Of a stretch of 40,610 nucleotides of DNA, positions 1 through 40,610 are shown piece by piece. Under the pieces are notes generated by a model. The model worked only from the letters and a program-made list of their open reading frames with translations. It ran no database searches and was not told the origin of the DNA. Where the stretch lies: positions 1 through 40,610 of IMG/VR virus record IMGVR_UViG_3300012000_000047. The stretch is one strand, 5' to 3'. Positions within the stretch are counted from its first letter, which is position 1. Each line of letters begins with the position of its first letter. Both the position numbers and the translations under genes were made by a program. The DNA is from a virus.

Positions 1-1
1 A

Positions 2-199
2 CGGGAGGGTCCCCCGCCGGACCGGGGCCCGCCGAAGACCGGGAGCCAGATCGCTCGCGAGCATCGCGAGGCCCTGCGGCTGCTGCGTGATATCGCGTGG
101 GCAGCGTCCCTGGGGTCGGAGTATCGTGGCGCCCGAATGTCCGCCCTGCTCGACGCGGTAGACAACGCGGAAGCATGGCTGGAGGTCATCGACGAATAA
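2..199 (+). CDS. 3' end of an unrecognised gene (truncated by window edge)
   Basis: The gene enters from outside the window and no start is visible. Sixty-five residues are readable before the TAA. They begin with a Pro/Gly/Arg-rich stretch, continue into a helical, Leu/Arg-rich segment (EHREALRLLRDIAWAA) and end in an acidic tail (WLEVIDE). The stop overlaps the ATG of the next gene (TAATG), as in the rest of this tightly packed early cluster. I do not recognise the family. The frame was chosen because it is open from the window edge and leads directly into the next start. Confidence 0.6.
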   Translation, partial: REGPPPDRGPPKTGSQIAREHREALRLLRDIAWAASLGSEYRGARMSALLDAVDNAEAWLEVIDE

Positions 200-318
200 T
201 GAGACTGCTAATAGCAAGAGTGCTTTACGGGATCGCGGCCTGCCTTGCGATCCCAGCGATGGCAATCGCGTTTGCGGCAGAGAAACTGAGCGACTACTCA
301 GACGAGATAAGAAGATGA
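199..318 (+). CDS. 39-residue single-pass membrane peptide
   Basis: This tiny protein has a basic N-terminus (MRLLIARV), one hydrophobic segment at about residues 8-26 (YGIAACLAIPAMAIAFA) and a charged tail (EKLSDYSDEIRR). It fits a small inner-membrane protein or an uncleaved signal anchor. The ATG overlaps the preceding TAA, and its TGA overlaps the ATG of the ADP-ribosyltransferase-like gene (ATGA), so the two are probably translationally coupled. Function unknown. An in-frame upstream start at 97 exists but would overlap the partial gene completely. Confidence 0.5.
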   Translation: MRLLIARVLYGIAACLAIPAMAIAFAAEKLSDYSDEIRR

Positions 319-1007
319 GAACCCTCTATCACGGAACCAGCGAGCGGCACCTGGACTCGATCCTCCGCGAGGGCATCAAGCCTCGCGGGCGGAGGCGAGG
401 CAACTGGAAGTCGTATCCGTCGATTCCGGGCCACGTTTACCTGACGAGCGCCTATGCGGGCTACTTCGCGACCGTCGCCGCCAAGAAGGGCGAGCGGGCT
501 CTGATCGTCGAGGTCTGCCTGGAGGACGACTCTCGGCTCTACCCCGACGAGGACTTCATCGCTCAGGCCCTGGCGGCCGGCAACAACCGGCCGATCGACG
601 ACTACCACGGCGAGGTCTCGGCGACGATCGCCTACTACCGAGATCACGTCCAGGCGAGCCTCGACGGCCTGGGCAACGTCAGCCACGGTGGCGTGGTTCC
701 GCCGGCGGCGATCTCGCGGTACGTCCTGGTCGATACGAAGAAGCAACTCGACGTCATCGTGCTGGCTCTCGACCCAACAATCTCGCTGCTCAACTACAAG
801 TTTTGCGGCGAGCGATACCGGTCGATCAACTCATGGCTGTTCGGCGACCGCAGCGACTTCTCGCTGGGGTTCGCTGGGCAGGACAACGACTCATACATCT
901 CCCTGCTGGAGCGGTCGCAGGAGGGCTACCGAGATCATGTCGCGAAGATGTTCGCGAACCGAGACGGCATCGATGTCGTCAACGTCCGGAAGGCGGTGTC
1001 CGCATGA
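315..1007 (+). CDS. ADP-ribosyltransferase-like protein (Tpt1/PARP-fold)
   Basis: The 230-residue protein opens with LYHGTSERHLDSILREGI (residues 4-21), the first signature of the ADP-ribosyltransferase fold: a catalytic His followed by Gly-Thr and a helix ending in GI. It is followed by HVYLTSAYAGYFA (about 41-53), which matches the second strand carrying the conserved Tyr. The segment PDEDFIAQA (about 77-85) is conserved in phage relatives I remember. The family transfers ADP-ribose from NAD, or removes RNA 2'-phosphate in the Tpt1/KptA branch; which applies here cannot be told. The C-terminal half (about 130-230) is unassigned. It overlaps both neighbours by ATGA. A role in modifying host components early in infection is inference. 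Confidence 0.65.
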   Translation: MRTLYHGTSERHLDSILREGIKPRGRRRGNWKSYPSIPGHVYLTSAYAGYFATVAAKKGERALIVEVCLEDDSRLYPDEDFIAQALAAGNNRPIDDYHGEVSATIAYYRDHVQASLDGLGNVSHGGVVPPAAISRYVLVDTKKQLDVIVLALDPTISLLNYKFCGERYRSINSWLFGDRSDFSLGFAGQDNDSYISLLERSQEGYRDHVAKMFANRDGIDVVNVRKAVSA

Positions 1008-1486
1008 CCGAGACCATCATCGTCAACGGCGAACCGCACCAGATCGAAGCGAAGCGGGCGACGCTCGTCTTCAACGCCGGCGGCGATCGCATCCAGTACC
1101 CAGGCCGCGTGATGATCACGGCCGAGATGTCGCTGAACCGCTACCGGGAGATCGACGAGATCGACCAGTTCGCGGCGGCGATGTTCGAGATGGTCATCCC
1201 AGACTTCGGCCGCCAAGTCTGCAAGGCAGAACTCGACCAGTGCAGCGACGGGCTCCAGCAACTTGCCGGCCTGCTGTCGCTGACGGTCTGGCTGCTGTCG
1301 AGAAAGCACTCGATCGGATGGTCGTACCCGGAGAGCGGGCTCCATCCGAAGTATCAAGCCAACCTCGCCGACGTGATCATCATGCTCACGGACGGCGAGG
1401 CAATCGGGAAGTTCGTCAGGAGAGTTGCCGCAAACACTTGTCGCGTTGACAAGTCTGGGCACGGCAACGCAGACATCGGAGGTTGA
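1004..1486 (+). CDS. Hypothetical early protein (160 aa)
   Basis: The ATG overlaps the preceding TGA. The protein starts with a beta-like stretch (TETIIVNGEPHQIE), has a middle segment rich in alternating charged and hydrophobic residues, and a Leu-rich stretch around residues 88-104 (LQQLAGLLSLTVWLLS) that is too interrupted to call a membrane helix. I recognise no family. The start of its sequence resembles small phage proteins whose N-terminus is a short beta-hairpin. Its 3' end contains a 7-bp inverted repeat that may belong to the next gene's control region. Confidence 0.5.
   Translation: MTETIIVNGEPHQIEAKRATLVFNAGGDRIQYPGRVMITAEMSLNRYREIDEIDQFAAAMFEMVIPDFGRQVCKAELDQCSDGLQQLAGLLSLTVWLLSRKHSIGWSYPESGLHPKYQANLADVIIMLTDGEAIGKFVRRVAANTCRVDKSGHGNADIGG
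1436..1454. promoter_or_regulatory. Inverted repeat ACTTGTC-N5-GACAAGT, possible operator
   Basis: A perfect 7-bp inverted repeat with a 5-nt spacer lies 34 bp upstream of the start of the helix-turn-helix protein at 1488. A TTGACA hexamer (1446-1451) overlaps its right arm. The position suits a binding site for that DNA-binding protein, but this is inference; the repeat also sits inside the end of the preceding coding sequence. Confidence 0.3.
1452..1469 (+). promoter_or_regulatory. Early 18-bp junction motif, copy 1
   Basis: AGTCTGGG-CACGG-CAACG matches the pattern WGTNYGGR-N5-NAAYS seen at seven gene junctions. It lies between the inverted repeat and the start at 1488. This copy deviates from the best copies (6649, 15112) at several positions. 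Confidence 0.3.
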
Positions 1487-1487
1487 C

Positions 1488-2048
1488 ATGGTTCGGACTG
1501 TGTATGTGTCGAGAGTGTTCCGCGTCGACGTCGAGTCGCAGCCGGAGGTCGTGGAGGAACTGCGGCGGCTCGCCGCCAGGGGGTTCGACGTGCTGGGGCC
1601 GATCGACTTGTCGCCCGTGGCGGCGGCGGAGCCGGAGCCTGAGCCTGAGCCGGAGCCGGAGCCGACGCCGAGGCCTCGCGAGGTCATCGACGAGTTGAAG
1701 CGACTCGGTCTGGGAACAGCCGGCGTCGCGGCCCTGGTTGGCGTCAGCGCCGGCGCGATCAGCAACTGGAAGAGCGGTCGTCACAACTGCGACCAGTCGC
1801 GGCTCGGGTGCCTGGAGCGTCTCCTGGATCGGGCGAAGAGCGGGAACCTCGACGGCCTCAAGGCTGAGGCTCGCGGCGCGAGGCGGGCGGTGCGGCTGGC
1901 ATCCGGCAAGCGGCGTCGCATCTATGCCGTCTCGGAGAGCCAGCGGGCGACGATGGTCGATCTGCGGTCGCGAGGCAGCAGTGTCTCGCAGATCGCCGAG
2001 GCGACCGGTCTCTCGGAGTCGTGCGTCAGGCGGAACTCGAAACTCTGA
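1488..2048 (+). CDS. DNA-binding protein with two helix-turn-helix segments and an EP-repeat linker
   Basis: The protein has 186 residues. Residues 1-47 form an alpha/beta-looking N-terminal part. Residues 48-59 are six Glu-Pro pairs encoded by a GAGCCK hexanucleotide repeat, a rigid linker. About 64-112 is a helix-turn-helix of the Cro/C1 type, where helix LGTAGVAALVGVS is followed by AGAISNWKSG. About 150-186 is a second HTH of the resolvase/MarR-like kind (ATMVDLRSRGSSVSQIAEATGLSESCVRRN). Probably an early regulator. The start ATG is preceded by GGAGG (1479-1483). The inverted repeat just upstream may be its own operator. Confidence 0.65.
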   Translation: MVRTVYVSRVFRVDVESQPEVVEELRRLAARGFDVLGPIDLSPVAAAEPEPEPEPEPEPTPRPREVIDELKRLGLGTAGVAALVGVSAGAISNWKSGRHNCDQSRLGCLERLLDRAKSGNLDGLKAEARGARRAVRLASGKRRRIYAVSESQRATMVDLRSRGSSVSQIAEATGLSESCVRRNSKL

Positions 2049-2055
2049 CGCCTTG

Positions 2056-2089
2056 GGCCGCCGGTCGCGAAAGTATGCGGCCGGCGGCC
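2056..2089 (+). terminator. Stable hairpin after the regulator gene
   Basis: GGCCGCCGG (2056-2064) pairs with CCGGCGGCC (2081-2089) over a 16-nt loop, 8 nt downstream of the regulator stop. No T-run follows, so it may be an RNA processing or attenuation structure rather than an intrinsic terminator. Confidence 0.3.
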
Positions 2090-2131
2090 ATAGGTAGGAT
2101 CACAACCACACCATCAAACAGGAGACATGAC

Positions 2132-2635
2132 ATGGGAGCAATCATCACACCGGAGGAGGCCTGCGCCCTGCTGACGGAACTCAACAATATCGCAGAGAGC
2201 GGCCTGCCGACGGCGAGCGAGTTTCGGAGGCATCTGGCGTCGGCCATCGTGAAACTCACGACGGCTCAGGACGGTATGCCGATCATCTACGAGCATCGCG
2301 GCGAGTGGTGGATTTGCATCAACGGCATGACGAAGCACGGCCCGTTCGAGAGCCGCAACCGCGCGGAGTTCTTCTGGGGAGTCGCCTGTCGGGACGACGA
2401 CGCGCAGTACGAGGTAGACTTCGCACACATGGTGCTGTCCCTCACGCCCAACGGCGAGGCCTGGACGGACTCAAGGTCTGGAATGCGGTTTCGGCTCGAC
2501 AAGCAAGCGAAGTCCATGACGATCGAAGACGACTCGATCGTCGACGGCGAGAGGCTCGCCGTGCTGCGGGATCGGTTCTGGATCGTGGGATATTCGATCG
2601 CCAGCGAAGAGGAGGTGAGCAGTGGAAAACTATGA
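2132..2635 (+). CDS. Hypothetical protein (167 aa)
   Basis: The start is supported by AGGAGA at 2120-2125. The N-terminal part (PEEACALLTELNNIAESGLPTAS) looks helical. The middle contains EWWICINGMTKHGPFESRNRAEFFW, an aromatic-rich beta segment, and the C-terminus has DRFWIVGYSIAS. It has no family I can name. It shares a 14-nt overlap with the next gene, so the pair is probably one transcription unit. Confidence 0.5.
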   Translation: MGAIITPEEACALLTELNNIAESGLPTASEFRRHLASAIVKLTTAQDGMPIIYEHRGEWWICINGMTKHGPFESRNRAEFFWGVACRDDDAQYEVDFAHMVLSLTPNGEAWTDSRSGMRFRLDKQAKSMTIEDDSIVDGERLAVLRDRFWIVGYSIASEEEVSSGKL

Positions 2636-2876
2636 GTGTCGCAGGAAGGTCTATCTGCCGTACGCGATCGCTGAGAAGCACCTGTTCGGCCGAGACGACT
2701 GCGGAAAGTGGCTGCCATACATGAGCGGCCGACGGGCGATCTGCGTCGCGACGAAGGCCGAGGCGGCGAGGTCGTTTGCCGTCCTGCTCGATTCAGGAGA
2801 CCCGGAGGCCACCGAGGCGGCGAGAGAGTCGCAGGATCGATTGCGTGAGTTTGCCGGCGATTGGCCGACCTCGTAA
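2622..2876 (+). CDS. Small hypothetical protein (84 aa), GTG start
   Basis: Starts with GTG preceded by GAGGAG at 2609-2614 inside the upstream gene. The product is MENYECRRKVYLPYAIAEKH... with an RxAICVATKAEAARSFAVLL segment at about residues 36-55 and an acidic helical tail. It is mixed alpha/beta and soluble. I recognise no family. The overlap with the upstream gene suggests coupled translation. Confidence 0.45.
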   Translation: MENYECRRKVYLPYAIAEKHLFGRDDCGKWLPYMSGRRAICVATKAEAARSFAVLLDSGDPEATEAARESQDRLREFAGDWPTS

Positions 2877-2922
2877 GAATACTCCGGTCAGTCATCCATC
2901 ATCCATCAACGGAGAGCCAAGC

Positions 2923-3192
2923 ATGAAGAAGAAAGCAGTCACCACAGAGGAAAAGGTCATAGTCATCCCCAAGAACGTGAACCCGATCCCATCCAGGGTC
3001 GCGGCGAGCATCCTGCAATGCTCGATGGGCCACGTCCGCTGGCTGCGGAGAAACGGACGGCTCAAGAGTTGGAAACTCTCGGGGCGGTATACGATGCTCG
3101 ACCGCAAGGAGGTCGAGGCCCTGGCGAAGGCGAAGGCCAAGCAGGAGACAAGGCTCGGGGCTCCCTCCAAGGGGTTCCAGCCGGATACCTGA
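2923..3192 (+). CDS. Excisionase/MerR-type winged-helix DNA-binding protein
   Basis: Residues about 24-68 read IPSRVAASILQCSMGHVRWL, then RRNGRLKSWKLSGRYTMLDRKEVEALA. This is the layout of the helix-turn-helix 17 / excisionase family: helix-turn-helix, a wing with a basic NGRLKSWKLSGRY hairpin and a final helix starting with D/EVEA. Length (89 aa) is typical. The Lys-rich N-terminal arm (MKKKAVTTEEK) is extra. It may direct an integrase or act as a small regulator; no integrase is present in the window. Weak ribosome site GGAGAG (2911-2916). Confidence 0.65.
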   Translation: MKKKAVTTEEKVIVIPKNVNPIPSRVAASILQCSMGHVRWLRRNGRLKSWKLSGRYTMLDRKEVEALAKAKAKQETRLGAPSKGFQPDT

Positions 3193-3247
3193 TTTTCTCA
3201 CGGAACCAAGTGTCCAACTGGCGATTTCCCCGAGAAAAACCGACGAT

Positions 3248-3275
3248 TTGCCTTTTGGCCGACGTCGGTTATTCT
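3248..3275 (+). promoter_or_regulatory. Candidate sigma70-like promoter with a palindrome in the spacer
   Basis: TTGCCT (3248-3253) and TATTCT (3270-3275) are 16 bp apart in the 120-bp gap between the excisionase-like gene and the gene at 3313. The spacer contains the 10-bp palindrome CCGACGTCGG (3259-3268), which could be an operator. Each hexamer matches consensus at only four of six positions. Confidence 0.3.
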
Positions 3276-3312
3276 TGGGGTGTCGCCGAAAACCCCTCAG
3301 GAGCCCAACCCA

Positions 3313-4227
3313 ATGCCCGCCACCGCAAACCGCCGCACCGACGTTCACGCCCCAGCCGCCGGCGGCTTCGACCCGGCCGCCTACCGTCTGGTCGGCTGCT
3401 ACGACTCCGGATGCCCGCTCTCGAACCTCGAACTCGCTGAGGTTCGCACCCAGTTGTCCGGAGACGGATACCAACTCGGCGCTGGCAGCGGCTGCCAGTG
3501 CGGCCACTGCGGCACCGCGATCCGCTACTCGGCGTTGCTCGCCCGCGACGACGTCCGCGAGTACATCCACGTCGGCGAGGTCTGCCTCGACAACCGCTTC
3601 CGGGGCCTGACCAAGGCCGAGTTCAAGCGGCTCCGCGAGACCGCCCGCCTCAACCGCGAGCGGGCCACGTTCGAGGAGCGGGTCGATGCCCTGGTCGAGC
3701 AGCACCCGCACCTTCAGCGGCTGCTCAACAACGACGATGTCGTGCGGGGCTCGTCTTTCCTGGCGGACGTCCGCCGCAAGTTCGTCGAGTCTGGCCGCCT
3801 GACCGACAACCAGATCGCCGCCGTCAAGCGGGCCTTCGAGGGCGAGGAGCGTCGCCAGCAGTGGGCCAAGGAGCGGGCCGAGCGGCAGGCCAAGTTCGCC
3901 GCCGAGAAGGCTGCCCTCCAGGCCGCCGGTGTCCAGGCCCCCGAGGGCCGCGTCGAGGTCGAGGGGGAGATCGTCTCGGTCAAGTGGCACGAATCGAACA
4001 TCGGCTACGGCTACGGGCGGCGGTCGGCTGGGGCCTACAAGATCGTGGTCAAGACCGACGCCGGCTGGTCGTGCTGGGCCACGCTGCCGAGCGAACTCGC
4101 CGCCGAGGGTGCTGCCACCGCGAAGGGCCGTCGCATCCAGTTCACGGCGACCCTGACTCGGTCTGACCGCGATCCGACGTTCGCGTTCGGCAAGCGTCCC
4201 ACCCACGCCTCGTTCCTCAACTCCTGA
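3313..4227 (+). CDS. Zinc-binding protein with C-terminal OB-like domain
   Basis: The 304-residue protein has a zinc-ribbon motif CQCGHCG with a later VCLDNRF (about residues 59-92), matching phage proteins that I remember with C-x-C-x-H-C-G followed by a GE-CLDNRF strand. A charged, coiled-coil-like helix follows (about 110-210, rich in E/R/K/A). The last 90 residues (VEVEGEIVSVK... through FTATLTRSDRDPTFAFGKRPTHA) look like an OB-type beta barrel. Nucleic-acid binding is inferred. ATG 3313 was chosen because CAGGAG lies 9 nt upstream; a GTG at 3280 would add 11 residues. Confidence 0.55.
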   Translation: MPATANRRTDVHAPAAGGFDPAAYRLVGCYDSGCPLSNLELAEVRTQLSGDGYQLGAGSGCQCGHCGTAIRYSALLARDDVREYIHVGEVCLDNRFRGLTKAEFKRLRETARLNRERATFEERVDALVEQHPHLQRLLNNDDVVRGSSFLADVRRKFVESGRLTDNQIAAVKRAFEGEERRQQWAKERAERQAKFAAEKAALQAAGVQAPEGRVEVEGEIVSVKWHESNIGYGYGRRSAGAYKIVVKTDAGWSCWATLPSELAAEGAATAKGRRIQFTATLTRSDRDPTFAFGKRPTHASFLNS

Positions 4228-4231
4228 GACT

Positions 4232-4249
4232 TGTACGGAGACACCAACC
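4232..4249 (+). promoter_or_regulatory. Early 18-bp junction motif, copy 2
   Basis: TGTACGGA-GACAC-CAACC fills almost the whole 23-bp gap before the ATG at 4251. The middle pentamer is shifted relative to the better copies. Confidence 0.3.
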
Positions 4250-4250
4250 C

Positions 4251-4718
4251 ATGCAGACATTCCTGCCACTGCCGTCATTCGGCGACTCGGCTCGATCGCT
4301 CGACGATCGACGCCTGGGGAAGCAGCGGGTCGAGGCCAAGCAAGTCTTGATCGCTCTCGGCATCGACGTCGGCGAGCATCGAGGCAACCCGCAGAGCCGG
4401 TGGCGGCATCATCCCGCCGTCCGGATGTGGCGAGGCTTCGAGCGGTGCTTGGCTCACTACGCGATGAGCGTCTGTGAGGAGTGGCGACGTCGAGGCTTCC
4501 GCGACTCGCTGCTCGATCAGTTCGAGAAGGCCAGTCGCGACATCCTGCTGGGCTACTGCGAGGTCTCGCCGTCGAGCGCCTTCGGAACGCCGCAGTGGCT
4601 GGGAGACGACGCCGTCCACGCCTCGCACCGCAGCAACCTGATCCGCAAGAACCCTGAGTTTTACGGGCAGTACGGCTGGGCCGAGCCGCACGACTTGCCC
4701 TACATCTGGCCGACCTGA
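4251..4718 (+). CDS. Pyrimidine-dimer DNA glycosylase-like protein (MSMEG_6728 type)
   Basis: The N-terminus MQTFLPLPSFGDSARSLDD is followed by RRLGKQRVEAKQVL, HHPAVRMWRGFE and the late block ASHRSNLIRKNPEFYGQYGW. This order matches the family annotated as pyrimidine dimer DNA glycosylase / MSMEG_6728, relatives of T4 endonuclease V, which excise UV-damaged bases. At 155 residues it is near the usual length. The essential N-terminal residue of T4 EndoV is a Thr after Met removal; here it is Gln, so enzymatic identity is uncertain. It may protect phage DNA or act as a nicking enzyme. Only the early 18-bp motif separates it from the upstream gene. Confidence 0.7.
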   Translation: MQTFLPLPSFGDSARSLDDRRLGKQRVEAKQVLIALGIDVGEHRGNPQSRWRHHPAVRMWRGFERCLAHYAMSVCEEWRRRGFRDSLLDQFEKASRDILLGYCEVSPSSAFGTPQWLGDDAVHASHRSNLIRKNPEFYGQYGWAEPHDLPYIWPT

Positions 4719-4729
4719 GGAGAGAGACC

Positions 4730-5128
4730 ATGACCAAGATCACCATCGAGATCAACGACGTCCTGCCCGGCTGCGTCGAGAACGCGATCGAACAGGTCAA
4801 AGACTTGCTCAAGGACTACGTCCGTCGCGAGGAGCCGGACGAGTTGCCGTGCCTGCACAACGACCTGGACTACAGCGGCGACGTCCACAGCATCATCGAC
4901 GGCGAGGTGCCACACAGGACATCCGACATCGAGGCCGCGTGGTTTCTTCACGGCCGCGACCTGGAGGAGGCGTACGACACGGCCGGCATCGGCGGGAACC
5001 CTCGCGACGGCCAGGGCGCGACGGCCATCTACTGCTACATCGAGCAGAAGGTGTGCGAGTGGTATCACGACCACGCGGGGGAAGTGTTCGAGGAAGTGAC
5101 CAGCAGCAACAAGGAGGGCGAAGCATGA
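4730..5128 (+). CDS. Hypothetical acidic protein (132 aa)
   Basis: Has a strong ribosome site (GAGGAGAGAG before ATG 4730). It begins with a beta strand (TKITIEINDVL), then a helix (ENAIEQVKDLLKDYVRRE). Cys and aromatic residues occur in the second half (AIYCYIEQKVCEWYHDHAGEVFEEV). No known domain is recognised. It overlaps the next gene by 4 nt (ATGA), suggesting one operon. Confidence 0.5.
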   Translation: MTKITIEINDVLPGCVENAIEQVKDLLKDYVRREEPDELPCLHNDLDYSGDVHSIIDGEVPHRTSDIEAAWFLHGRDLEEAYDTAGIGGNPRDGQGATAIYCYIEQKVCEWYHDHAGEVFEEVTSSNKEGEA

Positions 5129-5430
5129 ACAAGATCGACATCAACGAGGAAGAGGGATACATCCTGACGGTTGGGGTGCTGCTCAAGTCTCTCAAGAGGT
5201 TCGGGTGGTCTGCGGCCGAGGTCGAGCAGGTGCAGCAGGCGATTCACCTGACTGTGCTGGAGGCCATCGACAAGACTCGCGAGGTAGTCAGGAAGGAACT
5301 CGCCGCCTACACGGCCCAGTACGGGTTCGACGAGACGGCGTTGTTCGGTCTGGCGAGAACGGAGTACGCACTGCGGGGCATCGAGATCGCGAGCGAACTG
5401 CATCGCAAGCGGCTCCAGGCCTGCAACTAG
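5125..5430 (+). CDS. Small helical protein, paralogue of the next gene (101 aa)
   Basis: An all-helical, charged protein with AAGGAGG at 5111-5117. It aligns over its whole length with the downstream gene at 5446: both have LKxxGWSxxE near residue 25-35, a middle acidic helix, a segment of the form FDETALFGLA / ILTEANLTIAL, and end with LHRKR / LHRRR. The two are therefore a tandem duplication that has diverged strongly. Function unknown. Confidence 0.5.
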   Translation: MNKIDINEEEGYILTVGVLLKSLKRFGWSAAEVEQVQQAIHLTVLEAIDKTREVVRKELAAYTAQYGFDETALFGLARTEYALRGIEIASELHRKRLQACN

Positions 5431-5445
5431 AGAAAGGAGTAGATC

Positions 5446-5745
5446 GTGTCCCTGAACATGGACGGAATCTTTGACCTGATGTGCGCGTGCGCGGCGCGTC
5501 GGCTCAAGGGCCACGGCTGGAGCCACGACGAGGCTCAAGCGGTGACGAGGGTCTTGGCAGATAGCCTGCGGGCAGCCATTCCCCGAATCATTGACGAGGA
5601 GTTGCCCGAGGCTGCGGTCGGCATGGAGGAGAACGGAATCCTGACGGAAGCGAACCTGACAATTGCGTTGACGTCCCTGGCGGCGATCGGGGCTGTCGAT
5701 GTTGTGGACAAACTTCATCGCCGACGGGTTGCGGAACGCAACTAG
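5446..5745 (+). CDS. Small helical protein, paralogue of the upstream gene (99 aa)
   Basis: GTG start at 5446 is favoured by AAAGGAG at 5433-5439; an ATG at 5458 is also possible. The sequence carries LKGHGWSHDEAQAVTRVLADSL and ends VDKLHRRRVAERN, matching the pattern of the gene at 5125. It terminates at TAG, which is one of several normal TAG stops in the window. Function unknown. Confidence 0.5.
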   Translation: MSLNMDGIFDLMCACAARRLKGHGWSHDEAQAVTRVLADSLRAAIPRIIDEELPEAAVGMEENGILTEANLTIALTSLAAIGAVDVVDKLHRRRVAERN

Positions 5746-5760
5746 AGAGAGGGGTGCATC

Positions 5761-6117
5761 ATGGCGAATCAGATTCTGGTCATTCATCCGTACTGGGACG
5801 AGGAGGGCAGTCTGGTGTTCGACGACGCGTCTGTCGGCCTGAGCCGAGAGCCGTTCGTCGCCGGAGCCGACGACGTGCTGCGAGAACTGGCGGCCCAGGT
5901 GGACGAGTCGTGTCGGCAGAGGTTCACGCTGCGGTTCTCGTCCGAGCCGTTCCCCGGTCATCAGACGGTGATCCGACGGACGCGGGCGGAGTTCGGCGGC
6001 AACTGGTACGTCGTCGAAGGCACGGGCCAGGAGGGTTGGCTCTGCCCGGCGTTGTACCGCTACTACCCGAAGGCCCCCGAGGCCCTGTACCTGGAGATCA
6101 AGCCACGCCAAGCATGA
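5761..6117 (+). CDS. DUF6717-like protein
   Basis: The sequence has the pattern I remember for DUF6717: an N-terminal IxVIHPYWDEEGSLVFDD, then VGLSREPFVAGADD, FTLRFSSEPFPG, GNWYVVEGTGQEGWLCPALYRYY and a short C-terminal strand. At 118 residues it is of the usual size. The family occurs in planctomycete genomes and phages as I recall it; its function is not known. The ribosome site is GAGAGAGGGG just before ATG 5761. Confidence 0.65.
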   Translation: MANQILVIHPYWDEEGSLVFDDASVGLSREPFVAGADDVLRELAAQVDESCRQRFTLRFSSEPFPGHQTVIRRTRAEFGGNWYVVEGTGQEGWLCPALYRYYPKAPEALYLEIKPRQA

Positions 6118-6208
6118 GGCCTGCCACGGACTCGAAGCGGCTTCCCATCCATCGATCGGCCGCGTGGCCCGCCAGCACCCAGAGTGGCGGACAGAAGTAA
6201 CCTGGGGA

Positions 6209-6277
6209 GGAGTCGTCGCTGCGGAGCCGGATACCATCCTCCGGCAGCGAAGGTCACGCAGCCGCAGCGGCGACTCC
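6209..6277 (+). ncRNA. Candidate structured RNA (three-way junction)
   Basis: In the 196-bp gene-free gap 6118-6313, GGAGTCGTCGCTGCGG (6209-6224) pairs with CCGCAGCGGCGACTCC (6262-6277): 16 bp with a single G.U. Inside, GCCGGA (6226-6231) pairs with TCCGGC (6240-6245) over an 8-nt loop, and GCG (6247-6249) can pair with CGC (6257-6259) over a 7-nt loop. Together these form a three-way junction. It lies 37 nt before the next start codon. It is not a tRNA (no T-arm consensus, no anticodon arm) and no T-run follows. Leader element, processing site or DNA-level structure are all possible. Confidence 0.4.
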
Positions 6278-6313
6278 GACAAAATCACCACCACCAGGAC
6301 AGGAGCCCAGGCC

Positions 6314-6646
6314 ATGAAGACTGAGAGACTTGAGACTTACCGAGTCAGCGAGCGAGTCCTGCTGTCGCGAGGCGACGTGTTCCGCGCAAGGGGAGGGCCG
6401 CTGTGGAAGTGCGACAACGGAACGAAGGTTCCACTCGCAGCGAAGGGGCCTTTCGTGTTCCAGGCGTACTGTCGTCGAGGGCAATGCGAGTGGGTCGAGG
6501 CGATCGACAAGGCCGGCGCTCACACGGTGCTGCACATCGCCGGTCGTCGGCGGCGCGCCTCTCCGCAGATCGTCACACGACCGTACGTCATCGTCGGCAA
6601 GAAGCGGCCGCCGAAGAAGGTTGACGCGAAGAAGGCCAAGGCTTAG
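6314..6646 (+). CDS. Basic hypothetical protein (110 aa)
   Basis: It begins MKTERLETYRVSERVLLSRGDVFRARGGP, which looks like a small beta-barrel entry (SH3/KOW-like), and includes Cys at CRRGQCEW. It ends in a Lys/Pro-rich tail (KKRPPKKVDAKKAKA), so nucleic-acid binding is plausible. It was acquired behind the structured gap 6118-6313. AGGACAGGAG precedes the ATG. The family is not recognised. Confidence 0.5.
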   Translation: MKTERLETYRVSERVLLSRGDVFRARGGPLWKCDNGTKVPLAAKGPFVFQAYCRRGQCEWVEAIDKAGAHTVLHIAGRRRRASPQIVTRPYVIVGKKRPPKKVDAKKAKA

Positions 6647-6648
6647 GT

Positions 6649-6666
6649 TGTCCGGACACGCAAACC
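6649..6666 (+). promoter_or_regulatory. Early 18-bp junction motif, copy 3
   Basis: TGTCCGGA-CACGC-AAACC lies in the 39-bp gap before 6686. It begins with the perfect palindrome TGTCCGGACA and differs from the copy at 15112 at only two of 18 positions. Confidence 0.4.
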
Positions 6667-6685
6667 CCGAGAGGAGACAGGAGCA

Positions 6686-7021
6686 ATGGAGCGACGACGC
6701 AAAAAATCGGACTTCAACTGGCCGTTCCTCAAGATTCGCCGTGAGCGGATCGAGGCGGCGGATCGGCTCCGTTCTCAGGCAGCACAGGAGACGTGCGGCA
6801 TGGAGTTCGTCGGCGAACTCAGTGGCTTGGCCTGGGCGACTTGCCGCAAGAACGCGAGGCGGCTGGAGAAGGCGTCGTCGCTCTATCGGAGCGCCGGCCT
6901 CGGCGCGGCGGCCGTCGATGCGATTACTTCTGCTGCTGAACTGTGGTCGAAGGTCGGAGAGCGTTCACACGCAAAGGGCTGCCGCGACGCGGCGGCGTCA
7001 ATGGACACGTTTTACCCCTAA
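6686..7021 (+). CDS. Hypothetical protein (111 aa)
   Basis: A helical protein with a very basic start (MERRRKKSDFNW), two or three Ala/Arg/Glu-rich helices and Cys residues (CGMEF, ATCRKNARR, AKGCRD). The ribosome site is GAGGAGACAGGAG. No family is recognised. It lies in the run of small genes leading into the helicase. Confidence 0.45.
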   Translation: MERRRKKSDFNWPFLKIRRERIEAADRLRSQAAQETCGMEFVGELSGLAWATCRKNARRLEKASSLYRSAGLGAAAVDAITSAAELWSKVGERSHAKGCRDAAASMDTFYP

Positions 7022-7032
7022 GGAGAATTGCA

Positions 7033-7317
7033 ATGACGGCAGGAGAGAAGGTGTTTGTCGCGCTTCCGGTGTACGGAGCCGGCTCGGAGCCCAAGGGCCA
7101 CGTCACCGAGGGTACGGTGGTTGCGGAAGGCGAGCGTGGCGAAGTGGTCGTGAAGGCCTCGCACGGTGGCATCTACACCTACGGAGGCCCGTTCTCGGAC
7201 TCGAAGGTATTCGCCACCGAGGGCGAAGCCTGGGGCCACTGTGCTGCTGTGCTGCGGCGACGGGCGGCCCAGGTGTCGGAGGCTGCGGAGGCCTGCGAGG
7301 CAAGGCTCTCAACATGA
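7033..7317 (+). CDS. Hypothetical protein (94 aa) upstream of the helicase
   Basis: The first 60 residues (GEKVFVALPVYG... through VVVKASHGGIYTYGG) look like a small all-beta domain. The remainder is an Ala/Glu/Arg helix. AAGGAG precedes the ATG. Its TGA overlaps the helicase ATG, so the two are probably translated together. Not recognised. Confidence 0.45.
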   Translation: MTAGEKVFVALPVYGAGSEPKGHVTEGTVVAEGERGEVVVKASHGGIYTYGGPFSDSKVFATEGEAWGHCAAVLRRRAAQVSEAAEACEARLST

Positions 7318-8660
7318 ACCTCTGGCCCAATCAACTCGAAGAGGCGGCCATGATCGCCGGCAATCCGTTCGCGTTCATCGCGGCGGACATGGGGACTGGC
7401 AAGTCCGCCGCCGCGATCGAGGGGCTTCGGCAGTGCGGTCGAGTGCTGATCGTCTGCCCGATCGCGGTTGGGCCTGCCTGGGTCAAGCAGTTCAGCCTCT
7501 GGGACAACACCCGCGACGTCTGCCTCGCCGTTGATGGGTCGGCGGCGAGGCGGGCGGCGTCGATCTCGGCAACAGGCGAGCGGTGCGCGGTGATCGTGAA
7601 CTACGACGCCGTCTGGCGGGGCGGCGTCGGAAAAGCCGTGAACTCGCTTCAGTGGGATGCGATCGTGCTGGACGAGTCTCACAAGATCAAGTCTCCGAGC
7701 GGCCGGGCATCGCGGTGGCTCGCGAAACTCGCTGCTTCGCAGCCCAAGGCGAAGCGTGTCTGCATGACCGGAACTCCGACGCCGCACTCGCCGCTCGACT
7801 GGTGGGCTCAGTTCCGCTTCCTCGATCCGAGGATTCTCGGCTCATCGTACACAGGCTACCGCTCCAGGATCGCCGTCACGCATCCGCGATACCCTGGCTG
7901 GGTCAAGGAGTTCAAGGCCGAGGCCCTGGAGGCCCTGAGCCGTCGCATCGACCAGCACGTCTACAGAATCAAGGCTGACGACGTCCTGACGCTGCCGGAG
8001 ATTCTGCACGTCGACGTGCCGCTGCGGTTGTCGCCTGCGAACCGCAAGTATTACGACAGGCTCGAAGACGACCTCGTTTCGACCCTGGAGAGCGGCGAGA
8101 CGGTGACGGCTGCGAACAAACTCGTCGTCGTCACGCGACTGCAACAGGCGACGTCAGGCTTCGCCGTCGACGAGAGCGGCGAGACGGTGCAACTCTCGGG
8201 AGACAACCCGAAGGCCGAGGCGATTGCCGAGTTGCTAGAAAGCCTGCCGGCCAACGAGCCGATCGTGATCTTCTGCAAGTTTGTCCATGACATCCAAGTC
8301 TGTCAGTCTGTTCTCGACCGACTTGGCATCTCGCACAGCGAGTTGTCGGGCAGAAAAAAATCCCTGGACACATGGCAACGCGGCGATACGATCGCACTCG
8401 TCGTGCAGCAGCAAGCCGGAGGAGTTGGAGTTGACTGCACAAGGGCGGCCTACGCGGCTTACTTCTCGCTGTCGCACTCACTGGGCGACTTCGAGCAGAG
8501 CCTCGCGAGGCTGCGACGGCCGGGCCAGAACAGGCCCTGTCGCTTCTACCACCTGATCTGCGAGGACACCGTCGATGCCACCATCTACGGAGCCCTCCAA
8601 TCGAAGCGAGACGTGACGGAAGAAGTTCTCAAGAGGCTGCAACGGAGGGCAATCGCATGA
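7314..8660 (+). CDS. SNF2-type superfamily 2 helicase/translocase
   Basis: A 448-residue ATP-dependent DNA translocase. Motif I is DMGTGKS (residues 25-31), motif Ia VLIVCPIAVGPAWVKQF (44-60), motif II DESH (120-123) and motif III MTGTPTPHSP (about 153). The C-terminal domain has IVIFCKFVHDI, a LSGRKKS segment and motif VI QSLARLRRPGQ near residue 400. This is the compact SNF2/RapA-like form found in many phages next to recombination nucleases. ATG 7314 overlaps the preceding stop; a much longer in-frame upstream extension (from 6330) has no support. It sits directly before the exonuclease and probably acts in DNA replication or recombination. Confidence 0.9.
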   Translation: MNLWPNQLEEAAMIAGNPFAFIAADMGTGKSAAAIEGLRQCGRVLIVCPIAVGPAWVKQFSLWDNTRDVCLAVDGSAARRAASISATGERCAVIVNYDAVWRGGVGKAVNSLQWDAIVLDESHKIKSPSGRASRWLAKLAASQPKAKRVCMTGTPTPHSPLDWWAQFRFLDPRILGSSYTGYRSRIAVTHPRYPGWVKEFKAEALEALSRRIDQHVYRIKADDVLTLPEILHVDVPLRLSPANRKYYDRLEDDLVSTLESGETVTAANKLVVVTRLQQATSGFAVDESGETVQLSGDNPKAEAIAELLESLPANEPIVIFCKFVHDIQVCQSVLDRLGISHSELSGRKKSLDTWQRGDTIALVVQQQAGGVGVDCTRAAYAAYFSLSHSLGDFEQSLARLRRPGQNRPCRFYHLICEDTVDATIYGALQSKRDVTEEVLKRLQRRAIA

Positions 8661-9493
8661 TCGTCAGTACGGACACGGAAACCAGCGTCACCATTCACAT
8701 GGATATGCCCAACGAGGTGTATCACGCCGAGCGGGATCACATCAGCCGGTCGACGGCCCATCGCTACCGGGGCGTCGATGGTGGCCCCAGTCAGTGGTAC
8801 GTCGACACCTACGGCGAGAGCCTGTTCGGCGGCAACTCGGCCACGACGTTTGGCACGTTGGTGGACGTGGCCTGCGAGGCCGAGATGCGGGGCAACAACT
8901 GGCGGAACGCCGTCGCCGTGCCTCCGCCTGGGGTGCTGGCGGCGGACGGCTCGCGTCGCGGCAAGGCCTTCCAGGAGTGGCGGGCCTCGCTGATGCCTGG
9001 GGCTCTGGAGTGCGCGGCGGCTGACTTCGTGAAGGTCGAGCGGATCATCGCCTCGATCCGCAAGCACCGCATGGCGAACGCGTTGCTGGAGGCGGCGACT
9101 CACACGCAGTACACGGTGTTCTGGACAGACGCCGATGGTCATCGCCGCAAGGCTCGCGCCGACGGTGTGACGAACAAGTGTTGGTTCGACTTGAAGACCA
9201 CGTCCAGCGAGTGGCGTGACCTGAAGTGGTCGTTCGCCCGGTTCGGATACGACTGGCAGGCTGTCTGGTACTCGGACGCGGCGGCGGTCGCAGGCTTCGA
9301 GGCCTTTGAGTTTCCGTTCATCGTCGTCCAGACGTTCGCGCCGTTTGCAGTGCGTGTCGTGAGACTCTCGGAAGGAGTGCTGACTCGCGCTGCCTTCGAG
9401 ATCAAGGACACGCTCAAACTGATTCGTGATCGACGGGCGTCGGGCGACTACTTCCCCGAGCAGTATCACGACTTGGTGGAACTCGACTTCTAG
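8657..9493 (+). CDS. PD-(D/E)XK exonuclease (RecE/Cas4/lambda-Exo-like)
   Basis: The sequence begins with the typical NEVYHAERDHISRSTAHRY (recognition block of phage RecE-like exonucleases). It carries the nuclease core as KARADG (the motif II Asp) followed by WFDLKTT (Asp-X-Lys, motif III), then a helix with YDWQAVWYSDAA corresponding to the conserved QxxxY block. The 278-residue length is usual. It presumably resects DNA ends for annealing. ATG 8657 overlaps the helicase stop; ATG at 8699, which gives MDMPNEVYHA, is an equally natural start because phage homologues usually begin there. The neighbour downstream may be its ssDNA-binding partner. Confidence 0.8.
   Translation: MIVSTDTETSVTIHMDMPNEVYHAERDHISRSTAHRYRGVDGGPSQWYVDTYGESLFGGNSATTFGTLVDVACEAEMRGNNWRNAVAVPPPGVLAADGSRRGKAFQEWRASLMPGALECAAADFVKVERIIASIRKHRMANALLEAATHTQYTVFWTDADGHRRKARADGVTNKCWFDLKTTSSEWRDLKWSFARFGYDWQAVWYSDAAAVAGFEAFEFPFIVVQTFAPFAVRVVRLSEGVLTRAAFEIKDTLKLIRDRRASGDYFPEQYHDLVELDF
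8666..8683 (+). promoter_or_regulatory. Early 18-bp junction motif, copy 4
   Basis: AGTACGGA-CACGG-AAACC lies within the first codons of the exonuclease frame if ATG 8657 is used, and upstream of the gene if ATG 8699 is used. Its presence here slightly favours the 8699 start. Confidence 0.35.
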
Positions 9494-9527
9494 TGTTGGT
9501 TGGTTTTTTTCCTGAGGAGGCTCACAC

Positions 9528-10331
9528 ATGAGCGGTTTGACGACGGTTGATGGTTTCCGCGCCCTGTCGGAGGGCAGCGTCACGGACGACTTGCTGTCCG
9601 CAAACCTGGGCGGAGAGTCGCTGCGGAGCAGCGATCTCACCTGGGTCAAGATTCCCACGGGCGGCGCGACACGGTGGTCGTGGTCGACCAAGGCCGGCAT
9701 GGACTTCAGCGAGAAGGCGATCAAGGGCCTGCTCGTCGTAGTCGGTCGGACGGAGTCGGTGTTGTGGCCGCAGGCCGACGCGACGCCGGGGAGCAGGCCT
9801 CTGCTCGTCAGCGACGACGGTCGGATCGCGTATCGGTGCGGGTCGGACTTCGGCGACCTCGATCGCAACGTGATCGAGGCGGCCAAGAACGCCGACGGCA
9901 CCTACTCCGTGGCGAAGATTCCCTACTTCGCATGGGAGGGTCGCGGGCCGGGCTCGAAGCCGCCCCGCGCGAAGTCGAGCCGGGTTCTCGGCATCCTCCG
10001 CGAGGAGGATTCGCTGCCGGTGTTCTGCCGCGTGAGCCAGACGAGCCTGCGGGCCGTCGACGATCTCCTGCGGGGCATCACGGCCGAGGGGCTGTTTCAC
10101 TACCGTGCGGTGGTGGAACTGACCCTGGAGAAGCGGAAGGGCGCCCGTGCGGAGTACGCCGTCCTCGTCGCCAAGAAGGTCGGCGAGATCAGCGATGAGC
10201 AGGGCCGGCTGGCGAAGGCGAAGATCACCGACGTGATGACGTCGATCGTGTCTCCGCCGGCGTCGAGCCGTGCCGTGGCAGCCGTCGCCGAGGCGGTTGC
10301 CGTCTCGTCGAACGAAGCCGTTCCGTTCTGA
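9528..10331 (+). CDS. Putative phage ssDNA-binding/annealing protein
   Basis: A 267-residue protein directly after the exonuclease, with GAGGAG at 9515-9520. Recognisable blocks are WSWSTKAGMDFSEKAIKGLLV, LWPQADATPGSRPLLVS, DFGDLDRNVIEAA, VAKIPYFAWEG and a late FHYRAVVELTLEK. I remember proteins of this pattern beside RecE-like nucleases in other phages. The tail is Ala/Val-rich and ends in EAVPF, recalling the C-terminal tip of SSB proteins, although it is not strongly acidic. Assignment to DNA binding comes from context and that tail; no catalytic motif is visible. Confidence 0.5.
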   Translation: MSGLTTVDGFRALSEGSVTDDLLSANLGGESLRSSDLTWVKIPTGGATRWSWSTKAGMDFSEKAIKGLLVVVGRTESVLWPQADATPGSRPLLVSDDGRIAYRCGSDFGDLDRNVIEAAKNADGTYSVAKIPYFAWEGRGPGSKPPRAKSSRVLGILREEDSLPVFCRVSQTSLRAVDDLLRGITAEGLFHYRAVVELTLEKRKGARAEYAVLVAKKVGEISDEQGRLAKAKITDVMTSIVSPPASSRAVAAVAEAVAVSSNEAVPF

Positions 10332-10366
10332 GCAAGGGCCTGCGGCCTCGCTGCTGTGTCTTCAGA

Positions 10367-10397
10367 CCCCCTCGCCGAGACTTGCTCGGCGAGGGGG
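10367..10397 (+). terminator. Rho-independent terminator
   Basis: A 13-bp perfect GC-rich stem, CCCCCTCGCCGAG (10367-10379) with CTCGGCGAGGGGG (10385-10397), has a 5-nt loop and is followed by CATCTTTCT. It lies in the 104-bp gap after the ssDNA-binding-like gene and separates the exonuclease block from the primase-polymerase. Confidence 0.7.
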
Positions 10398-10435
10398 CAT
10401 CTTTCTGCACTCAAGTCTTTCAAGGAGGAAAAACT

Positions 10436-12052
10436 GTGAAGTACGACGCCGAAGGTATGTTCAAGGAGGTCGCCAAACTCGCGGCCAGGGGCTGGAAAAT
10501 CTGCCGCCTGTGGGGCGTGATGGACAACGGGAAATGCACATGCGGCAAGGCCGACTGCGGAACTCCCGGAAAGCACCCCAGCGGCGGAGCAGGGTGGCAG
10601 CACCGCGCGACGGACAACGAGGACGACATCTCGTACTGGTTCGACAGCGTCGATGAGCCCCACACCCGCCTCAACGTCGGAGTGAGGCTCGGAGCGACGA
10701 GCGGCGTCATCGACGTCGAGTTCGACTCGCCCGAGGCCGAAGCCGCGCTCAAGCGGTACGGGCTCGATCTGATCGACACGCCGGCCTACTCCAGCGGCCG
10801 AGGCGTCCACCGAATCTTCGTTCACGAAGACTGGATGCCAGACTCTGGCGTCGTCAAGGTCGAGGGCATCGAAGTTCGGATCGGCGGCGGCGGCACGGCG
10901 AGCCAGTCCGTGATCCCTCCGTCCTGGCACAAGTCAGGAGTCCAGTACAAGTGGCTGCCAGGGCGGTCTCCGGAGGAGGTGAATCCGGCGAGGCTTCCAG
11001 ATGCCTTCAGGGACGCGGTGCTGGCGTCCTCGCGTCGCCAGCGGTCGGGCGTCACTGCTCAGGCGAGGAAGGCCCTGAGGGCGGCCGACAGGATTTCCGA
11101 AGGTGGCCGGCACGCGTTCCTGGTCGGCATCGCCTCCAAGTTGGCGGCCCGCATCCGCCAGCACACGGGCGAGGAACTGGAAGAGTTGACGCAGACGATG
11201 CTCTGCGTCAACGCGGCAATGTGTGAGCCGCCGAAGGGAGACGCCGAGGTCTCCAAGATTGCCTCCGATCAGTTTGCGTACTACCGCGACCGTGCCATAG
11301 CGAGACGGGCGTCAGGCAAGTTCAAGTTCGAGCAGTACGGTCTGGTCTGGAACTCCGAAGAACGGTGCTGGGAGCCTGGGGAGTGGAGACTCACGATCGT
11401 TCGCGGGGAACACGCCGAGTACAAGTTGCGGGTTCCCGTCCCGCATGAGAACCGAAGCGTCACGGTGCGGCTCTCGGCGGAGGAGTGGGTCACTCCTCGA
11501 AAAGTCGCCGTGAGAATCCTGGAGGCCACCGGGAAGGTCAATCCGCTCGATCCGAATCCAACGCGGTGGGCAAGGGCCTGGACGGGGGAGTCGATCAAGA
11601 ACGACGAGGGCGGATACGACGACATTCGGGGCCTCATGTCTCTGTTGACCGACGACGCCGAGAGCGAGATTCCGCCTCCGGAGGCGAATGTCACGACGTA
11701 CAACGCGTCGATTCTGCTCTCGTACCTGGACTCGCACCAGAAGGCCGAGGCCAGCGACGAGGACGACAGGAAGCCAAACCACTCAGGTCTGCCGAAGTGG
11801 ATTCAAGCCTCGTCCGGAGAGTGGTGCCTGTGGCTCAAGTGGCATGAGACCGTCAGCAAGGCATGGCAGATCGCCAAGGCAGGAGCGTTGGGGATTTCGC
11901 AGCGGGCTGCCCTCAAGGAAGCCATCTTGGATGCGGCCGGCGAGAAGACGATCTCGATGATCTCCAAGAAGGTCAACGGCCGCCAAGGGAAGTGGTACAT
12001 CTTCCGCGAGCGTCACATCGACGCCCTGAGGAAACTCGCCGATTCCGTATAG
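10436..12052 (+). CDS. Bifunctional DNA primase-polymerase (PrimPol family)
   Basis: The 538-residue protein starts with a prim-pol N-terminal helix (LAARGWKICRL) and a Cys/His cluster C34, C36, C41 and H47 (CTCGKADCGTPGKHP). The active-site strand is GVIDVEFDS (Asp93-Val-Glu95), followed by SSGRGVHRIFVH, which matches the phosphate-binding block of the bifunctional primase/polymerase family (PF09250). This family makes primers and extends them. The C-terminal 300 residues lack Walker motifs, so the helicase is supplied separately, probably by the UvrD-like gene. GTG 10436 was chosen because AAGGAGG lies 7 nt upstream; the frame is open back to a TTG inside the terminator, which is not credible. 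Confidence 0.8.
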   Translation: MKYDAEGMFKEVAKLAARGWKICRLWGVMDNGKCTCGKADCGTPGKHPSGGAGWQHRATDNEDDISYWFDSVDEPHTRLNVGVRLGATSGVIDVEFDSPEAEAALKRYGLDLIDTPAYSSGRGVHRIFVHEDWMPDSGVVKVEGIEVRIGGGGTASQSVIPPSWHKSGVQYKWLPGRSPEEVNPARLPDAFRDAVLASSRRQRSGVTAQARKALRAADRISEGGRHAFLVGIASKLAARIRQHTGEELEELTQTMLCVNAAMCEPPKGDAEVSKIASDQFAYYRDRAIARRASGKFKFEQYGLVWNSEERCWEPGEWRLTIVRGEHAEYKLRVPVPHENRSVTVRLSAEEWVTPRKVAVRILEATGKVNPLDPNPTRWARAWTGESIKNDEGGYDDIRGLMSLLTDDAESEIPPPEANVTTYNASILLSYLDSHQKAEASDEDDRKPNHSGLPKWIQASSGEWCLWLKWHETVSKAWQIAKAGALGISQRAALKEAILDAAGEKTISMISKKVNGRQGKWYIFRERHIDALRKLADSV

Positions 12053-12211
12053 GGAGACAATTTCTCTCCACCACGAAATTACGCGGTATAGGTGGTATAC
12101 CCCCCAAATCCGCAATGGTTCGACCTGTAAAAATAGGGATTTTTTCTCCTTATATCTATTCCGTTTGGAACTGGCATAGGGCTGCATAGGCGGTATATCC
12201 GGAGGCGTAAA
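12053..12211. other. Gene-free AT-rich region between primase and helicase, possible replication origin
   Basis: It holds the first copy of the 80-bp repeat and a set of GGTATAG-like words: GTATAGG, CGGTATAGG, TGGTATACC, TGGCATAGG, TGCATAGG and CGGTATATCC. In this GC-rich genome the A/T tract TAAAAATAGGGATTTTTT is exceptional. Iteron-like repeats plus an AT-rich tract between a primase-polymerase and a helicase fit an origin. This is inference; a regulatory region for the helicase is the alternative. Confidence 0.4.
12084..12163 (+). repeat. 80-bp element, copy 1
   Basis: Matches 38777-38855 with only three differences (one C more in the C-run, one C/T and one G/A change). It starts CGGTATAGGTGGTATACC, includes CCGCAATGGTT and ends CTCCTTATATCTATTCCG. 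Weaker similarity continues upstream (ACAATTTC, CCAC, ATT-CGC) in both copies. It carries no open reading frame of its own. Confidence 0.85.
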
Positions 12212-13876
12212 ATGAGGGCGAAAGTAGAGCGGGCAATCGGCGGCGCGGGGACGGGGAAGACTCGGCTCATTCTGGAGCGGCTGACCCAGGCGAAGGACGA
12301 GTTGGGCCTGAGCGTGGACGAGATCGGGTTCTGCACCTTCACCCGAGCCGGGCGGGCGGAGATCGCGGAGCGGGCCGCCGACGCCTGGGGGGTCTCTCCC
12401 GAAGACCTCACGCGGCGCGGCTGGTTCCGCACGGCTCCCTCGATCGCTCACCGCTGCTGCGGAGTCGAGGAGGGGCAGTTGATCGAGGGCGTCAGCGGAG
12501 ACGAGTGGGTCAGCAATGTCCTGGGAGGTCGGGTTCACACGAAGAGCGACGCCCGTGGTGAGCGGCAGTACGTCACCGATGAGAATGACACCATCCCGCT
12601 AGCGATGAGGGCCTGGGAACTGGCCCGCAGCCGGATGGAGCCGCTCTCCAAGACTCTCCGACGCTGGGCGACTTGCAACGAGCGGTCTCCGGAACTGACG
12701 GAGGCCACGGCGATCATCCGGAAGTACGAGTTGGCGAAACTCCGAGAGGGCCGACTCGACTTCAGCGACATGATTGCCGGCTTCGCTGGGGTGCGGTTCA
12801 CCGTCGACGGGCCGGTCGAGATCGAGCCAATGGGCGACACGCCGGAGTCGCTTCGTGTGCTGGCCGTCGACGAGGCTCAGGACAGTTCTCCATTGGTCGA
12901 TCGAGTCTGCCGTCGACTTGCCGGCGGCGGCCGAGTCGAGCGAATATGGCTGTGTGGCGATCCGTACCAGTCGATCCACAGTTTCGCCGGCGGCGACTAC
13001 AGCCTGTTCCTGGCCTGGGACGCAGACGAGTACACCATGCCGCAGTCCTACCGTTGCCCGAGTGAGATTCTCGCGCTCGGAGAGCGTTGCCTGAGGCAGA
13101 TGAATCGGGGCTACCGAGACCGTGGCATCCGTCCGGCCAGCCAAGGCGGGCGAGTGGATCAGGTGGGCTCGGCCTGCGAGGCAATCGACCGGCTCACGGC
13201 CGACTCTAGCGCTCTCCTCCTGGGCCGATGTATGTTCAGCCTCGAAGAGTACGAGGCCGTTCTCAAGTCTCGACGCCTGCCGTACCAGTGGGTTGACAAG
13301 GGCCACGCTGCGGCTCAGATGTCTGGATACGGAAGCCTGTGGTCTCTCCAGCACGGCCGGGCCTGCCGGGGCGAAGACCTCGCTCACGCAGTCTCGATCC
13401 TGTCGGTCAAGACCGAGCGTCACGGAGTCCTGATGACTCGCGGCGCAAAGACTGCGTGGAAGGACGGCCGCAAGAGCCATCTCGACATCATCCGACCGAT
13501 CGACGACGACTTCGATCTCGTCGGGTTCACGCCTGAGATGCGGACGCTGGTTCGCGAGGGTCGGTGGGCCGAGGCGATCGAGCCCAAGTGCCAGGAGCGG
13601 GCTGCCCTCTGGCATGAGGCGGCGACGAGGTTCGGCGAGTCGCTCGCCAGCAATCCGCCGATCCGGCTCTCGACGATCCATTCGGCCAAGGGGCTCGAAG
13701 CCGATCACGTCATCCTCTCCTCGATCTCCAGCCCGAGCGTCGACCGCTCTCGCGAGTCGTTGCCGGAACTGCACGACGAGGAGTGCCGCGTTGCCTACGT
13801 CGCCGTGACGAGGGCCAAGAAGTCGCTGACCTACGTTCAGGACGGCGACCGGAACAGGCTGGAGTTGCCACTGTGA
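12212..13876 (+). CDS. UvrD/Rep-like superfamily 1 DNA helicase
   Basis: Motif I is GGAGTGKT (residues 10-17), then GFCTFTRAGRAEIAERA (motif Ia), LDFSDMI, the Walker B VDEAQDSS (about 219-226), LCGDPYQSIHSFAGGD (motif III, with the Q-x-I-x-x-F signature), LSTIHSAKGLEADHVIL (motif V) and RVAYVAVTRAKKSL (motif VI). The 554-residue form is short, lacking large 1B/2B insertions, as in phage UvrD proteins. It follows the repeat region 12053-12211 and likely acts as the replicative or repair helicase. Ribosome site CCGGAGG. Its TGA overlaps the protease GTG. Confidence 0.9.
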   Translation: MRAKVERAIGGAGTGKTRLILERLTQAKDELGLSVDEIGFCTFTRAGRAEIAERAADAWGVSPEDLTRRGWFRTAPSIAHRCCGVEEGQLIEGVSGDEWVSNVLGGRVHTKSDARGERQYVTDENDTIPLAMRAWELARSRMEPLSKTLRRWATCNERSPELTEATAIIRKYELAKLREGRLDFSDMIAGFAGVRFTVDGPVEIEPMGDTPESLRVLAVDEAQDSSPLVDRVCRRLAGGGRVERIWLCGDPYQSIHSFAGGDYSLFLAWDADEYTMPQSYRCPSEILALGERCLRQMNRGYRDRGIRPASQGGRVDQVGSACEAIDRLTADSSALLLGRCMFSLEEYEAVLKSRRLPYQWVDKGHAAAQMSGYGSLWSLQHGRACRGEDLAHAVSILSVKTERHGVLMTRGAKTAWKDGRKSHLDIIRPIDDDFDLVGFTPEMRTLVREGRWAEAIEPKCQERAALWHEAATRFGESLASNPPIRLSTIHSAKGLEADHVILSSISSPSVDRSRESLPELHDEECRVAYVAVTRAKKSLTYVQDGDRNRLELPL

Positions 13877-14628
13877 ATCCAAGACTTGCCGCAGTTGCCG
13901 TTGTCGCCTTCGCCTTGATGGGCGGAACGATCAGCCCTCGCGTTGAGGACTCGAAGCACGTCGAGTACGGCAGCAAGTTTGTCCACGTCGCCAGGATTCG
14001 CTGCAAGGGCGACAAGACCGACGACAACCCCACCGGCGTGTGCATGGCATCGTGCGTGATCGTGTCGCCTCGCCATGTCCTGACGGCCGCCCACGTCGTC
14101 CGGGGAACGAGCCAGTGGAAGATCACGGGGCCAGACGGGGTCGAGCGAGAACTGGTGCGGATGCAGACCCATCCGCTCTACGGCGCAGGCAAGGGTGGCT
14201 CGAACGATCTGGCCGTCGGCACACTGCGGGAGCCGGTCGAGATGGAGTGGTATCCGGCGATCTACAAGGACGCGGACGAGTCGGGCAAGACGGCGTCGAT
14301 CGCCGGCTACGGGATGCGGGGCAACTTCCGCGACGGGGTCACGGGCTCCGACGGCAAGCGGCGGGCAGGCAGCAACGTGATCGACTCCGCCACGGAGGAC
14401 TACCTGATCTGCTCGATCTCGGGGCCGCCCTGGACGACGCTGGAGTTCCTGATCTGCGCGGGCGACAGCGGCGGAGGCCTGTTCCTGGGCAGCGAACTGG
14501 CCGGCATCAACTCTTGCATCATGGCCGAGGGCCGCTCGCCAACCGCAACGTACGGCGAGGAGTCCGTCCACGTCCGCCTGAGCGTCCACCGAGACTGGGT
14601 TCTCACGGAGATGACCCGCGATGAGTGA
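13873..14628 (+). CDS. Secreted trypsin-like serine protease
   Basis: A cleavable signal peptide is likely (MNPRLAAVAVVAFALMGGTISP). The catalytic triad is visible: H74 in LTAAHVV, D112 in SNDLAVG and S199 in GDSGGG, with an oxyanion-type Gly before the Asp-Ser. At 251 residues the protein is a single chymotrypsin-fold domain. The GTG start overlaps the helicase stop. A secreted protease inside a replication operon is unusual. It could act on the host envelope or in the periplasm, or defend against competing phages; none of these is shown by sequence. Confidence 0.85.
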   Translation: MNPRLAAVAVVAFALMGGTISPRVEDSKHVEYGSKFVHVARIRCKGDKTDDNPTGVCMASCVIVSPRHVLTAAHVVRGTSQWKITGPDGVERELVRMQTHPLYGAGKGGSNDLAVGTLREPVEMEWYPAIYKDADESGKTASIAGYGMRGNFRDGVTGSDGKRRAGSNVIDSATEDYLICSISGPPWTTLEFLICAGDSGGGLFLGSELAGINSCIMAEGRSPTATYGEESVHVRLSVHRDWVLTEMTRDE

Positions 14629-15106
14629 CTCGATGCTGTTCGACACGTCGCCCCTCGAAGGCGACGGTCAGTCAAAGAAGAAGGGCGGCCGCCGCAAGCC
14701 CAAGCAGGACGAGCCTCTGCCGATCCTGGCGAGCCAGGACGACTTCGACGATCGGCCGCCCCCGCTGGGGTTCCTGCTCTCGCTCGACTCAGTGCCGTGC
14801 AACCAGTGCGGCCTCCCGATGGACTTGGCCGAGGTCGTGATCATCAACGGCATCAAGCAGTGGCGAGTGCAGTGCGGCTGGTGGTGTATGCACTCTTGGC
14901 TCATGCCGCCGATTCCAGGCCTGCTCGATGCTGAAGAAAAGAAGGGCCGGGCCTTCGTTCTCCGCGAGGGTCGATTCGCCGGCAAGACTCTCGACGAAGT
15001 CTGGGACGAAGGCGGCGAGTGGTACATCCGCGAACTCGCGACGCTCGCCAAGAGCGACCGACTGGCGAAGGCAGCGAGCGAGTGGCTGGCGAAGAAAATC
15101 GCTTGA
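14621..15106 (+). CDS. Zinc-binding protein with ExoX-like C-terminal segment
   Basis: The 161-residue protein has a charged low-complexity start (KKKGGRRKPKQDE), a four-cysteine knuckle (CNQCG...VQCGWWC, about residues 59-88) and a C-terminal block REGRFAGKTLDEVWDEGGEWYIRELA (about 113-138). That block resembles the GKxKGKTxxEVxxxDPxYxxWL segment found at the end of ExoX-like and other phage nucleases. No nuclease core is present. It overlaps the protease end by 8 nt. Function unknown; nucleic-acid binding is likely. Confidence 0.5.
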   Translation: MSDSMLFDTSPLEGDGQSKKKGGRRKPKQDEPLPILASQDDFDDRPPPLGFLLSLDSVPCNQCGLPMDLAEVVIINGIKQWRVQCGWWCMHSWLMPPIPGLLDAEEKKGRAFVLREGRFAGKTLDEVWDEGGEWYIRELATLAKSDRLAKAASEWLAKKIA

Positions 15107-15130
15107 CCCGCTGTCTGGACACGCTAACCT
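15103..15130 (+). promoter_or_regulatory. Candidate promoter with early 18-bp motif (copy 5)
   Basis: TTGACC (15103-15108) and TAACCT (15125-15130) are 16 bp apart. The spacer and second hexamer form TGTCTGGA-CACGC-TAACC (15112-15129), the best match of the early junction motif together with 6649. It begins the 224-bp gap before 15331. Confidence 0.4.
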
Positions 15131-15140
15131 TCGAGCGTCT

Positions 15141-15185
15141 CGCCACGGAAGGTTCCGTGGCGGGCTCCACGGATCGGAGCCCGCC
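15141..15185 (+). repeat. Two overlapping palindromes
   Basis: CGCCACGGAA-GG-TTCCGTGGCG (15141-15162, 10-bp arms) overlaps GGCGGGCTCC-N7-GGAGCCCGCC (15159-15185, 10-bp arms). Only one of the two hairpins can form fully at a time. No T-run follows, so this is an attenuator-like or protein-binding element rather than a plain terminator. The remaining gap to 15330 shows no credible gene. Confidence 0.5.
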
Positions 15186-15330
15186 ACGGTGATTCCGGGA
15201 GGAATGGAGTCCCCGATCTATGTGGCCGTGGTCATCTCGCACGGTCGCCTCTGAACTCCGCCGGCTGGCGATGCGGATGCGTCGGCCTCACGCGGCTCGT
15301 CTACGTCTCATTCGCAGGGAGATTGCCAGC

Positions 15331-15630
15331 ATGGCCCTCGTCTACAGCGTCACCGCAGCCCCGTCGATTGACCCCGATGTCGTGGTTCGCCAACTCACGG
15401 TCATCGTCAACGGCGAGGCGAGCGGCGCTCCCGCTGACTTCCCGCCCGAGGCGACCTCCTTCGGCGAGATCATCGTTCCGCAGGATGCCCAGGTCATCGT
15501 GACCCTCGTCGACATCGACGACGCCGGCAACGTGAGCGAGCCCGCCGTGTTCGAGTTCACGGCCGCCGACACGATCCCGCCGGCCAAGCCGGGTGAGTTC
15601 GGCGTGACGCTCGTTCGCGAGACGGCCTGA
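15331..15630 (+). CDS. Small beta-rich phage protein (99 aa)
   Basis: The sequence is [21 protein letters not shown]..., then VIVPQD-type strands ([32 protein letters not shown]) and [18 protein letters not shown]. The pattern is an Ig/fibronectin-like beta sandwich, and I remember near relatives as conserved unknown proteins in tailed phages. ATG 15331 has CAGGGAG upstream; an in-frame ATG at 15220 would run through the region after the palindromes. Function unknown. Confidence 0.6.
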
Positions 15631-15632
15631 GT

Positions 15633-15650
15633 AGTACGGACACGGCAATG
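15633..15650 (+). promoter_or_regulatory. Early 18-bp junction motif, copy 6 (overlaps a start codon)
   Basis: AGTACGGA-CACGG-CAATG fills the 17-bp gap and its last ATG is the methyltransferase start codon. No Shine-Dalgarno sequence is visible here, so the motif itself sits where the ribosome site should be. Confidence 0.35.
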
Positions 15651-16763
15651 CACACTCTCGTCAACGCCGACACGATTCAGCATCTCGCCTCGATGGAGAG
15701 CGGGAGTGTGCATTGCATCGTGACCTCGCCGCCTTACTACAACCAGCGCAACTACGGACACGACGGGCAGATCGGCCTGGAAGGCACGGTGCAGGAGTAC
15801 ATCGACCGGATGGTCGCGGTTCTCTGCGAGTGTCGTCGAGTGCTTCGCGACGACGGGACGCTGTGGCTCAACGTCGGCGACTCCTACGGCAGTGGCAAGC
15901 AGTTGCTCGGCGTTCCGTGGAGGCTGGCCTTGGCCGCCCAGGCGGACGGTTGGTGCCTGCGGCAGGACATCATTTGGCATAAGCCCAGCCCGATGCCCGA
16001 GAGCGTACGGGATCGATGCACGAAGGCGCATGAGTACGTTTTCCTGCTCACAAAGAGCGATCGCTACTACTACGACGCTGAGGCGGTGAGCGAGGCGAGC
16101 GCTGAGATGACTCGGCCGCAATCAGAAAAGCGGCGGCTTCAACGAATGAACAGGGGTGTCGTGGTTGCGGGTGAGTTCGGCCAGACAAGCAAAGGAGTAG
16201 ACGGCGGCGCTGCTGTTACTCACGTTATGAAGTCAGGAGAGCGACGCAACCGACGCTCAGTCTGGACTATCGCGACGCAACCCTACAGAGGCGCTCACTT
16301 CGCCACGATGCCGCCGGTGCTGGCCGAGACTTGCATCAAGGCTGGCACATCGGAGAAAGGCTGCTGCCCGTCATGCGGCTCCCCGTGGGAGCGGGCTACG
16401 AAGCGAACGAAGTTGCTGCGGCCCAGGCCCGCCGACTACGTCAAGCGAACCGGCGAGGCTGGCACTGGAAACTCCTGCGCGAACAGCGTGGCTGGCGTGG
16501 CGGTCGAGACTCTCGGCTGGCGGCAGTCGTGCAAGTGCGAGCCGCATGAACCCGTGCCGTGCGTCGTCCTCGACCCGTTCGCGGGCAGCGGCACCACTCT
16601 TGCCGTCGCCAAAGTCTTGGGCCGCGACTCGGTCGGCATCGAACTCAATCCGGAGTACATCGCCCTGGCCGAGGAGCGGATCGCTCAGGCAGGAGTGGCG
16701 AAGGCGAAGGTGAAGAAGAAACCGCGAGTCGCGGCGGAGCAAGGAAGCCTGTTCGTCGAATGA
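15648..16763 (+). CDS. Site-specific DNA methyltransferase (N6-adenine or N4-cytosine, beta class)
   Basis: The catalytic motif [14 protein letters not shown] lies at about residues 25-36, and the SAM-binding motif [12 protein letters not shown] is at about 308-318. Motif IV before I defines the beta class (DNA methylase N-4/N-6 family). A target-recognition region with a zinc-like [11 protein letters not shown] lies between. The order and 371-residue length are normal. No cognate restriction enzyme is adjacent, so this is probably an orphan phage methyltransferase protecting the phage genome. Its TGA overlaps the next ATG. Confidence 0.85.
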
Positions 16764-17170
16764 ACATCCCCTGGATTCCAGTCGCCGAGAAGATGCCGAC
16801 CGAGAGGTCTGTCGTCATCGTCTGCCAGGAAGGCCCGAGCGGGTATCGAATCTTCGCCGGCTGGCTGAGTAACGGAGTTTGGTACTGCTTCTATCCGGAG
16901 CATCCAAACGAACTCGTCTCCAGGCGAGGAGTCACCGAGGCGATCGGCGCGGAGGCCGAGAAGGCAGAGCCTTCGGAGGTCGCCCTCGGCGACGGCTCCG
17001 GCGCCTCTCTGCCGATGGGAGGGATCAGCATCGCCGCGAGCGAGAGAACGGTGATAGAGGAGACCGCATTCATCGCCGAGATGGGCGACCTCCGGGCCAC
17101 CGACTTCTGGCTCACGCTGCCCGAGTGGCCCCCAGGTTCAGGCGTCGTTCGCGGAGGCTACCCGGCATGA
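16760..17170 (+). CDS. DUF551-like protein
   Basis: It begins [21 protein letters not shown], the DUF551 opening (WIPVsErlP...vlv), and closes with [14 protein letters not shown], which corresponds to the WMPLPxPP end of the family. The middle contains an Ala/Glu-rich insertion. Function unknown; DUF551 proteins are common in phages. The C-terminal codons (RGGYPA) and the next start form a 28-bp direct repeat with the following gene junction. Confidence 0.6.
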
Positions 17171-17175
17171 GCCGC
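17148..17175 (+). repeat. Gene-junction repeat with ribosome site, copy 1
   Basis: TTCGCGGAGGCTACCCGGCATGAGCCGC type junction, quoted in two parts: TTCGCGGAGG then CTACCCGGCATGAGCC. The same words occur at 17650-17677 with GTG instead of ATG. It carries the ribosome site (GCGGAGG) and start of the next gene. Confidence 0.7.
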
Positions 17176-17673
17176 CCTCCGTGCATGAAAGACGACGACA
17201 TCTTCTTGCGAGACCTGGAAAAGAGCCGGCGGGACGTCGATCACTTTGCGACTCGCATGAGAGGGCAGGGCATCTCCGTCGCCGTGGCCGAGGAGATCAC
17301 GCGACCGGACTCGGCCTCCAGGCGTCAGTACGCAGACAAGGGCGACATGATCCTGTCGCTCAGAGTCGAGCATAAGGTTCGCGACTTGAACTTCACTTGC
17401 CGCGAGGACTTTCCCTTTGCCACGGTCATTGTCGACGAGGCGTACAAGGTTCGAGAGAAGGAATCCGACCCGCTTCTGATGTACGTCATCGAAAACAGAA
17501 GCCGCACTCATGCCGCCATTATCTACGGCTGGACGCGACCCCGGTGGCAGATCGAGACGATCTACGATCGCCGCCAGAACAGGTACTGCGAGAACTTCGT
17601 TGTTGACAAGTCGCTAGTGAGGTTCTGCCCAACCGAAGAGGCGATCTGCATTCGCGGAGGCTACCCGGCGTGA
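17167..17673 (+). CDS. Possible PD-(D/E)XK-like phage protein (168 aa)
   Basis: A block MILSLRVEHKVRDLNFTCREDFPFATVIVDEAYKV (about residues 60-94, quoted here only as its order: strand, EHK, FTCREDFPF, IVDEAYK) resembles phage proteins that read as small nuclease-like folds with an E-x-K core. A Pro-rich tail follows. Nuclease function is uncertain because no convincing upstream Asp motif is seen. Its end IRGGYPA and the next start repeat the previous gene junction. Confidence 0.45.
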   Translation: MSRPPCMKDDDIFLRDLEKSRRDVDHFATRMRGQGISVAVAEEITRPDSASRRQYADKGDMILSLRVEHKVRDLNFTCREDFPFATVIVDEAYKVREKESDPLLMYVIENRSRTHAAIIYGWTRPRWQIETIYDRRQNRYCENFVVDKSLVRFCPTEEAICIRGGYPA

Positions 17674-17677
17674 GCCG
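17650..17677 (+). repeat. Gene-junction repeat with ribosome site, copy 2
   Basis: Second copy of the GCGGAGG-containing junction, placed before the GTG at 17670. Shorter versions starting ATTCGCGGAGGGGAAAC precede both GIY-YIG genes at about 17937 and 18509. Confidence 0.7.
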
Positions 17678-17930
17678 CTTCGACGACATCTCCGAGGCTC
17701 TCGCTGAGTTGAATCCCGAGGCCCTGCTGGCCGACGGCTTCGAGCAGGCCCTGGTCGGGTACACGTCGAACTATCACCATCCGCACGTTGCCGTCTACGA
17801 CGCCAAGAAGTGCATCGCGATCCTCGTTCGCCGTGACGGCATGAGCGAGGAGGAGGCCGAGGAGTTCTTCTCGCTGAACACGCTCGGAGCGTACGTCGGA
17901 GAGAACGGGCCTCTGTTCGTCTGGAGTTGA
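17670..17930 (+). CDS. Small phage protein, paralogue of gene at 19365 (86 aa)
   Basis: GTG start after GCGGAGG. The pattern is LNPEALLADGFEQALVGYTS..., then VAVYDAKKCIAILVRRDGMSEEEAEEFFSLNTLGAYVGE. The gene at 19365 has the same skeleton (VNPEALVCKGFEQAYIGFTV, AVYDYDVCIDIVV, ITEEEAVAYFYFNT). I remember this as a widespread small phage family of unknown function. The two GIY-YIG genes and the VRR-NUC gene lie between the two copies. Confidence 0.6.
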   Translation: MSRFDDISEALAELNPEALLADGFEQALVGYTSNYHHPHVAVYDAKKCIAILVRRDGMSEEEAEEFFSLNTLGAYVGENGPLFVWS

Positions 17931-17969
17931 GAAGTCATTCGCGGAGGGGAAACCGCGAGAGACTGATCG

Positions 17970-18497
17970 GTGCGATGGATCGTCTATGAGACCCGCAACC
18001 TAGTCAGCGGCAAGGTCTACGTCGGAGTCCACCTCCAGGACGGAGAAGACTTCGACGGATACCTGGGCTCCGGCACGGCCCTGCTCGCGGCGATTGCGAA
18101 GCACGGAGCCGAATCGTTCGAGCGACGAACGCTGTTTGTCTGCGGCTCGCTCGACGAGGCCTACACCCGCGAGGCCGAGGTCGTCACGGAGGAGTTCTGC
18201 AAACGGGAGGACACCTACAACATCAAGACGGGCGGCCGGGGCGGCTACGGCCACAGGCACACCGAGGAATCGAGGCAGCGGCTCCGCGACTATCGGCAGG
18301 GCAGGACTCACTCGCCCGAGACTCGCGAGTTGATCAGCGCTCGGATGCGAGACATCCACCTCCATCCGGCCGTCCGCGAAAAGATCAGCGTCGCGATGAA
18401 GTACGCCAACCGTGGGCGAGTCCTCAGCAAGGAGACGCGAGCGAAAATCTCGGAGTCCATGAAGCGAGCGTGGAGGGAGGGTCGCCGTGGCCCTTGA
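17970..18497 (+). CDS. GIY-YIG homing endonuclease with NUMOD3 repeats
   Basis: The N-terminal domain (about 1-90) has the GIY-YIG layout: WIVYETRNLVSGKVYVGVH with the strand pair, a conserved Gly-Ser-Gly, AAIAKHGAESFERR, the acidic EAYTREAEVV helix carrying the metal-binding Glu, and YNIKTGGRGG. The C-terminal half has NUMOD3 DNA-binding motifs (HTEESRQRL, HSPETRELISARMRD, LSKETRAKISESMKRAW). Length 175 aa is typical. GTG start with GAGG upstream. It is a free-standing mobile endonuclease, not inside an intron as far as visible. Confidence 0.85.
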   Translation: MRWIVYETRNLVSGKVYVGVHLQDGEDFDGYLGSGTALLAAIAKHGAESFERRTLFVCGSLDEAYTREAEVVTEEFCKREDTYNIKTGGRGGYGHRHTEESRQRLRDYRQGRTHSPETRELISARMRDIHLHPAVREKISVAMKYANRGRVLSKETRAKISESMKRAWREGRRGP

Positions 18498-18541
18498 GTT
18501 TCTGGTCATTCGCGGAGGGGAAACCCGCGAGAGACTGATCG

Positions 18542-19078
18542 GTGCGATGGATCGTGTATGAGACCCGCTGCCTAGTCAGCGGGAGAATCTACGTCGGCGT
18601 TCACCGCCAGGACGGAGATGGCTTCGACGGCTATCTCGGGTCTGGAGCGGCCCTGAGGATCGCCGTCAAAAAGCATGGAGTCGATAAATTCGAGCGGCGG
18701 ACGCTCGAAGAGTTCTCGACGGAGGCTGAGGCTTACGCCCGCGAGGCAGAGATCGTTACGAAGGAGTTCTGCAAGCGGCAGGACACCTACAACATGAGGC
18801 CGGGCGGCCTCGGCCGGCCTCCTCACGGGCCGCGTCGGCCTCGCGGGCCTAGTTGGAAGCCGCGAGGCGTGTCCGTTCGCATCGACAGCGGAAATGCCTT
18901 GCATCATATGTGGTGCAACAACGGAACGTGGTGGATTCACTACACCTTCAGAGACGGCCTGAAAAAACAGCGAGTTCGCAGGTCTCTAAGAACCTCCTCA
19001 CTACAAGAAGCGATTGTCAGGCGAGATGCAGCCTTGGCTTTGCTCGAACAAAGCAAGGGAGTTTGCTGTGCCGCTTGA
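18542..19078 (+). CDS. GIY-YIG homing endonuclease, second tandem copy with a different C-terminal domain
   Basis: The first 90 residues and about 45 bp of leader are duplicated from the gene at 17970. After the GIY-YIG domain (WIVYETRCLVSGRIYVGVH... YNMRPGGLG) there is a Pro/Arg-rich linker. A different C-terminal domain follows (about 118-170: WCNNGTWWIHYTFRDG, KKQRVRRSLRTSSLQEAIVRRDAAL). It resembles the three-stranded arm-binding/AP2-type domain of phage integrases and some homing enzymes. A duplication followed by a domain swap would explain this. It overlaps the VRR-NUC start by 11 nt. Confidence 0.8.
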   Translation: MRWIVYETRCLVSGRIYVGVHRQDGDGFDGYLGSGAALRIAVKKHGVDKFERRTLEEFSTEAEAYAREAEIVTKEFCKRQDTYNMRPGGLGRPPHGPRRPRGPSWKPRGVSVRIDSGNALHHMWCNNGTWWIHYTFRDGLKKQRVRRSLRTSSLQEAIVRRDAALALLEQSKGVCCAA

Positions 19079-19355
19079 ATCCACCATCACGAAGTCGATC
19101 CAACAGTCCGCCAAGGAGCGAGGCTGGTGGGTCTTGAAAGTCGCCGGCGGCGCCTTCCAGCGACCCGGCATTCCCGACGTCCTGTGCGTCAAGAACGGAC
19201 GGGCCGTGTTCCTGGAGGTCAAGCAGCCCGGCAAGAAGCCGACGCCGCTCCAGGTTCATGTGATGGAGGAACTGCGAACCGTCGGCGGCGCCGTCGCCGA
19301 GGTGGTGACCAGCAAGGCCCAGGCGGAAGAGATTCTCGATCGATGGGATCGATAA
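19068..19355 (+). CDS. VRR-NUC domain nuclease
   Basis: A 95-residue stand-alone VRR-NUC domain. It starts LESTITKSIQQSAKERGWWVLKV; the catalytic core is GIPDVLCVKNGRAVFLEVKQPGKKPTPLQ-type, here with PD (Asp), FLEVK (Glu-Val-Lys) and the trailing TPLQ; the end has VVTSKAQAEEIL. Single VRR-NUC proteins are common in phages and cut branched or structured DNA. The GTG start at 19068 is preceded by GGGAG; in-frame upstream codons from 19014 overlap the GIY-YIG gene. Confidence 0.85.
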   Translation: MPLESTITKSIQQSAKERGWWVLKVAGGAFQRPGIPDVLCVKNGRAVFLEVKQPGKKPTPLQVHVMEELRTVGGAVAEVVTSKAQAEEILDRWDR

Positions 19356-19364
19356 GGAGCGACA

Positions 19365-19649
19365 ATGATCGCAGTGGCTGGGTACGGCACTGATCCAAGC
19401 AAGGTCTACGCCTCGCTGTGCGAGGTCAACCCCGAGGCCCTGGTCTGCAAGGGCTTCGAGCAGGCCTACATCGGCTTCACGGTCGCCGCCAAGCCGTCCG
19501 CAGTCTACGACTACGACGTCTGCATCGACATCGTGGTGGGAGAGGGAGACATCACGGAGGAGGAGGCGGTCGCGTACTTCTACTTCAACACCCTGAGCAA
19601 GTGCGACAAGCCGTTCGCTCCCGTCTTCGTGCGAGGACAGCAGCCATGA
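19365..19649 (+). CDS. Small phage protein, paralogue of gene at 17670 (94 aa)
   Basis: See the shared skeleton: VNPEALVCKGFEQAYIGFTV, AVYDYDVCIDIVV and EEEAVAYFYFNTL. It is slightly longer at its N-terminus. TAAGGAG precedes ATG 19365. Function unknown. It ends four bases inside the next gene (ATGA). Confidence 0.6.
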   Translation: MIAVAGYGTDPSKVYASLCEVNPEALVCKGFEQAYIGFTVAAKPSAVYDYDVCIDIVVGEGDITEEEAVAYFYFNTLSKCDKPFAPVFVRGQQP

Positions 19650-19975
19650 GAACGATCGTCCACGTCCACCAGCAAGTCATCGCCCTGAACCGAAAGCACG
19701 GCCGAAACGATCCGCCGCTCACGGTCAAGACGTTCGCGTCGGAAGCCCGACACGCGAAGCCCGTCTCGGCCCGCAAGGCCCACACTGCCCGCGTCACCGG
19801 GCCTTGCCGGATCGTCCACAGCCCGCATGAGCCGCTGCCGTGCGGGGCAAGAGTTTGGATCGAGACCAACAGCGAGGTGATCTGCGATGAAGAGGGTAGT
19901 GCGGTGGAAGGCGGATCGCGGCAAGTCTGTGACCAAGTCTGTGAGAGTGACGGTCAAACCTCAGGTGAAGTATGA
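19646..19975 (+). CDS. Hypothetical phage protein (109 aa)
   Basis: Starts MRTIVHVHQQVIALNRKHG, followed by PPLTVKTFASEARHA, GPCRIVHSPHEPLPCGARVWIETNSEV. This is a pattern I recall from conserved unknown phage proteins; the family usually ends near the WIETxxEV strand. The last 22 residues here (after EVICDEEG) may be an extension. The TGA overlaps the next ATG. Its 3' end also holds an overlapping alternative frame (from 19887) that I do not call. Confidence 0.5.
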   Translation: MRTIVHVHQQVIALNRKHGRNDPPLTVKTFASEARHAKPVSARKAHTARVTGPCRIVHSPHEPLPCGARVWIETNSEVICDEEGSAVEGGSRQVCDQVCESDGQTSGEV

Positions 19976-20457
19976 AAAAACCATTGACACCCCATTGTCT
20001 GGAAGCGATAACCACGGTCGTCGGAAGCCTTGACGATCTCGATGCGAAGGCCATTACGTCGTCACTGACAAGGGCCGGCAGCGAGTTCCAGGTCGAGGTG
20101 ATGAACCGCGAGGGATCGCGAACTCCGATTGCTCTGGTTCGCGAAGGATCATGGAGGATCGCCGCCTGGGCGGCGTCGCATCAGTGGCGAGGCTTGCAAA
20201 CCATCGAGGGCTTCACGCACCCCGACTTTCGTCGGCGGGGCTGCTGCCGCGCTGCGGTCGCGATGCTCGTCGCGAGTCGATCGCTCGATCCGGACAGCCC
20301 CGTCGCCATCTTCTCTCCGGACTGCATCGGCGTGGCCCACTCGCTCGGGTTCACGGACATCCGGCTCTACGAACTTTTCGGGGACGACTGGCGACTGTCG
20401 CTCGTTCTCGAACACAAGCCCCTCCGGTGGTCTCTGCCCGGCGGAGCGGATGAATAG
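19972..20457 (+). CDS. GNAT-like acetyltransferase
   Basis: The segment WRGLQTIEGFTHPDFRRRGCCRAAVAMLVA (about residues 71-100) fits motif A of the GNAT fold, whose RRRG loop binds acetyl-CoA pyrophosphate. Later strands are VAIFSPDCIGVAHSLGFTDIRLYELF. At 161 residues it has normal GNAT length. The substrate is unknown. The TAG stop lies in the loop of the hairpin 20436-20473. A promoter-like site (19984-20012) overlaps its first codons, so a shorter gene start is possible, though no better ATG is close. Confidence 0.6.
   Translation: MKKPLTPHCLEAITTVVGSLDDLDAKAITSSLTRAGSEFQVEVMNREGSRTPIALVREGSWRIAAWAASHQWRGLQTIEGFTHPDFRRRGCCRAAVAMLVASRSLDPDSPVAIFSPDCIGVAHSLGFTDIRLYELFGDDWRLSLVLEHKPLRWSLPGGADE
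19984..20012 (+). promoter_or_regulatory. Candidate promoter with early 18-bp motif (copy 7)
   Basis: TTGACA (19984-19989, full consensus) and GATAAC (20007-20012) are separated by 17 bp. The sequence TGTCTGGA-N5-TAACC (19996-20013) matches the early junction motif. It overlaps the first codons of the GNAT-like gene. Confidence 0.4.
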
Positions 20458-20473
20458 TCCGTCTCCGCCGGGC
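20436..20473 (+). terminator. Hairpin around the GNAT stop codon
   Basis: GCCCGGCGGAG (20436-20446) pairs with CTCCGCCGGGC (20463-20473), and inside CGGA pairs with TCCG around the loop TGAATAG, giving a 15-bp stem with one bulge. The TAG stop of the GNAT-like gene is in the loop. No T-run follows. The downstream frame does not continue usefully, so bypass is not suggested here. Confidence 0.45.
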
Positions 20474-20515
20474 GGAGCCATTCGGCTCGCCTCACTAACC
20501 CCAAGGAGTTTTGCC

Positions 20516-20839
20516 ATGCTCACGAAGGAGACCCTCCAGGCCGCGATCGTCGAGTCGACGTCGGTGACCGAGGTGGCTAAGAGGTTCAAGGCCTCGAATC
20601 AGGTGATCTACGCCAGGATTCGGTCGTGGGGCCTGTCGCTCGACGACCTCCGCGATCCCGAAGTCGGCCCCACGCCGGAGGAGATCGCGGAGCGGGCCGC
20701 CGAGGTTCGCGAATCATGGACGCCGAGCGAGCATCGGCGACGGGCGGTCGGCGGCGCTCCTCGCCGCTGGAGGCCTCCGGCTTACCGCGAAGGCGAACTC
20801 ATCGGAGTTGCCGAGTCACTGTCAATCAGCAGGAGGTAA
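20516..20839 (+). CDS. HTH DNA-binding protein, paralogue of gene at 22999 (107 aa)
   Basis: N-terminal HTH (about 6-32: LQAAIVESTSVTEVAKRFKASNQVIYARIRSWG), then TPEEIAERAAEVRESWTPSEHRRRAVGGAPRRWRPP. The second block, a helix with W-x-x-x-E-x-x-RR-x-VGG, recurs in the gene at 22999 and is a pattern I remember from phage proteins of unknown function. CAAGGAG precedes the ATG. Probably a regulator or a small packaging or recognition protein; not decided. Confidence 0.55.
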   Translation: MLTKETLQAAIVESTSVTEVAKRFKASNQVIYARIRSWGLSLDDLRDPEVGPTPEEIAERAAEVRESWTPSEHRRRAVGGAPRRWRPPAYREGELIGVAESLSISRR

Positions 20840-20842
20840 CGC

Positions 20843-21448
20843 TTGGCAATCGAGGAATACTGGCTCGTCGACGCAGTTGGCAGCGGCGTCGGCTCGCTGC
20901 GGAGGCGAGAGTTGGCGATCGACGTCGGCGCGAATGTCGGAGACTGGACGTCCGAGTTCGCCAAGATTTTCACCCGCGTCGTGGCCTACGAGCCCGACAG
21001 CCGCGCGAGAGTGCGGATCACCGAGTCCGACAACGTCACGGTGCTCGCGGCTGCGGTGTCCTCGACCGACGGCACGGCCTCGTTCTTCCTCCGGCCCGAC
21101 GCTGGGCAGAACTCGCTCCTGGAGCATCACCCGATCGGTGCGGGCTCACAGGCCCCGGCTCCCGTCACGGCCACGATCGACGTGAGGACTGTCTCGCTCG
21201 ACGAGGCCCACCCAGAAGGCGCCGACGTCGTCAAGATCGACGTCGAAGGAGCCGAGTGCGACGTCTTGCTGGGATGCTCGGCAGACGGTCGGTGGTCTCG
21301 GACGCTGTTCATCGTCGAGTGCCACGACACGCGACCGGCGGTGGCGGAGCAGTTGTGGAGGCTCGGAAAGCGAGTCGAACTCCATCGTCATCCGTCTCCC
21401 ACGGCTCACCCAGGTCACTGCTGGCTGATCGGCAGGGCGAATCAATGA
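20843..21448 (+). CDS. FkbM-type SAM-dependent methyltransferase
   Basis: Motif I is LAIDVGANVGDWT (about residues 24-36), followed by VVAYEPDSRAR (acidic residue binding the ribose), a middle AAVSSTDGTASFF strand and DVVKIDVEGAE (motif of the FkbM family). The 201-residue protein is of usual length. These enzymes O-methylate sugars or peptides. The TTG start is supported by AGGAGG 6 nt upstream. It opens a three-gene glycan block with the glycosyltransferase-like genes that follow, possibly for virion or host surface modification. Confidence 0.8.
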   Translation: MAIEEYWLVDAVGSGVGSLRRRELAIDVGANVGDWTSEFAKIFTRVVAYEPDSRARVRITESDNVTVLAAAVSSTDGTASFFLRPDAGQNSLLEHHPIGAGSQAPAPVTATIDVRTVSLDEAHPEGADVVKIDVEGAECDVLLGCSADGRWSRTLFIVECHDTRPAVAEQLWRLGKRVELHRHPSPTAHPGHCWLIGRANQ

Positions 21449-22116
21449 TCCTGCTGTCTCAGTTGTTCACGCCAGAGAGCGAGACCAGAGCGAAGGAGTT
21501 GGCGGACGTCCGTGAGGTGAACGAGTCGAGCGGACTGTTCGAGCGGTGCATCTACGTTGACGGCAGCCAGAAGCGATGGACATACGGCGACTTCCTCCTG
21601 CTCGCGGCTGAGACTTGCTCCGGCAAGCCGGTCGTCGTCGCGAACACGGACATCCTCTTCGACTCGACGATCGCCGTGGCTGGCGAGATGGTCGGCGGCA
21701 AGCGGGTGCTGGCGATCACTCGGTGGGAGAATGCGACGAGCCCTCGCATGATTGGACACTCAGTCCACGACAGATTCTTCTCGGGCAGCCAGGACGTGTG
21801 GGTGTTCGTCGGAGGTCAGGTGCCTCGCCCGGAGCGAGTGGCGTCAATTCCTCTCGGCGTCACTGGGTGTGAGAACGCGTTCCTGGGCGAGATGGTCACG
21901 GCCGGCTGCGGCGTACTGAACCCCGCGATCGATGTGCGGACGAGGCACGTTCATTCGGAGGGAAGCCAACAGTCGCCGGGCTCGGTGCCTGGGCTCTACG
22001 CCTACCCGGAACTCTCGACGCTCGATGGTCAAGGATATGTCCTAACGCACCCGTGGCCGCCGGGCTCCACGGGAGACGAAGCCCAGACGGAGATGTTCGC
22101 AACATGGCAACGATGA
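21445..22116 (+). CDS. GT-A-like glycosyltransferase
   Basis: The sequence fits the nucleotide-diphospho-sugar transferase type seen in phages and capsule loci: LLSQLFTPESETRAKELADV, then TYGDFLLLAAET, PVVVANTDILFDSTIAVA (containing the Asp-x-x-x-Asp metal-binding area), VLAITRWE and SQDVWVFVGG. It has 223 residues. The ATG overlaps the upstream TGA. Substrate unknown; acts with the methyltransferase and the second transferase in one operon. Confidence 0.6.
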   Translation: MILLSQLFTPESETRAKELADVREVNESSGLFERCIYVDGSQKRWTYGDFLLLAAETCSGKPVVVANTDILFDSTIAVAGEMVGGKRVLAITRWENATSPRMIGHSVHDRFFSGSQDVWVFVGGQVPRPERVASIPLGVTGCENAFLGEMVTAGCGVLNPAIDVRTRHVHSEGSQQSPGSVPGLYAYPELSTLDGQGYVLTHPWPPGSTGDEAQTEMFATWQR

Positions 22117-23093
22117 GTCTTGCCGAGATTGCTCGCCACGACCCCGACCTGATCCTGCCACCCGACGCGGCATTCACTCGCCAGTATTGGGATCGCGTGG
22201 ACTTCGGCCGCCGCGAGGCGAGCGAGATGCGGGTCGCGTTCGTGGCGATCTGCCGCAACGCGATGCCGTGGCTCGGCATGACGATGCAGCGAGTCGAGCA
22301 GACGGCGTCGCTGTTCAAGGACTGGCGATGCTTCGTCTACGAGAACGACTCGACCGACGGGACGCAGGACTTCCTGGCCGAGGCGGCTCGGGCTTGCGAC
22401 CGCCTCTCGGTGAGCCTCAACACGAAGAACCGACCGCACCTCAACTACACGAAGGCGGCCGACCGCACCTTCCCGCTCGCTGAGTATCGCAACGAGTGCC
22501 GCGACTGGGTTCGCCGCAACGTGCCGGACTTCGAGTACACGATCGTCTTCGACACCGACCCCTGGGGCGGCTGGTCGGTGAACGGCATCGCGAACACGGT
22601 CGGCTGGCTCGAAGACTACGAGAACGAACTCGACGAGGCCGACTCCTGGCATCAGGACTGGGGCTACGCGGCCGGCATGGCCTCGTACTCCTGGGCCAAG
22701 TGGCGAATGCCGCAGTTCGGCAACGCGATCATCGAGGCGCAGTACGACGCGTGGGCGTGTCGCTGGAACCACTGGGACGAGCGAAGCGAACTCTGGTTCC
22801 ACCTCTGGCACCCGCCTGTTGGCGGCGAGCCGATCCGGATGAACTCAGCCTTCGGCCAGTTGGCCGTCTACCGAACACGACGATACCTGGAGGGGACATA
22901 TCGAGGCGGCGACTGCGAACACGTCTCGCACTGGAGGACTTGCGGAGGGGACTGCTACCTCAATCCGTCGCAGAGGGTTGTATCCTTCTGGGTTCCCGAT
23001 GACGAAGAAAAACCTGAAGGTGCCGGCGAACGTCTGCACGGTGACCTTCACGAAGATGTGGCTGGAGGGCTCGCCGACCCGAATCATCGCTGA
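22104..23093 (+). CDS. Glycosyltransferase resembling the CAP59/GT69 type
   Basis: Residues about 37-70 read VAFVAICRNAMPWLGMTMQRVEQ then WRCFVYENDSTDGTQDFL, the nucleotide-sugar binding pattern of GT-A enzymes with YENxSTD. The metal-binding site is VFDTDPWGGWS (Asp-Thr-Asp). The C-terminus has FGQLAVYRTRRYLEGTYRGGDCEHVSHWR. The last 36 residues overlap the next gene in another frame and look foreign to the family, so the natural end may have been extended. ATG 22104 lies inside the end of the upstream gene. Confidence 0.65.
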   Translation: MATMSLAEIARHDPDLILPPDAAFTRQYWDRVDFGRREASEMRVAFVAICRNAMPWLGMTMQRVEQTASLFKDWRCFVYENDSTDGTQDFLAEAARACDRLSVSLNTKNRPHLNYTKAADRTFPLAEYRNECRDWVRRNVPDFEYTIVFDTDPWGGWSVNGIANTVGWLEDYENELDEADSWHQDWGYAAGMASYSWAKWRMPQFGNAIIEAQYDAWACRWNHWDERSELWFHLWHPPVGGEPIRMNSAFGQLAVYRTRRYLEGTYRGGDCEHVSHWRTCGGDCYLNPSQRVVSFWVPDDEEKPEGAGERLHGDLHEDVAGGLADPNHR

Positions 23094-23412
23094 GACGCTG
23101 CGAATATCAGCGGATCGGTGTGACGTCGCTCGAAGAGCCCTGAAACTCCCCCGCCGAGAGAGTTGGCACAACTCGAAGGCCGGCAAGCGAACGGCGTATC
23201 TGCCCTCGCCCGAGGAGATTCGACAGAAGTGCCTGGAGTTCCAGGCAACTTGGTCTGACGAGGAGCGAGCCCGGCGGCTCGTCGGCGGCAGTCAGTCTCC
23301 TCTGCCTGTCGAAATCAGGGTGATCTCCGACTCGGCATTCAGCGGCGGCTACTCCGGTGGCGGCGACGAAAGAATGTCGATCGAAGACTTGGCGGATACT
23401 TCGGGTGCATAG
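22999..23412 (+). CDS. HTH DNA-binding protein, paralogue of gene at 20516 (137 aa)
   Basis: It has an N-terminal HTH (about 15-40: TKMWLEGSPTRIIAETLRISADRCDVARRALKL) followed by SPEEIRQKCLEFQATWSDEERARRLVGGSQSPLP. The second half matches the W-x-x-x-E-x-x-RR-x-VGG block of the gene at 20516. A Gly/Ser-rich tail follows. It overlaps the glycosyltransferase by 95 nt in another frame. The two HTH genes bracket the glycan block. Confidence 0.55.
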   Translation: MTKKNLKVPANVCTVTFTKMWLEGSPTRIIAETLRISADRCDVARRALKLPRRESWHNSKAGKRTAYLPSPEEIRQKCLEFQATWSDEERARRLVGGSQSPLPVEIRVISDSAFSGGYSGGGDERMSIEDLADTSGA

Positions 23413-23429
23413 CCCGAGATTGCTAGGGT
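23400..23429 (+). promoter_or_regulatory. Candidate late promoter 1 (TTCGGG-N18-TAGGGT)
   Basis: TTCGGG (23400-23405) and TAGGGT (23424-23429), with ATTGC directly before the second hexamer. The same layout occurs at 33360 (TTCGGC-N17-TAGAGT, also after ATTGC) and 35308. It lies 30 bp before the next start. Confidence 0.3.
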
Positions 23430-23458
23430 GAGAGAAGCGGCACAGGAGGGCTGCTTCT

Positions 23459-23737
23459 ATGACCACCGACAACAAGTACGGCGCGAGCCTGTCGCTCTGG
23501 GAAAAACTGCGGTTGTTCCAGGAGTGGGCTCCTGTGATGACGTTCGTCCAGGCGTTCCTGGCGACCGACGACCCGCACCGCAAGGCGATTGTCGTCGCGG
23601 AGTGCTGCGAGTGGCTCGCTTCCAAGACTGACGCCACGAAGGTCGATGACGAACTGGTGTCGCACATCTCTGCCGTGCTGCGGTCAGACGAGGGCGAGGC
23701 ATTTCTGCGTTGGGTGATCGGCAAGGTGCAGGCATGA
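23459..23737 (+). CDS. Hypothetical helical protein (92 aa)
   Basis: Helical and soluble: LSLWEKLRLFQEWAPVMTFVQAFLATDDPHRKAIVVAECCEWLASKT. Aromatic helices and two adjacent Cys occur. CAGGAGG precedes ATG 23459. It opens the structural/lysis half of the window behind candidate promoter 1. Its TGA overlaps the next ATG. Function unknown. Confidence 0.5.
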   Translation: MTTDNKYGASLSLWEKLRLFQEWAPVMTFVQAFLATDDPHRKAIVVAECCEWLASKTDATKVDDELVSHISAVLRSDEGEAFLRWVIGKVQA

Positions 23738-24015
23738 TCGACTATGAGTTCGCTCTTCGCTCCGCTGCCGTCGTGGCGGCGGCTGTTCTTGTGGCAGGCC
23801 CCAGTCTGGTGGCTCATTCCCAAGCGGCAGTCGCTCGGCTCCGAGCCTGGGGACGGACTGGTGCCGAAGGACAGCCCGTCGCCGAATCCAAAGACGACGC
23901 CTTCACCGTCGTCGAGATGGCGAGACGGCTCCAGGCCGCCGGAAACAAGCGGGGAGTCGAGTTGTGCCAGCAACTCCTCGACGTCCTGCTTCAGCCCGAA
24001 CCCCAGAGGAAGTGA
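23734..24015 (+). CDS. Small membrane protein (93 aa)
   Basis: One hydrophobic segment at about residues 8-28 (LRSAAVVAAAVLVAGPSLVA) is followed by a cytoplasmic-looking charged region. It could be a holin-like or spanin-like component, judged only by size and neighbours (a further membrane protein, a papain-like peptidase and a lipoprotein follow). No signature supports a specific call. Confidence 0.45.
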   Translation: MIDYEFALRSAAVVAAAVLVAGPSLVAHSQAAVARLRAWGRTGAEGQPVAESKDDAFTVVEMARRLQAAGNKRGVELCQQLLDVLLQPEPQRK

Positions 24016-24021
24016 GCAGAC

Positions 24022-24474
24022 ATGAAGGTCGCAAGACTGCTCGCGGCGGCGATCCTCGTCGCCATCGCGTTTGCCGGGCCTCCGAGTCTGACCACGTCTC
24101 CGTCCATTCCGGAGCCGACTGAATCCATGAAGGCAGAAGTCCGTCCGGTCGCCAGGGCCGCCTCAGCCATGAGCGCGGTGGACAGGCTCTGGTTGCAGTA
24201 CATCTACCAGAACGCCGCGAAAATCACGAAGGCCTCAACGGCGATCGAAACGACGGACGGCCTGCGGGCTGTTCACGTCGCGATCCTGTCGTTCATCTGG
24301 CGAGGGATGGCCGACAACTCGCCGGGCAAGTATCCGGCCCTCAAGGACGCGATCGAGGGAGCATTCAACAGCACGATCGGCGACTCGCGGCAGGGGCTGA
24401 CGCCCGAGATGCGGGAGAAGGCCGCCGAACTGTTCGAGGCGATCGCCTGGGCCGGTCTCGGAAAGGACGGCTGA
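24022..24474 (+). CDS. Exported hypothetical protein (150 aa)
   Basis: An N-terminal signal sequence (MKVARLLAAAILVAIAFAGP) is followed by a Pro/Ser/Thr-rich linker and helices containing AMSAVDRLWLQYIYQNAAKI and EMREKAAELFEAIAWAGLG. AGAGGAAG precedes the ATG. It lies just upstream of the papain-like peptidase. Function unknown. Confidence 0.5.
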   Translation: MKVARLLAAAILVAIAFAGPPSLTTSPSIPEPTESMKAEVRPVARAASAMSAVDRLWLQYIYQNAAKITKASTAIETTDGLRAVHVAILSFIWRGMADNSPGKYPALKDAIEGAFNSTIGDSRQGLTPEMREKAAELFEAIAWAGLGKDG

Positions 24475-24475
24475 C

Positions 24476-25399
24476 ATGGCATCGCCGTGGAGGCCCGAGG
24501 GTTGGACACCAAACCCGGCCGAGACCGAGAAGTTCGTCAGCGGGCTCAAGTACCCGACGATCCGCGAGGGGGGGCCGAAACTCAAGGTGCAGGACGACAA
24601 AGACGTCTTCCTGTACCAGTACCTCCTCAAGGTCTGCCCCAAGTATCGCCGTGTCGCCCAGGCGATCGGGTCGTGCGTCGGCCACGCGTACGCTGGATGC
24701 GCCGACCTCCTAGCCGCGACGGAAATCGTCGTCCACGGCGAGGCCGAAGACTGGCACGGCCGAACGCTGGAGGCTTCGATTTATGCTTTTAGCAGGGTCG
24801 AAGCCAGGGGCAAGCGTCGAGCAGGCACGTCCGACGGATCATACGGAGCCGCCGCGTGTAAGGCGGTGATGAACTGGGGCCTGCTCCACTATGACGTGGA
24901 CTACAAAGGCACGGTCTTCGCCGAATACTCAGGCCTCCGAGAGAAGCAGTGGGGTGACACGGGAGTTCCGGACGAACTGGAGCCGTTCGCCAAGAAGCGT
25001 CGCATCAAGGAGACGACGCTCATTCGCAACTTTGACGACTACTGCCGCGCAGTGGGGGCTGGGTATCCCGTGGCCGTGTGCAGCAACGTGGGCTTCACGT
25101 TCGCCAGAGACAGCGAGGGCTTCTGTCGTCCCAAGGGGTCTTGGAGCCATGCGCTTGCCGCGATCTCGAAGAGGCACGGCAAGCGGCCCGGCGCGCTGAT
25201 CTGGAACTCTTGGGGCAACTCTTCCAACTCTGGGCCTCACTATCCAGACGATATGCCCGTGCCGTTCCGGGGCTCCACGTTCTGGATTGATGCGGAGGTG
25301 TTTGATCGTATGGCCCGGCAGGGCGATACCTTCGCGATGTCGAACTACGACGGCTTTCCGCCTCGCAAACTTCCCGACTGGACTGGGGGCGTGTTGTGA
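24476..25399 (+). CDS. Papain-like (C1A) cysteine peptidase
   Basis: The catalytic residues are visible: Cys67 in QAIGSCVGHA, with the oxyanion Gln six residues before it, His225 in WSHALA and Asn244 in WNSWGNS. The whole is a single C1A domain of 307 residues without an obvious pro-region or signal peptide. Phage C1A-like peptidases are found near tail and lysis genes; here it lies between an exported protein and a lipoprotein. Substrate unknown; cleavage of peptide cross-bridges or of a virion protein are possibilities. It overlaps the next gene by 4 nt. Confidence 0.8.
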   Translation: MASPWRPEGWTPNPAETEKFVSGLKYPTIREGGPKLKVQDDKDVFLYQYLLKVCPKYRRVAQAIGSCVGHAYAGCADLLAATEIVVHGEAEDWHGRTLEASIYAFSRVEARGKRRAGTSDGSYGAAACKAVMNWGLLHYDVDYKGTVFAEYSGLREKQWGDTGVPDELEPFAKKRRIKETTLIRNFDDYCRAVGAGYPVAVCSNVGFTFARDSEGFCRPKGSWSHALAAISKRHGKRPGALIWNSWGNSSNSGPHYPDDMPVPFRGSTFWIDAEVFDRMARQGDTFAMSNYDGFPPRKLPDWTGGVL

Positions 25400-25683
25400 G
25401 AGCGGCTGCTTTCGTCACGATGATCCTCCTCTGCGGCTGTGTGCGAGACGAGCCGCCGCGAGAGATGCTGTGCGAGTGCTTCGCCAAGGCCGCCTATGCC
25501 TGCGCGATCGCCGAGTTGGCGTCGCCCGACGGAGAGTCTCCGGAGAAGCCCTGCTGCGGTCAGTGCAACGGCACGGGGAAGGTGCTGTCCGGCGACAAAC
25601 TCGCGCTGGTGGACTGCGAGTGCGGCCCGTCGTGTCCGTGCAAGTCCAAGTCGTGCGGCGCCGACGGAAGGTGCAAGCAGTGA
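25396..25683 (+). CDS. Putative lipoprotein with a DnaJ-like cysteine cluster
   Basis: A GTG start overlaps the peptidase stop. A short lipobox-like signal (FVTMILLCGCVRD) suggests lipidation at Cys15. The mature part is Cys-rich (CECF, CCGQCNGTG, CECGPSCPCKSKSCG), and CGQCNGTG is a CxxCxGxG-type zinc knuckle of the DnaJ kind. It has 95 aa. Phage spanin-like outer-membrane lipoproteins are an analogy only. Confidence 0.5.
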   Translation: MRAAAFVTMILLCGCVRDEPPREMLCECFAKAAYACAIAELASPDGESPEKPCCGQCNGTGKVLSGDKLALVDCECGPSCPCKSKSCGADGRCKQ

Positions 25684-26045
25684 ACCGAGAGGAACTTCGG
25701 GAACTCGTCTGGCAGGAGATGCCGCTGCTCCGCAGTCGCCTGATCGGACGGGCGAGGATGGATCGGGTCGTCGACCTGATCATCGACCGTGCGCCGCTCG
25801 AAGTGCTGCCCTACGTTGACCGGGGCTCCCGCGAAGAAGAAGTCGTCACGCGGGCGTGGCAGGGCTCGGTCAAGAATCGCTACTGCGCGGAGTACGGCGA
25901 CGACGCGATTCAGTTCGGCCCGCTCTTCTGGATCGTCGTGTCGCCGCTCATTCAGTATGCGATTCAGGCGATTCTCAAGTGGTGGCTGGAGTCTGCGTCC
26001 CATCGGGTGCTGATTGTCGGATGGCGAAAGGAGGGAATGCGATGA
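25680..26045 (+). CDS. Hypothetical protein with a membrane-associated C-terminus (121 aa)
   Basis: GTG 25680 overlaps the preceding TGA. N-terminal helices are charged (REELRELVWQEMPLLRSRLIGRARMDRVVDLI). A hydrophobic stretch at about 81-97 (FGPLFWIVVSPLIQYAIQAI) may insert in the membrane, followed by a basic tail. Its position before another one-pass membrane protein suggests a membrane complex in the lysis area. Confidence 0.45.
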   Translation: MNREELRELVWQEMPLLRSRLIGRARMDRVVDLIIDRAPLEVLPYVDRGSREEEVVTRAWQGSVKNRYCAEYGDDAIQFGPLFWIVVSPLIQYAIQAILKWWLESASHRVLIVGWRKEGMR

Positions 26046-26341
26046 CGGTGCAATTGGCTGCCGAGACTGCCATGAAGTTCGCCGAGCGGTTCGGCGTTCC
26101 GGTCGTGATCCTAGGGGCGATCCTGTGGATGACGCGGGAGGCCGCCACCGTGCTGCACGACTCGGTCGTCGTGCCGGTCGTGAAGGGACACACGGAGTTC
26201 CTGGAGTCGACCCAGAAGACGCTGGACGAAATCTCGCACACGCAGCGGTCCCATGCCGAGACGCTCAAGGAGTTGTCTCAGGTTCAGATGGAGATTCGCG
26301 ACGCTGTCATCGAACGCCGAGAGCAGCACACACGGCAATAG
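26042..26341 (+). CDS. Holin-like single-pass membrane protein
   Basis: A hydrophobic segment at about residues 17-30 (FGVPVVILGAILWM) is followed by a long charged, coiled-coil-type helix (TEFLESTQKTLDEISHTQRSHAETLKELSQVQMEIRDAV). One TM near the N-terminus and a charged C-terminus is a common phage holin/hemolysin-XhlA-like shape. The call is by topology and position only. Confidence 0.4.
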   Translation: MTVQLAAETAMKFAERFGVPVVILGAILWMTREAATVLHDSVVVPVVKGHTEFLESTQKTLDEISHTQRSHAETLKELSQVQMEIRDAVIERREQHTRQ

Positions 26342-26372
26342 AGTCATTCAAGTTCTTGAGGAGCAGTGAGTC

Positions 26373-28766
26373 ATGGCCTACGAGAAGAGCAAGGTTTCGA
26401 GTTTTGGAGGCGGCAGTCTCGACTCGACGCCCGTGGTTGGCTTCGAGTATTGCCACCAGTTCTCCCGCATCGCGGGTGAGGTGCCGGACGCGTCCACGCT
26501 CGGCGAGGGAGAGATCGCGATCAACCTCGCGGATGGAATACTCTATATCCGAGGGGCCAACGGATCAGTCGTAGCAGCCGGCGGGGTCGCTGGCGGAAGC
26601 GCGGCTAATCAGGTCGTATCGCCGGGTGGCATATCCAATCTTACTACTGCGCAGCAAGGCGAAATCGTAGTCGGCACGATCGTCACCACCACCGACGGCC
26701 GCCGCTGGGTTTACAAGGGTCAGGGCAGCAAAACCCTAGAGGCTTCGTACATCGAACTGGCCGACATCACCCCGGCGTGGTCGGCGATCTCCGACAAACC
26801 GTCGACCTTCACTCCGTCGTCGCACTCGCACAGCATCAGCGACGTCACCGGATTGCAGACAGCGATCGACCAGAAGGTTTCGTCCGCTCCGCAATGGACG
26901 CAATCGCATACGAGCGAGAACGGAACGCAGTATGCCGTCAACGACGTTGTGTACGCAGGGGGAAACATCTACCGCGCCATCGCGGCCAATGACAGCATTG
27001 AAGTTACAAATCCCTCCTACTGGACGCTCGTCGGGGCGGGCTATCGAATCAACATCTCTGGCGCGGACATCGACGGCCTGCCCAGCCAACTGCCGTCGAG
27101 CGCAAACGACGGCGACGTCCTGACCTATGACACCAACTTGGGGTATTGGGTCGCAGAGGCTCCTGGCGGTGGCGGAGGTGGTGGTGACTACCTCCCGCTG
27201 ACCGGCGGCACGATGACGGGAAATATCGCCTTCGACGGGACGAGCGGGCAGGCCATCGGAAAGGGATGGTTCGACTCAAATCGCGGTGGCAACTACGGCA
27301 TCTCGCTCTATTGCAGCATTGGCTACCAACTCAACTGGCAGGCGGGCTGGCTCTCCACGACTGAGCAAGACCTAGCCACGCGGAGGCCGCTCTATCTCGA
27401 TAGCGCGGCTGGAACGACGCTGCGGGCATGGGATGCCAGCGAGAACAAGGGCGTCGAGGTTTCGCACATCAACATCGCGTTTGCCGACGGAACGACTCAA
27501 GGATCGGCCGGGATCATCGCACCGCAGGGCTCGATGACAGATGGATATGTGCTGACGTGGAGTGACTCCAGCAGCGCATGGATTGCGGCGGCTCCATCAG
27601 GCGGTGGCGGAGCCAGCCTCCCGTCCGGTTCTAACACTGGCGACCTCCTGACCTACGATTCATCAACCGCGTCGTGGGTCGCATCGTCGCTCGCCAATGT
27701 CCTGCCCACGACCGGCGTGGACGGCACTGTCATGATGTGGAACTCTGGGACTTGGACTGCCGCCTCGATCCCGTCGCAGTTGCCAACCAGTGCCAGCAAT
27801 AACGACGTTCTCGCATGGAACGGCTCGTCGTGGGTGGCCGTCATGCCGTCCACTCCCGGCCTGCCGTCAGCATCCAGCGGTCAGTACCTTACGTTCAACG
27901 GATCAAACTGGGTTGCCGGGAGTAGCCCGCTGCCGAATGGCACGGCAGATGGCGAGACGCTCTACTGGAACACCGCCACATCGACGTGGTCATCGGCTCC
28001 TGTTTTGCTGCCCGATTGGAACGCGCAGGTTGGGTATGCCGTAGGGCAGTTGGCTGCCTACGACGGTCGCCTGTGGCGCGCGACGAACACCGGCATGGGC
28101 AATACGCCTGCTGATGGTTCCGGCTACTGGACGGCAATCACCGCGTCTTCTTCGCTCCCAGCGGGCAGCGACGGCAATGTGCTGACATATGACAGCGGTG
28201 CGTCCGCATGGATCGCCGCCGCGCCGGTCGCGGAACTGCCGGAGGCTCCGGGCGACGGGAAAGTCTTGACCTACAGCACCAACGCCAGCGCGTGGATTGC
28301 GGCCGACCCGCCGCCAGTTGAGTTGTACGACTTCCTGACCGCCAACGAGACAATGGAAACCAGCGGGGCGGCGTCTAGCCTGTCTCTGCATCTGGCGTCT
28401 GGCGGAGCCTACGTTGTCGAGGGCGTTGCATCGATAAGCAACGCTGCTAACGACGAAATGATCTTCTTTGGGTTGCGACTGCTGGCGCAGGGGTCTGACG
28501 GCGAGGTTTATCTGGAGGTTGACACCTTGTCTGGAGACTCCATCGCGGTTTTTCGCCTGCCAGTAGTGGCGGATCAGTCGATCACCACAGTCGTAAGTGG
28601 GACATATGCGAACGCAACGTATCGGGTGCCGTTCCGCGCCCTCGTCAGAGTGTCCCCAAGCGTATCAAGCACCGATGTCGCCGTCTGGTATGGAGGTGGC
28701 GGGGACGTTGTGACGATCCACGCTGGCTCATGGATGAGCGCGCGGCGGGTGACGCTGTACGACTAG
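26373..28766 (+). CDS. Tail-fibre / receptor-binding protein with repeated WxA motifs
   Basis: A 797-residue protein. Residues about 30-60 have GEIAINLADGILYIRGANG, the phage tail-fibre intramolecular-capping/adhesin-type opening. At least six copies of a roughly 25-50-residue repeat follow, of the type GDVLTYDTNLGYWVAEAP, GDLLTYDSSTASWVASS and GNVLTYDSGASAWIAAAP. Two carbohydrate-binding (CBM5/12-like) inserts have VNDVVYAGGNIYRAI and VGQLAAYDGRLWRATN. The C-terminal 130 residues form a beta-rich head domain (LYDFLTANETMETSG...). It probably binds host surface polysaccharide. Confidence 0.75.
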   Translation: MAYEKSKVSSFGGGSLDSTPVVGFEYCHQFSRIAGEVPDASTLGEGEIAINLADGILYIRGANGSVVAAGGVAGGSAANQVVSPGGISNLTTAQQGEIVVGTIVTTTDGRRWVYKGQGSKTLEASYIELADITPAWSAISDKPSTFTPSSHSHSISDVTGLQTAIDQKVSSAPQWTQSHTSENGTQYAVNDVVYAGGNIYRAIAANDSIEVTNPSYWTLVGAGYRINISGADIDGLPSQLPSSANDGDVLTYDTNLGYWVAEAPGGGGGGGDYLPLTGGTMTGNIAFDGTSGQAIGKGWFDSNRGGNYGISLYCSIGYQLNWQAGWLSTTEQDLATRRPLYLDSAAGTTLRAWDASENKGVEVSHINIAFADGTTQGSAGIIAPQGSMTDGYVLTWSDSSSAWIAAAPSGGGGASLPSGSNTGDLLTYDSSTASWVASSLANVLPTTGVDGTVMMWNSGTWTAASIPSQLPTSASNNDVLAWNGSSWVAVMPSTPGLPSASSGQYLTFNGSNWVAGSSPLPNGTADGETLYWNTATSTWSSAPVLLPDWNAQVGYAVGQLAAYDGRLWRATNTGMGNTPADGSGYWTAITASSSLPAGSDGNVLTYDSGASAWIAAAPVAELPEAPGDGKVLTYSTNASAWIAADPPPVELYDFLTANETMETSGAASSLSLHLASGGAYVVEGVASISNAANDEMIFFGLRLLAQGSDGEVYLEVDTLSGDSIAVFRLPVVADQSITTVVSGTYANATYRVPFRALVRVSPSVSSTDVAVWYGGGGDVVTIHAGSWMSARRVTLYD

Positions 28767-28894
28767 CCTCAAATCCACTGGCACAACTGCGCCCACGACG
28801 AACTCTGTTTGGCAAGGCCGTTGCGGTGACTTGCCACGGGTCGCGTGTGGAAAAAAATCGTAGACGCGACTGGCGGCGGCGATACGATAGCGGC

Positions 28895-29125
28895 ATGGAC
28901 GTGCTTCAGTCGCTGCGGGACTTGCTCAATCACCGGACGAACGACCCAGGCGGCTACGAGATCGTCCTGGAGTGCTGGATCGAGTCTGCCGCAGACGAGA
29001 TCGAGCGACTGAGGGCCGAGAACAAGCGGCTTCGTGAGTCCGTCGGAGACTGGGAGGCAGCCGCCGAAACAGCGGGGCTTGTGTGTCGCAACACTGACAG
29101 CGGGCCAAGTCTGGTTCGCTCCTGA
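28895..29125 (+). CDS. Small coiled-coil protein (76 aa)
   Basis: Starts MDVLQSLRDLLNHRTNDPGG, then a helix with ADEIERLRAENKRLRESVGDWEAAAE, a short coiled coil. It lies in the accessory zone behind the tail fibre; the 128-bp gap 28767-28894 shows no clear promoter. The start has a poor ribosome site (GATAGCGGC). I do not recognise a family. Confidence 0.45.
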   Translation: MDVLQSLRDLLNHRTNDPGGYEIVLECWIESAADEIERLRAENKRLRESVGDWEAAAETAGLVCRNTDSGPSLVRS

Positions 29126-29161
29126 GCGATCACGGCGTTATCTCGTTCTGGAAAATGGAAA

Positions 29162-29473
29162 ATGGCAGACATTCTGGCCGACTACCGCGAGTGGCGAGAC
29201 CAGCAAGCCGCTCGCGTCAGCACCCATAGCGACGGGTGCCATATGTGGCACCGCGATTGCATGATCCGCCGGCTCGCGGACGCCTTGGAGGTTGAGCAGG
29301 CGAAACGTACGCTCACCACCCCGGAGCGGTTCGTCTTGCGACAGGTGATGGACATCTACGCCGACCGTGACGATGTCGCCAGCAACGAGATCGCGGCTGT
29401 GATCGATGGGCTGCTGGAGAGGACGAAGTCGGAACACGGAAGATCAACAGCAGCGGACGCAGGACATGACTGA
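29162..29473 (+). CDS. Hypothetical protein (103 aa)
   Basis: Opens with ADILADYREWRDQQAARVS, then HSDGCHMWHRDCMIRRLADALEVEQA, a Cys/His pair that may bind a metal, and AAVIDGLLERTKSEHG. The LLER tail recalls the C-termini of the cassette proteins downstream. A ribosome site is not obvious (AAAATGGAAA). Function unknown. Confidence 0.45.
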   Translation: MADILADYREWRDQQAARVSTHSDGCHMWHRDCMIRRLADALEVEQAKRTLTTPERFVLRQVMDIYADRDDVASNEIAAVIDGLLERTKSEHGRSTAADAGHD

Positions 29474-29726
29474 CTTCTCGCCGCTCACTGCCGGAATCAT
29501 CTTCCTCACCTACGTCGCCGTGGACATCCTCTACGCCGCGTACATCATCTGCGTCGAGCGTCGCAGCGCGATGGCTGCGGCAGCGATCTCGTCGCTCCTC
29601 TACTCGCTCCTCGCGTACGGCGTGATCACCTACTCTTCCAATCCGCTGTACCTCGTTCCGCTCGCCGCCGGCGCGTTCGTCGGCACCTACGCCACGGTCT
29701 CGTTCAATCGAAGGGACAATCCGTGA
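29466..29726 (+). CDS. Multi-pass membrane protein (86 aa)
   Basis: Three hydrophobic segments at about 7-26, 35-53 and 56-77 are visible (SPLTAGIIFLTYVAVDILYA, MAAAAISSLLYSLLAYGVIT and the LYLVPLAAGAFVGTYATV stretch). I remember similar small membrane proteins from phages and bacteria without a known job. It overlaps the next gene by 4 nt. Confidence 0.55.
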   Translation: MTDFSPLTAGIIFLTYVAVDILYAAYIICVERRSAMAAAAISSLLYSLLAYGVITYSSNPLYLVPLAAGAFVGTYATVSFNRRDNP

Positions 29727-30064
29727 GTCTCGTCAGTGACCTCAGGCTGCTCGCCGGCTACCACATGGGGACAGACCTCGTCGAGAGACTGGCCCACGCC
29801 GAGCAGTGCCAGCAGAAGCAGCGAGACGCACTGGTGGCGGCGGCCGACGAACTGGAGAAGGGCCACGCCCAGTGGCGGCTCCTGTCCGAGGAGGAGCCCC
29901 AAGACCAGCGAGTCCTGGTGGTGCGGGACATCCCCGGCGCGGCGAGGTACGTCGACGTGATGGTCTGGGTTGCCGAGCCCGACAGCGGACTGCCTCCACT
30001 GAGCAGCAAGCAGCACGTCACGCACTGGATGCCGCTTCCGCCCCTGCCAGCGGACGACAAGTAG
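29723..30064 (+). CDS. DUF551-related protein, first member of the cassette zone (113 aa)
   Basis: GTG start overlapping the previous TGA. The N-terminal half is helical (SLVSDLRLLAGYHMGTDLVERL), and the end VTHWMPLPPLPADDK matches the DUF551 WMPLPxPP tail. The stop is followed at once by CCACAGAAC, the left arm of the first attC-like site, exactly as for the DUF551 gene at 31225. No left cassette boundary (GTTCTGTGG) is seen upstream, so the first module is either incomplete or the original insertion point. Confidence 0.6.
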   Translation: MSLVSDLRLLAGYHMGTDLVERLAHAEQCQQKQRDALVAAADELEKGHAQWRLLSEEEPQDQRVLVVRDIPGAARYVDVMVWVAEPDSGLPPLSSKQHVTHWMPLPPLPADDK

Positions 30065-30155
30065 CCACAGAACACGCAGGATCAGGAGCATCGAACACAG
30101 GAGCAACCATGACGAACGAGGGAGATGAGATGTCCGCTGCATCGCTTGGTTCTCG
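30065..30155 (+). repeat. attC-like site a (hybrid, start codon in loop)
   Basis: Left arm CCACAGAAC (30065-30073), then AGGAT-CAGGAG; right part CCGCTG-C-ATCGC-TTG-GTT (GTT 30149-30151). The two halves belong to different subtypes (GGAT/CAGGAG on the left, ATCGC/CCGCTG on the right), so the inner stem is imperfect. The loop holds AGGAG (30099-30103) and ATG 30109 of the next gene. Confidence 0.6.
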
Positions 30156-30414
30156 GCCGGTGGCGTGGGCGGTCTGGTCGCCTGCCTTTGGCTACCCGTT
30201 TGGCGATGCGGCAATCTTCAAACGGAACGAACTCGCAATAGAAATGTGCGTGATGAATGGGTACAACGTGGACGACATTATTCCGTTGTATCGCAAGCCG
30301 ATGCTGGCAGACGAGGAGTTGAAGGCGATCCGAAGGGCGGCGGCAGTGGCGCGCGAGATGCATGACTCGCGGCTAGAGGCTGCGTTGGGCGGCCTACTGG
30401 AACGACTAGGCTGA
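30109..30414 (+). CDS. Cassette 1 protein with attC-encoded N-terminus and LLERLG tail (101 aa)
   Basis: The start lies in the loop of site a, before the junction; the residues SAASLGSR are encoded by the right arm of the site. The cassette itself begins at SRPVAWAVWSPAFGYPF and has no ATG of its own near the junction, so the upstream site supplies ribosome site (AGGAG) and start. The C-terminal block DIIPLYRKPMLADEELKAIRRAA...LGGLLERLG recurs in the genes at 30440 and 32908. I remember this type from planctomycete-like genomes. Function unknown. Its TGA is part of site b (TGAGAAC). Confidence 0.6.
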   Translation: MTNEGDEMSAASLGSRPVAWAVWSPAFGYPFGDAAIFKRNELAIEMCVMNGYNVDDIIPLYRKPMLADEELKAIRRAAAVAREMHDSRLEAALGGLLERLG

Positions 30415-30500
30415 GAACGCGCAGGATCAGGAGCATCGCATGAGCGACGAAACGAAACCGCAGGGCTCGGCAGCGATGTCTCCTGCATCCGCTGGTTCTC
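30412..30500 (+). repeat. attC-like site b (start codon in loop)
   Basis: TGAGAAC (30412-30418) pairs with GTTCTCA (30495-30501). After unpaired spacers, GGAT pairs with ATCC, then an unpaired C on the right strand, then CAGGAG with CTCCTG. The CAGGAG arm doubles as the Shine-Dalgarno sequence for ATG 30440 in the loop. Confidence 0.75.
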
Positions 30501-30850
30501 AAATGGAACTAACCAGCAGGCTGGCCGAAACCATTGGAGCCGACCCGGCGCTGACGCAGAGCATTCGCATCGATGCCAATATCGACAGGGAGCCGACCGT
30601 GACTGTGACGATGCTAGTAGATGCAGATCAGGTCGGAAGGATCATCAAAATGTCAACTTGGGCGGACTTCACACTTGTAAAAAACGACGAACTCAAACGA
30701 CTGCGAAAGCGCACTGCGCTCACCGACGAGGAGCGGGAGGCTATTCAGTGGGCGATTGCGACGTTGGACGCAGAGGCCGCGCTTGGCGACGGGAGACGCG
30801 ACGCGGAGGAGGCGGCGTCGCTTCGGGGCCTGCTGGAACGGCTAGGCTGA
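30440..30850 (+). CDS. Cassette 2 protein with attC-encoded N-terminus and LLERLG tail (136 aa)
   Basis: ATG 30440 is in the loop of site b, with AGGAG 6 nt upstream. The first 21 residues (including SPASAGSQ) come from the site, and a second in-frame ATG (30503) lies just after the junction without a ribosome site. The middle contains SRLAETIGADPALTQSIRID and TVTVTMLVDADQVGRIIKMS, a beta-alpha pattern. The end (LTDEEREAIQWAIATLDAEA...LRGLLERLG) is the shared cassette module. Function unknown. Confidence 0.6.
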   Translation: MSDETKPQGSAAMSPASAGSQMELTSRLAETIGADPALTQSIRIDANIDREPTVTVTMLVDADQVGRIIKMSTWADFTLVKNDELKRLRKRTALTDEEREAIQWAIATLDAEAALGDGRRDAEEAASLRGLLERLG

Positions 30851-30903
30851 GAACACGCAGGATAAGCGGCGGCCACGCCGTCCGCTTCATCCGCTGGTTC
30901 TGT
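30848..30903 (+). repeat. attC-like site c (compact, 56 bp)
   Basis: TGAGAAC (30848-30854) is complementary to the opening GTTCTCA of its own cassette. GGAT pairs with ATCC, an unpaired C follows, AAGCGG pairs with CCGCTT and CGGC with GCCG near the tip. GTT is at 30897-30899. The gene stop codon forms part of the left arm. Confidence 0.75.
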
Positions 30904-30936
30904 GCGCGTAGGATCGGGCGAACAAAGGAGGCTGCG

Positions 30937-31122
30937 ATGCGACACGCATTCAAGATACTTGAGGAGTTGGGTGCCGAGTGCGACCGGCTCGGAGTGCGCG
31001 TGGTTGACGTTCACGGCGAGAGAGGCTCTGCGTCAGAGTTCCTTGCCAAGATCGTCCGCTACATCGAAGCACGGGAGAATGAGTGCGACGCGCTCCGTGC
31101 CACTCCAAAAACCGACGAGTAG
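30937..31122 (+). CDS. Cassette 3 protein (61 aa)
   Basis: Own ribosome site AAAGGAG (30924-30930) with 6-nt spacing. The sequence is helical with a basic start (MRHAFKILEELGAECDRLGVRVVDVHG) and ends IEARENECDALRATPKTDE. It is unrelated to the neighbouring cassette proteins. Function unknown. It ends at TAG directly in front of site d. Confidence 0.55.
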   Translation: MRHAFKILEELGAECDRLGVRVVDVHGERGSASEFLAKIVRYIEARENECDALRATPKTDE

Positions 31123-31175
31123 CCACAGAACGATGCGATCTGCGGCTCCGTCCGCAGCATCGCTTGGTTCTGTGG
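31123..31175 (+). repeat. attC-like site d (53 bp, best-formed)
   Basis: CCACAGAAC (31123-31131) is exactly complementary to GTTCTGTGG (31167-31175), a 9-bp outer stem. Then comes an unpaired spacer (GAT against TTG), GCGAT with ATCGC, an extrahelical C, CTGCGG with CCGCAG and a short loop. This is the full attC architecture: outer R stem, unpaired spacer, inner L stem with one extrahelical base. Confidence 0.8.
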
Positions 31176-31224
31176 CGAACCCCAAACGTATTGAAAAACT
31201 AACGGAAAGCGACGGATTACGAAT

Positions 31225-31419
31225 ATGAGTGGGGGGTGGATTCCGGCAACGGAGCGTATGCCGGAGGACGGCGTGGTGGTGCTGGCATGGCAAGGCAAGC
31301 GGGTGGTGTTCGGATACCGCCGCGACGGTCAGTGGATCGACACGCTCTACGGATGGGTGATTCCGAATGGGCCGACTCACTGGATGCCGCTCCCGGCCCC
31401 GCCCGAGACGAGCAAGTAG
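31225..31419 (+). CDS. Cassette 4 protein, DUF551 family (64 aa)
   Basis: A complete minimal DUF551 protein: GGWIPATERMPEDGVVVLAWQGKRVVFGYRRDGQW, then PTHWMPLPAPPETSK. The opening WIPxxERxPEDG and the WMPLPxPP end define the family, whose function is unknown. The ribosome site is weak (GGAAAG). Its tail and its attC left arm equal those of the gene at 29723, showing that two cassettes share an origin. Confidence 0.75.
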   Translation: MSGGWIPATERMPEDGVVVLAWQGKRVVFGYRRDGQWIDTLYGWVIPNGPTHWMPLPAPPETSK

Positions 31420-31471
31420 CCACAGAACGCTTGCGATCAGCGGCTCGTCCGCTGCATCGCTTGGTTCTGTG
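31420..31471 (+). repeat. attC-like site e (52 bp)
   Basis: CCACAGAAC (31420-31428) with GTTCTGTG (31464-31471). Inner stem GCGAT/ATCGC, extrahelical C, CAGCGG/CCGCTG and a CTCGT loop. Same subtype as site d. Confidence 0.8.
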
Positions 31472-31494
31472 AGCGCAGGAAAACGAGGTGAACG

Positions 31495-31734
31495 ATGTGC
31501 GACGATGACTCTGTGATGTGGCCTTCAACGCTGCCGCCATGCTCAGTCTCAATCTCTTGGGCGCAGGCGTTGCAGATTGCAATGGCCCAGCAGATGGACG
31601 AGACATGGAAGCAGGCGGCCGTCGAAGGGTGGGCGTTCAAGGAACTGGACTGGACGCCGACAAAGCCGACGCACCGCAAGGACGGCCCGCCGCCAACGGC
31701 GATGTCGTTTGAGCCACCAACGGACGGCAAGTAG
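31495..31734 (+). CDS. Cassette 5 protein (79 aa)
   Basis: Ribosome site GAGGTG shortly before ATG 31495. The sequence MCDDDSVMWPSTLPPCSVSISWAQALQIAMAQQMDETWKQAAVEGWAFKELDW is quoted only by its landmarks: Cys at 2 and 16, a helix around AQALQIAMAQQMDETW and a Pro-rich end (PTKPTHRKDGPPPTAM). Not recognised. Ends TAG then CCACAGAAC. Confidence 0.5.
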   Translation: MCDDDSVMWPSTLPPCSVSISWAQALQIAMAQQMDETWKQAAVEGWAFKELDWTPTKPTHRKDGPPPTAMSFEPPTDGK

Positions 31735-31827
31735 CCACAGAACGGCGGCATTGAGCGGCTCGCGACCGCTCACTTATCCATACCGCAGAGCGTGATCGCG
31801 AGTCCGCTCCAATGCTTGGTTCTCATG
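31735..31827 (+). repeat. attC-like site f (93 bp, double bulge)
   Basis: CCACAGAAC (31735-31743). Then GCATT pairs with AATGC, an extrahelical C, GAGCGG with CCGCTC, an extrahelical T, CTCGCGA with TCGCGAG; GTT is at 31819-31821. Two extrahelical bases on the same strand are typical of attC. The reverse strand reads NQALERTRDHALRYG, a peptide of the type I remember at the ends of planctomycete predicted proteins. Confidence 0.75.
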
Positions 31828-32382
31828 GCTTTCTGGTTCACCAGCGACACGCACTTCAATCACGCGAACATCATTGAACACTCGCGGCGGCCATTCGCCT
31901 GCTTGGAGGAAATGACAGAGACGATGGTTGCTCGCTGGAATGAATGCGTCCTGCCGGGCGATGTGGTTTTCCATTTGGGGGACTTTGCCCTTTCATGGGG
32001 CAATAAGCACGCCGCTCCTATCGACGCCATCCTTGCCAGACTAAACGGCCAGAAGTGGCTGATCTGCGGTAACCATGACAGAGACGAGGTCAAGAAGAAT
32101 CCGCGATGGACGATGGTGAAGGACTACCATGAGATCAAGGTCGATTTCGGTGGGCCGCACAAGCAACGGATCGTCATGTTTCACTACGCGATGCGAGTCT
32201 GGAATCAGATGCACAGGGGCGCGTGGCACCTGCACGGGCACAGCCACGGCAGCCTGTCGGACATTGGCGGCAAGACGATGGACGTTGGAGTGGACTGTCA
32301 CGGGTTTCGGCCGGTCGGCGTGGAGGCCATCGCGGCCTTCATGCGGGATCGGGAGCCTGTAACGTGCGATCACCATCAATGA
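31825..32382 (+). CDS. Cassette 6 metallophosphoesterase (185 aa)
   Basis: Calcineurin-like phosphoesterase: FTSDTHFNHANII (Asp-x-His), GDVVFHLGDFALSWG (GD block), LICGNHDRDEV (GNHD), then MFHYAMRVW and LHGHSHGSL (GHSH). The set of metal ligands is complete, so it should hydrolyse a phosphodiester or nucleotide substrate. Proteins of this type are common in phages and cassettes. ATG 31825 lies 6 bp after the junction GTT without a Shine-Dalgarno sequence in its own cassette. Ends TGA, overlapping site g. Confidence 0.9.
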   Translation: MAFWFTSDTHFNHANIIEHSRRPFACLEEMTETMVARWNECVLPGDVVFHLGDFALSWGNKHAAPIDAILARLNGQKWLICGNHDRDEVKKNPRWTMVKDYHEIKVDFGGPHKQRIVMFHYAMRVWNQMHRGAWHLHGHSHGSLSDIGGKTMDVGVDCHGFRPVGVEAIAAFMRDREPVTCDHHQ

Positions 32383-32468
32383 GAACGATTGCATTGAGCG
32401 GCTCGCGACCGCTTTGTTTTCAATACCGCAGGGCCGGATCGCGAGTCCGCTCCAATGCTTGGTTCGCA
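32380..32468 (+). repeat. attC-like site g (double bulge)
   Basis: TGAGAAC (32380-32386), then GCATT/AATGC, C bulge, GAGCGG/CCGCTC, T bulge, CTCGCGA/TCGCGAG; GTT 32462-32464. Nearly the same as site f in its stems, with a different loop. R' is GTTCGC, so the outer stem across the junction is only GAAC/GTTC. Confidence 0.75.
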
Positions 32469-32479
32469 AGGAGTTGAGT

Positions 32480-32869
32480 ATGACACGTTTCATTTTTGCG
32501 ATTGTCGCGACCGCTTGTGTGGTGGCCGCTGGCGAAGGCTTTGACCTGCGACCGGAAGAATATGAACGCGCGGCGGCTGCGGAGGCGGCGGCTCGCGCCG
32601 ACAGAGAGCAGCCGCTGCGCTTTGAACACGCCCCGTCGCGCTACGCGGTTGTCACTGGGAACGGCCGAGACGTTGCCGCGTTCATTGAGCGATACCAGAC
32701 GGCCCTCTGGCCTGATTGGCGAGGCGACGCCCGGTACGCGGCGCACATTGAGGACGCCATGGCAAGAGCGAGGAAGGCGGGCCGGGCGATCATTTGGACG
32801 GGTAGCGACGAGCATAAGCGGGCGTTTGTGACAGCGTGCGTGGCGCTGCCGATTCCGGGTATCGACTGA
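32480..32869 (+). CDS. Cassette 7 exported protein (129 aa)
   Basis: Own ribosome site AAGGAG (32469-32474), directly after the junction. It has a signal peptide (MTRFIFAIVATACVVAAGEG), a charged region LRPEEYERAAAAEAAARADREQ and then SRYAVVTGNGRDVAAFIERYQ and AIIWTGSDEHKRAFVTACVALPIPGID. The C-terminal half resembles a small alpha/beta exported domain; not recognised. Different in composition from its neighbours. Confidence 0.55.
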   Translation: MTRFIFAIVATACVVAAGEGFDLRPEEYERAAAAEAAARADREQPLRFEHAPSRYAVVTGNGRDVAAFIERYQTALWPDWRGDARYAAHIEDAMARARKAGRAIIWTGSDEHKRAFVTACVALPIPGID

Positions 32870-32875
32870 CCGCGT

Positions 32876-32968
32876 TTGCGAACGCCAAGGATCAGGAGCG
32901 GCGAGACATGAACACTGACAACACGCAAGGCGCGGCCGAGCCGTCTCCTGCATCCGCTGGTTCTCAGG
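32876..32968 (+). repeat. attC-like site h (start codon in loop)
   Basis: TTGCGAAC ends at 32883 and matches the GTTCGC that opens its own cassette at 32462. GGAT/ATCC, extrahelical C, CAGGAG/CTCCTG; GTT 32960-32962. The long loop carries ATG 32908, with CAGGAG (32893-32898) as ribosome site. Confidence 0.7.
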
Positions 32969-33228
32969 CCGTGGCGTGGTGGGTGACGCTGCCGGGACGC
33001 GACTTCCCGTACCTGTCGCACATCCAAGACAGGGCGCTCTTCTGCCAGAAGGACGAGCCGGGGAGCGAAGTCATACCTCTGTACCGCTCGCCCACCCTCA
33101 CCAACGCGGAGCGCGAGGCGATCCAAACGGCGGCTATGGTCTACGAGCAGGGGGCCAAGCAGATGGGCCACGTTGAGGATGGAAAGCGGGCTGTTGCGTT
33201 GCGGGCCATGCTGGAACGATTGGGCTGA
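32908..33228 (+). CDS. Cassette 8 protein with attC-encoded N-terminus and LLERLG-type tail (106 aa)
   Basis: The first 18 residues, including SPASAGSQ, are encoded by site h; the cassette-encoded part starts at SQAVAWWVTLPGRDFPYLSH and has no nearby ATG. The end EVIPLYRSPTLTNAEREAIQTAA...LRAMLERLG is the shared module of the genes at 30109 and 30440. Three cassettes thus use the same fused tag and the same C-terminal block around a different middle. Function unknown. Confidence 0.6.
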   Translation: MNTDNTQGAAEPSPASAGSQAVAWWVTLPGRDFPYLSHIQDRALFCQKDEPGSEVIPLYRSPTLTNAEREAIQTAAMVYEQGAKQMGHVEDGKRAVALRAMLERLG

Positions 33229-33250
33229 GAACCAGTGTTTCTCTGGTTCC
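33225..33250 (+). repeat. attC-like site i (truncated end of array)
   Basis: CTGAGAAC (33225-33232) is complementary to GTTCTCAG at 32960, so it belongs to cassette 8. It has only GAACCAG pairing with CTGGTTC over TGTTTCT and lacks the inner L stem. It marks the right end of the array. Confidence 0.55.
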
Positions 33251-33267
33251 CGATAGCCACGCCCGCC

Positions 33268-33353
33268 GTCGTGATAACGCGCGGCGTCCAGCGTGACGCA
33301 CGGGCGAGACGCAGGCGGCCCGGCGATCTCGCGTCGCCGGTCGTGATAACGCG
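33268..33353 (+). repeat. 14-bp direct repeat GTCGTGATAACGCG (two copies)
   Basis: Identical copies at 33268-33281 and 33340-33353, in the gene-free region 33251-33414 between the array and the tail genes. The spacing is 72 bp. The second copy lies just upstream of candidate late promoter 2, so they may be operator or activator sites. Confidence 0.5.
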
Positions 33354-33359
33354 GCAACT

Positions 33360-33388
33360 TTCGGCGAGACCTTCCGCATTGCTAGAGT
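33360..33388 (+). promoter_or_regulatory. Candidate late promoter 2 (TTCGGC-N17-TAGAGT)
   Basis: Same layout as at 23400 and 35308, including ATTGC before the second hexamer. It is the last non-coding element before the tail/baseplate gene group and is preceded by the 14-bp direct repeats. Confidence 0.35.
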
Positions 33389-33414
33389 GCAGAGGCACCC
33401 TGCGGAGGCCCGGC

Positions 33415-33495
33415 CATGTCCCTGGTTCCTGACCTCGAAGGCTGGGACGAGGACGAAGACCTCGACATCGCTATCGTCCTCGGAGAGCGAATCTA
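33415..33495 (+). CDS. 26-residue acidic peptide
   Basis: GCGGAGG at 33402-33408 precedes ATG 33415. The product is MSLVPDLEGWDEDEDLDIAIVLGERI, quoted in parts: start MSLVPDLEGW, acidic core DEDEDLDI, end AIVLGERI. Its TAG is directly followed by the GTG of the next gene, so the ribosome site may serve both. Function unknown; a translated leader for the tail operon is possible. Confidence 0.45.
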
Positions 33496-33804
33496 GTGTC
33501 GTCGTTCACGCAACTGCCAGCCCGGATGAACGTCGAGATCAGGGCCGGCGACAAGGCCTCGACCAGCGTCGACTTCGACGTCTCCCTGGCTCCGTACACC
33601 GTGTCGTCGCAGATCATGTCGCTCGTCACGGGCCAGATTGTGTCGCCAATCACGACCACTGTGACCAACGCCGCGAATGGGCAAGTCTCGCTCTCGTTTC
33701 CGACAAGTCTTCCGGCTGGCTCCTATGGCTGGCAGATGATCTGGACGAGCAGCGATGGCGGGCGACGAACCGCTTTGTCGGGCGTCGCCGAATACGTCCC
33801 CTGA
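33496..33804 (+). CDS. Baseplate/tail-like beta protein (102 aa)
   Basis: GTG start immediately after the small peptide. The pattern LPARMNVEIRAGDKASTSVDFDVSLAPYTVSSQIMS, then AANGQVSLSFPTSLPAGSYGWQMIWTSSDGGRRTALSG is that of phage N-terminal baseplate proteins (BppU-like): an Ig-like beta sandwich with a late YGWxMxW strand. The gene at 35363 is of the same type. It probably forms part of the tail tip. Confidence 0.6.
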   Translation: MSSFTQLPARMNVEIRAGDKASTSVDFDVSLAPYTVSSQIMSLVTGQIVSPITTTVTNAANGQVSLSFPTSLPAGSYGWQMIWTSSDGGRRTALSGVAEYVP

Positions 33805-33814
33805 CGAGGCGATC

Positions 33815-34831
33815 GTGCCGACCTTCATTGCGGTCACTCCCCCCTCTGATCCGATCTTGGTCACAGTGGGCGGCTCGCAGAATATCATCCAGTCTGTGGC
33901 CGGCGCCGGGCCGTCCCAGGTCTCTGTGGGCCAGCAGCCGAGCCCGGCTCTGCCCGAGCCGCTCCCCAAGCCTCGCGGCATGGCCTGGATGATGTCGACG
34001 AAGGCCTCGGGCTCGATCAGCATCTCAGCGACCACAGCCTCCGGATTCTTCACGGTGAGGTGGTGGGACGGTCAGGTTCAAGTCGTCGGCCCAGCCAGCG
34101 CGGCGTCGCCCCTGTTCGCCACCAGGGCGATTCCGTCGACAGGCGACTGGTCAGGTTCGAGCCCCAAGGAAGTCTACGTCTGGGCCGGGAACCGCACCCA
34201 GAGCGGCGAGTTGCTCTCTCTGAGTGCAGCCTCGGTCGGGGCTGTGTTCCTCGACGTGTCAGACTGCGACTCGCTGGAGTCGCTCAACTGCGCGACCAAC
34301 TCGCTCTCGTCGCTCGACTTGTCTCGAACGCCGTCGCTTCGCTTCCTGTATTGCCAGAGCAACTCGCTGCAAGTCCTCGACACGTCGCTGCTGCCGCTGC
34401 TGCGGGAACTGTACTGCCAAGCGAACGGCCTGCCGTCGCTCAACCTCGCCGGCAATCGCCGCGTCGAGGTCGTGCAGTGCAACAACAACCAACTCACCGG
34501 CCTCTCGCTGGATGGGCTGGCTGCCCTGACGCGACTTTACTGCCACTACAACTTCTTGACATTGCTCGACCTGCGTCCGGCGACGTCGCTGCGAGAAGTG
34601 AACTGCGTCGGCAATCTCCTGACGTCCGTGCGGGCGGCTGGCCTGCGACTGAGTGGAGCCCTGGCGGGCGTGTTCAGTCAGAACCAACTCTCGGCCCAGG
34701 CCTTGAACTTGCTGTACTCCGACCTCGCGGCGACGACCGGAGGGTCGCTGTATGTCTCGTCCAACCCAGGCACGTCGAGCGACACGCCGGTGATCGCGAC
34801 CAGCAAGGGATACACGATCTATGGCAGTTGA
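33815..34831 (+). CDS. Tail protein with leucine-rich repeats
   Basis: A 338-residue protein. Residues about 1-60 are Pro/Ser-rich. Then a beta stretch (GFFTVRWWDGQVQVV), the PKEVYVWAGN segment and a series of about nine leucine-rich repeats with a 21-residue period (LESLNCATNSLSSLDLS, LRFLYCQSNSLQVLDTS, LRELYCQANGLPSLNLA, and so on). The repeats have conserved Leu, Cys and Asn and are of the bacterial BspA-like kind. A C-terminal beta region follows. LRR tail proteins are presumably receptor-binding. GTG 33815 has GACGAGG upstream; an ATG at 33755 would overlap the previous gene. Confidence 0.75.
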   Translation: MPTFIAVTPPSDPILVTVGGSQNIIQSVAGAGPSQVSVGQQPSPALPEPLPKPRGMAWMMSTKASGSISISATTASGFFTVRWWDGQVQVVGPASAASPLFATRAIPSTGDWSGSSPKEVYVWAGNRTQSGELLSLSAASVGAVFLDVSDCDSLESLNCATNSLSSLDLSRTPSLRFLYCQSNSLQVLDTSLLPLLRELYCQANGLPSLNLAGNRRVEVVQCNNNQLTGLSLDGLAALTRLYCHYNFLTLLDLRPATSLREVNCVGNLLTSVRAAGLRLSGALAGVFSQNQLSAQALNLLYSDLAATTGGSLYVSSNPGTSSDTPVIATSKGYTIYGS

Positions 34832-35306
34832 CTTGTTCTTCCAGGCTCGCGGCCGCAGTGTCGCGACGACGATCCCAGAGGTTCGAGCCCGCCTGGGCGA
34901 GTGCGGCGAGCCTCTGCCCACGCTGCCAGTCGTCGCCATCCTGGGGGATGGCGAGTCGCCTGACGGGCTGCCGCCTGGGGCTCTCGTCCTGCGGCTGCCC
35001 TCCCAGGAGCAACTCGTCGAGACTTGGCTCGCGGGAGGGTCGCTCGCGGGTGATGGCGAGATGCCGCAGCCCGTGCCAGACACGATCACGGCGACGCAGA
35101 TCAGGCTCTGGCTGTTGGGGCGAGGCATCTCGCTGGCAGTCGTCGATGCGGCAGTGGCGAACTCTGGCAACGAGGCCGCGATGATCCAGTGGGAGTATTC
35201 GCCGTACATCGAGCGATCGCATCCTCTCGTCGAGGCGATCGCTGCAAGTCTGGGCATGGCGCCCGTTGACGTCGACGCGGCGTTCATCGAAGCGTCCAGC
35301 CTGTAA
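34821..35306 (+). CDS. Conserved tail-region protein (161 aa)
   Basis: The C-terminal half has the pattern ITATQIRLWLLGRGISLAVVDAAVANS..., AMIQWEYSPYIERSHPLVEAIAASLGM, which I remember from phage proteins that follow tail-fibre genes, with unknown role. The N-terminal half is Pro/Gly-rich. It overlaps the LRR gene by 11 nt. Confidence 0.6.
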   Translation: MAVDLFFQARGRSVATTIPEVRARLGECGEPLPTLPVVAILGDGESPDGLPPGALVLRLPSQEQLVETWLAGGSLAGDGEMPQPVPDTITATQIRLWLLGRGISLAVVDAAVANSGNEAAMIQWEYSPYIERSHPLVEAIAASLGMAPVDVDAAFIEASSL

Positions 35307-35307
35307 C

Positions 35308-35337
35308 TTCAGGTCTCCAAGCGTCCGCTGATAGCCT
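35308..35337 (+). promoter_or_regulatory. Candidate late promoter 3 (TTCAGG-N18-TAGCCT)
   Basis: The element lies in the 56-bp gap 35307-35362 and repeats the layout seen at 23400 and 33360. The hexamers deviate from sigma70 consensus, so a phage-specific or extracytoplasmic-type factor would be needed. Confidence 0.3.
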
Positions 35338-35362
35338 GGAGCGTACCCCCAGGAGCCCCGAT

Positions 35363-35716
35363 GTGGCGACCTACACCGTCCATCCTGATGCGTTGGACTT
35401 GCTGTTCGTGTCAGGCGACGAACTCAGCGTCCTGCTGGACTTCGAGCAGAACCTGACTGGCTATCAGTTCTCGACCGGCATCTACGAAGTGGCCGAGGTC
35501 GTGAATGGGGCAGTCGTCGCGACGACGCCGTTTGCTCGCAACTTCACGATCACGCCAGTTGACCTCTCCCAGGGCTCGCTGAACCTCTCCCTGAGCGAGA
35601 CGGACACCTCGGCCTTCAATCCCTCGGTCACTTATCGCTGGTATCTGCGGTGGGTAGCGCCGGGTATCGTCACTCGGACTGTGGTCGCCGGCTCCATCAA
35701 CGTGAGGCTGCCGTAG
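35363..35716 (+). CDS. Baseplate/tail-like beta protein, paralogue-type of gene at 33496 (117 aa)
   Basis: GTG start with CAGGAG 7 nt upstream. It shows the same fold pattern as the gene at 33496: ALDLLFVSGDELSVLLDFEQNLTGYQFS, then QGSLNLSLSETDTSAF and VTYRWYLRWVAPGIVTRTVVAG. It is a BppU-like N-terminal domain without a long C-terminal domain. Probably an adaptor for the repeat protein that follows. Confidence 0.6.
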   Translation: MATYTVHPDALDLLFVSGDELSVLLDFEQNLTGYQFSTGIYEVAEVVNGAVVATTPFARNFTITPVDLSQGSLNLSLSETDTSAFNPSVTYRWYLRWVAPGIVTRTVVAGSINVRLP

Positions 35717-35718
35717 CC

Positions 35719-36558
35719 ATGCCAGAAATCGTCGTCCAAGGCACCGCAGCGATCCAAGTCTCAGTCTCGCCCGGCCTGGGTGCGTCTGTGGTCGTCAATG
35801 GCACCGCGACCTCGATCGTGGGAACTGCCGGAATCAACCCGTTCATCGCCGGCGCGAACATCACGATCACGACGACCGGGGGCGGCATCACAGTCATTGG
35901 CCGGAACCCTCCGGTGTACTCCGTCCAGGGCATGACTGGCACTGTCGTCCTCACGCCAGCCACGATCTCCGCCGCGAACCTCGTCCACTCGCACAGCACG
36001 TCAGACATCGACCTGTTCACGACTGCGGCCCGGCTGTCTTCGCCTGTGCAGAGTGTGGCCGGCAGGACTGGCATCGTCACGCTCACGACCACTGACGTGG
36101 CGGCCTTCACGGCAGCCGCGAGCGCGGCTTCGCCCGTGCAGAGCGTGGCTGGCAGGACTGGCGTCGTCTCGCTGACGACCACCGACATCGCGTCGTTCAC
36201 TACGTCGGCCCGGCTGGCTTCGCCTGTGCAGAGCGTGGCTGGCAGGACTGGAACGATCACGCTGACCACGACCGACATCGCCCTGTTCACGACTGCGGCG
36301 AGACTGGCGTCGCCGGTGCAGAGCGTGGCCGGCAAAACCGGCGAGATCGTCCTGTCGCACGTCGACATCTCGGCGGCGGCAGCCACCCACACGCACTCGT
36401 ACGTCTCGTCGCTGAACTCTGTGAGCGGAGCAGTGACGCTGTCGCAGGGGCAGGGGATCAGCATCACAGTCAACGGGAACTCTGTCCAGATTTCCGCGAG
36501 CGCTCAGCCCGGCGAAGTCTCGGCAGTCCTGTGGCCGGCATTCATCCTGGGAGGATAG
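35719..36558 (+). CDS. Tail-fibre protein with four 30-residue repeats
   Basis: A 279-residue protein. After a beta-rich start (VVVNGTATSIVGTAGINPFIAG, ITITTTGGGITVIGRN), four tandem copies of a 30-residue unit follow, each beginning SPVQSVAGRTG / KTG and containing LTTTDIAxFTTAARLA (about residues 107-225). The units suggest a triple-stranded fibre shaft. A distal HTHSYVSS-type knob-binding segment and a final beta strand follow. The DNA repeats have a 90-bp period (from about 36039). Confidence 0.75.
   Translation: MPEIVVQGTAAIQVSVSPGLGASVVVNGTATSIVGTAGINPFIAGANITITTTGGGITVIGRNPPVYSVQGMTGTVVLTPATISAANLVHSHSTSDIDLFTTAARLSSPVQSVAGRTGIVTLTTTDVAAFTAAASAASPVQSVAGRTGVVSLTTTDIASFTTSARLASPVQSVAGRTGTITLTTTDIALFTTAARLASPVQSVAGKTGEIVLSHVDISAAAATHTHSYVSSLNSVSGAVTLSQGQGISITVNGNSVQISASAQPGEVSAVLWPAFILGG
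36039..36398 (+). repeat. Four tandem 90-bp coding repeats
   Basis: TCGCC(T/C/G)GTGCAGAG recurs at about 36039, 36129, 36219 and 36309, each followed by GTGGC(C/T)GGCA. Silent differences between copies exceed amino-acid differences, as expected of an old duplication under protein-level constraint. Confidence 0.8.
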
Positions 36559-36561
36559 TCG

Positions 36562-36921
36562 ATGGCAAATCCGAACATCGTGGCGACGACGTCGATCTAT
36601 GGCCGCACTGACGTGCAGGCTGTCGGCGTGTCGGCGACTGCGATCACCACGAACGCGTCGGGGTCGGGCAAGGTCTACAAGATCAACAGCCTGATCGTGT
36701 CGAACGTCGGCGGCGTCGCTGGCGTGGACGTTGACGTCTCGCTGCACCGCTCCGGCGTGTCTTACCACCTCGTCAAGGCCCTGAGCGTTCCCGCCGACTC
36801 GTCCGTGGTCGTCGTGGGCAAGGAGAACCCCTTCTATCTCATGGAGGGAGACTCGATCCGGATCGCGGCCGGGTCGTCCAATAGCGTCCACGCAATCTGC
36901 TCGTACGAGGAGATCGCCTAG
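36562..36921 (+). CDS. Small beta-sandwich tail protein (119 aa)
   Basis: The sequence YGRTDVQAVGVSATAITTNASGSGKVYKINSLIVSNVGG, VDVDVSLHRSGVSYHLVKALSVPADSSVVVVGKEN-type, ending RIAAGSSNSVHAICSYEEIA, is a jelly-roll-like strand pattern. It is common in tail and decoration proteins of phages. It lies between the repeat fibre and the Ig-like protein in the tail operon, with GGAGG before the start. Confidence 0.6.
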   Translation: MANPNIVATTSIYGRTDVQAVGVSATAITTNASGSGKVYKINSLIVSNVGGVAGVDVDVSLHRSGVSYHLVKALSVPADSSVVVVGKENPFYLMEGDSIRIAAGSSNSVHAICSYEEIA

Positions 36922-36923
36922 TC

Positions 36924-38324
36924 ATGCGTGGCCGACGGGGAGGTTTCATCGGTGAGCAGCCCTTGGCAACAAGCGGCTCGCTGCCGGGCATCTGGAGAGC
37001 CAGCGAAATCCTGACGCTCCAGCGTCTCTCGGCGTGGCCGAACAACTACATCCAGGTCTCGATTCCGCAGTCCCTGGACGTGACCGAGACAGGGTCAGGA
37101 GGAATATCGGCCACAGTCTCCAGTTCGTACAACTCACCAACGTACCTGTGGCAGAAGAGCATCGACGACGGCGCGACCTGGACGACTGTCTCTGGGGCAA
37201 CCGTCGGGTCGCTGAACCTAACAGGGCAAACAGCGAGCAACGACGAAGACCTGTATCGCGTGGTCGTCTCGAAGGGCATTCGATCGACGACATCGAACTG
37301 GCTGCAAGTGCGTCGCGAGACGTCTGTGTCTTTTTCTTTCTTCAGCCAACCACAGAGTCAGACTGTCCCTGACGGACAAACGGCTTCGTTCATGGCGATC
37401 GCCGGGGCCGTCGGAGCAAAGTACAGCGGCACTTACTCTCCGACCTATCAGTGGCAAGTTAGCAGCAATGGCGGCGCGACGTGGGCGAACGTGTCGGGCG
37501 CGACTGATTATTACCTACAGTTCTTTGTCGCTCCAACAGACAACGGAAAGCGGTATCGCGCCAGGGTCACGTCGCTTGGCGTGACTGGATACAGCGACGC
37601 GGCAGTGCTGACTGTCGATGCAATACAAGTTAGCGTTTCTCCGGAGGTTGGAGACCACACCGTAGACGGGAGCGTTCAGTTCACTGCAAGCGTGACCACA
37701 TCGCTTCCGTCGTGGAGCCTGGAATGGCAGTATAAGGTATCAGTTCAGTCGCCAGTTTGGCTTCCGATCTCGCAGTTCGGAAACGGCGTCAGGTCGGCCT
37801 CCCGGAGCGGAGCAAACTACACACAGTTGACGCTGTCCGGTCTTGCGAAAACAGATAATGGCCTCCGGTTCCGGGCTGTTGTCACTTCCTCTGGTTTCAC
37901 GGGCGAGTCAGCCGTGTTCCGGACTGAGTGGGAGGCATTGACGATTTCCTGGATCGACGTCCAGTCGAACCCAGGCCAATCTCTGTACATCGGCGAGACG
38001 GCACAGTTATCGGCCACTGCCGTTGCGACTGGCAATACGACCGGCAGCAATTACCAGATGGGGCAAGGAGATTCGTTCTCTTGGGAGTACCTTAATTTCG
38101 CAAACAGCCCTCCCGACTGGCGTCCAATGGTGCAGGGATTCGGAACTGTGTCCGCAAGCGGCAATAGTGCCGCTCTGGCGATTTCGTACTCGGCGGCGAA
38201 CGCATTCTCGTACAGCGGCAGGGAGTCAATCAGCGTTCGCCTGCGGGCGAACATCGCCGGGTCTTCATCGTCGTGGATATACCCAGGAGGAAACATCACA
38301 GTCATGCAGACCACAAGGCCCTGA
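36924..38324 (+). CDS. Ig-like domain tail/decoration protein (466 aa)
   Basis: About four Ig-like or fibronectin-like modules. Landmarks are YLWQKSIDDGATWTTVSGAT (about 74-93), YQWQVSSNGGATWANVSGAT (about 175-194), LEWQYKVSVQSPVWLPIS and FSWEYLNFANSPPDWRPM, each a W-x-x-S-x-D/N-G-G-A-T-W type. The intervening strands end with YRVVVS or YRARVTS and SGLAKTDNG-like turns. Such modules bind carbohydrates or decorate tails and capsids. Shorter N-terminal Gly/Arg region. Ends just before the HNH gene. Confidence 0.7.
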   Translation: MRGRRGGFIGEQPLATSGSLPGIWRASEILTLQRLSAWPNNYIQVSIPQSLDVTETGSGGISATVSSSYNSPTYLWQKSIDDGATWTTVSGATVGSLNLTGQTASNDEDLYRVVVSKGIRSTTSNWLQVRRETSVSFSFFSQPQSQTVPDGQTASFMAIAGAVGAKYSGTYSPTYQWQVSSNGGATWANVSGATDYYLQFFVAPTDNGKRYRARVTSLGVTGYSDAAVLTVDAIQVSVSPEVGDHTVDGSVQFTASVTTSLPSWSLEWQYKVSVQSPVWLPISQFGNGVRSASRSGANYTQLTLSGLAKTDNGLRFRAVVTSSGFTGESAVFRTEWEALTISWIDVQSNPGQSLYIGETAQLSATAVATGNTTGSNYQMGQGDSFSWEYLNFANSPPDWRPMVQGFGTVSASGNSAALAISYSAANAFSYSGRESISVRLRANIAGSSSSWIYPGGNITVMQTTRP

Positions 38325-38326
38325 CG

Positions 38327-38632
38327 ATGCCCCGCCGAATGGAGTTCTTCTCGCCGAAGCGAGCCCGGATGCGGGAGGCCCGGCCGAACGCGTACCAGCG
38401 AGGGTATGGCGGCAAGGCCTGGGCCGAGGTGCGGAAGCGAGTCCTCGTCAGGGACAACTTCCAGTGCCGCCACTGCGGTCGGGTGTGCGGCGGCAAGGGC
38501 GAGGCCCACGTCGACCACATCGTTCCGAAGCGTCTCCGCGACAGCGACGACGAGGCCGGGCTCCAGGTGCTGTGTGCGAAGTGCCACGCCCGGAAGACCA
38601 GGGACGAGTTAGAGGGCTCTAGCGAGCCCTGA
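38327..38632 (+). CDS. HNH endonuclease (packaging-associated)
   Basis: Two Cys pairs surround the catalytic loop: CRHCGRVCGG (about 46-55), AHVDHIVPK (the His-x-Asp-His core) and VLCAKCHARKT (Cys-x-x-Cys with the final His). The 101-residue length and the position before the terminase genes match HNH proteins of HK97-like phages that assist TerL cleavage. It could alternatively be a free homing enzyme; this alternative matters for the TerL interruption (see findings). Its ATG follows the Ig-like gene by two bases. Confidence 0.85.
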   Translation: MPRRMEFFSPKRARMREARPNAYQRGYGGKAWAEVRKRVLVRDNFQCRHCGRVCGGKGEAHVDHIVPKRLRDSDDEAGLQVLCAKCHARKTRDELEGSSEP

Positions 38633-38990
38633 GAAGCCCGATCGCGTCGCGGTGGTGTCCCGAGACGCCTAAACTCGTCTCGCCGCAAATGCGGGGCTGA
38701 GGAACGCGGGTTGGTCTGGGGCCTATACCGCGAATGCTTTCCTATAAGGCAACAATTTCCAAGCCACTGTATTCGCCGGTATAGGTGGTATACCCCCAAA
38801 TCCGCAATGGTTTGACCTATAAAAATAGGGATTTTTTCTCCTTATATCTATTCCGCTCGAAGTGGGATAGGGGCGGCATAGGTTGCATAACCCAGGGCGA
38901 CGATTTTGCTCGAATCCATAGGGTTTGAGCAGCCTCGCGAGCAGGAAAAAATCAGGCGACAAGCGAGGCGACCCTGGGTAGGCTCGCCTC
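38633..38990. other. Gene-free region with hairpins and the second 80-bp element
   Basis: Small hairpins CGAGACG-N8-CGTCTCG (38661-38682) and CCGCA-AA-TGCGG lie at the start. Then comes the 80-bp repeat with GGTATAG-like words (CCTATACC, CGGTATAGG, TGGTATACC, GGGATAGG, GGCATAGG, TGCATAAC). GAGGCGA/TCGCCTC pairs just before the next ATG. It parallels 12053-12211. No credible gene on either strand; antisense frames encode only repeat peptides. Confidence 0.5.
38777..38855 (+). repeat. 80-bp element, copy 2
   Basis: Matches 12084-12163 with three differences. It lies about 140 bp upstream of the MT-A70 gene, close to the packaging genes. It starts CGGTATAGGTGGTATACC and ends CTCCTTATATCTATTCCG. 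Confidence 0.85.
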
Positions 38991-39566
38991 ATGCTCTCTG
39001 ATCCAGGGGCTCTGCCCTCAGGCCCATTCGACGTCGTGCTGCTCGACCCACCCTGGTCGCACTATGGCGCTCAGGACAAGTGGGGCGCAGCAGCCAAGTT
39101 CTACCCAACCATGAGCGACGAGGCCCTGGCATCCATGCCAGTGGGTGGCCTGCTCAAGAAGTCGAGCGTTGTCTTCTGCTGGGCGACTTGCCCAAGGCTG
39201 AACTTCGCCATCGACCTCCTGGAGAAGTGGGGCCTGACCTACAGGGGCGTGGCGTTTGTCTGGGTCAAGACAGCCAAGTCTACAGGTCGCCCCATAGGCG
39301 CAAGAGGCGTGAGGCCAAGCATCATCAAGCCCACCACAGAGTTGGTGATCGCAGGCTCGCTGACATCGAAAGGCAGGCCCATGCCACTCGCCAGCGAGGC
39401 TGTGGCTCAGGTTGTCTTGGCCCCAGTTGGCGCTCACAGCGAGAAGCCAGTCGAAGTCATGGAGCGAATCGAGTTGCTCTACCCAGAAGCAAGTCGCCTG
39501 GAGTTGTTCGCGAGGAAGACTCGCCCAGGCTGGGACTCCTGGGGAAACGAAGTGCAGGCTGCCTGA
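38991..39566 (+). CDS. MT-A70-family adenine methyltransferase
   Basis: The catalytic DPPW (residues 19-22, LLDPPWSHYG) is preceded by a FDVV strand. Further family blocks are FYPTMSDEALASMPVGGLL, VFCWATCPRLNFAIDLLEKWGL, YRGVAFVWVKT and the C-terminal EPY/SEKPVEVMERIELLYPEASRLELFARK. At 191 residues it has the usual phage length. It methylates N6 of adenine, probably in phage DNA, and may mask host restriction or regulate packaging. It lies between the 80-bp element and the terminase genes, so it may have moved in with that element. Confidence 0.85.
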   Translation: MLSDPGALPSGPFDVVLLDPPWSHYGAQDKWGAAAKFYPTMSDEALASMPVGGLLKKSSVVFCWATCPRLNFAIDLLEKWGLTYRGVAFVWVKTAKSTGRPIGARGVRPSIIKPTTELVIAGSLTSKGRPMPLASEAVAQVVLAPVGAHSEKPVEVMERIELLYPEASRLELFARKTRPGWDSWGNEVQAA

Positions 39567-39727
39567 ACTTTACTGGGCCACACCCATGCGTCATGCTCAG
39601 GGAAGGCCCCACCCCCAGGGAGTCTTGCGACTGAAACCGAACGGGACGGAGAACCCCGCTTGCGTCAGTCCGTGAGCGCCTGCGAAATTTTCGGAGGGGT
39701 CTTTTCGGCCGGGAAATACGGGTTTTC
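39567..39727 (+). other. Gap before terminase, possible packaging start region
   Basis: 161 bp without a gene. It contains GGAAGGCCCCACCCCCAGGG and ATTTTCGGAGGGGTCTTTTC, with GGGAAATACGGG just before the TerS ATG. In many P27-type phages the cos or pac site precedes the small terminase gene, but no recognisable cos sequence is identified here. Confidence 0.25.
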
Positions 39728-40192
39728 ATGGGACGCACGCCGACTCCCACAAGTCTCAAGGTAATTCGCGGCAACCCAGGCCAGCGGACTCTCAACTCGT
39801 CCGAGCCGAAGCCTCCGCCGGCTGACCTGACGCCGCCAGACTGCCTCGACGAGATCGGCATCAGGGTCTGGAACGAGATGGCCCCGCTCCTGACGAGCAT
39901 GGGCGTGTTCACCCAGGCCGACCGGATGCTGCTCACCCGGTACTGTCTGCTCAACGAGCAGTTCTCGCACGTCGTCAAGCACGTCCGCGAGAACGGCATG
40001 ACCCAGTTGACTCAGACTGGGTACTCGCAACTCACGGCGGAGGGGTCGTTGTTCAAGAGTCTGCCGTCGGAACTCCTGCGGATCGAGCAGCAGTTCGGAA
40101 TGACGCCGGCAGCCCGCTCCACCCTCAAGGTCTCCCATGCCGCTGCCAACGAAAACCCTCTTGCCTCGTTTATCTCGAAGCGAAGCGGTTGA
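39728..40192 (+). CDS. terS: Terminase small subunit (P27 / Terminase_4 family)
   Basis: It begins GRTPTPTSLKVIRGNPGQRTLN, the signature opening of the P27 family, followed by PPDCLDEIGIRVWNEMAPLLTSMGV, TQADRMLLTRYCLLNEQF and LLRIEQQFGMTPAARSTLKV. It has 154 residues. It recognises the packaging site and loads the large subunit. The gene overlaps the TerL start by 56 nt, so the two are translated together. Confidence 0.9.
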   Translation: MGRTPTPTSLKVIRGNPGQRTLNSSEPKPPPADLTPPDCLDEIGIRVWNEMAPLLTSMGVFTQADRMLLTRYCLLNEQFSHVVKHVRENGMTQLTQTGYSQLTAEGSLFKSLPSELLRIEQQFGMTPAARSTLKVSHAAANENPLASFISKRSG

Positions 40193-40610
40193 GCAAGGGC
40201 TCGCCTACTACTTCGACGCCGACAAGGCCCAGCACGCGGTCGACTTCTTCGAGCAGTTCCTCGTCCACTCGAAGGGCAAGTTCGCCGGCCAGCCCTTCAC
40301 GCTCCTTGACTGGCAGCGTCACGAAGTGATCGAGGAGATATTCGGCTGGATGCGGGTCGACACCGACACCCGGAAGTACCGGGTCGGGTTCATCGAGGTG
40401 CCGAAAAAAAATGGCGCCTTGGCCCCCGCAGCCTAGCGTTGCGGGGGCCAAGGTTCCCCTGGTAAGTCCACACTCCTGTCCGGCATCGGCCTCTATATGC
40501 TCGTCGCTGACGGCGAGCCGGCCGCTGAGTGCTTCGGCTGCGCGACGTCTCGCGAACAGGCGAGCATCGTCTACAAGCAGATGAAGGAACTCGTCCAGGC
40601 GAGCCCCCAC
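40137..40610 (+). CDS. terL: Terminase large subunit, interrupted in Walker A (3' end beyond the window)
   Basis: HK97/Terminase_1-type ATPase. Residues 1-93 give FFEQFLVHSKGKFAGQPFTLLDWQRHEVIEEIFGW and RKYRVGFIEVPKKNG, quoted by landmarks: KGKFAGQPF, LLDWQ and VPKKNG. The frame then meets ALAPAA and TAG (40434-40436). From 40464 the same frame resumes as KSTLLSGIGLYMLVADGEP and ATSREQASIVYKQM, the normal continuation of this family. Joining GGC (40413-40415) to AAG (40464) gives PKKNGKST, the Walker A motif, with nothing missing. The 48-nt insert is described separately. It could be a pseudogene or assembly error, but both halves are otherwise intact. Confidence 0.85.
40413..40463 (+). other. 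Putative translational bypass (byp-like) element in terL
   Basis: Take-off candidate codon GGC (40413-40415, Gly93), landing candidate GGT (40461-40463); the same tRNA-Gly (anticodon GCC) can read both. Between them CCTTGGCCCCCGCA (40417-40430) pairs perfectly with TGCGGGGGCCAAGG (40440-40453), 14 bp, extendable by G.U at the base and by G.U plus C-G at the tip to leave the 5-nt loop CTAGC. The stop TAG (40434-40436) overlaps that loop. Codon-to-codon distance is 48 nt, compared with the 50-nt bypass of T4 gene 60. Readthrough would instead insert about 16 residues into Walker A. Confidence 0.55.

Follow-up and report, generated by a model that had tools for sequence, protein, structure and literature searches.

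How can a phage make its DNA-packaging ATPase from a gene whose Walker A motif is interrupted by a hairpin that carries a stop codon? The question is raised by the end of a 40.6-kb IMG/VR virus record (40,610 nucleotides, the whole of which was analyzed and is called the window here), in which the motif of the large terminase gene, terL, is split as PKKNG|KST by a TAG-bearing hairpin at 40416-40463, about 150 nt short of the contig end. The answer that we favor, and that the sequences make likely, is that the insert is a mobile translational bypass element resembling that of T4 gene 60, which ribosomes would hop over. To our knowledge, ribosome bypass in phages was previously established only for T4 gene 60, with a large set known otherwise only in yeast mitochondria, and our literature searches found no earlier description of this terL element.

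The interrupted terL frame

On the plus strand of the window, terL starts at 40137, overlapping the small terminase subunit gene terS (39728-40192, plus strand; PF05119 Terminase_4, E 1e-16), and direct reading finds its frame open up to VPKKNG. This pre-gap part (40137-40415), which runs from the N-terminus to the first half of the Walker A motif (EVPKKNG), has 38 IMG/VR relatives with 38-99% identity. It ends with the A-rich stretch AAA AAA AAT (Lys-Lys-Asn, 40404-40412) and the Gly codon GGC (40413-40415), the putative take-off codon. The 5′ arm of the hairpin (40416-40432) follows directly, and after it come a loop (40433-40437) with the in-frame TAG (40434-40436), the 3′ arm (40438-40454), a spacer whose length varies among family members (40455-40460), and the putative landing codon GGT (40461-40463), also a Gly codon and read by the same tRNA-Gly(GCC) as GGC. 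The frame resumes at 40464 with AAG TCC ACA, or Lys-Ser-Thr, and the post-gap part (KSTLLSG, 40464-40610) is cut off by the contig end. When the 48 nt are taken out, PKKNG-KSTLLSGIGLYML is restored. The preliminary description of this locus had given the frame, the TAG, the 48-nt gap with its GGC and GGT borders, and the restored consensus, and all of these are correct. It had also reported a perfect 14-bp inverted repeat with the stop at its loop; the arms (40417-40430 and 40440-40453) are indeed perfectly complementary, and the RNA stem is longer, reaching 17 pairs (40416-40432 with 40438-40454) with a minimum free energy of -40 kcal/mol. Its statements that terS is intact and that TAG is an ordinary stop elsewhere in the window (5430, 5745, 9493, and 33495, the last on the minus strand) stand as well, the former through the PF05119 match. 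A perfect 14-bp inverted repeat alone is not rare in the window, where the repeat at 15155-15189 is also perfect. The insert nevertheless goes beyond chance because 53 further contigs, drawn from many metagenomes, have the same type of insert in the same place.

A family of inserts at one site

The relatives of the window's terL were gathered with the 93 residues before the gap as the query. Among the 38 IMG/VR relatives found in this way, at least 10 are interrupted at exactly this position by a similar insert, others have an empty site, and one has an intein. Scans of terL alignments together with DNA patterns raised the number of insert-bearing IMG/VR terL contigs to 53 besides the window, and the elements tabulated from them comprise 38 distinct sequence versions. 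A pattern made of the two flanks alone, 36-56 nt apart and with no hairpin required, hit 44 contigs, all of them hairpin inserts that were already known. Matches to the hairpin all lie in terL at the Walker A site with one exception, a single copy outside terL (L178) that was judged to be a chance match. The comparison with terL homologues that the preliminary description had proposed thus turned up both filled and empty sites, and its reading of the insert as a bypass element, although supported, has to be widened from a single case to a mobile family. Searches of cultured phage records and of 392 Planctomycetota genomes found no copy of the element. In GTDB genomes, where the loci of 20 of the terL matches were checked, the nearest terL relatives (46%) lie in Phycisphaerales MAGs. 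One such MAG (G017, loci L121 and L122) holds three terL relatives, two full and one partial, a sign that this group of terL genes extends to phages or prophages of planctomycetes. In another contig (3300014050_000148), the last residues of TerL become RGDSSGAGPPGGPHHH, probably through an assembly error at the contig end.

With the take-off codon left out and the landing codon counted in, the gap measures 46 nt in 5 versions, 47 in 13, 48 in 7, 49 in 3, 50 in 6, and 51 in 4, so that all three frame classes are represented and the gap is not a multiple of three in 27 of 38 versions. Every one of the 11 in-frame gaps contains a 0-frame stop, compared with 9 of the 27 others (p 2e-4, a value that includes related versions and carries no correction for the tree); the gaps of the remaining 18 of the 38 lack a 0-frame stop. 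Where stops are present, they are TAG, TGA, or TAA and lie in or near the loop. A stop in every gap that is a multiple of three reads as a signature of the translation level and fits a need to keep failed hops from producing a long protein with added residues. In the downstream frame, a stop lies inside the gap in 21 of the versions and the gap is open in 17, and readthrough or one early frameshift is therefore not a general solution. The preliminary description had argued that the absence of a frame change speaks against simple decay. That argument serves for the 48-nt gap of the window and fails for the family at large, in which the gaps that are not multiples of three are stronger evidence against decay than frame neutrality is.

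A hairpin that acts in the mRNA

Alignment of the 38 versions, with shuffled and slid alignments as controls, reveals a stem of 17 bp that begins directly after the take-off codon and in which 97.7% of cells are paired. Two-sided changes occur at 6 stem pairs, and the base of the stem covaries, with pairs such as CCC/GGG, GTC/GAC, and CTC/GAG. The covariation score of 0.278 exceeds the 0.172 of shuffled alignments (none of 500 as high) and the scores of slid ones, which reach 0.139 at most. Wobble pairs are informative about the strand, with G.U in 78 cells at 9 pair positions and A.C in only 3 cells. Because G.U is kept and A.C is rare, the hairpin acts in the sense-strand mRNA rather than as a DNA palindrome.

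Additional structure lies upstream of the site. The 60 nt on its 5′ side are more structured than in empty relatives, with group mean z values of -1.1 and -1.2 against -0.2 and -0.3 (synonymous-codon controls; p about 0.02 per group before any correction for the tree). The versions that take off from an Asn codon, described below, have a striking stem-loop that ends a few nucleotides before take-off (z -2.6 to -3.6); outside this sub-type the 5′ stem-loop is weak on average and absent in many members. Its likeness to the 5′ stem-loop of T4 gene 60 is suggestive only. Two genes with empty sites (L210 and L218) have a strong stem-loop just before the site, like the filled genes of the Asn sub-type, which might be the scar of a lost element or a matter of chance. 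Downstream, structure does not rise above control (mean z -0.4), and a Shine-Dalgarno-like motif before the landing codon can be seen by eye in some members without being consistent. The upstream peptide is conserved TerL sequence in both filled and empty genes.

Matched codons at the two edges of the gap

The pairs of take-off and landing codons among the 38 versions, which include related versions and are not independent counts, are GGC-GGC (22), GGC-GGA (5), AAT-AAC (4), GGT-GGC (2), and single cases of GGC-GGT, GGT-GGA, GGG-GGT, GGC-TGC, and AAT-ATC. The Gly types pair Gly with Gly in 32 of 33 versions, taking off from GGC, GGT, or GGG and landing on GGC, GGT, GGA, or once TGC. In the Asn sub-type (5 versions), AAT is the codon directly before the hairpin, which starts one codon earlier than in the Gly types, and the landing codon is AAC in four versions and ATC in one (L080). 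Where it is AAC, that codon is constant and the third base of the Gly codon after it varies among C, A, G, and T. The repeated codon therefore tracks the position of the hairpin, as re-pairing of a peptidyl-tRNA predicts and RNA splicing does not. The first two bases of take-off and landing codon match in 36 of 38 versions, the exceptions being GGC-TGC and AAT-ATC. Landing on GGA (6 versions), TGC (L049/L166), or ATC (L080) leaves pairing with the take-off tRNA at two of three positions, which counts against bypass; L049/L166 and L080 are natural test cases for such pairing. The matched codons could have begun as a 3-nt target-site duplication. Context counts also set filled sites apart from empty ones, with AAT in or just before the take-off position in 35 of 38 filled versions and 9 of 71 empty sites, and part of this A-rich/AAT excess may be co-inherited flank.

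A terL gene in use

Residues placed between the Gly and the Lys of a Walker A motif would destroy the P-loop, and the gap must therefore be removed at some level if the gene is to function. That it does function follows from strong purifying selection after the gap together with a single terL per contig. Downstream frames are full-length in relatives, and the post-gap part of one of them (L041) has both the PF03354 ATPase and the PF20441 nuclease of a full TerL. After the gap, dN/dS in pairs of insert-bearing genes is 0.01-0.23, with dS reaching 1.8, and empty relatives have similar values. The preliminary description had allowed for a second, intact terL, and none turned up: each of 14 insert-bearing contigs has one terL match, and three of these contigs are 94-97 kb long.

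Mobility and possibly competing inteins

The distribution of the element is patchy and horizontal. On a tree of 82 TerL proteins, the presence of the hairpin requires 16 changes, at least 11 of them forced by well-supported branches, and near-identical hairpins occur in terL genes that are 43% identical (L096 and L004). The divergence between a filled gene and its nearest empty relative is greatest within the 60-120 nt that surround the site, as in the pair L080/L085, whose values along the gene are 100, 100, 92, 97, 90, 73, and 77 before the site and 70, 95, and 93 after it. Such short divergent flanking tracts look co-conversion-like, as would be left by homing. Empty, hairpin, and intein alleles are interleaved in the same clades (L084/L085, L080, and L082/L083/L089, respectively). 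The inteins (L014 at 519-3158, L069, L082, L083, L089, and L095) are inserted at GK|S, one codon beyond the hairpin site, and carry LAGLIDADG_3 domains; they look like class 2/3-type inteins that compete for the same Walker A site. They seem to begin with Asp (L014) or Ala (L089, L095) rather than with Cys or Ser, and they end in THN|S. The hairpin insert itself was rejected as an intein on account of its 46-51 nt, its stops, and its lengths that are not multiples of three.

Many members, the window included, have an HNH gene close to terS; in the window, the domain (38465-38602, plus strand; PF01844, 40.8 bits) is upstream of terS. That this gene is the agent of mobility is conjecture, as an HNH gene near terS is the usual layout of such packaging modules. 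The window has an MT-A70 adenine methyltransferase between the HNH domain gene and terS, and the pair (38465-39566) ends just upstream of the latter.

Bypass and its alternatives

Frame-independence, codon matching, the RNA hairpin, and purifying selection together make translational bypass, as the preliminary description had proposed, the probable explanation. Ribosomes would translate terL up to the take-off codon (GGC, or AAT in the sub-type), where the hairpin directly after it would stall them and dislodge the peptidyl-tRNA, helped by the A-rich approach and perhaps by the 5′ stem-loop. The hairpin would hold the 46-51 nt gap outside the decoding path while the peptidyl-tRNA, a host one, re-pairs with the matching codon just beyond it (GGN, or AAC in the sub-type). 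Decoding would then restart at the Lys-Ser-Thr of the Walker A motif to give an uninterrupted ATPase, whereas ribosomes that failed to hop would terminate within the gap or continue in the wrong frame. The element would spread horizontally among phages into its one conserved site by a homing-like conversion that takes short flanking tracts along. On balance, we also favor a wider proposal, in which a hairpin of 46-51 nt with no endonuclease of its own homes among unrelated phages into the terL Walker A site, is tolerated because ordinary bacterial ribosomes hop over it, and is a competitor of, or a protection against, the LAGLIDADG inteins that target this site.

The main rival is removal from the RNA, by a protein enzyme or an unknown type of tiny intron that would recognize the hairpin, cut at AAY^ and ^GGN, and ligate the mRNA. 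Such a rule gives the right protein for nearly all versions and agrees with a hairpin that is active in sense RNA, and a cut within the Gly codon (AATG^...^GN) would also suit L049 and L080. Splicing nonetheless gives no reason for the extra GGN at the start of the gap in Gly types or the extra AAC at its end in AAT types, and the stop in every gap that is a multiple of three points to translation instead. The distance from the hairpin to the 3′ site is variable, no RtcB or RNA_ligase gene occurs in 10 insert-bearing records (a host could supply one), and Rfam has no match at E<=1 for an insert that is too short for group I or II introns. We therefore consider splicing improbable, while an unknown RNA-processing activity, which counts against bypass, keeps some probability on the sequences alone. 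Archaeal-type splicing was dropped, since there is no constant pairing around both boundaries and the variable spacer allows no common bulge-helix-bulge.

The other alternatives are each far less probable than splicing. The terL genes might be inactive, as pseudogenes or in defective phages, given that the frame is broken as written and that the window is itself a contig fragment; the chance of this is slim when the downstream part is under strong purifying selection, the element is conserved with compensatory changes, contigs of up to 97 kb have no second terL, and the insert recurs independently in many lineages. A similarly slim chance attaches to removal from the DNA, by slippage or by a recombinase that excises the palindrome from some genomes so that empty copies express terL. 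Precise deletion is known to act on palindromes flanked by 3-nt repeats, and close relatives do have empty alleles, but the sense-only wobbles (78 G.U against 3 A.C cells) bespeak selection on mRNA structure, and rare precise excision would not account for stable retention over dS near 1. Slightly less probable again is a frameshift on the A8 tract, or stop readthrough, that would add about 16 residues to TerL. The sequence A AAA AAA with a hairpin after it resembles a -1 site, and the 17 versions open in the downstream frame would permit it; the 21 closed ones would not, AAT types have AAGAAAAAT or AAGAAGAAT in place of A8, and 16 residues at this point of the P-loop are incompatible with what is generally known of Walker A motifs. 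An assembly or sequencing artifact, which the position of the insert 150 nt from a contig end might suggest, has next to no probability and is refuted by the 53 other contigs with different versions, most of which have the whole gene assembled on both sides.

Comparison with known bypass systems

In T4 gene 60, matched GGA codons border a 50-nt gap, a stop follows take-off, stem-loops lie both at the take-off site and 5′ of it, and the nascent peptide supplies a further signal (PMC11194080; PMC5009743). Sliding there is processive to 56 nt (PMC11194080), and the gap has been linked to mobile DNA as possibly a degenerate intron that protects against a homing endonuclease (PMC5009743). The terL element shares with it a nearly equal gap length, Gly take-off and landing, a hairpin at take-off, and an essential phage gene as the place of interruption; a stop in the gap is shared by some members, and a possible counterpart of the 5′ stem-loop is present in some. 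The features of T4-type bypass found here are frames made discontinuous by a gap that either is not a multiple of three or bears a stop, and an mRNA hairpin at take-off. A stop immediately 3′ of take-off is absent from the terL family, where the stop is in or near the loop or missing, and this counts against bypass; in T4 that stop is a stimulator and not part of the definition. The terL element further differs in its site, the Walker A motif of terL instead of a topoisomerase subunit, in a hairpin of 17 or more bp that lies wholly within the gap, and in having an Asn/Asn sub-type, dozens of natural versions, and recurrent horizontal gain. The byp elements of Magnusiomyces capitatus mitochondria, with 81 copies in many mitochondrial genes, tolerate two-of-three pairing at landing (PMC5009743). 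They resemble the terL element as short, mobile, frame-independent hairpin inserts that are spread over a lineage, two-of-three landing pairing included, whereas the terL element keeps to a single position in a single phage gene, and its phages presumably rely on ordinary bacterial ribosomes. In Streptomyces phage Hau3, according to the citing description in PMC5009743, bypass was suggested for the terminase gene and attributed to a UUA codon; by that description, the two cases share a phage terminase gene with suggested bypass, and that of Hau3 is not ascribed to an inserted hairpin. The terL inteins are the nearest counterparts in place, being within one codon of the same site in the same phage lineages, mobile, and neutral after removal, but they are removed as protein and span hundreds of residues with LAGLIDADG domains, whereas the hairpin element is a non-coding gap of 46-51 nt.

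If the wider proposal is right, this would be the first natural family of phage bypass elements that has dozens of members, and also the first that uses two tRNA specificities (Gly and Asn). With at least 38 natural versions at one site that vary in gap length, loop, stop, spacer, and tRNA type, it would offer a ready-made mutant series on the requirements of ribosome hopping. It also suggests bypass as a general route by which tiny mobile elements come to be tolerated in essential genes, and such genes are likely misannotated as broken in phage genomes.

Other features of the window

Two perfect inverted repeats of 13-14 bp with short loops, at 10367-10397 and at 15155-15189, are possibly terminators near gene ends. 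The minus strand carries a single predicted tRNA, a tRNA-Val (TAC) of 94 nt at 24802-24895.
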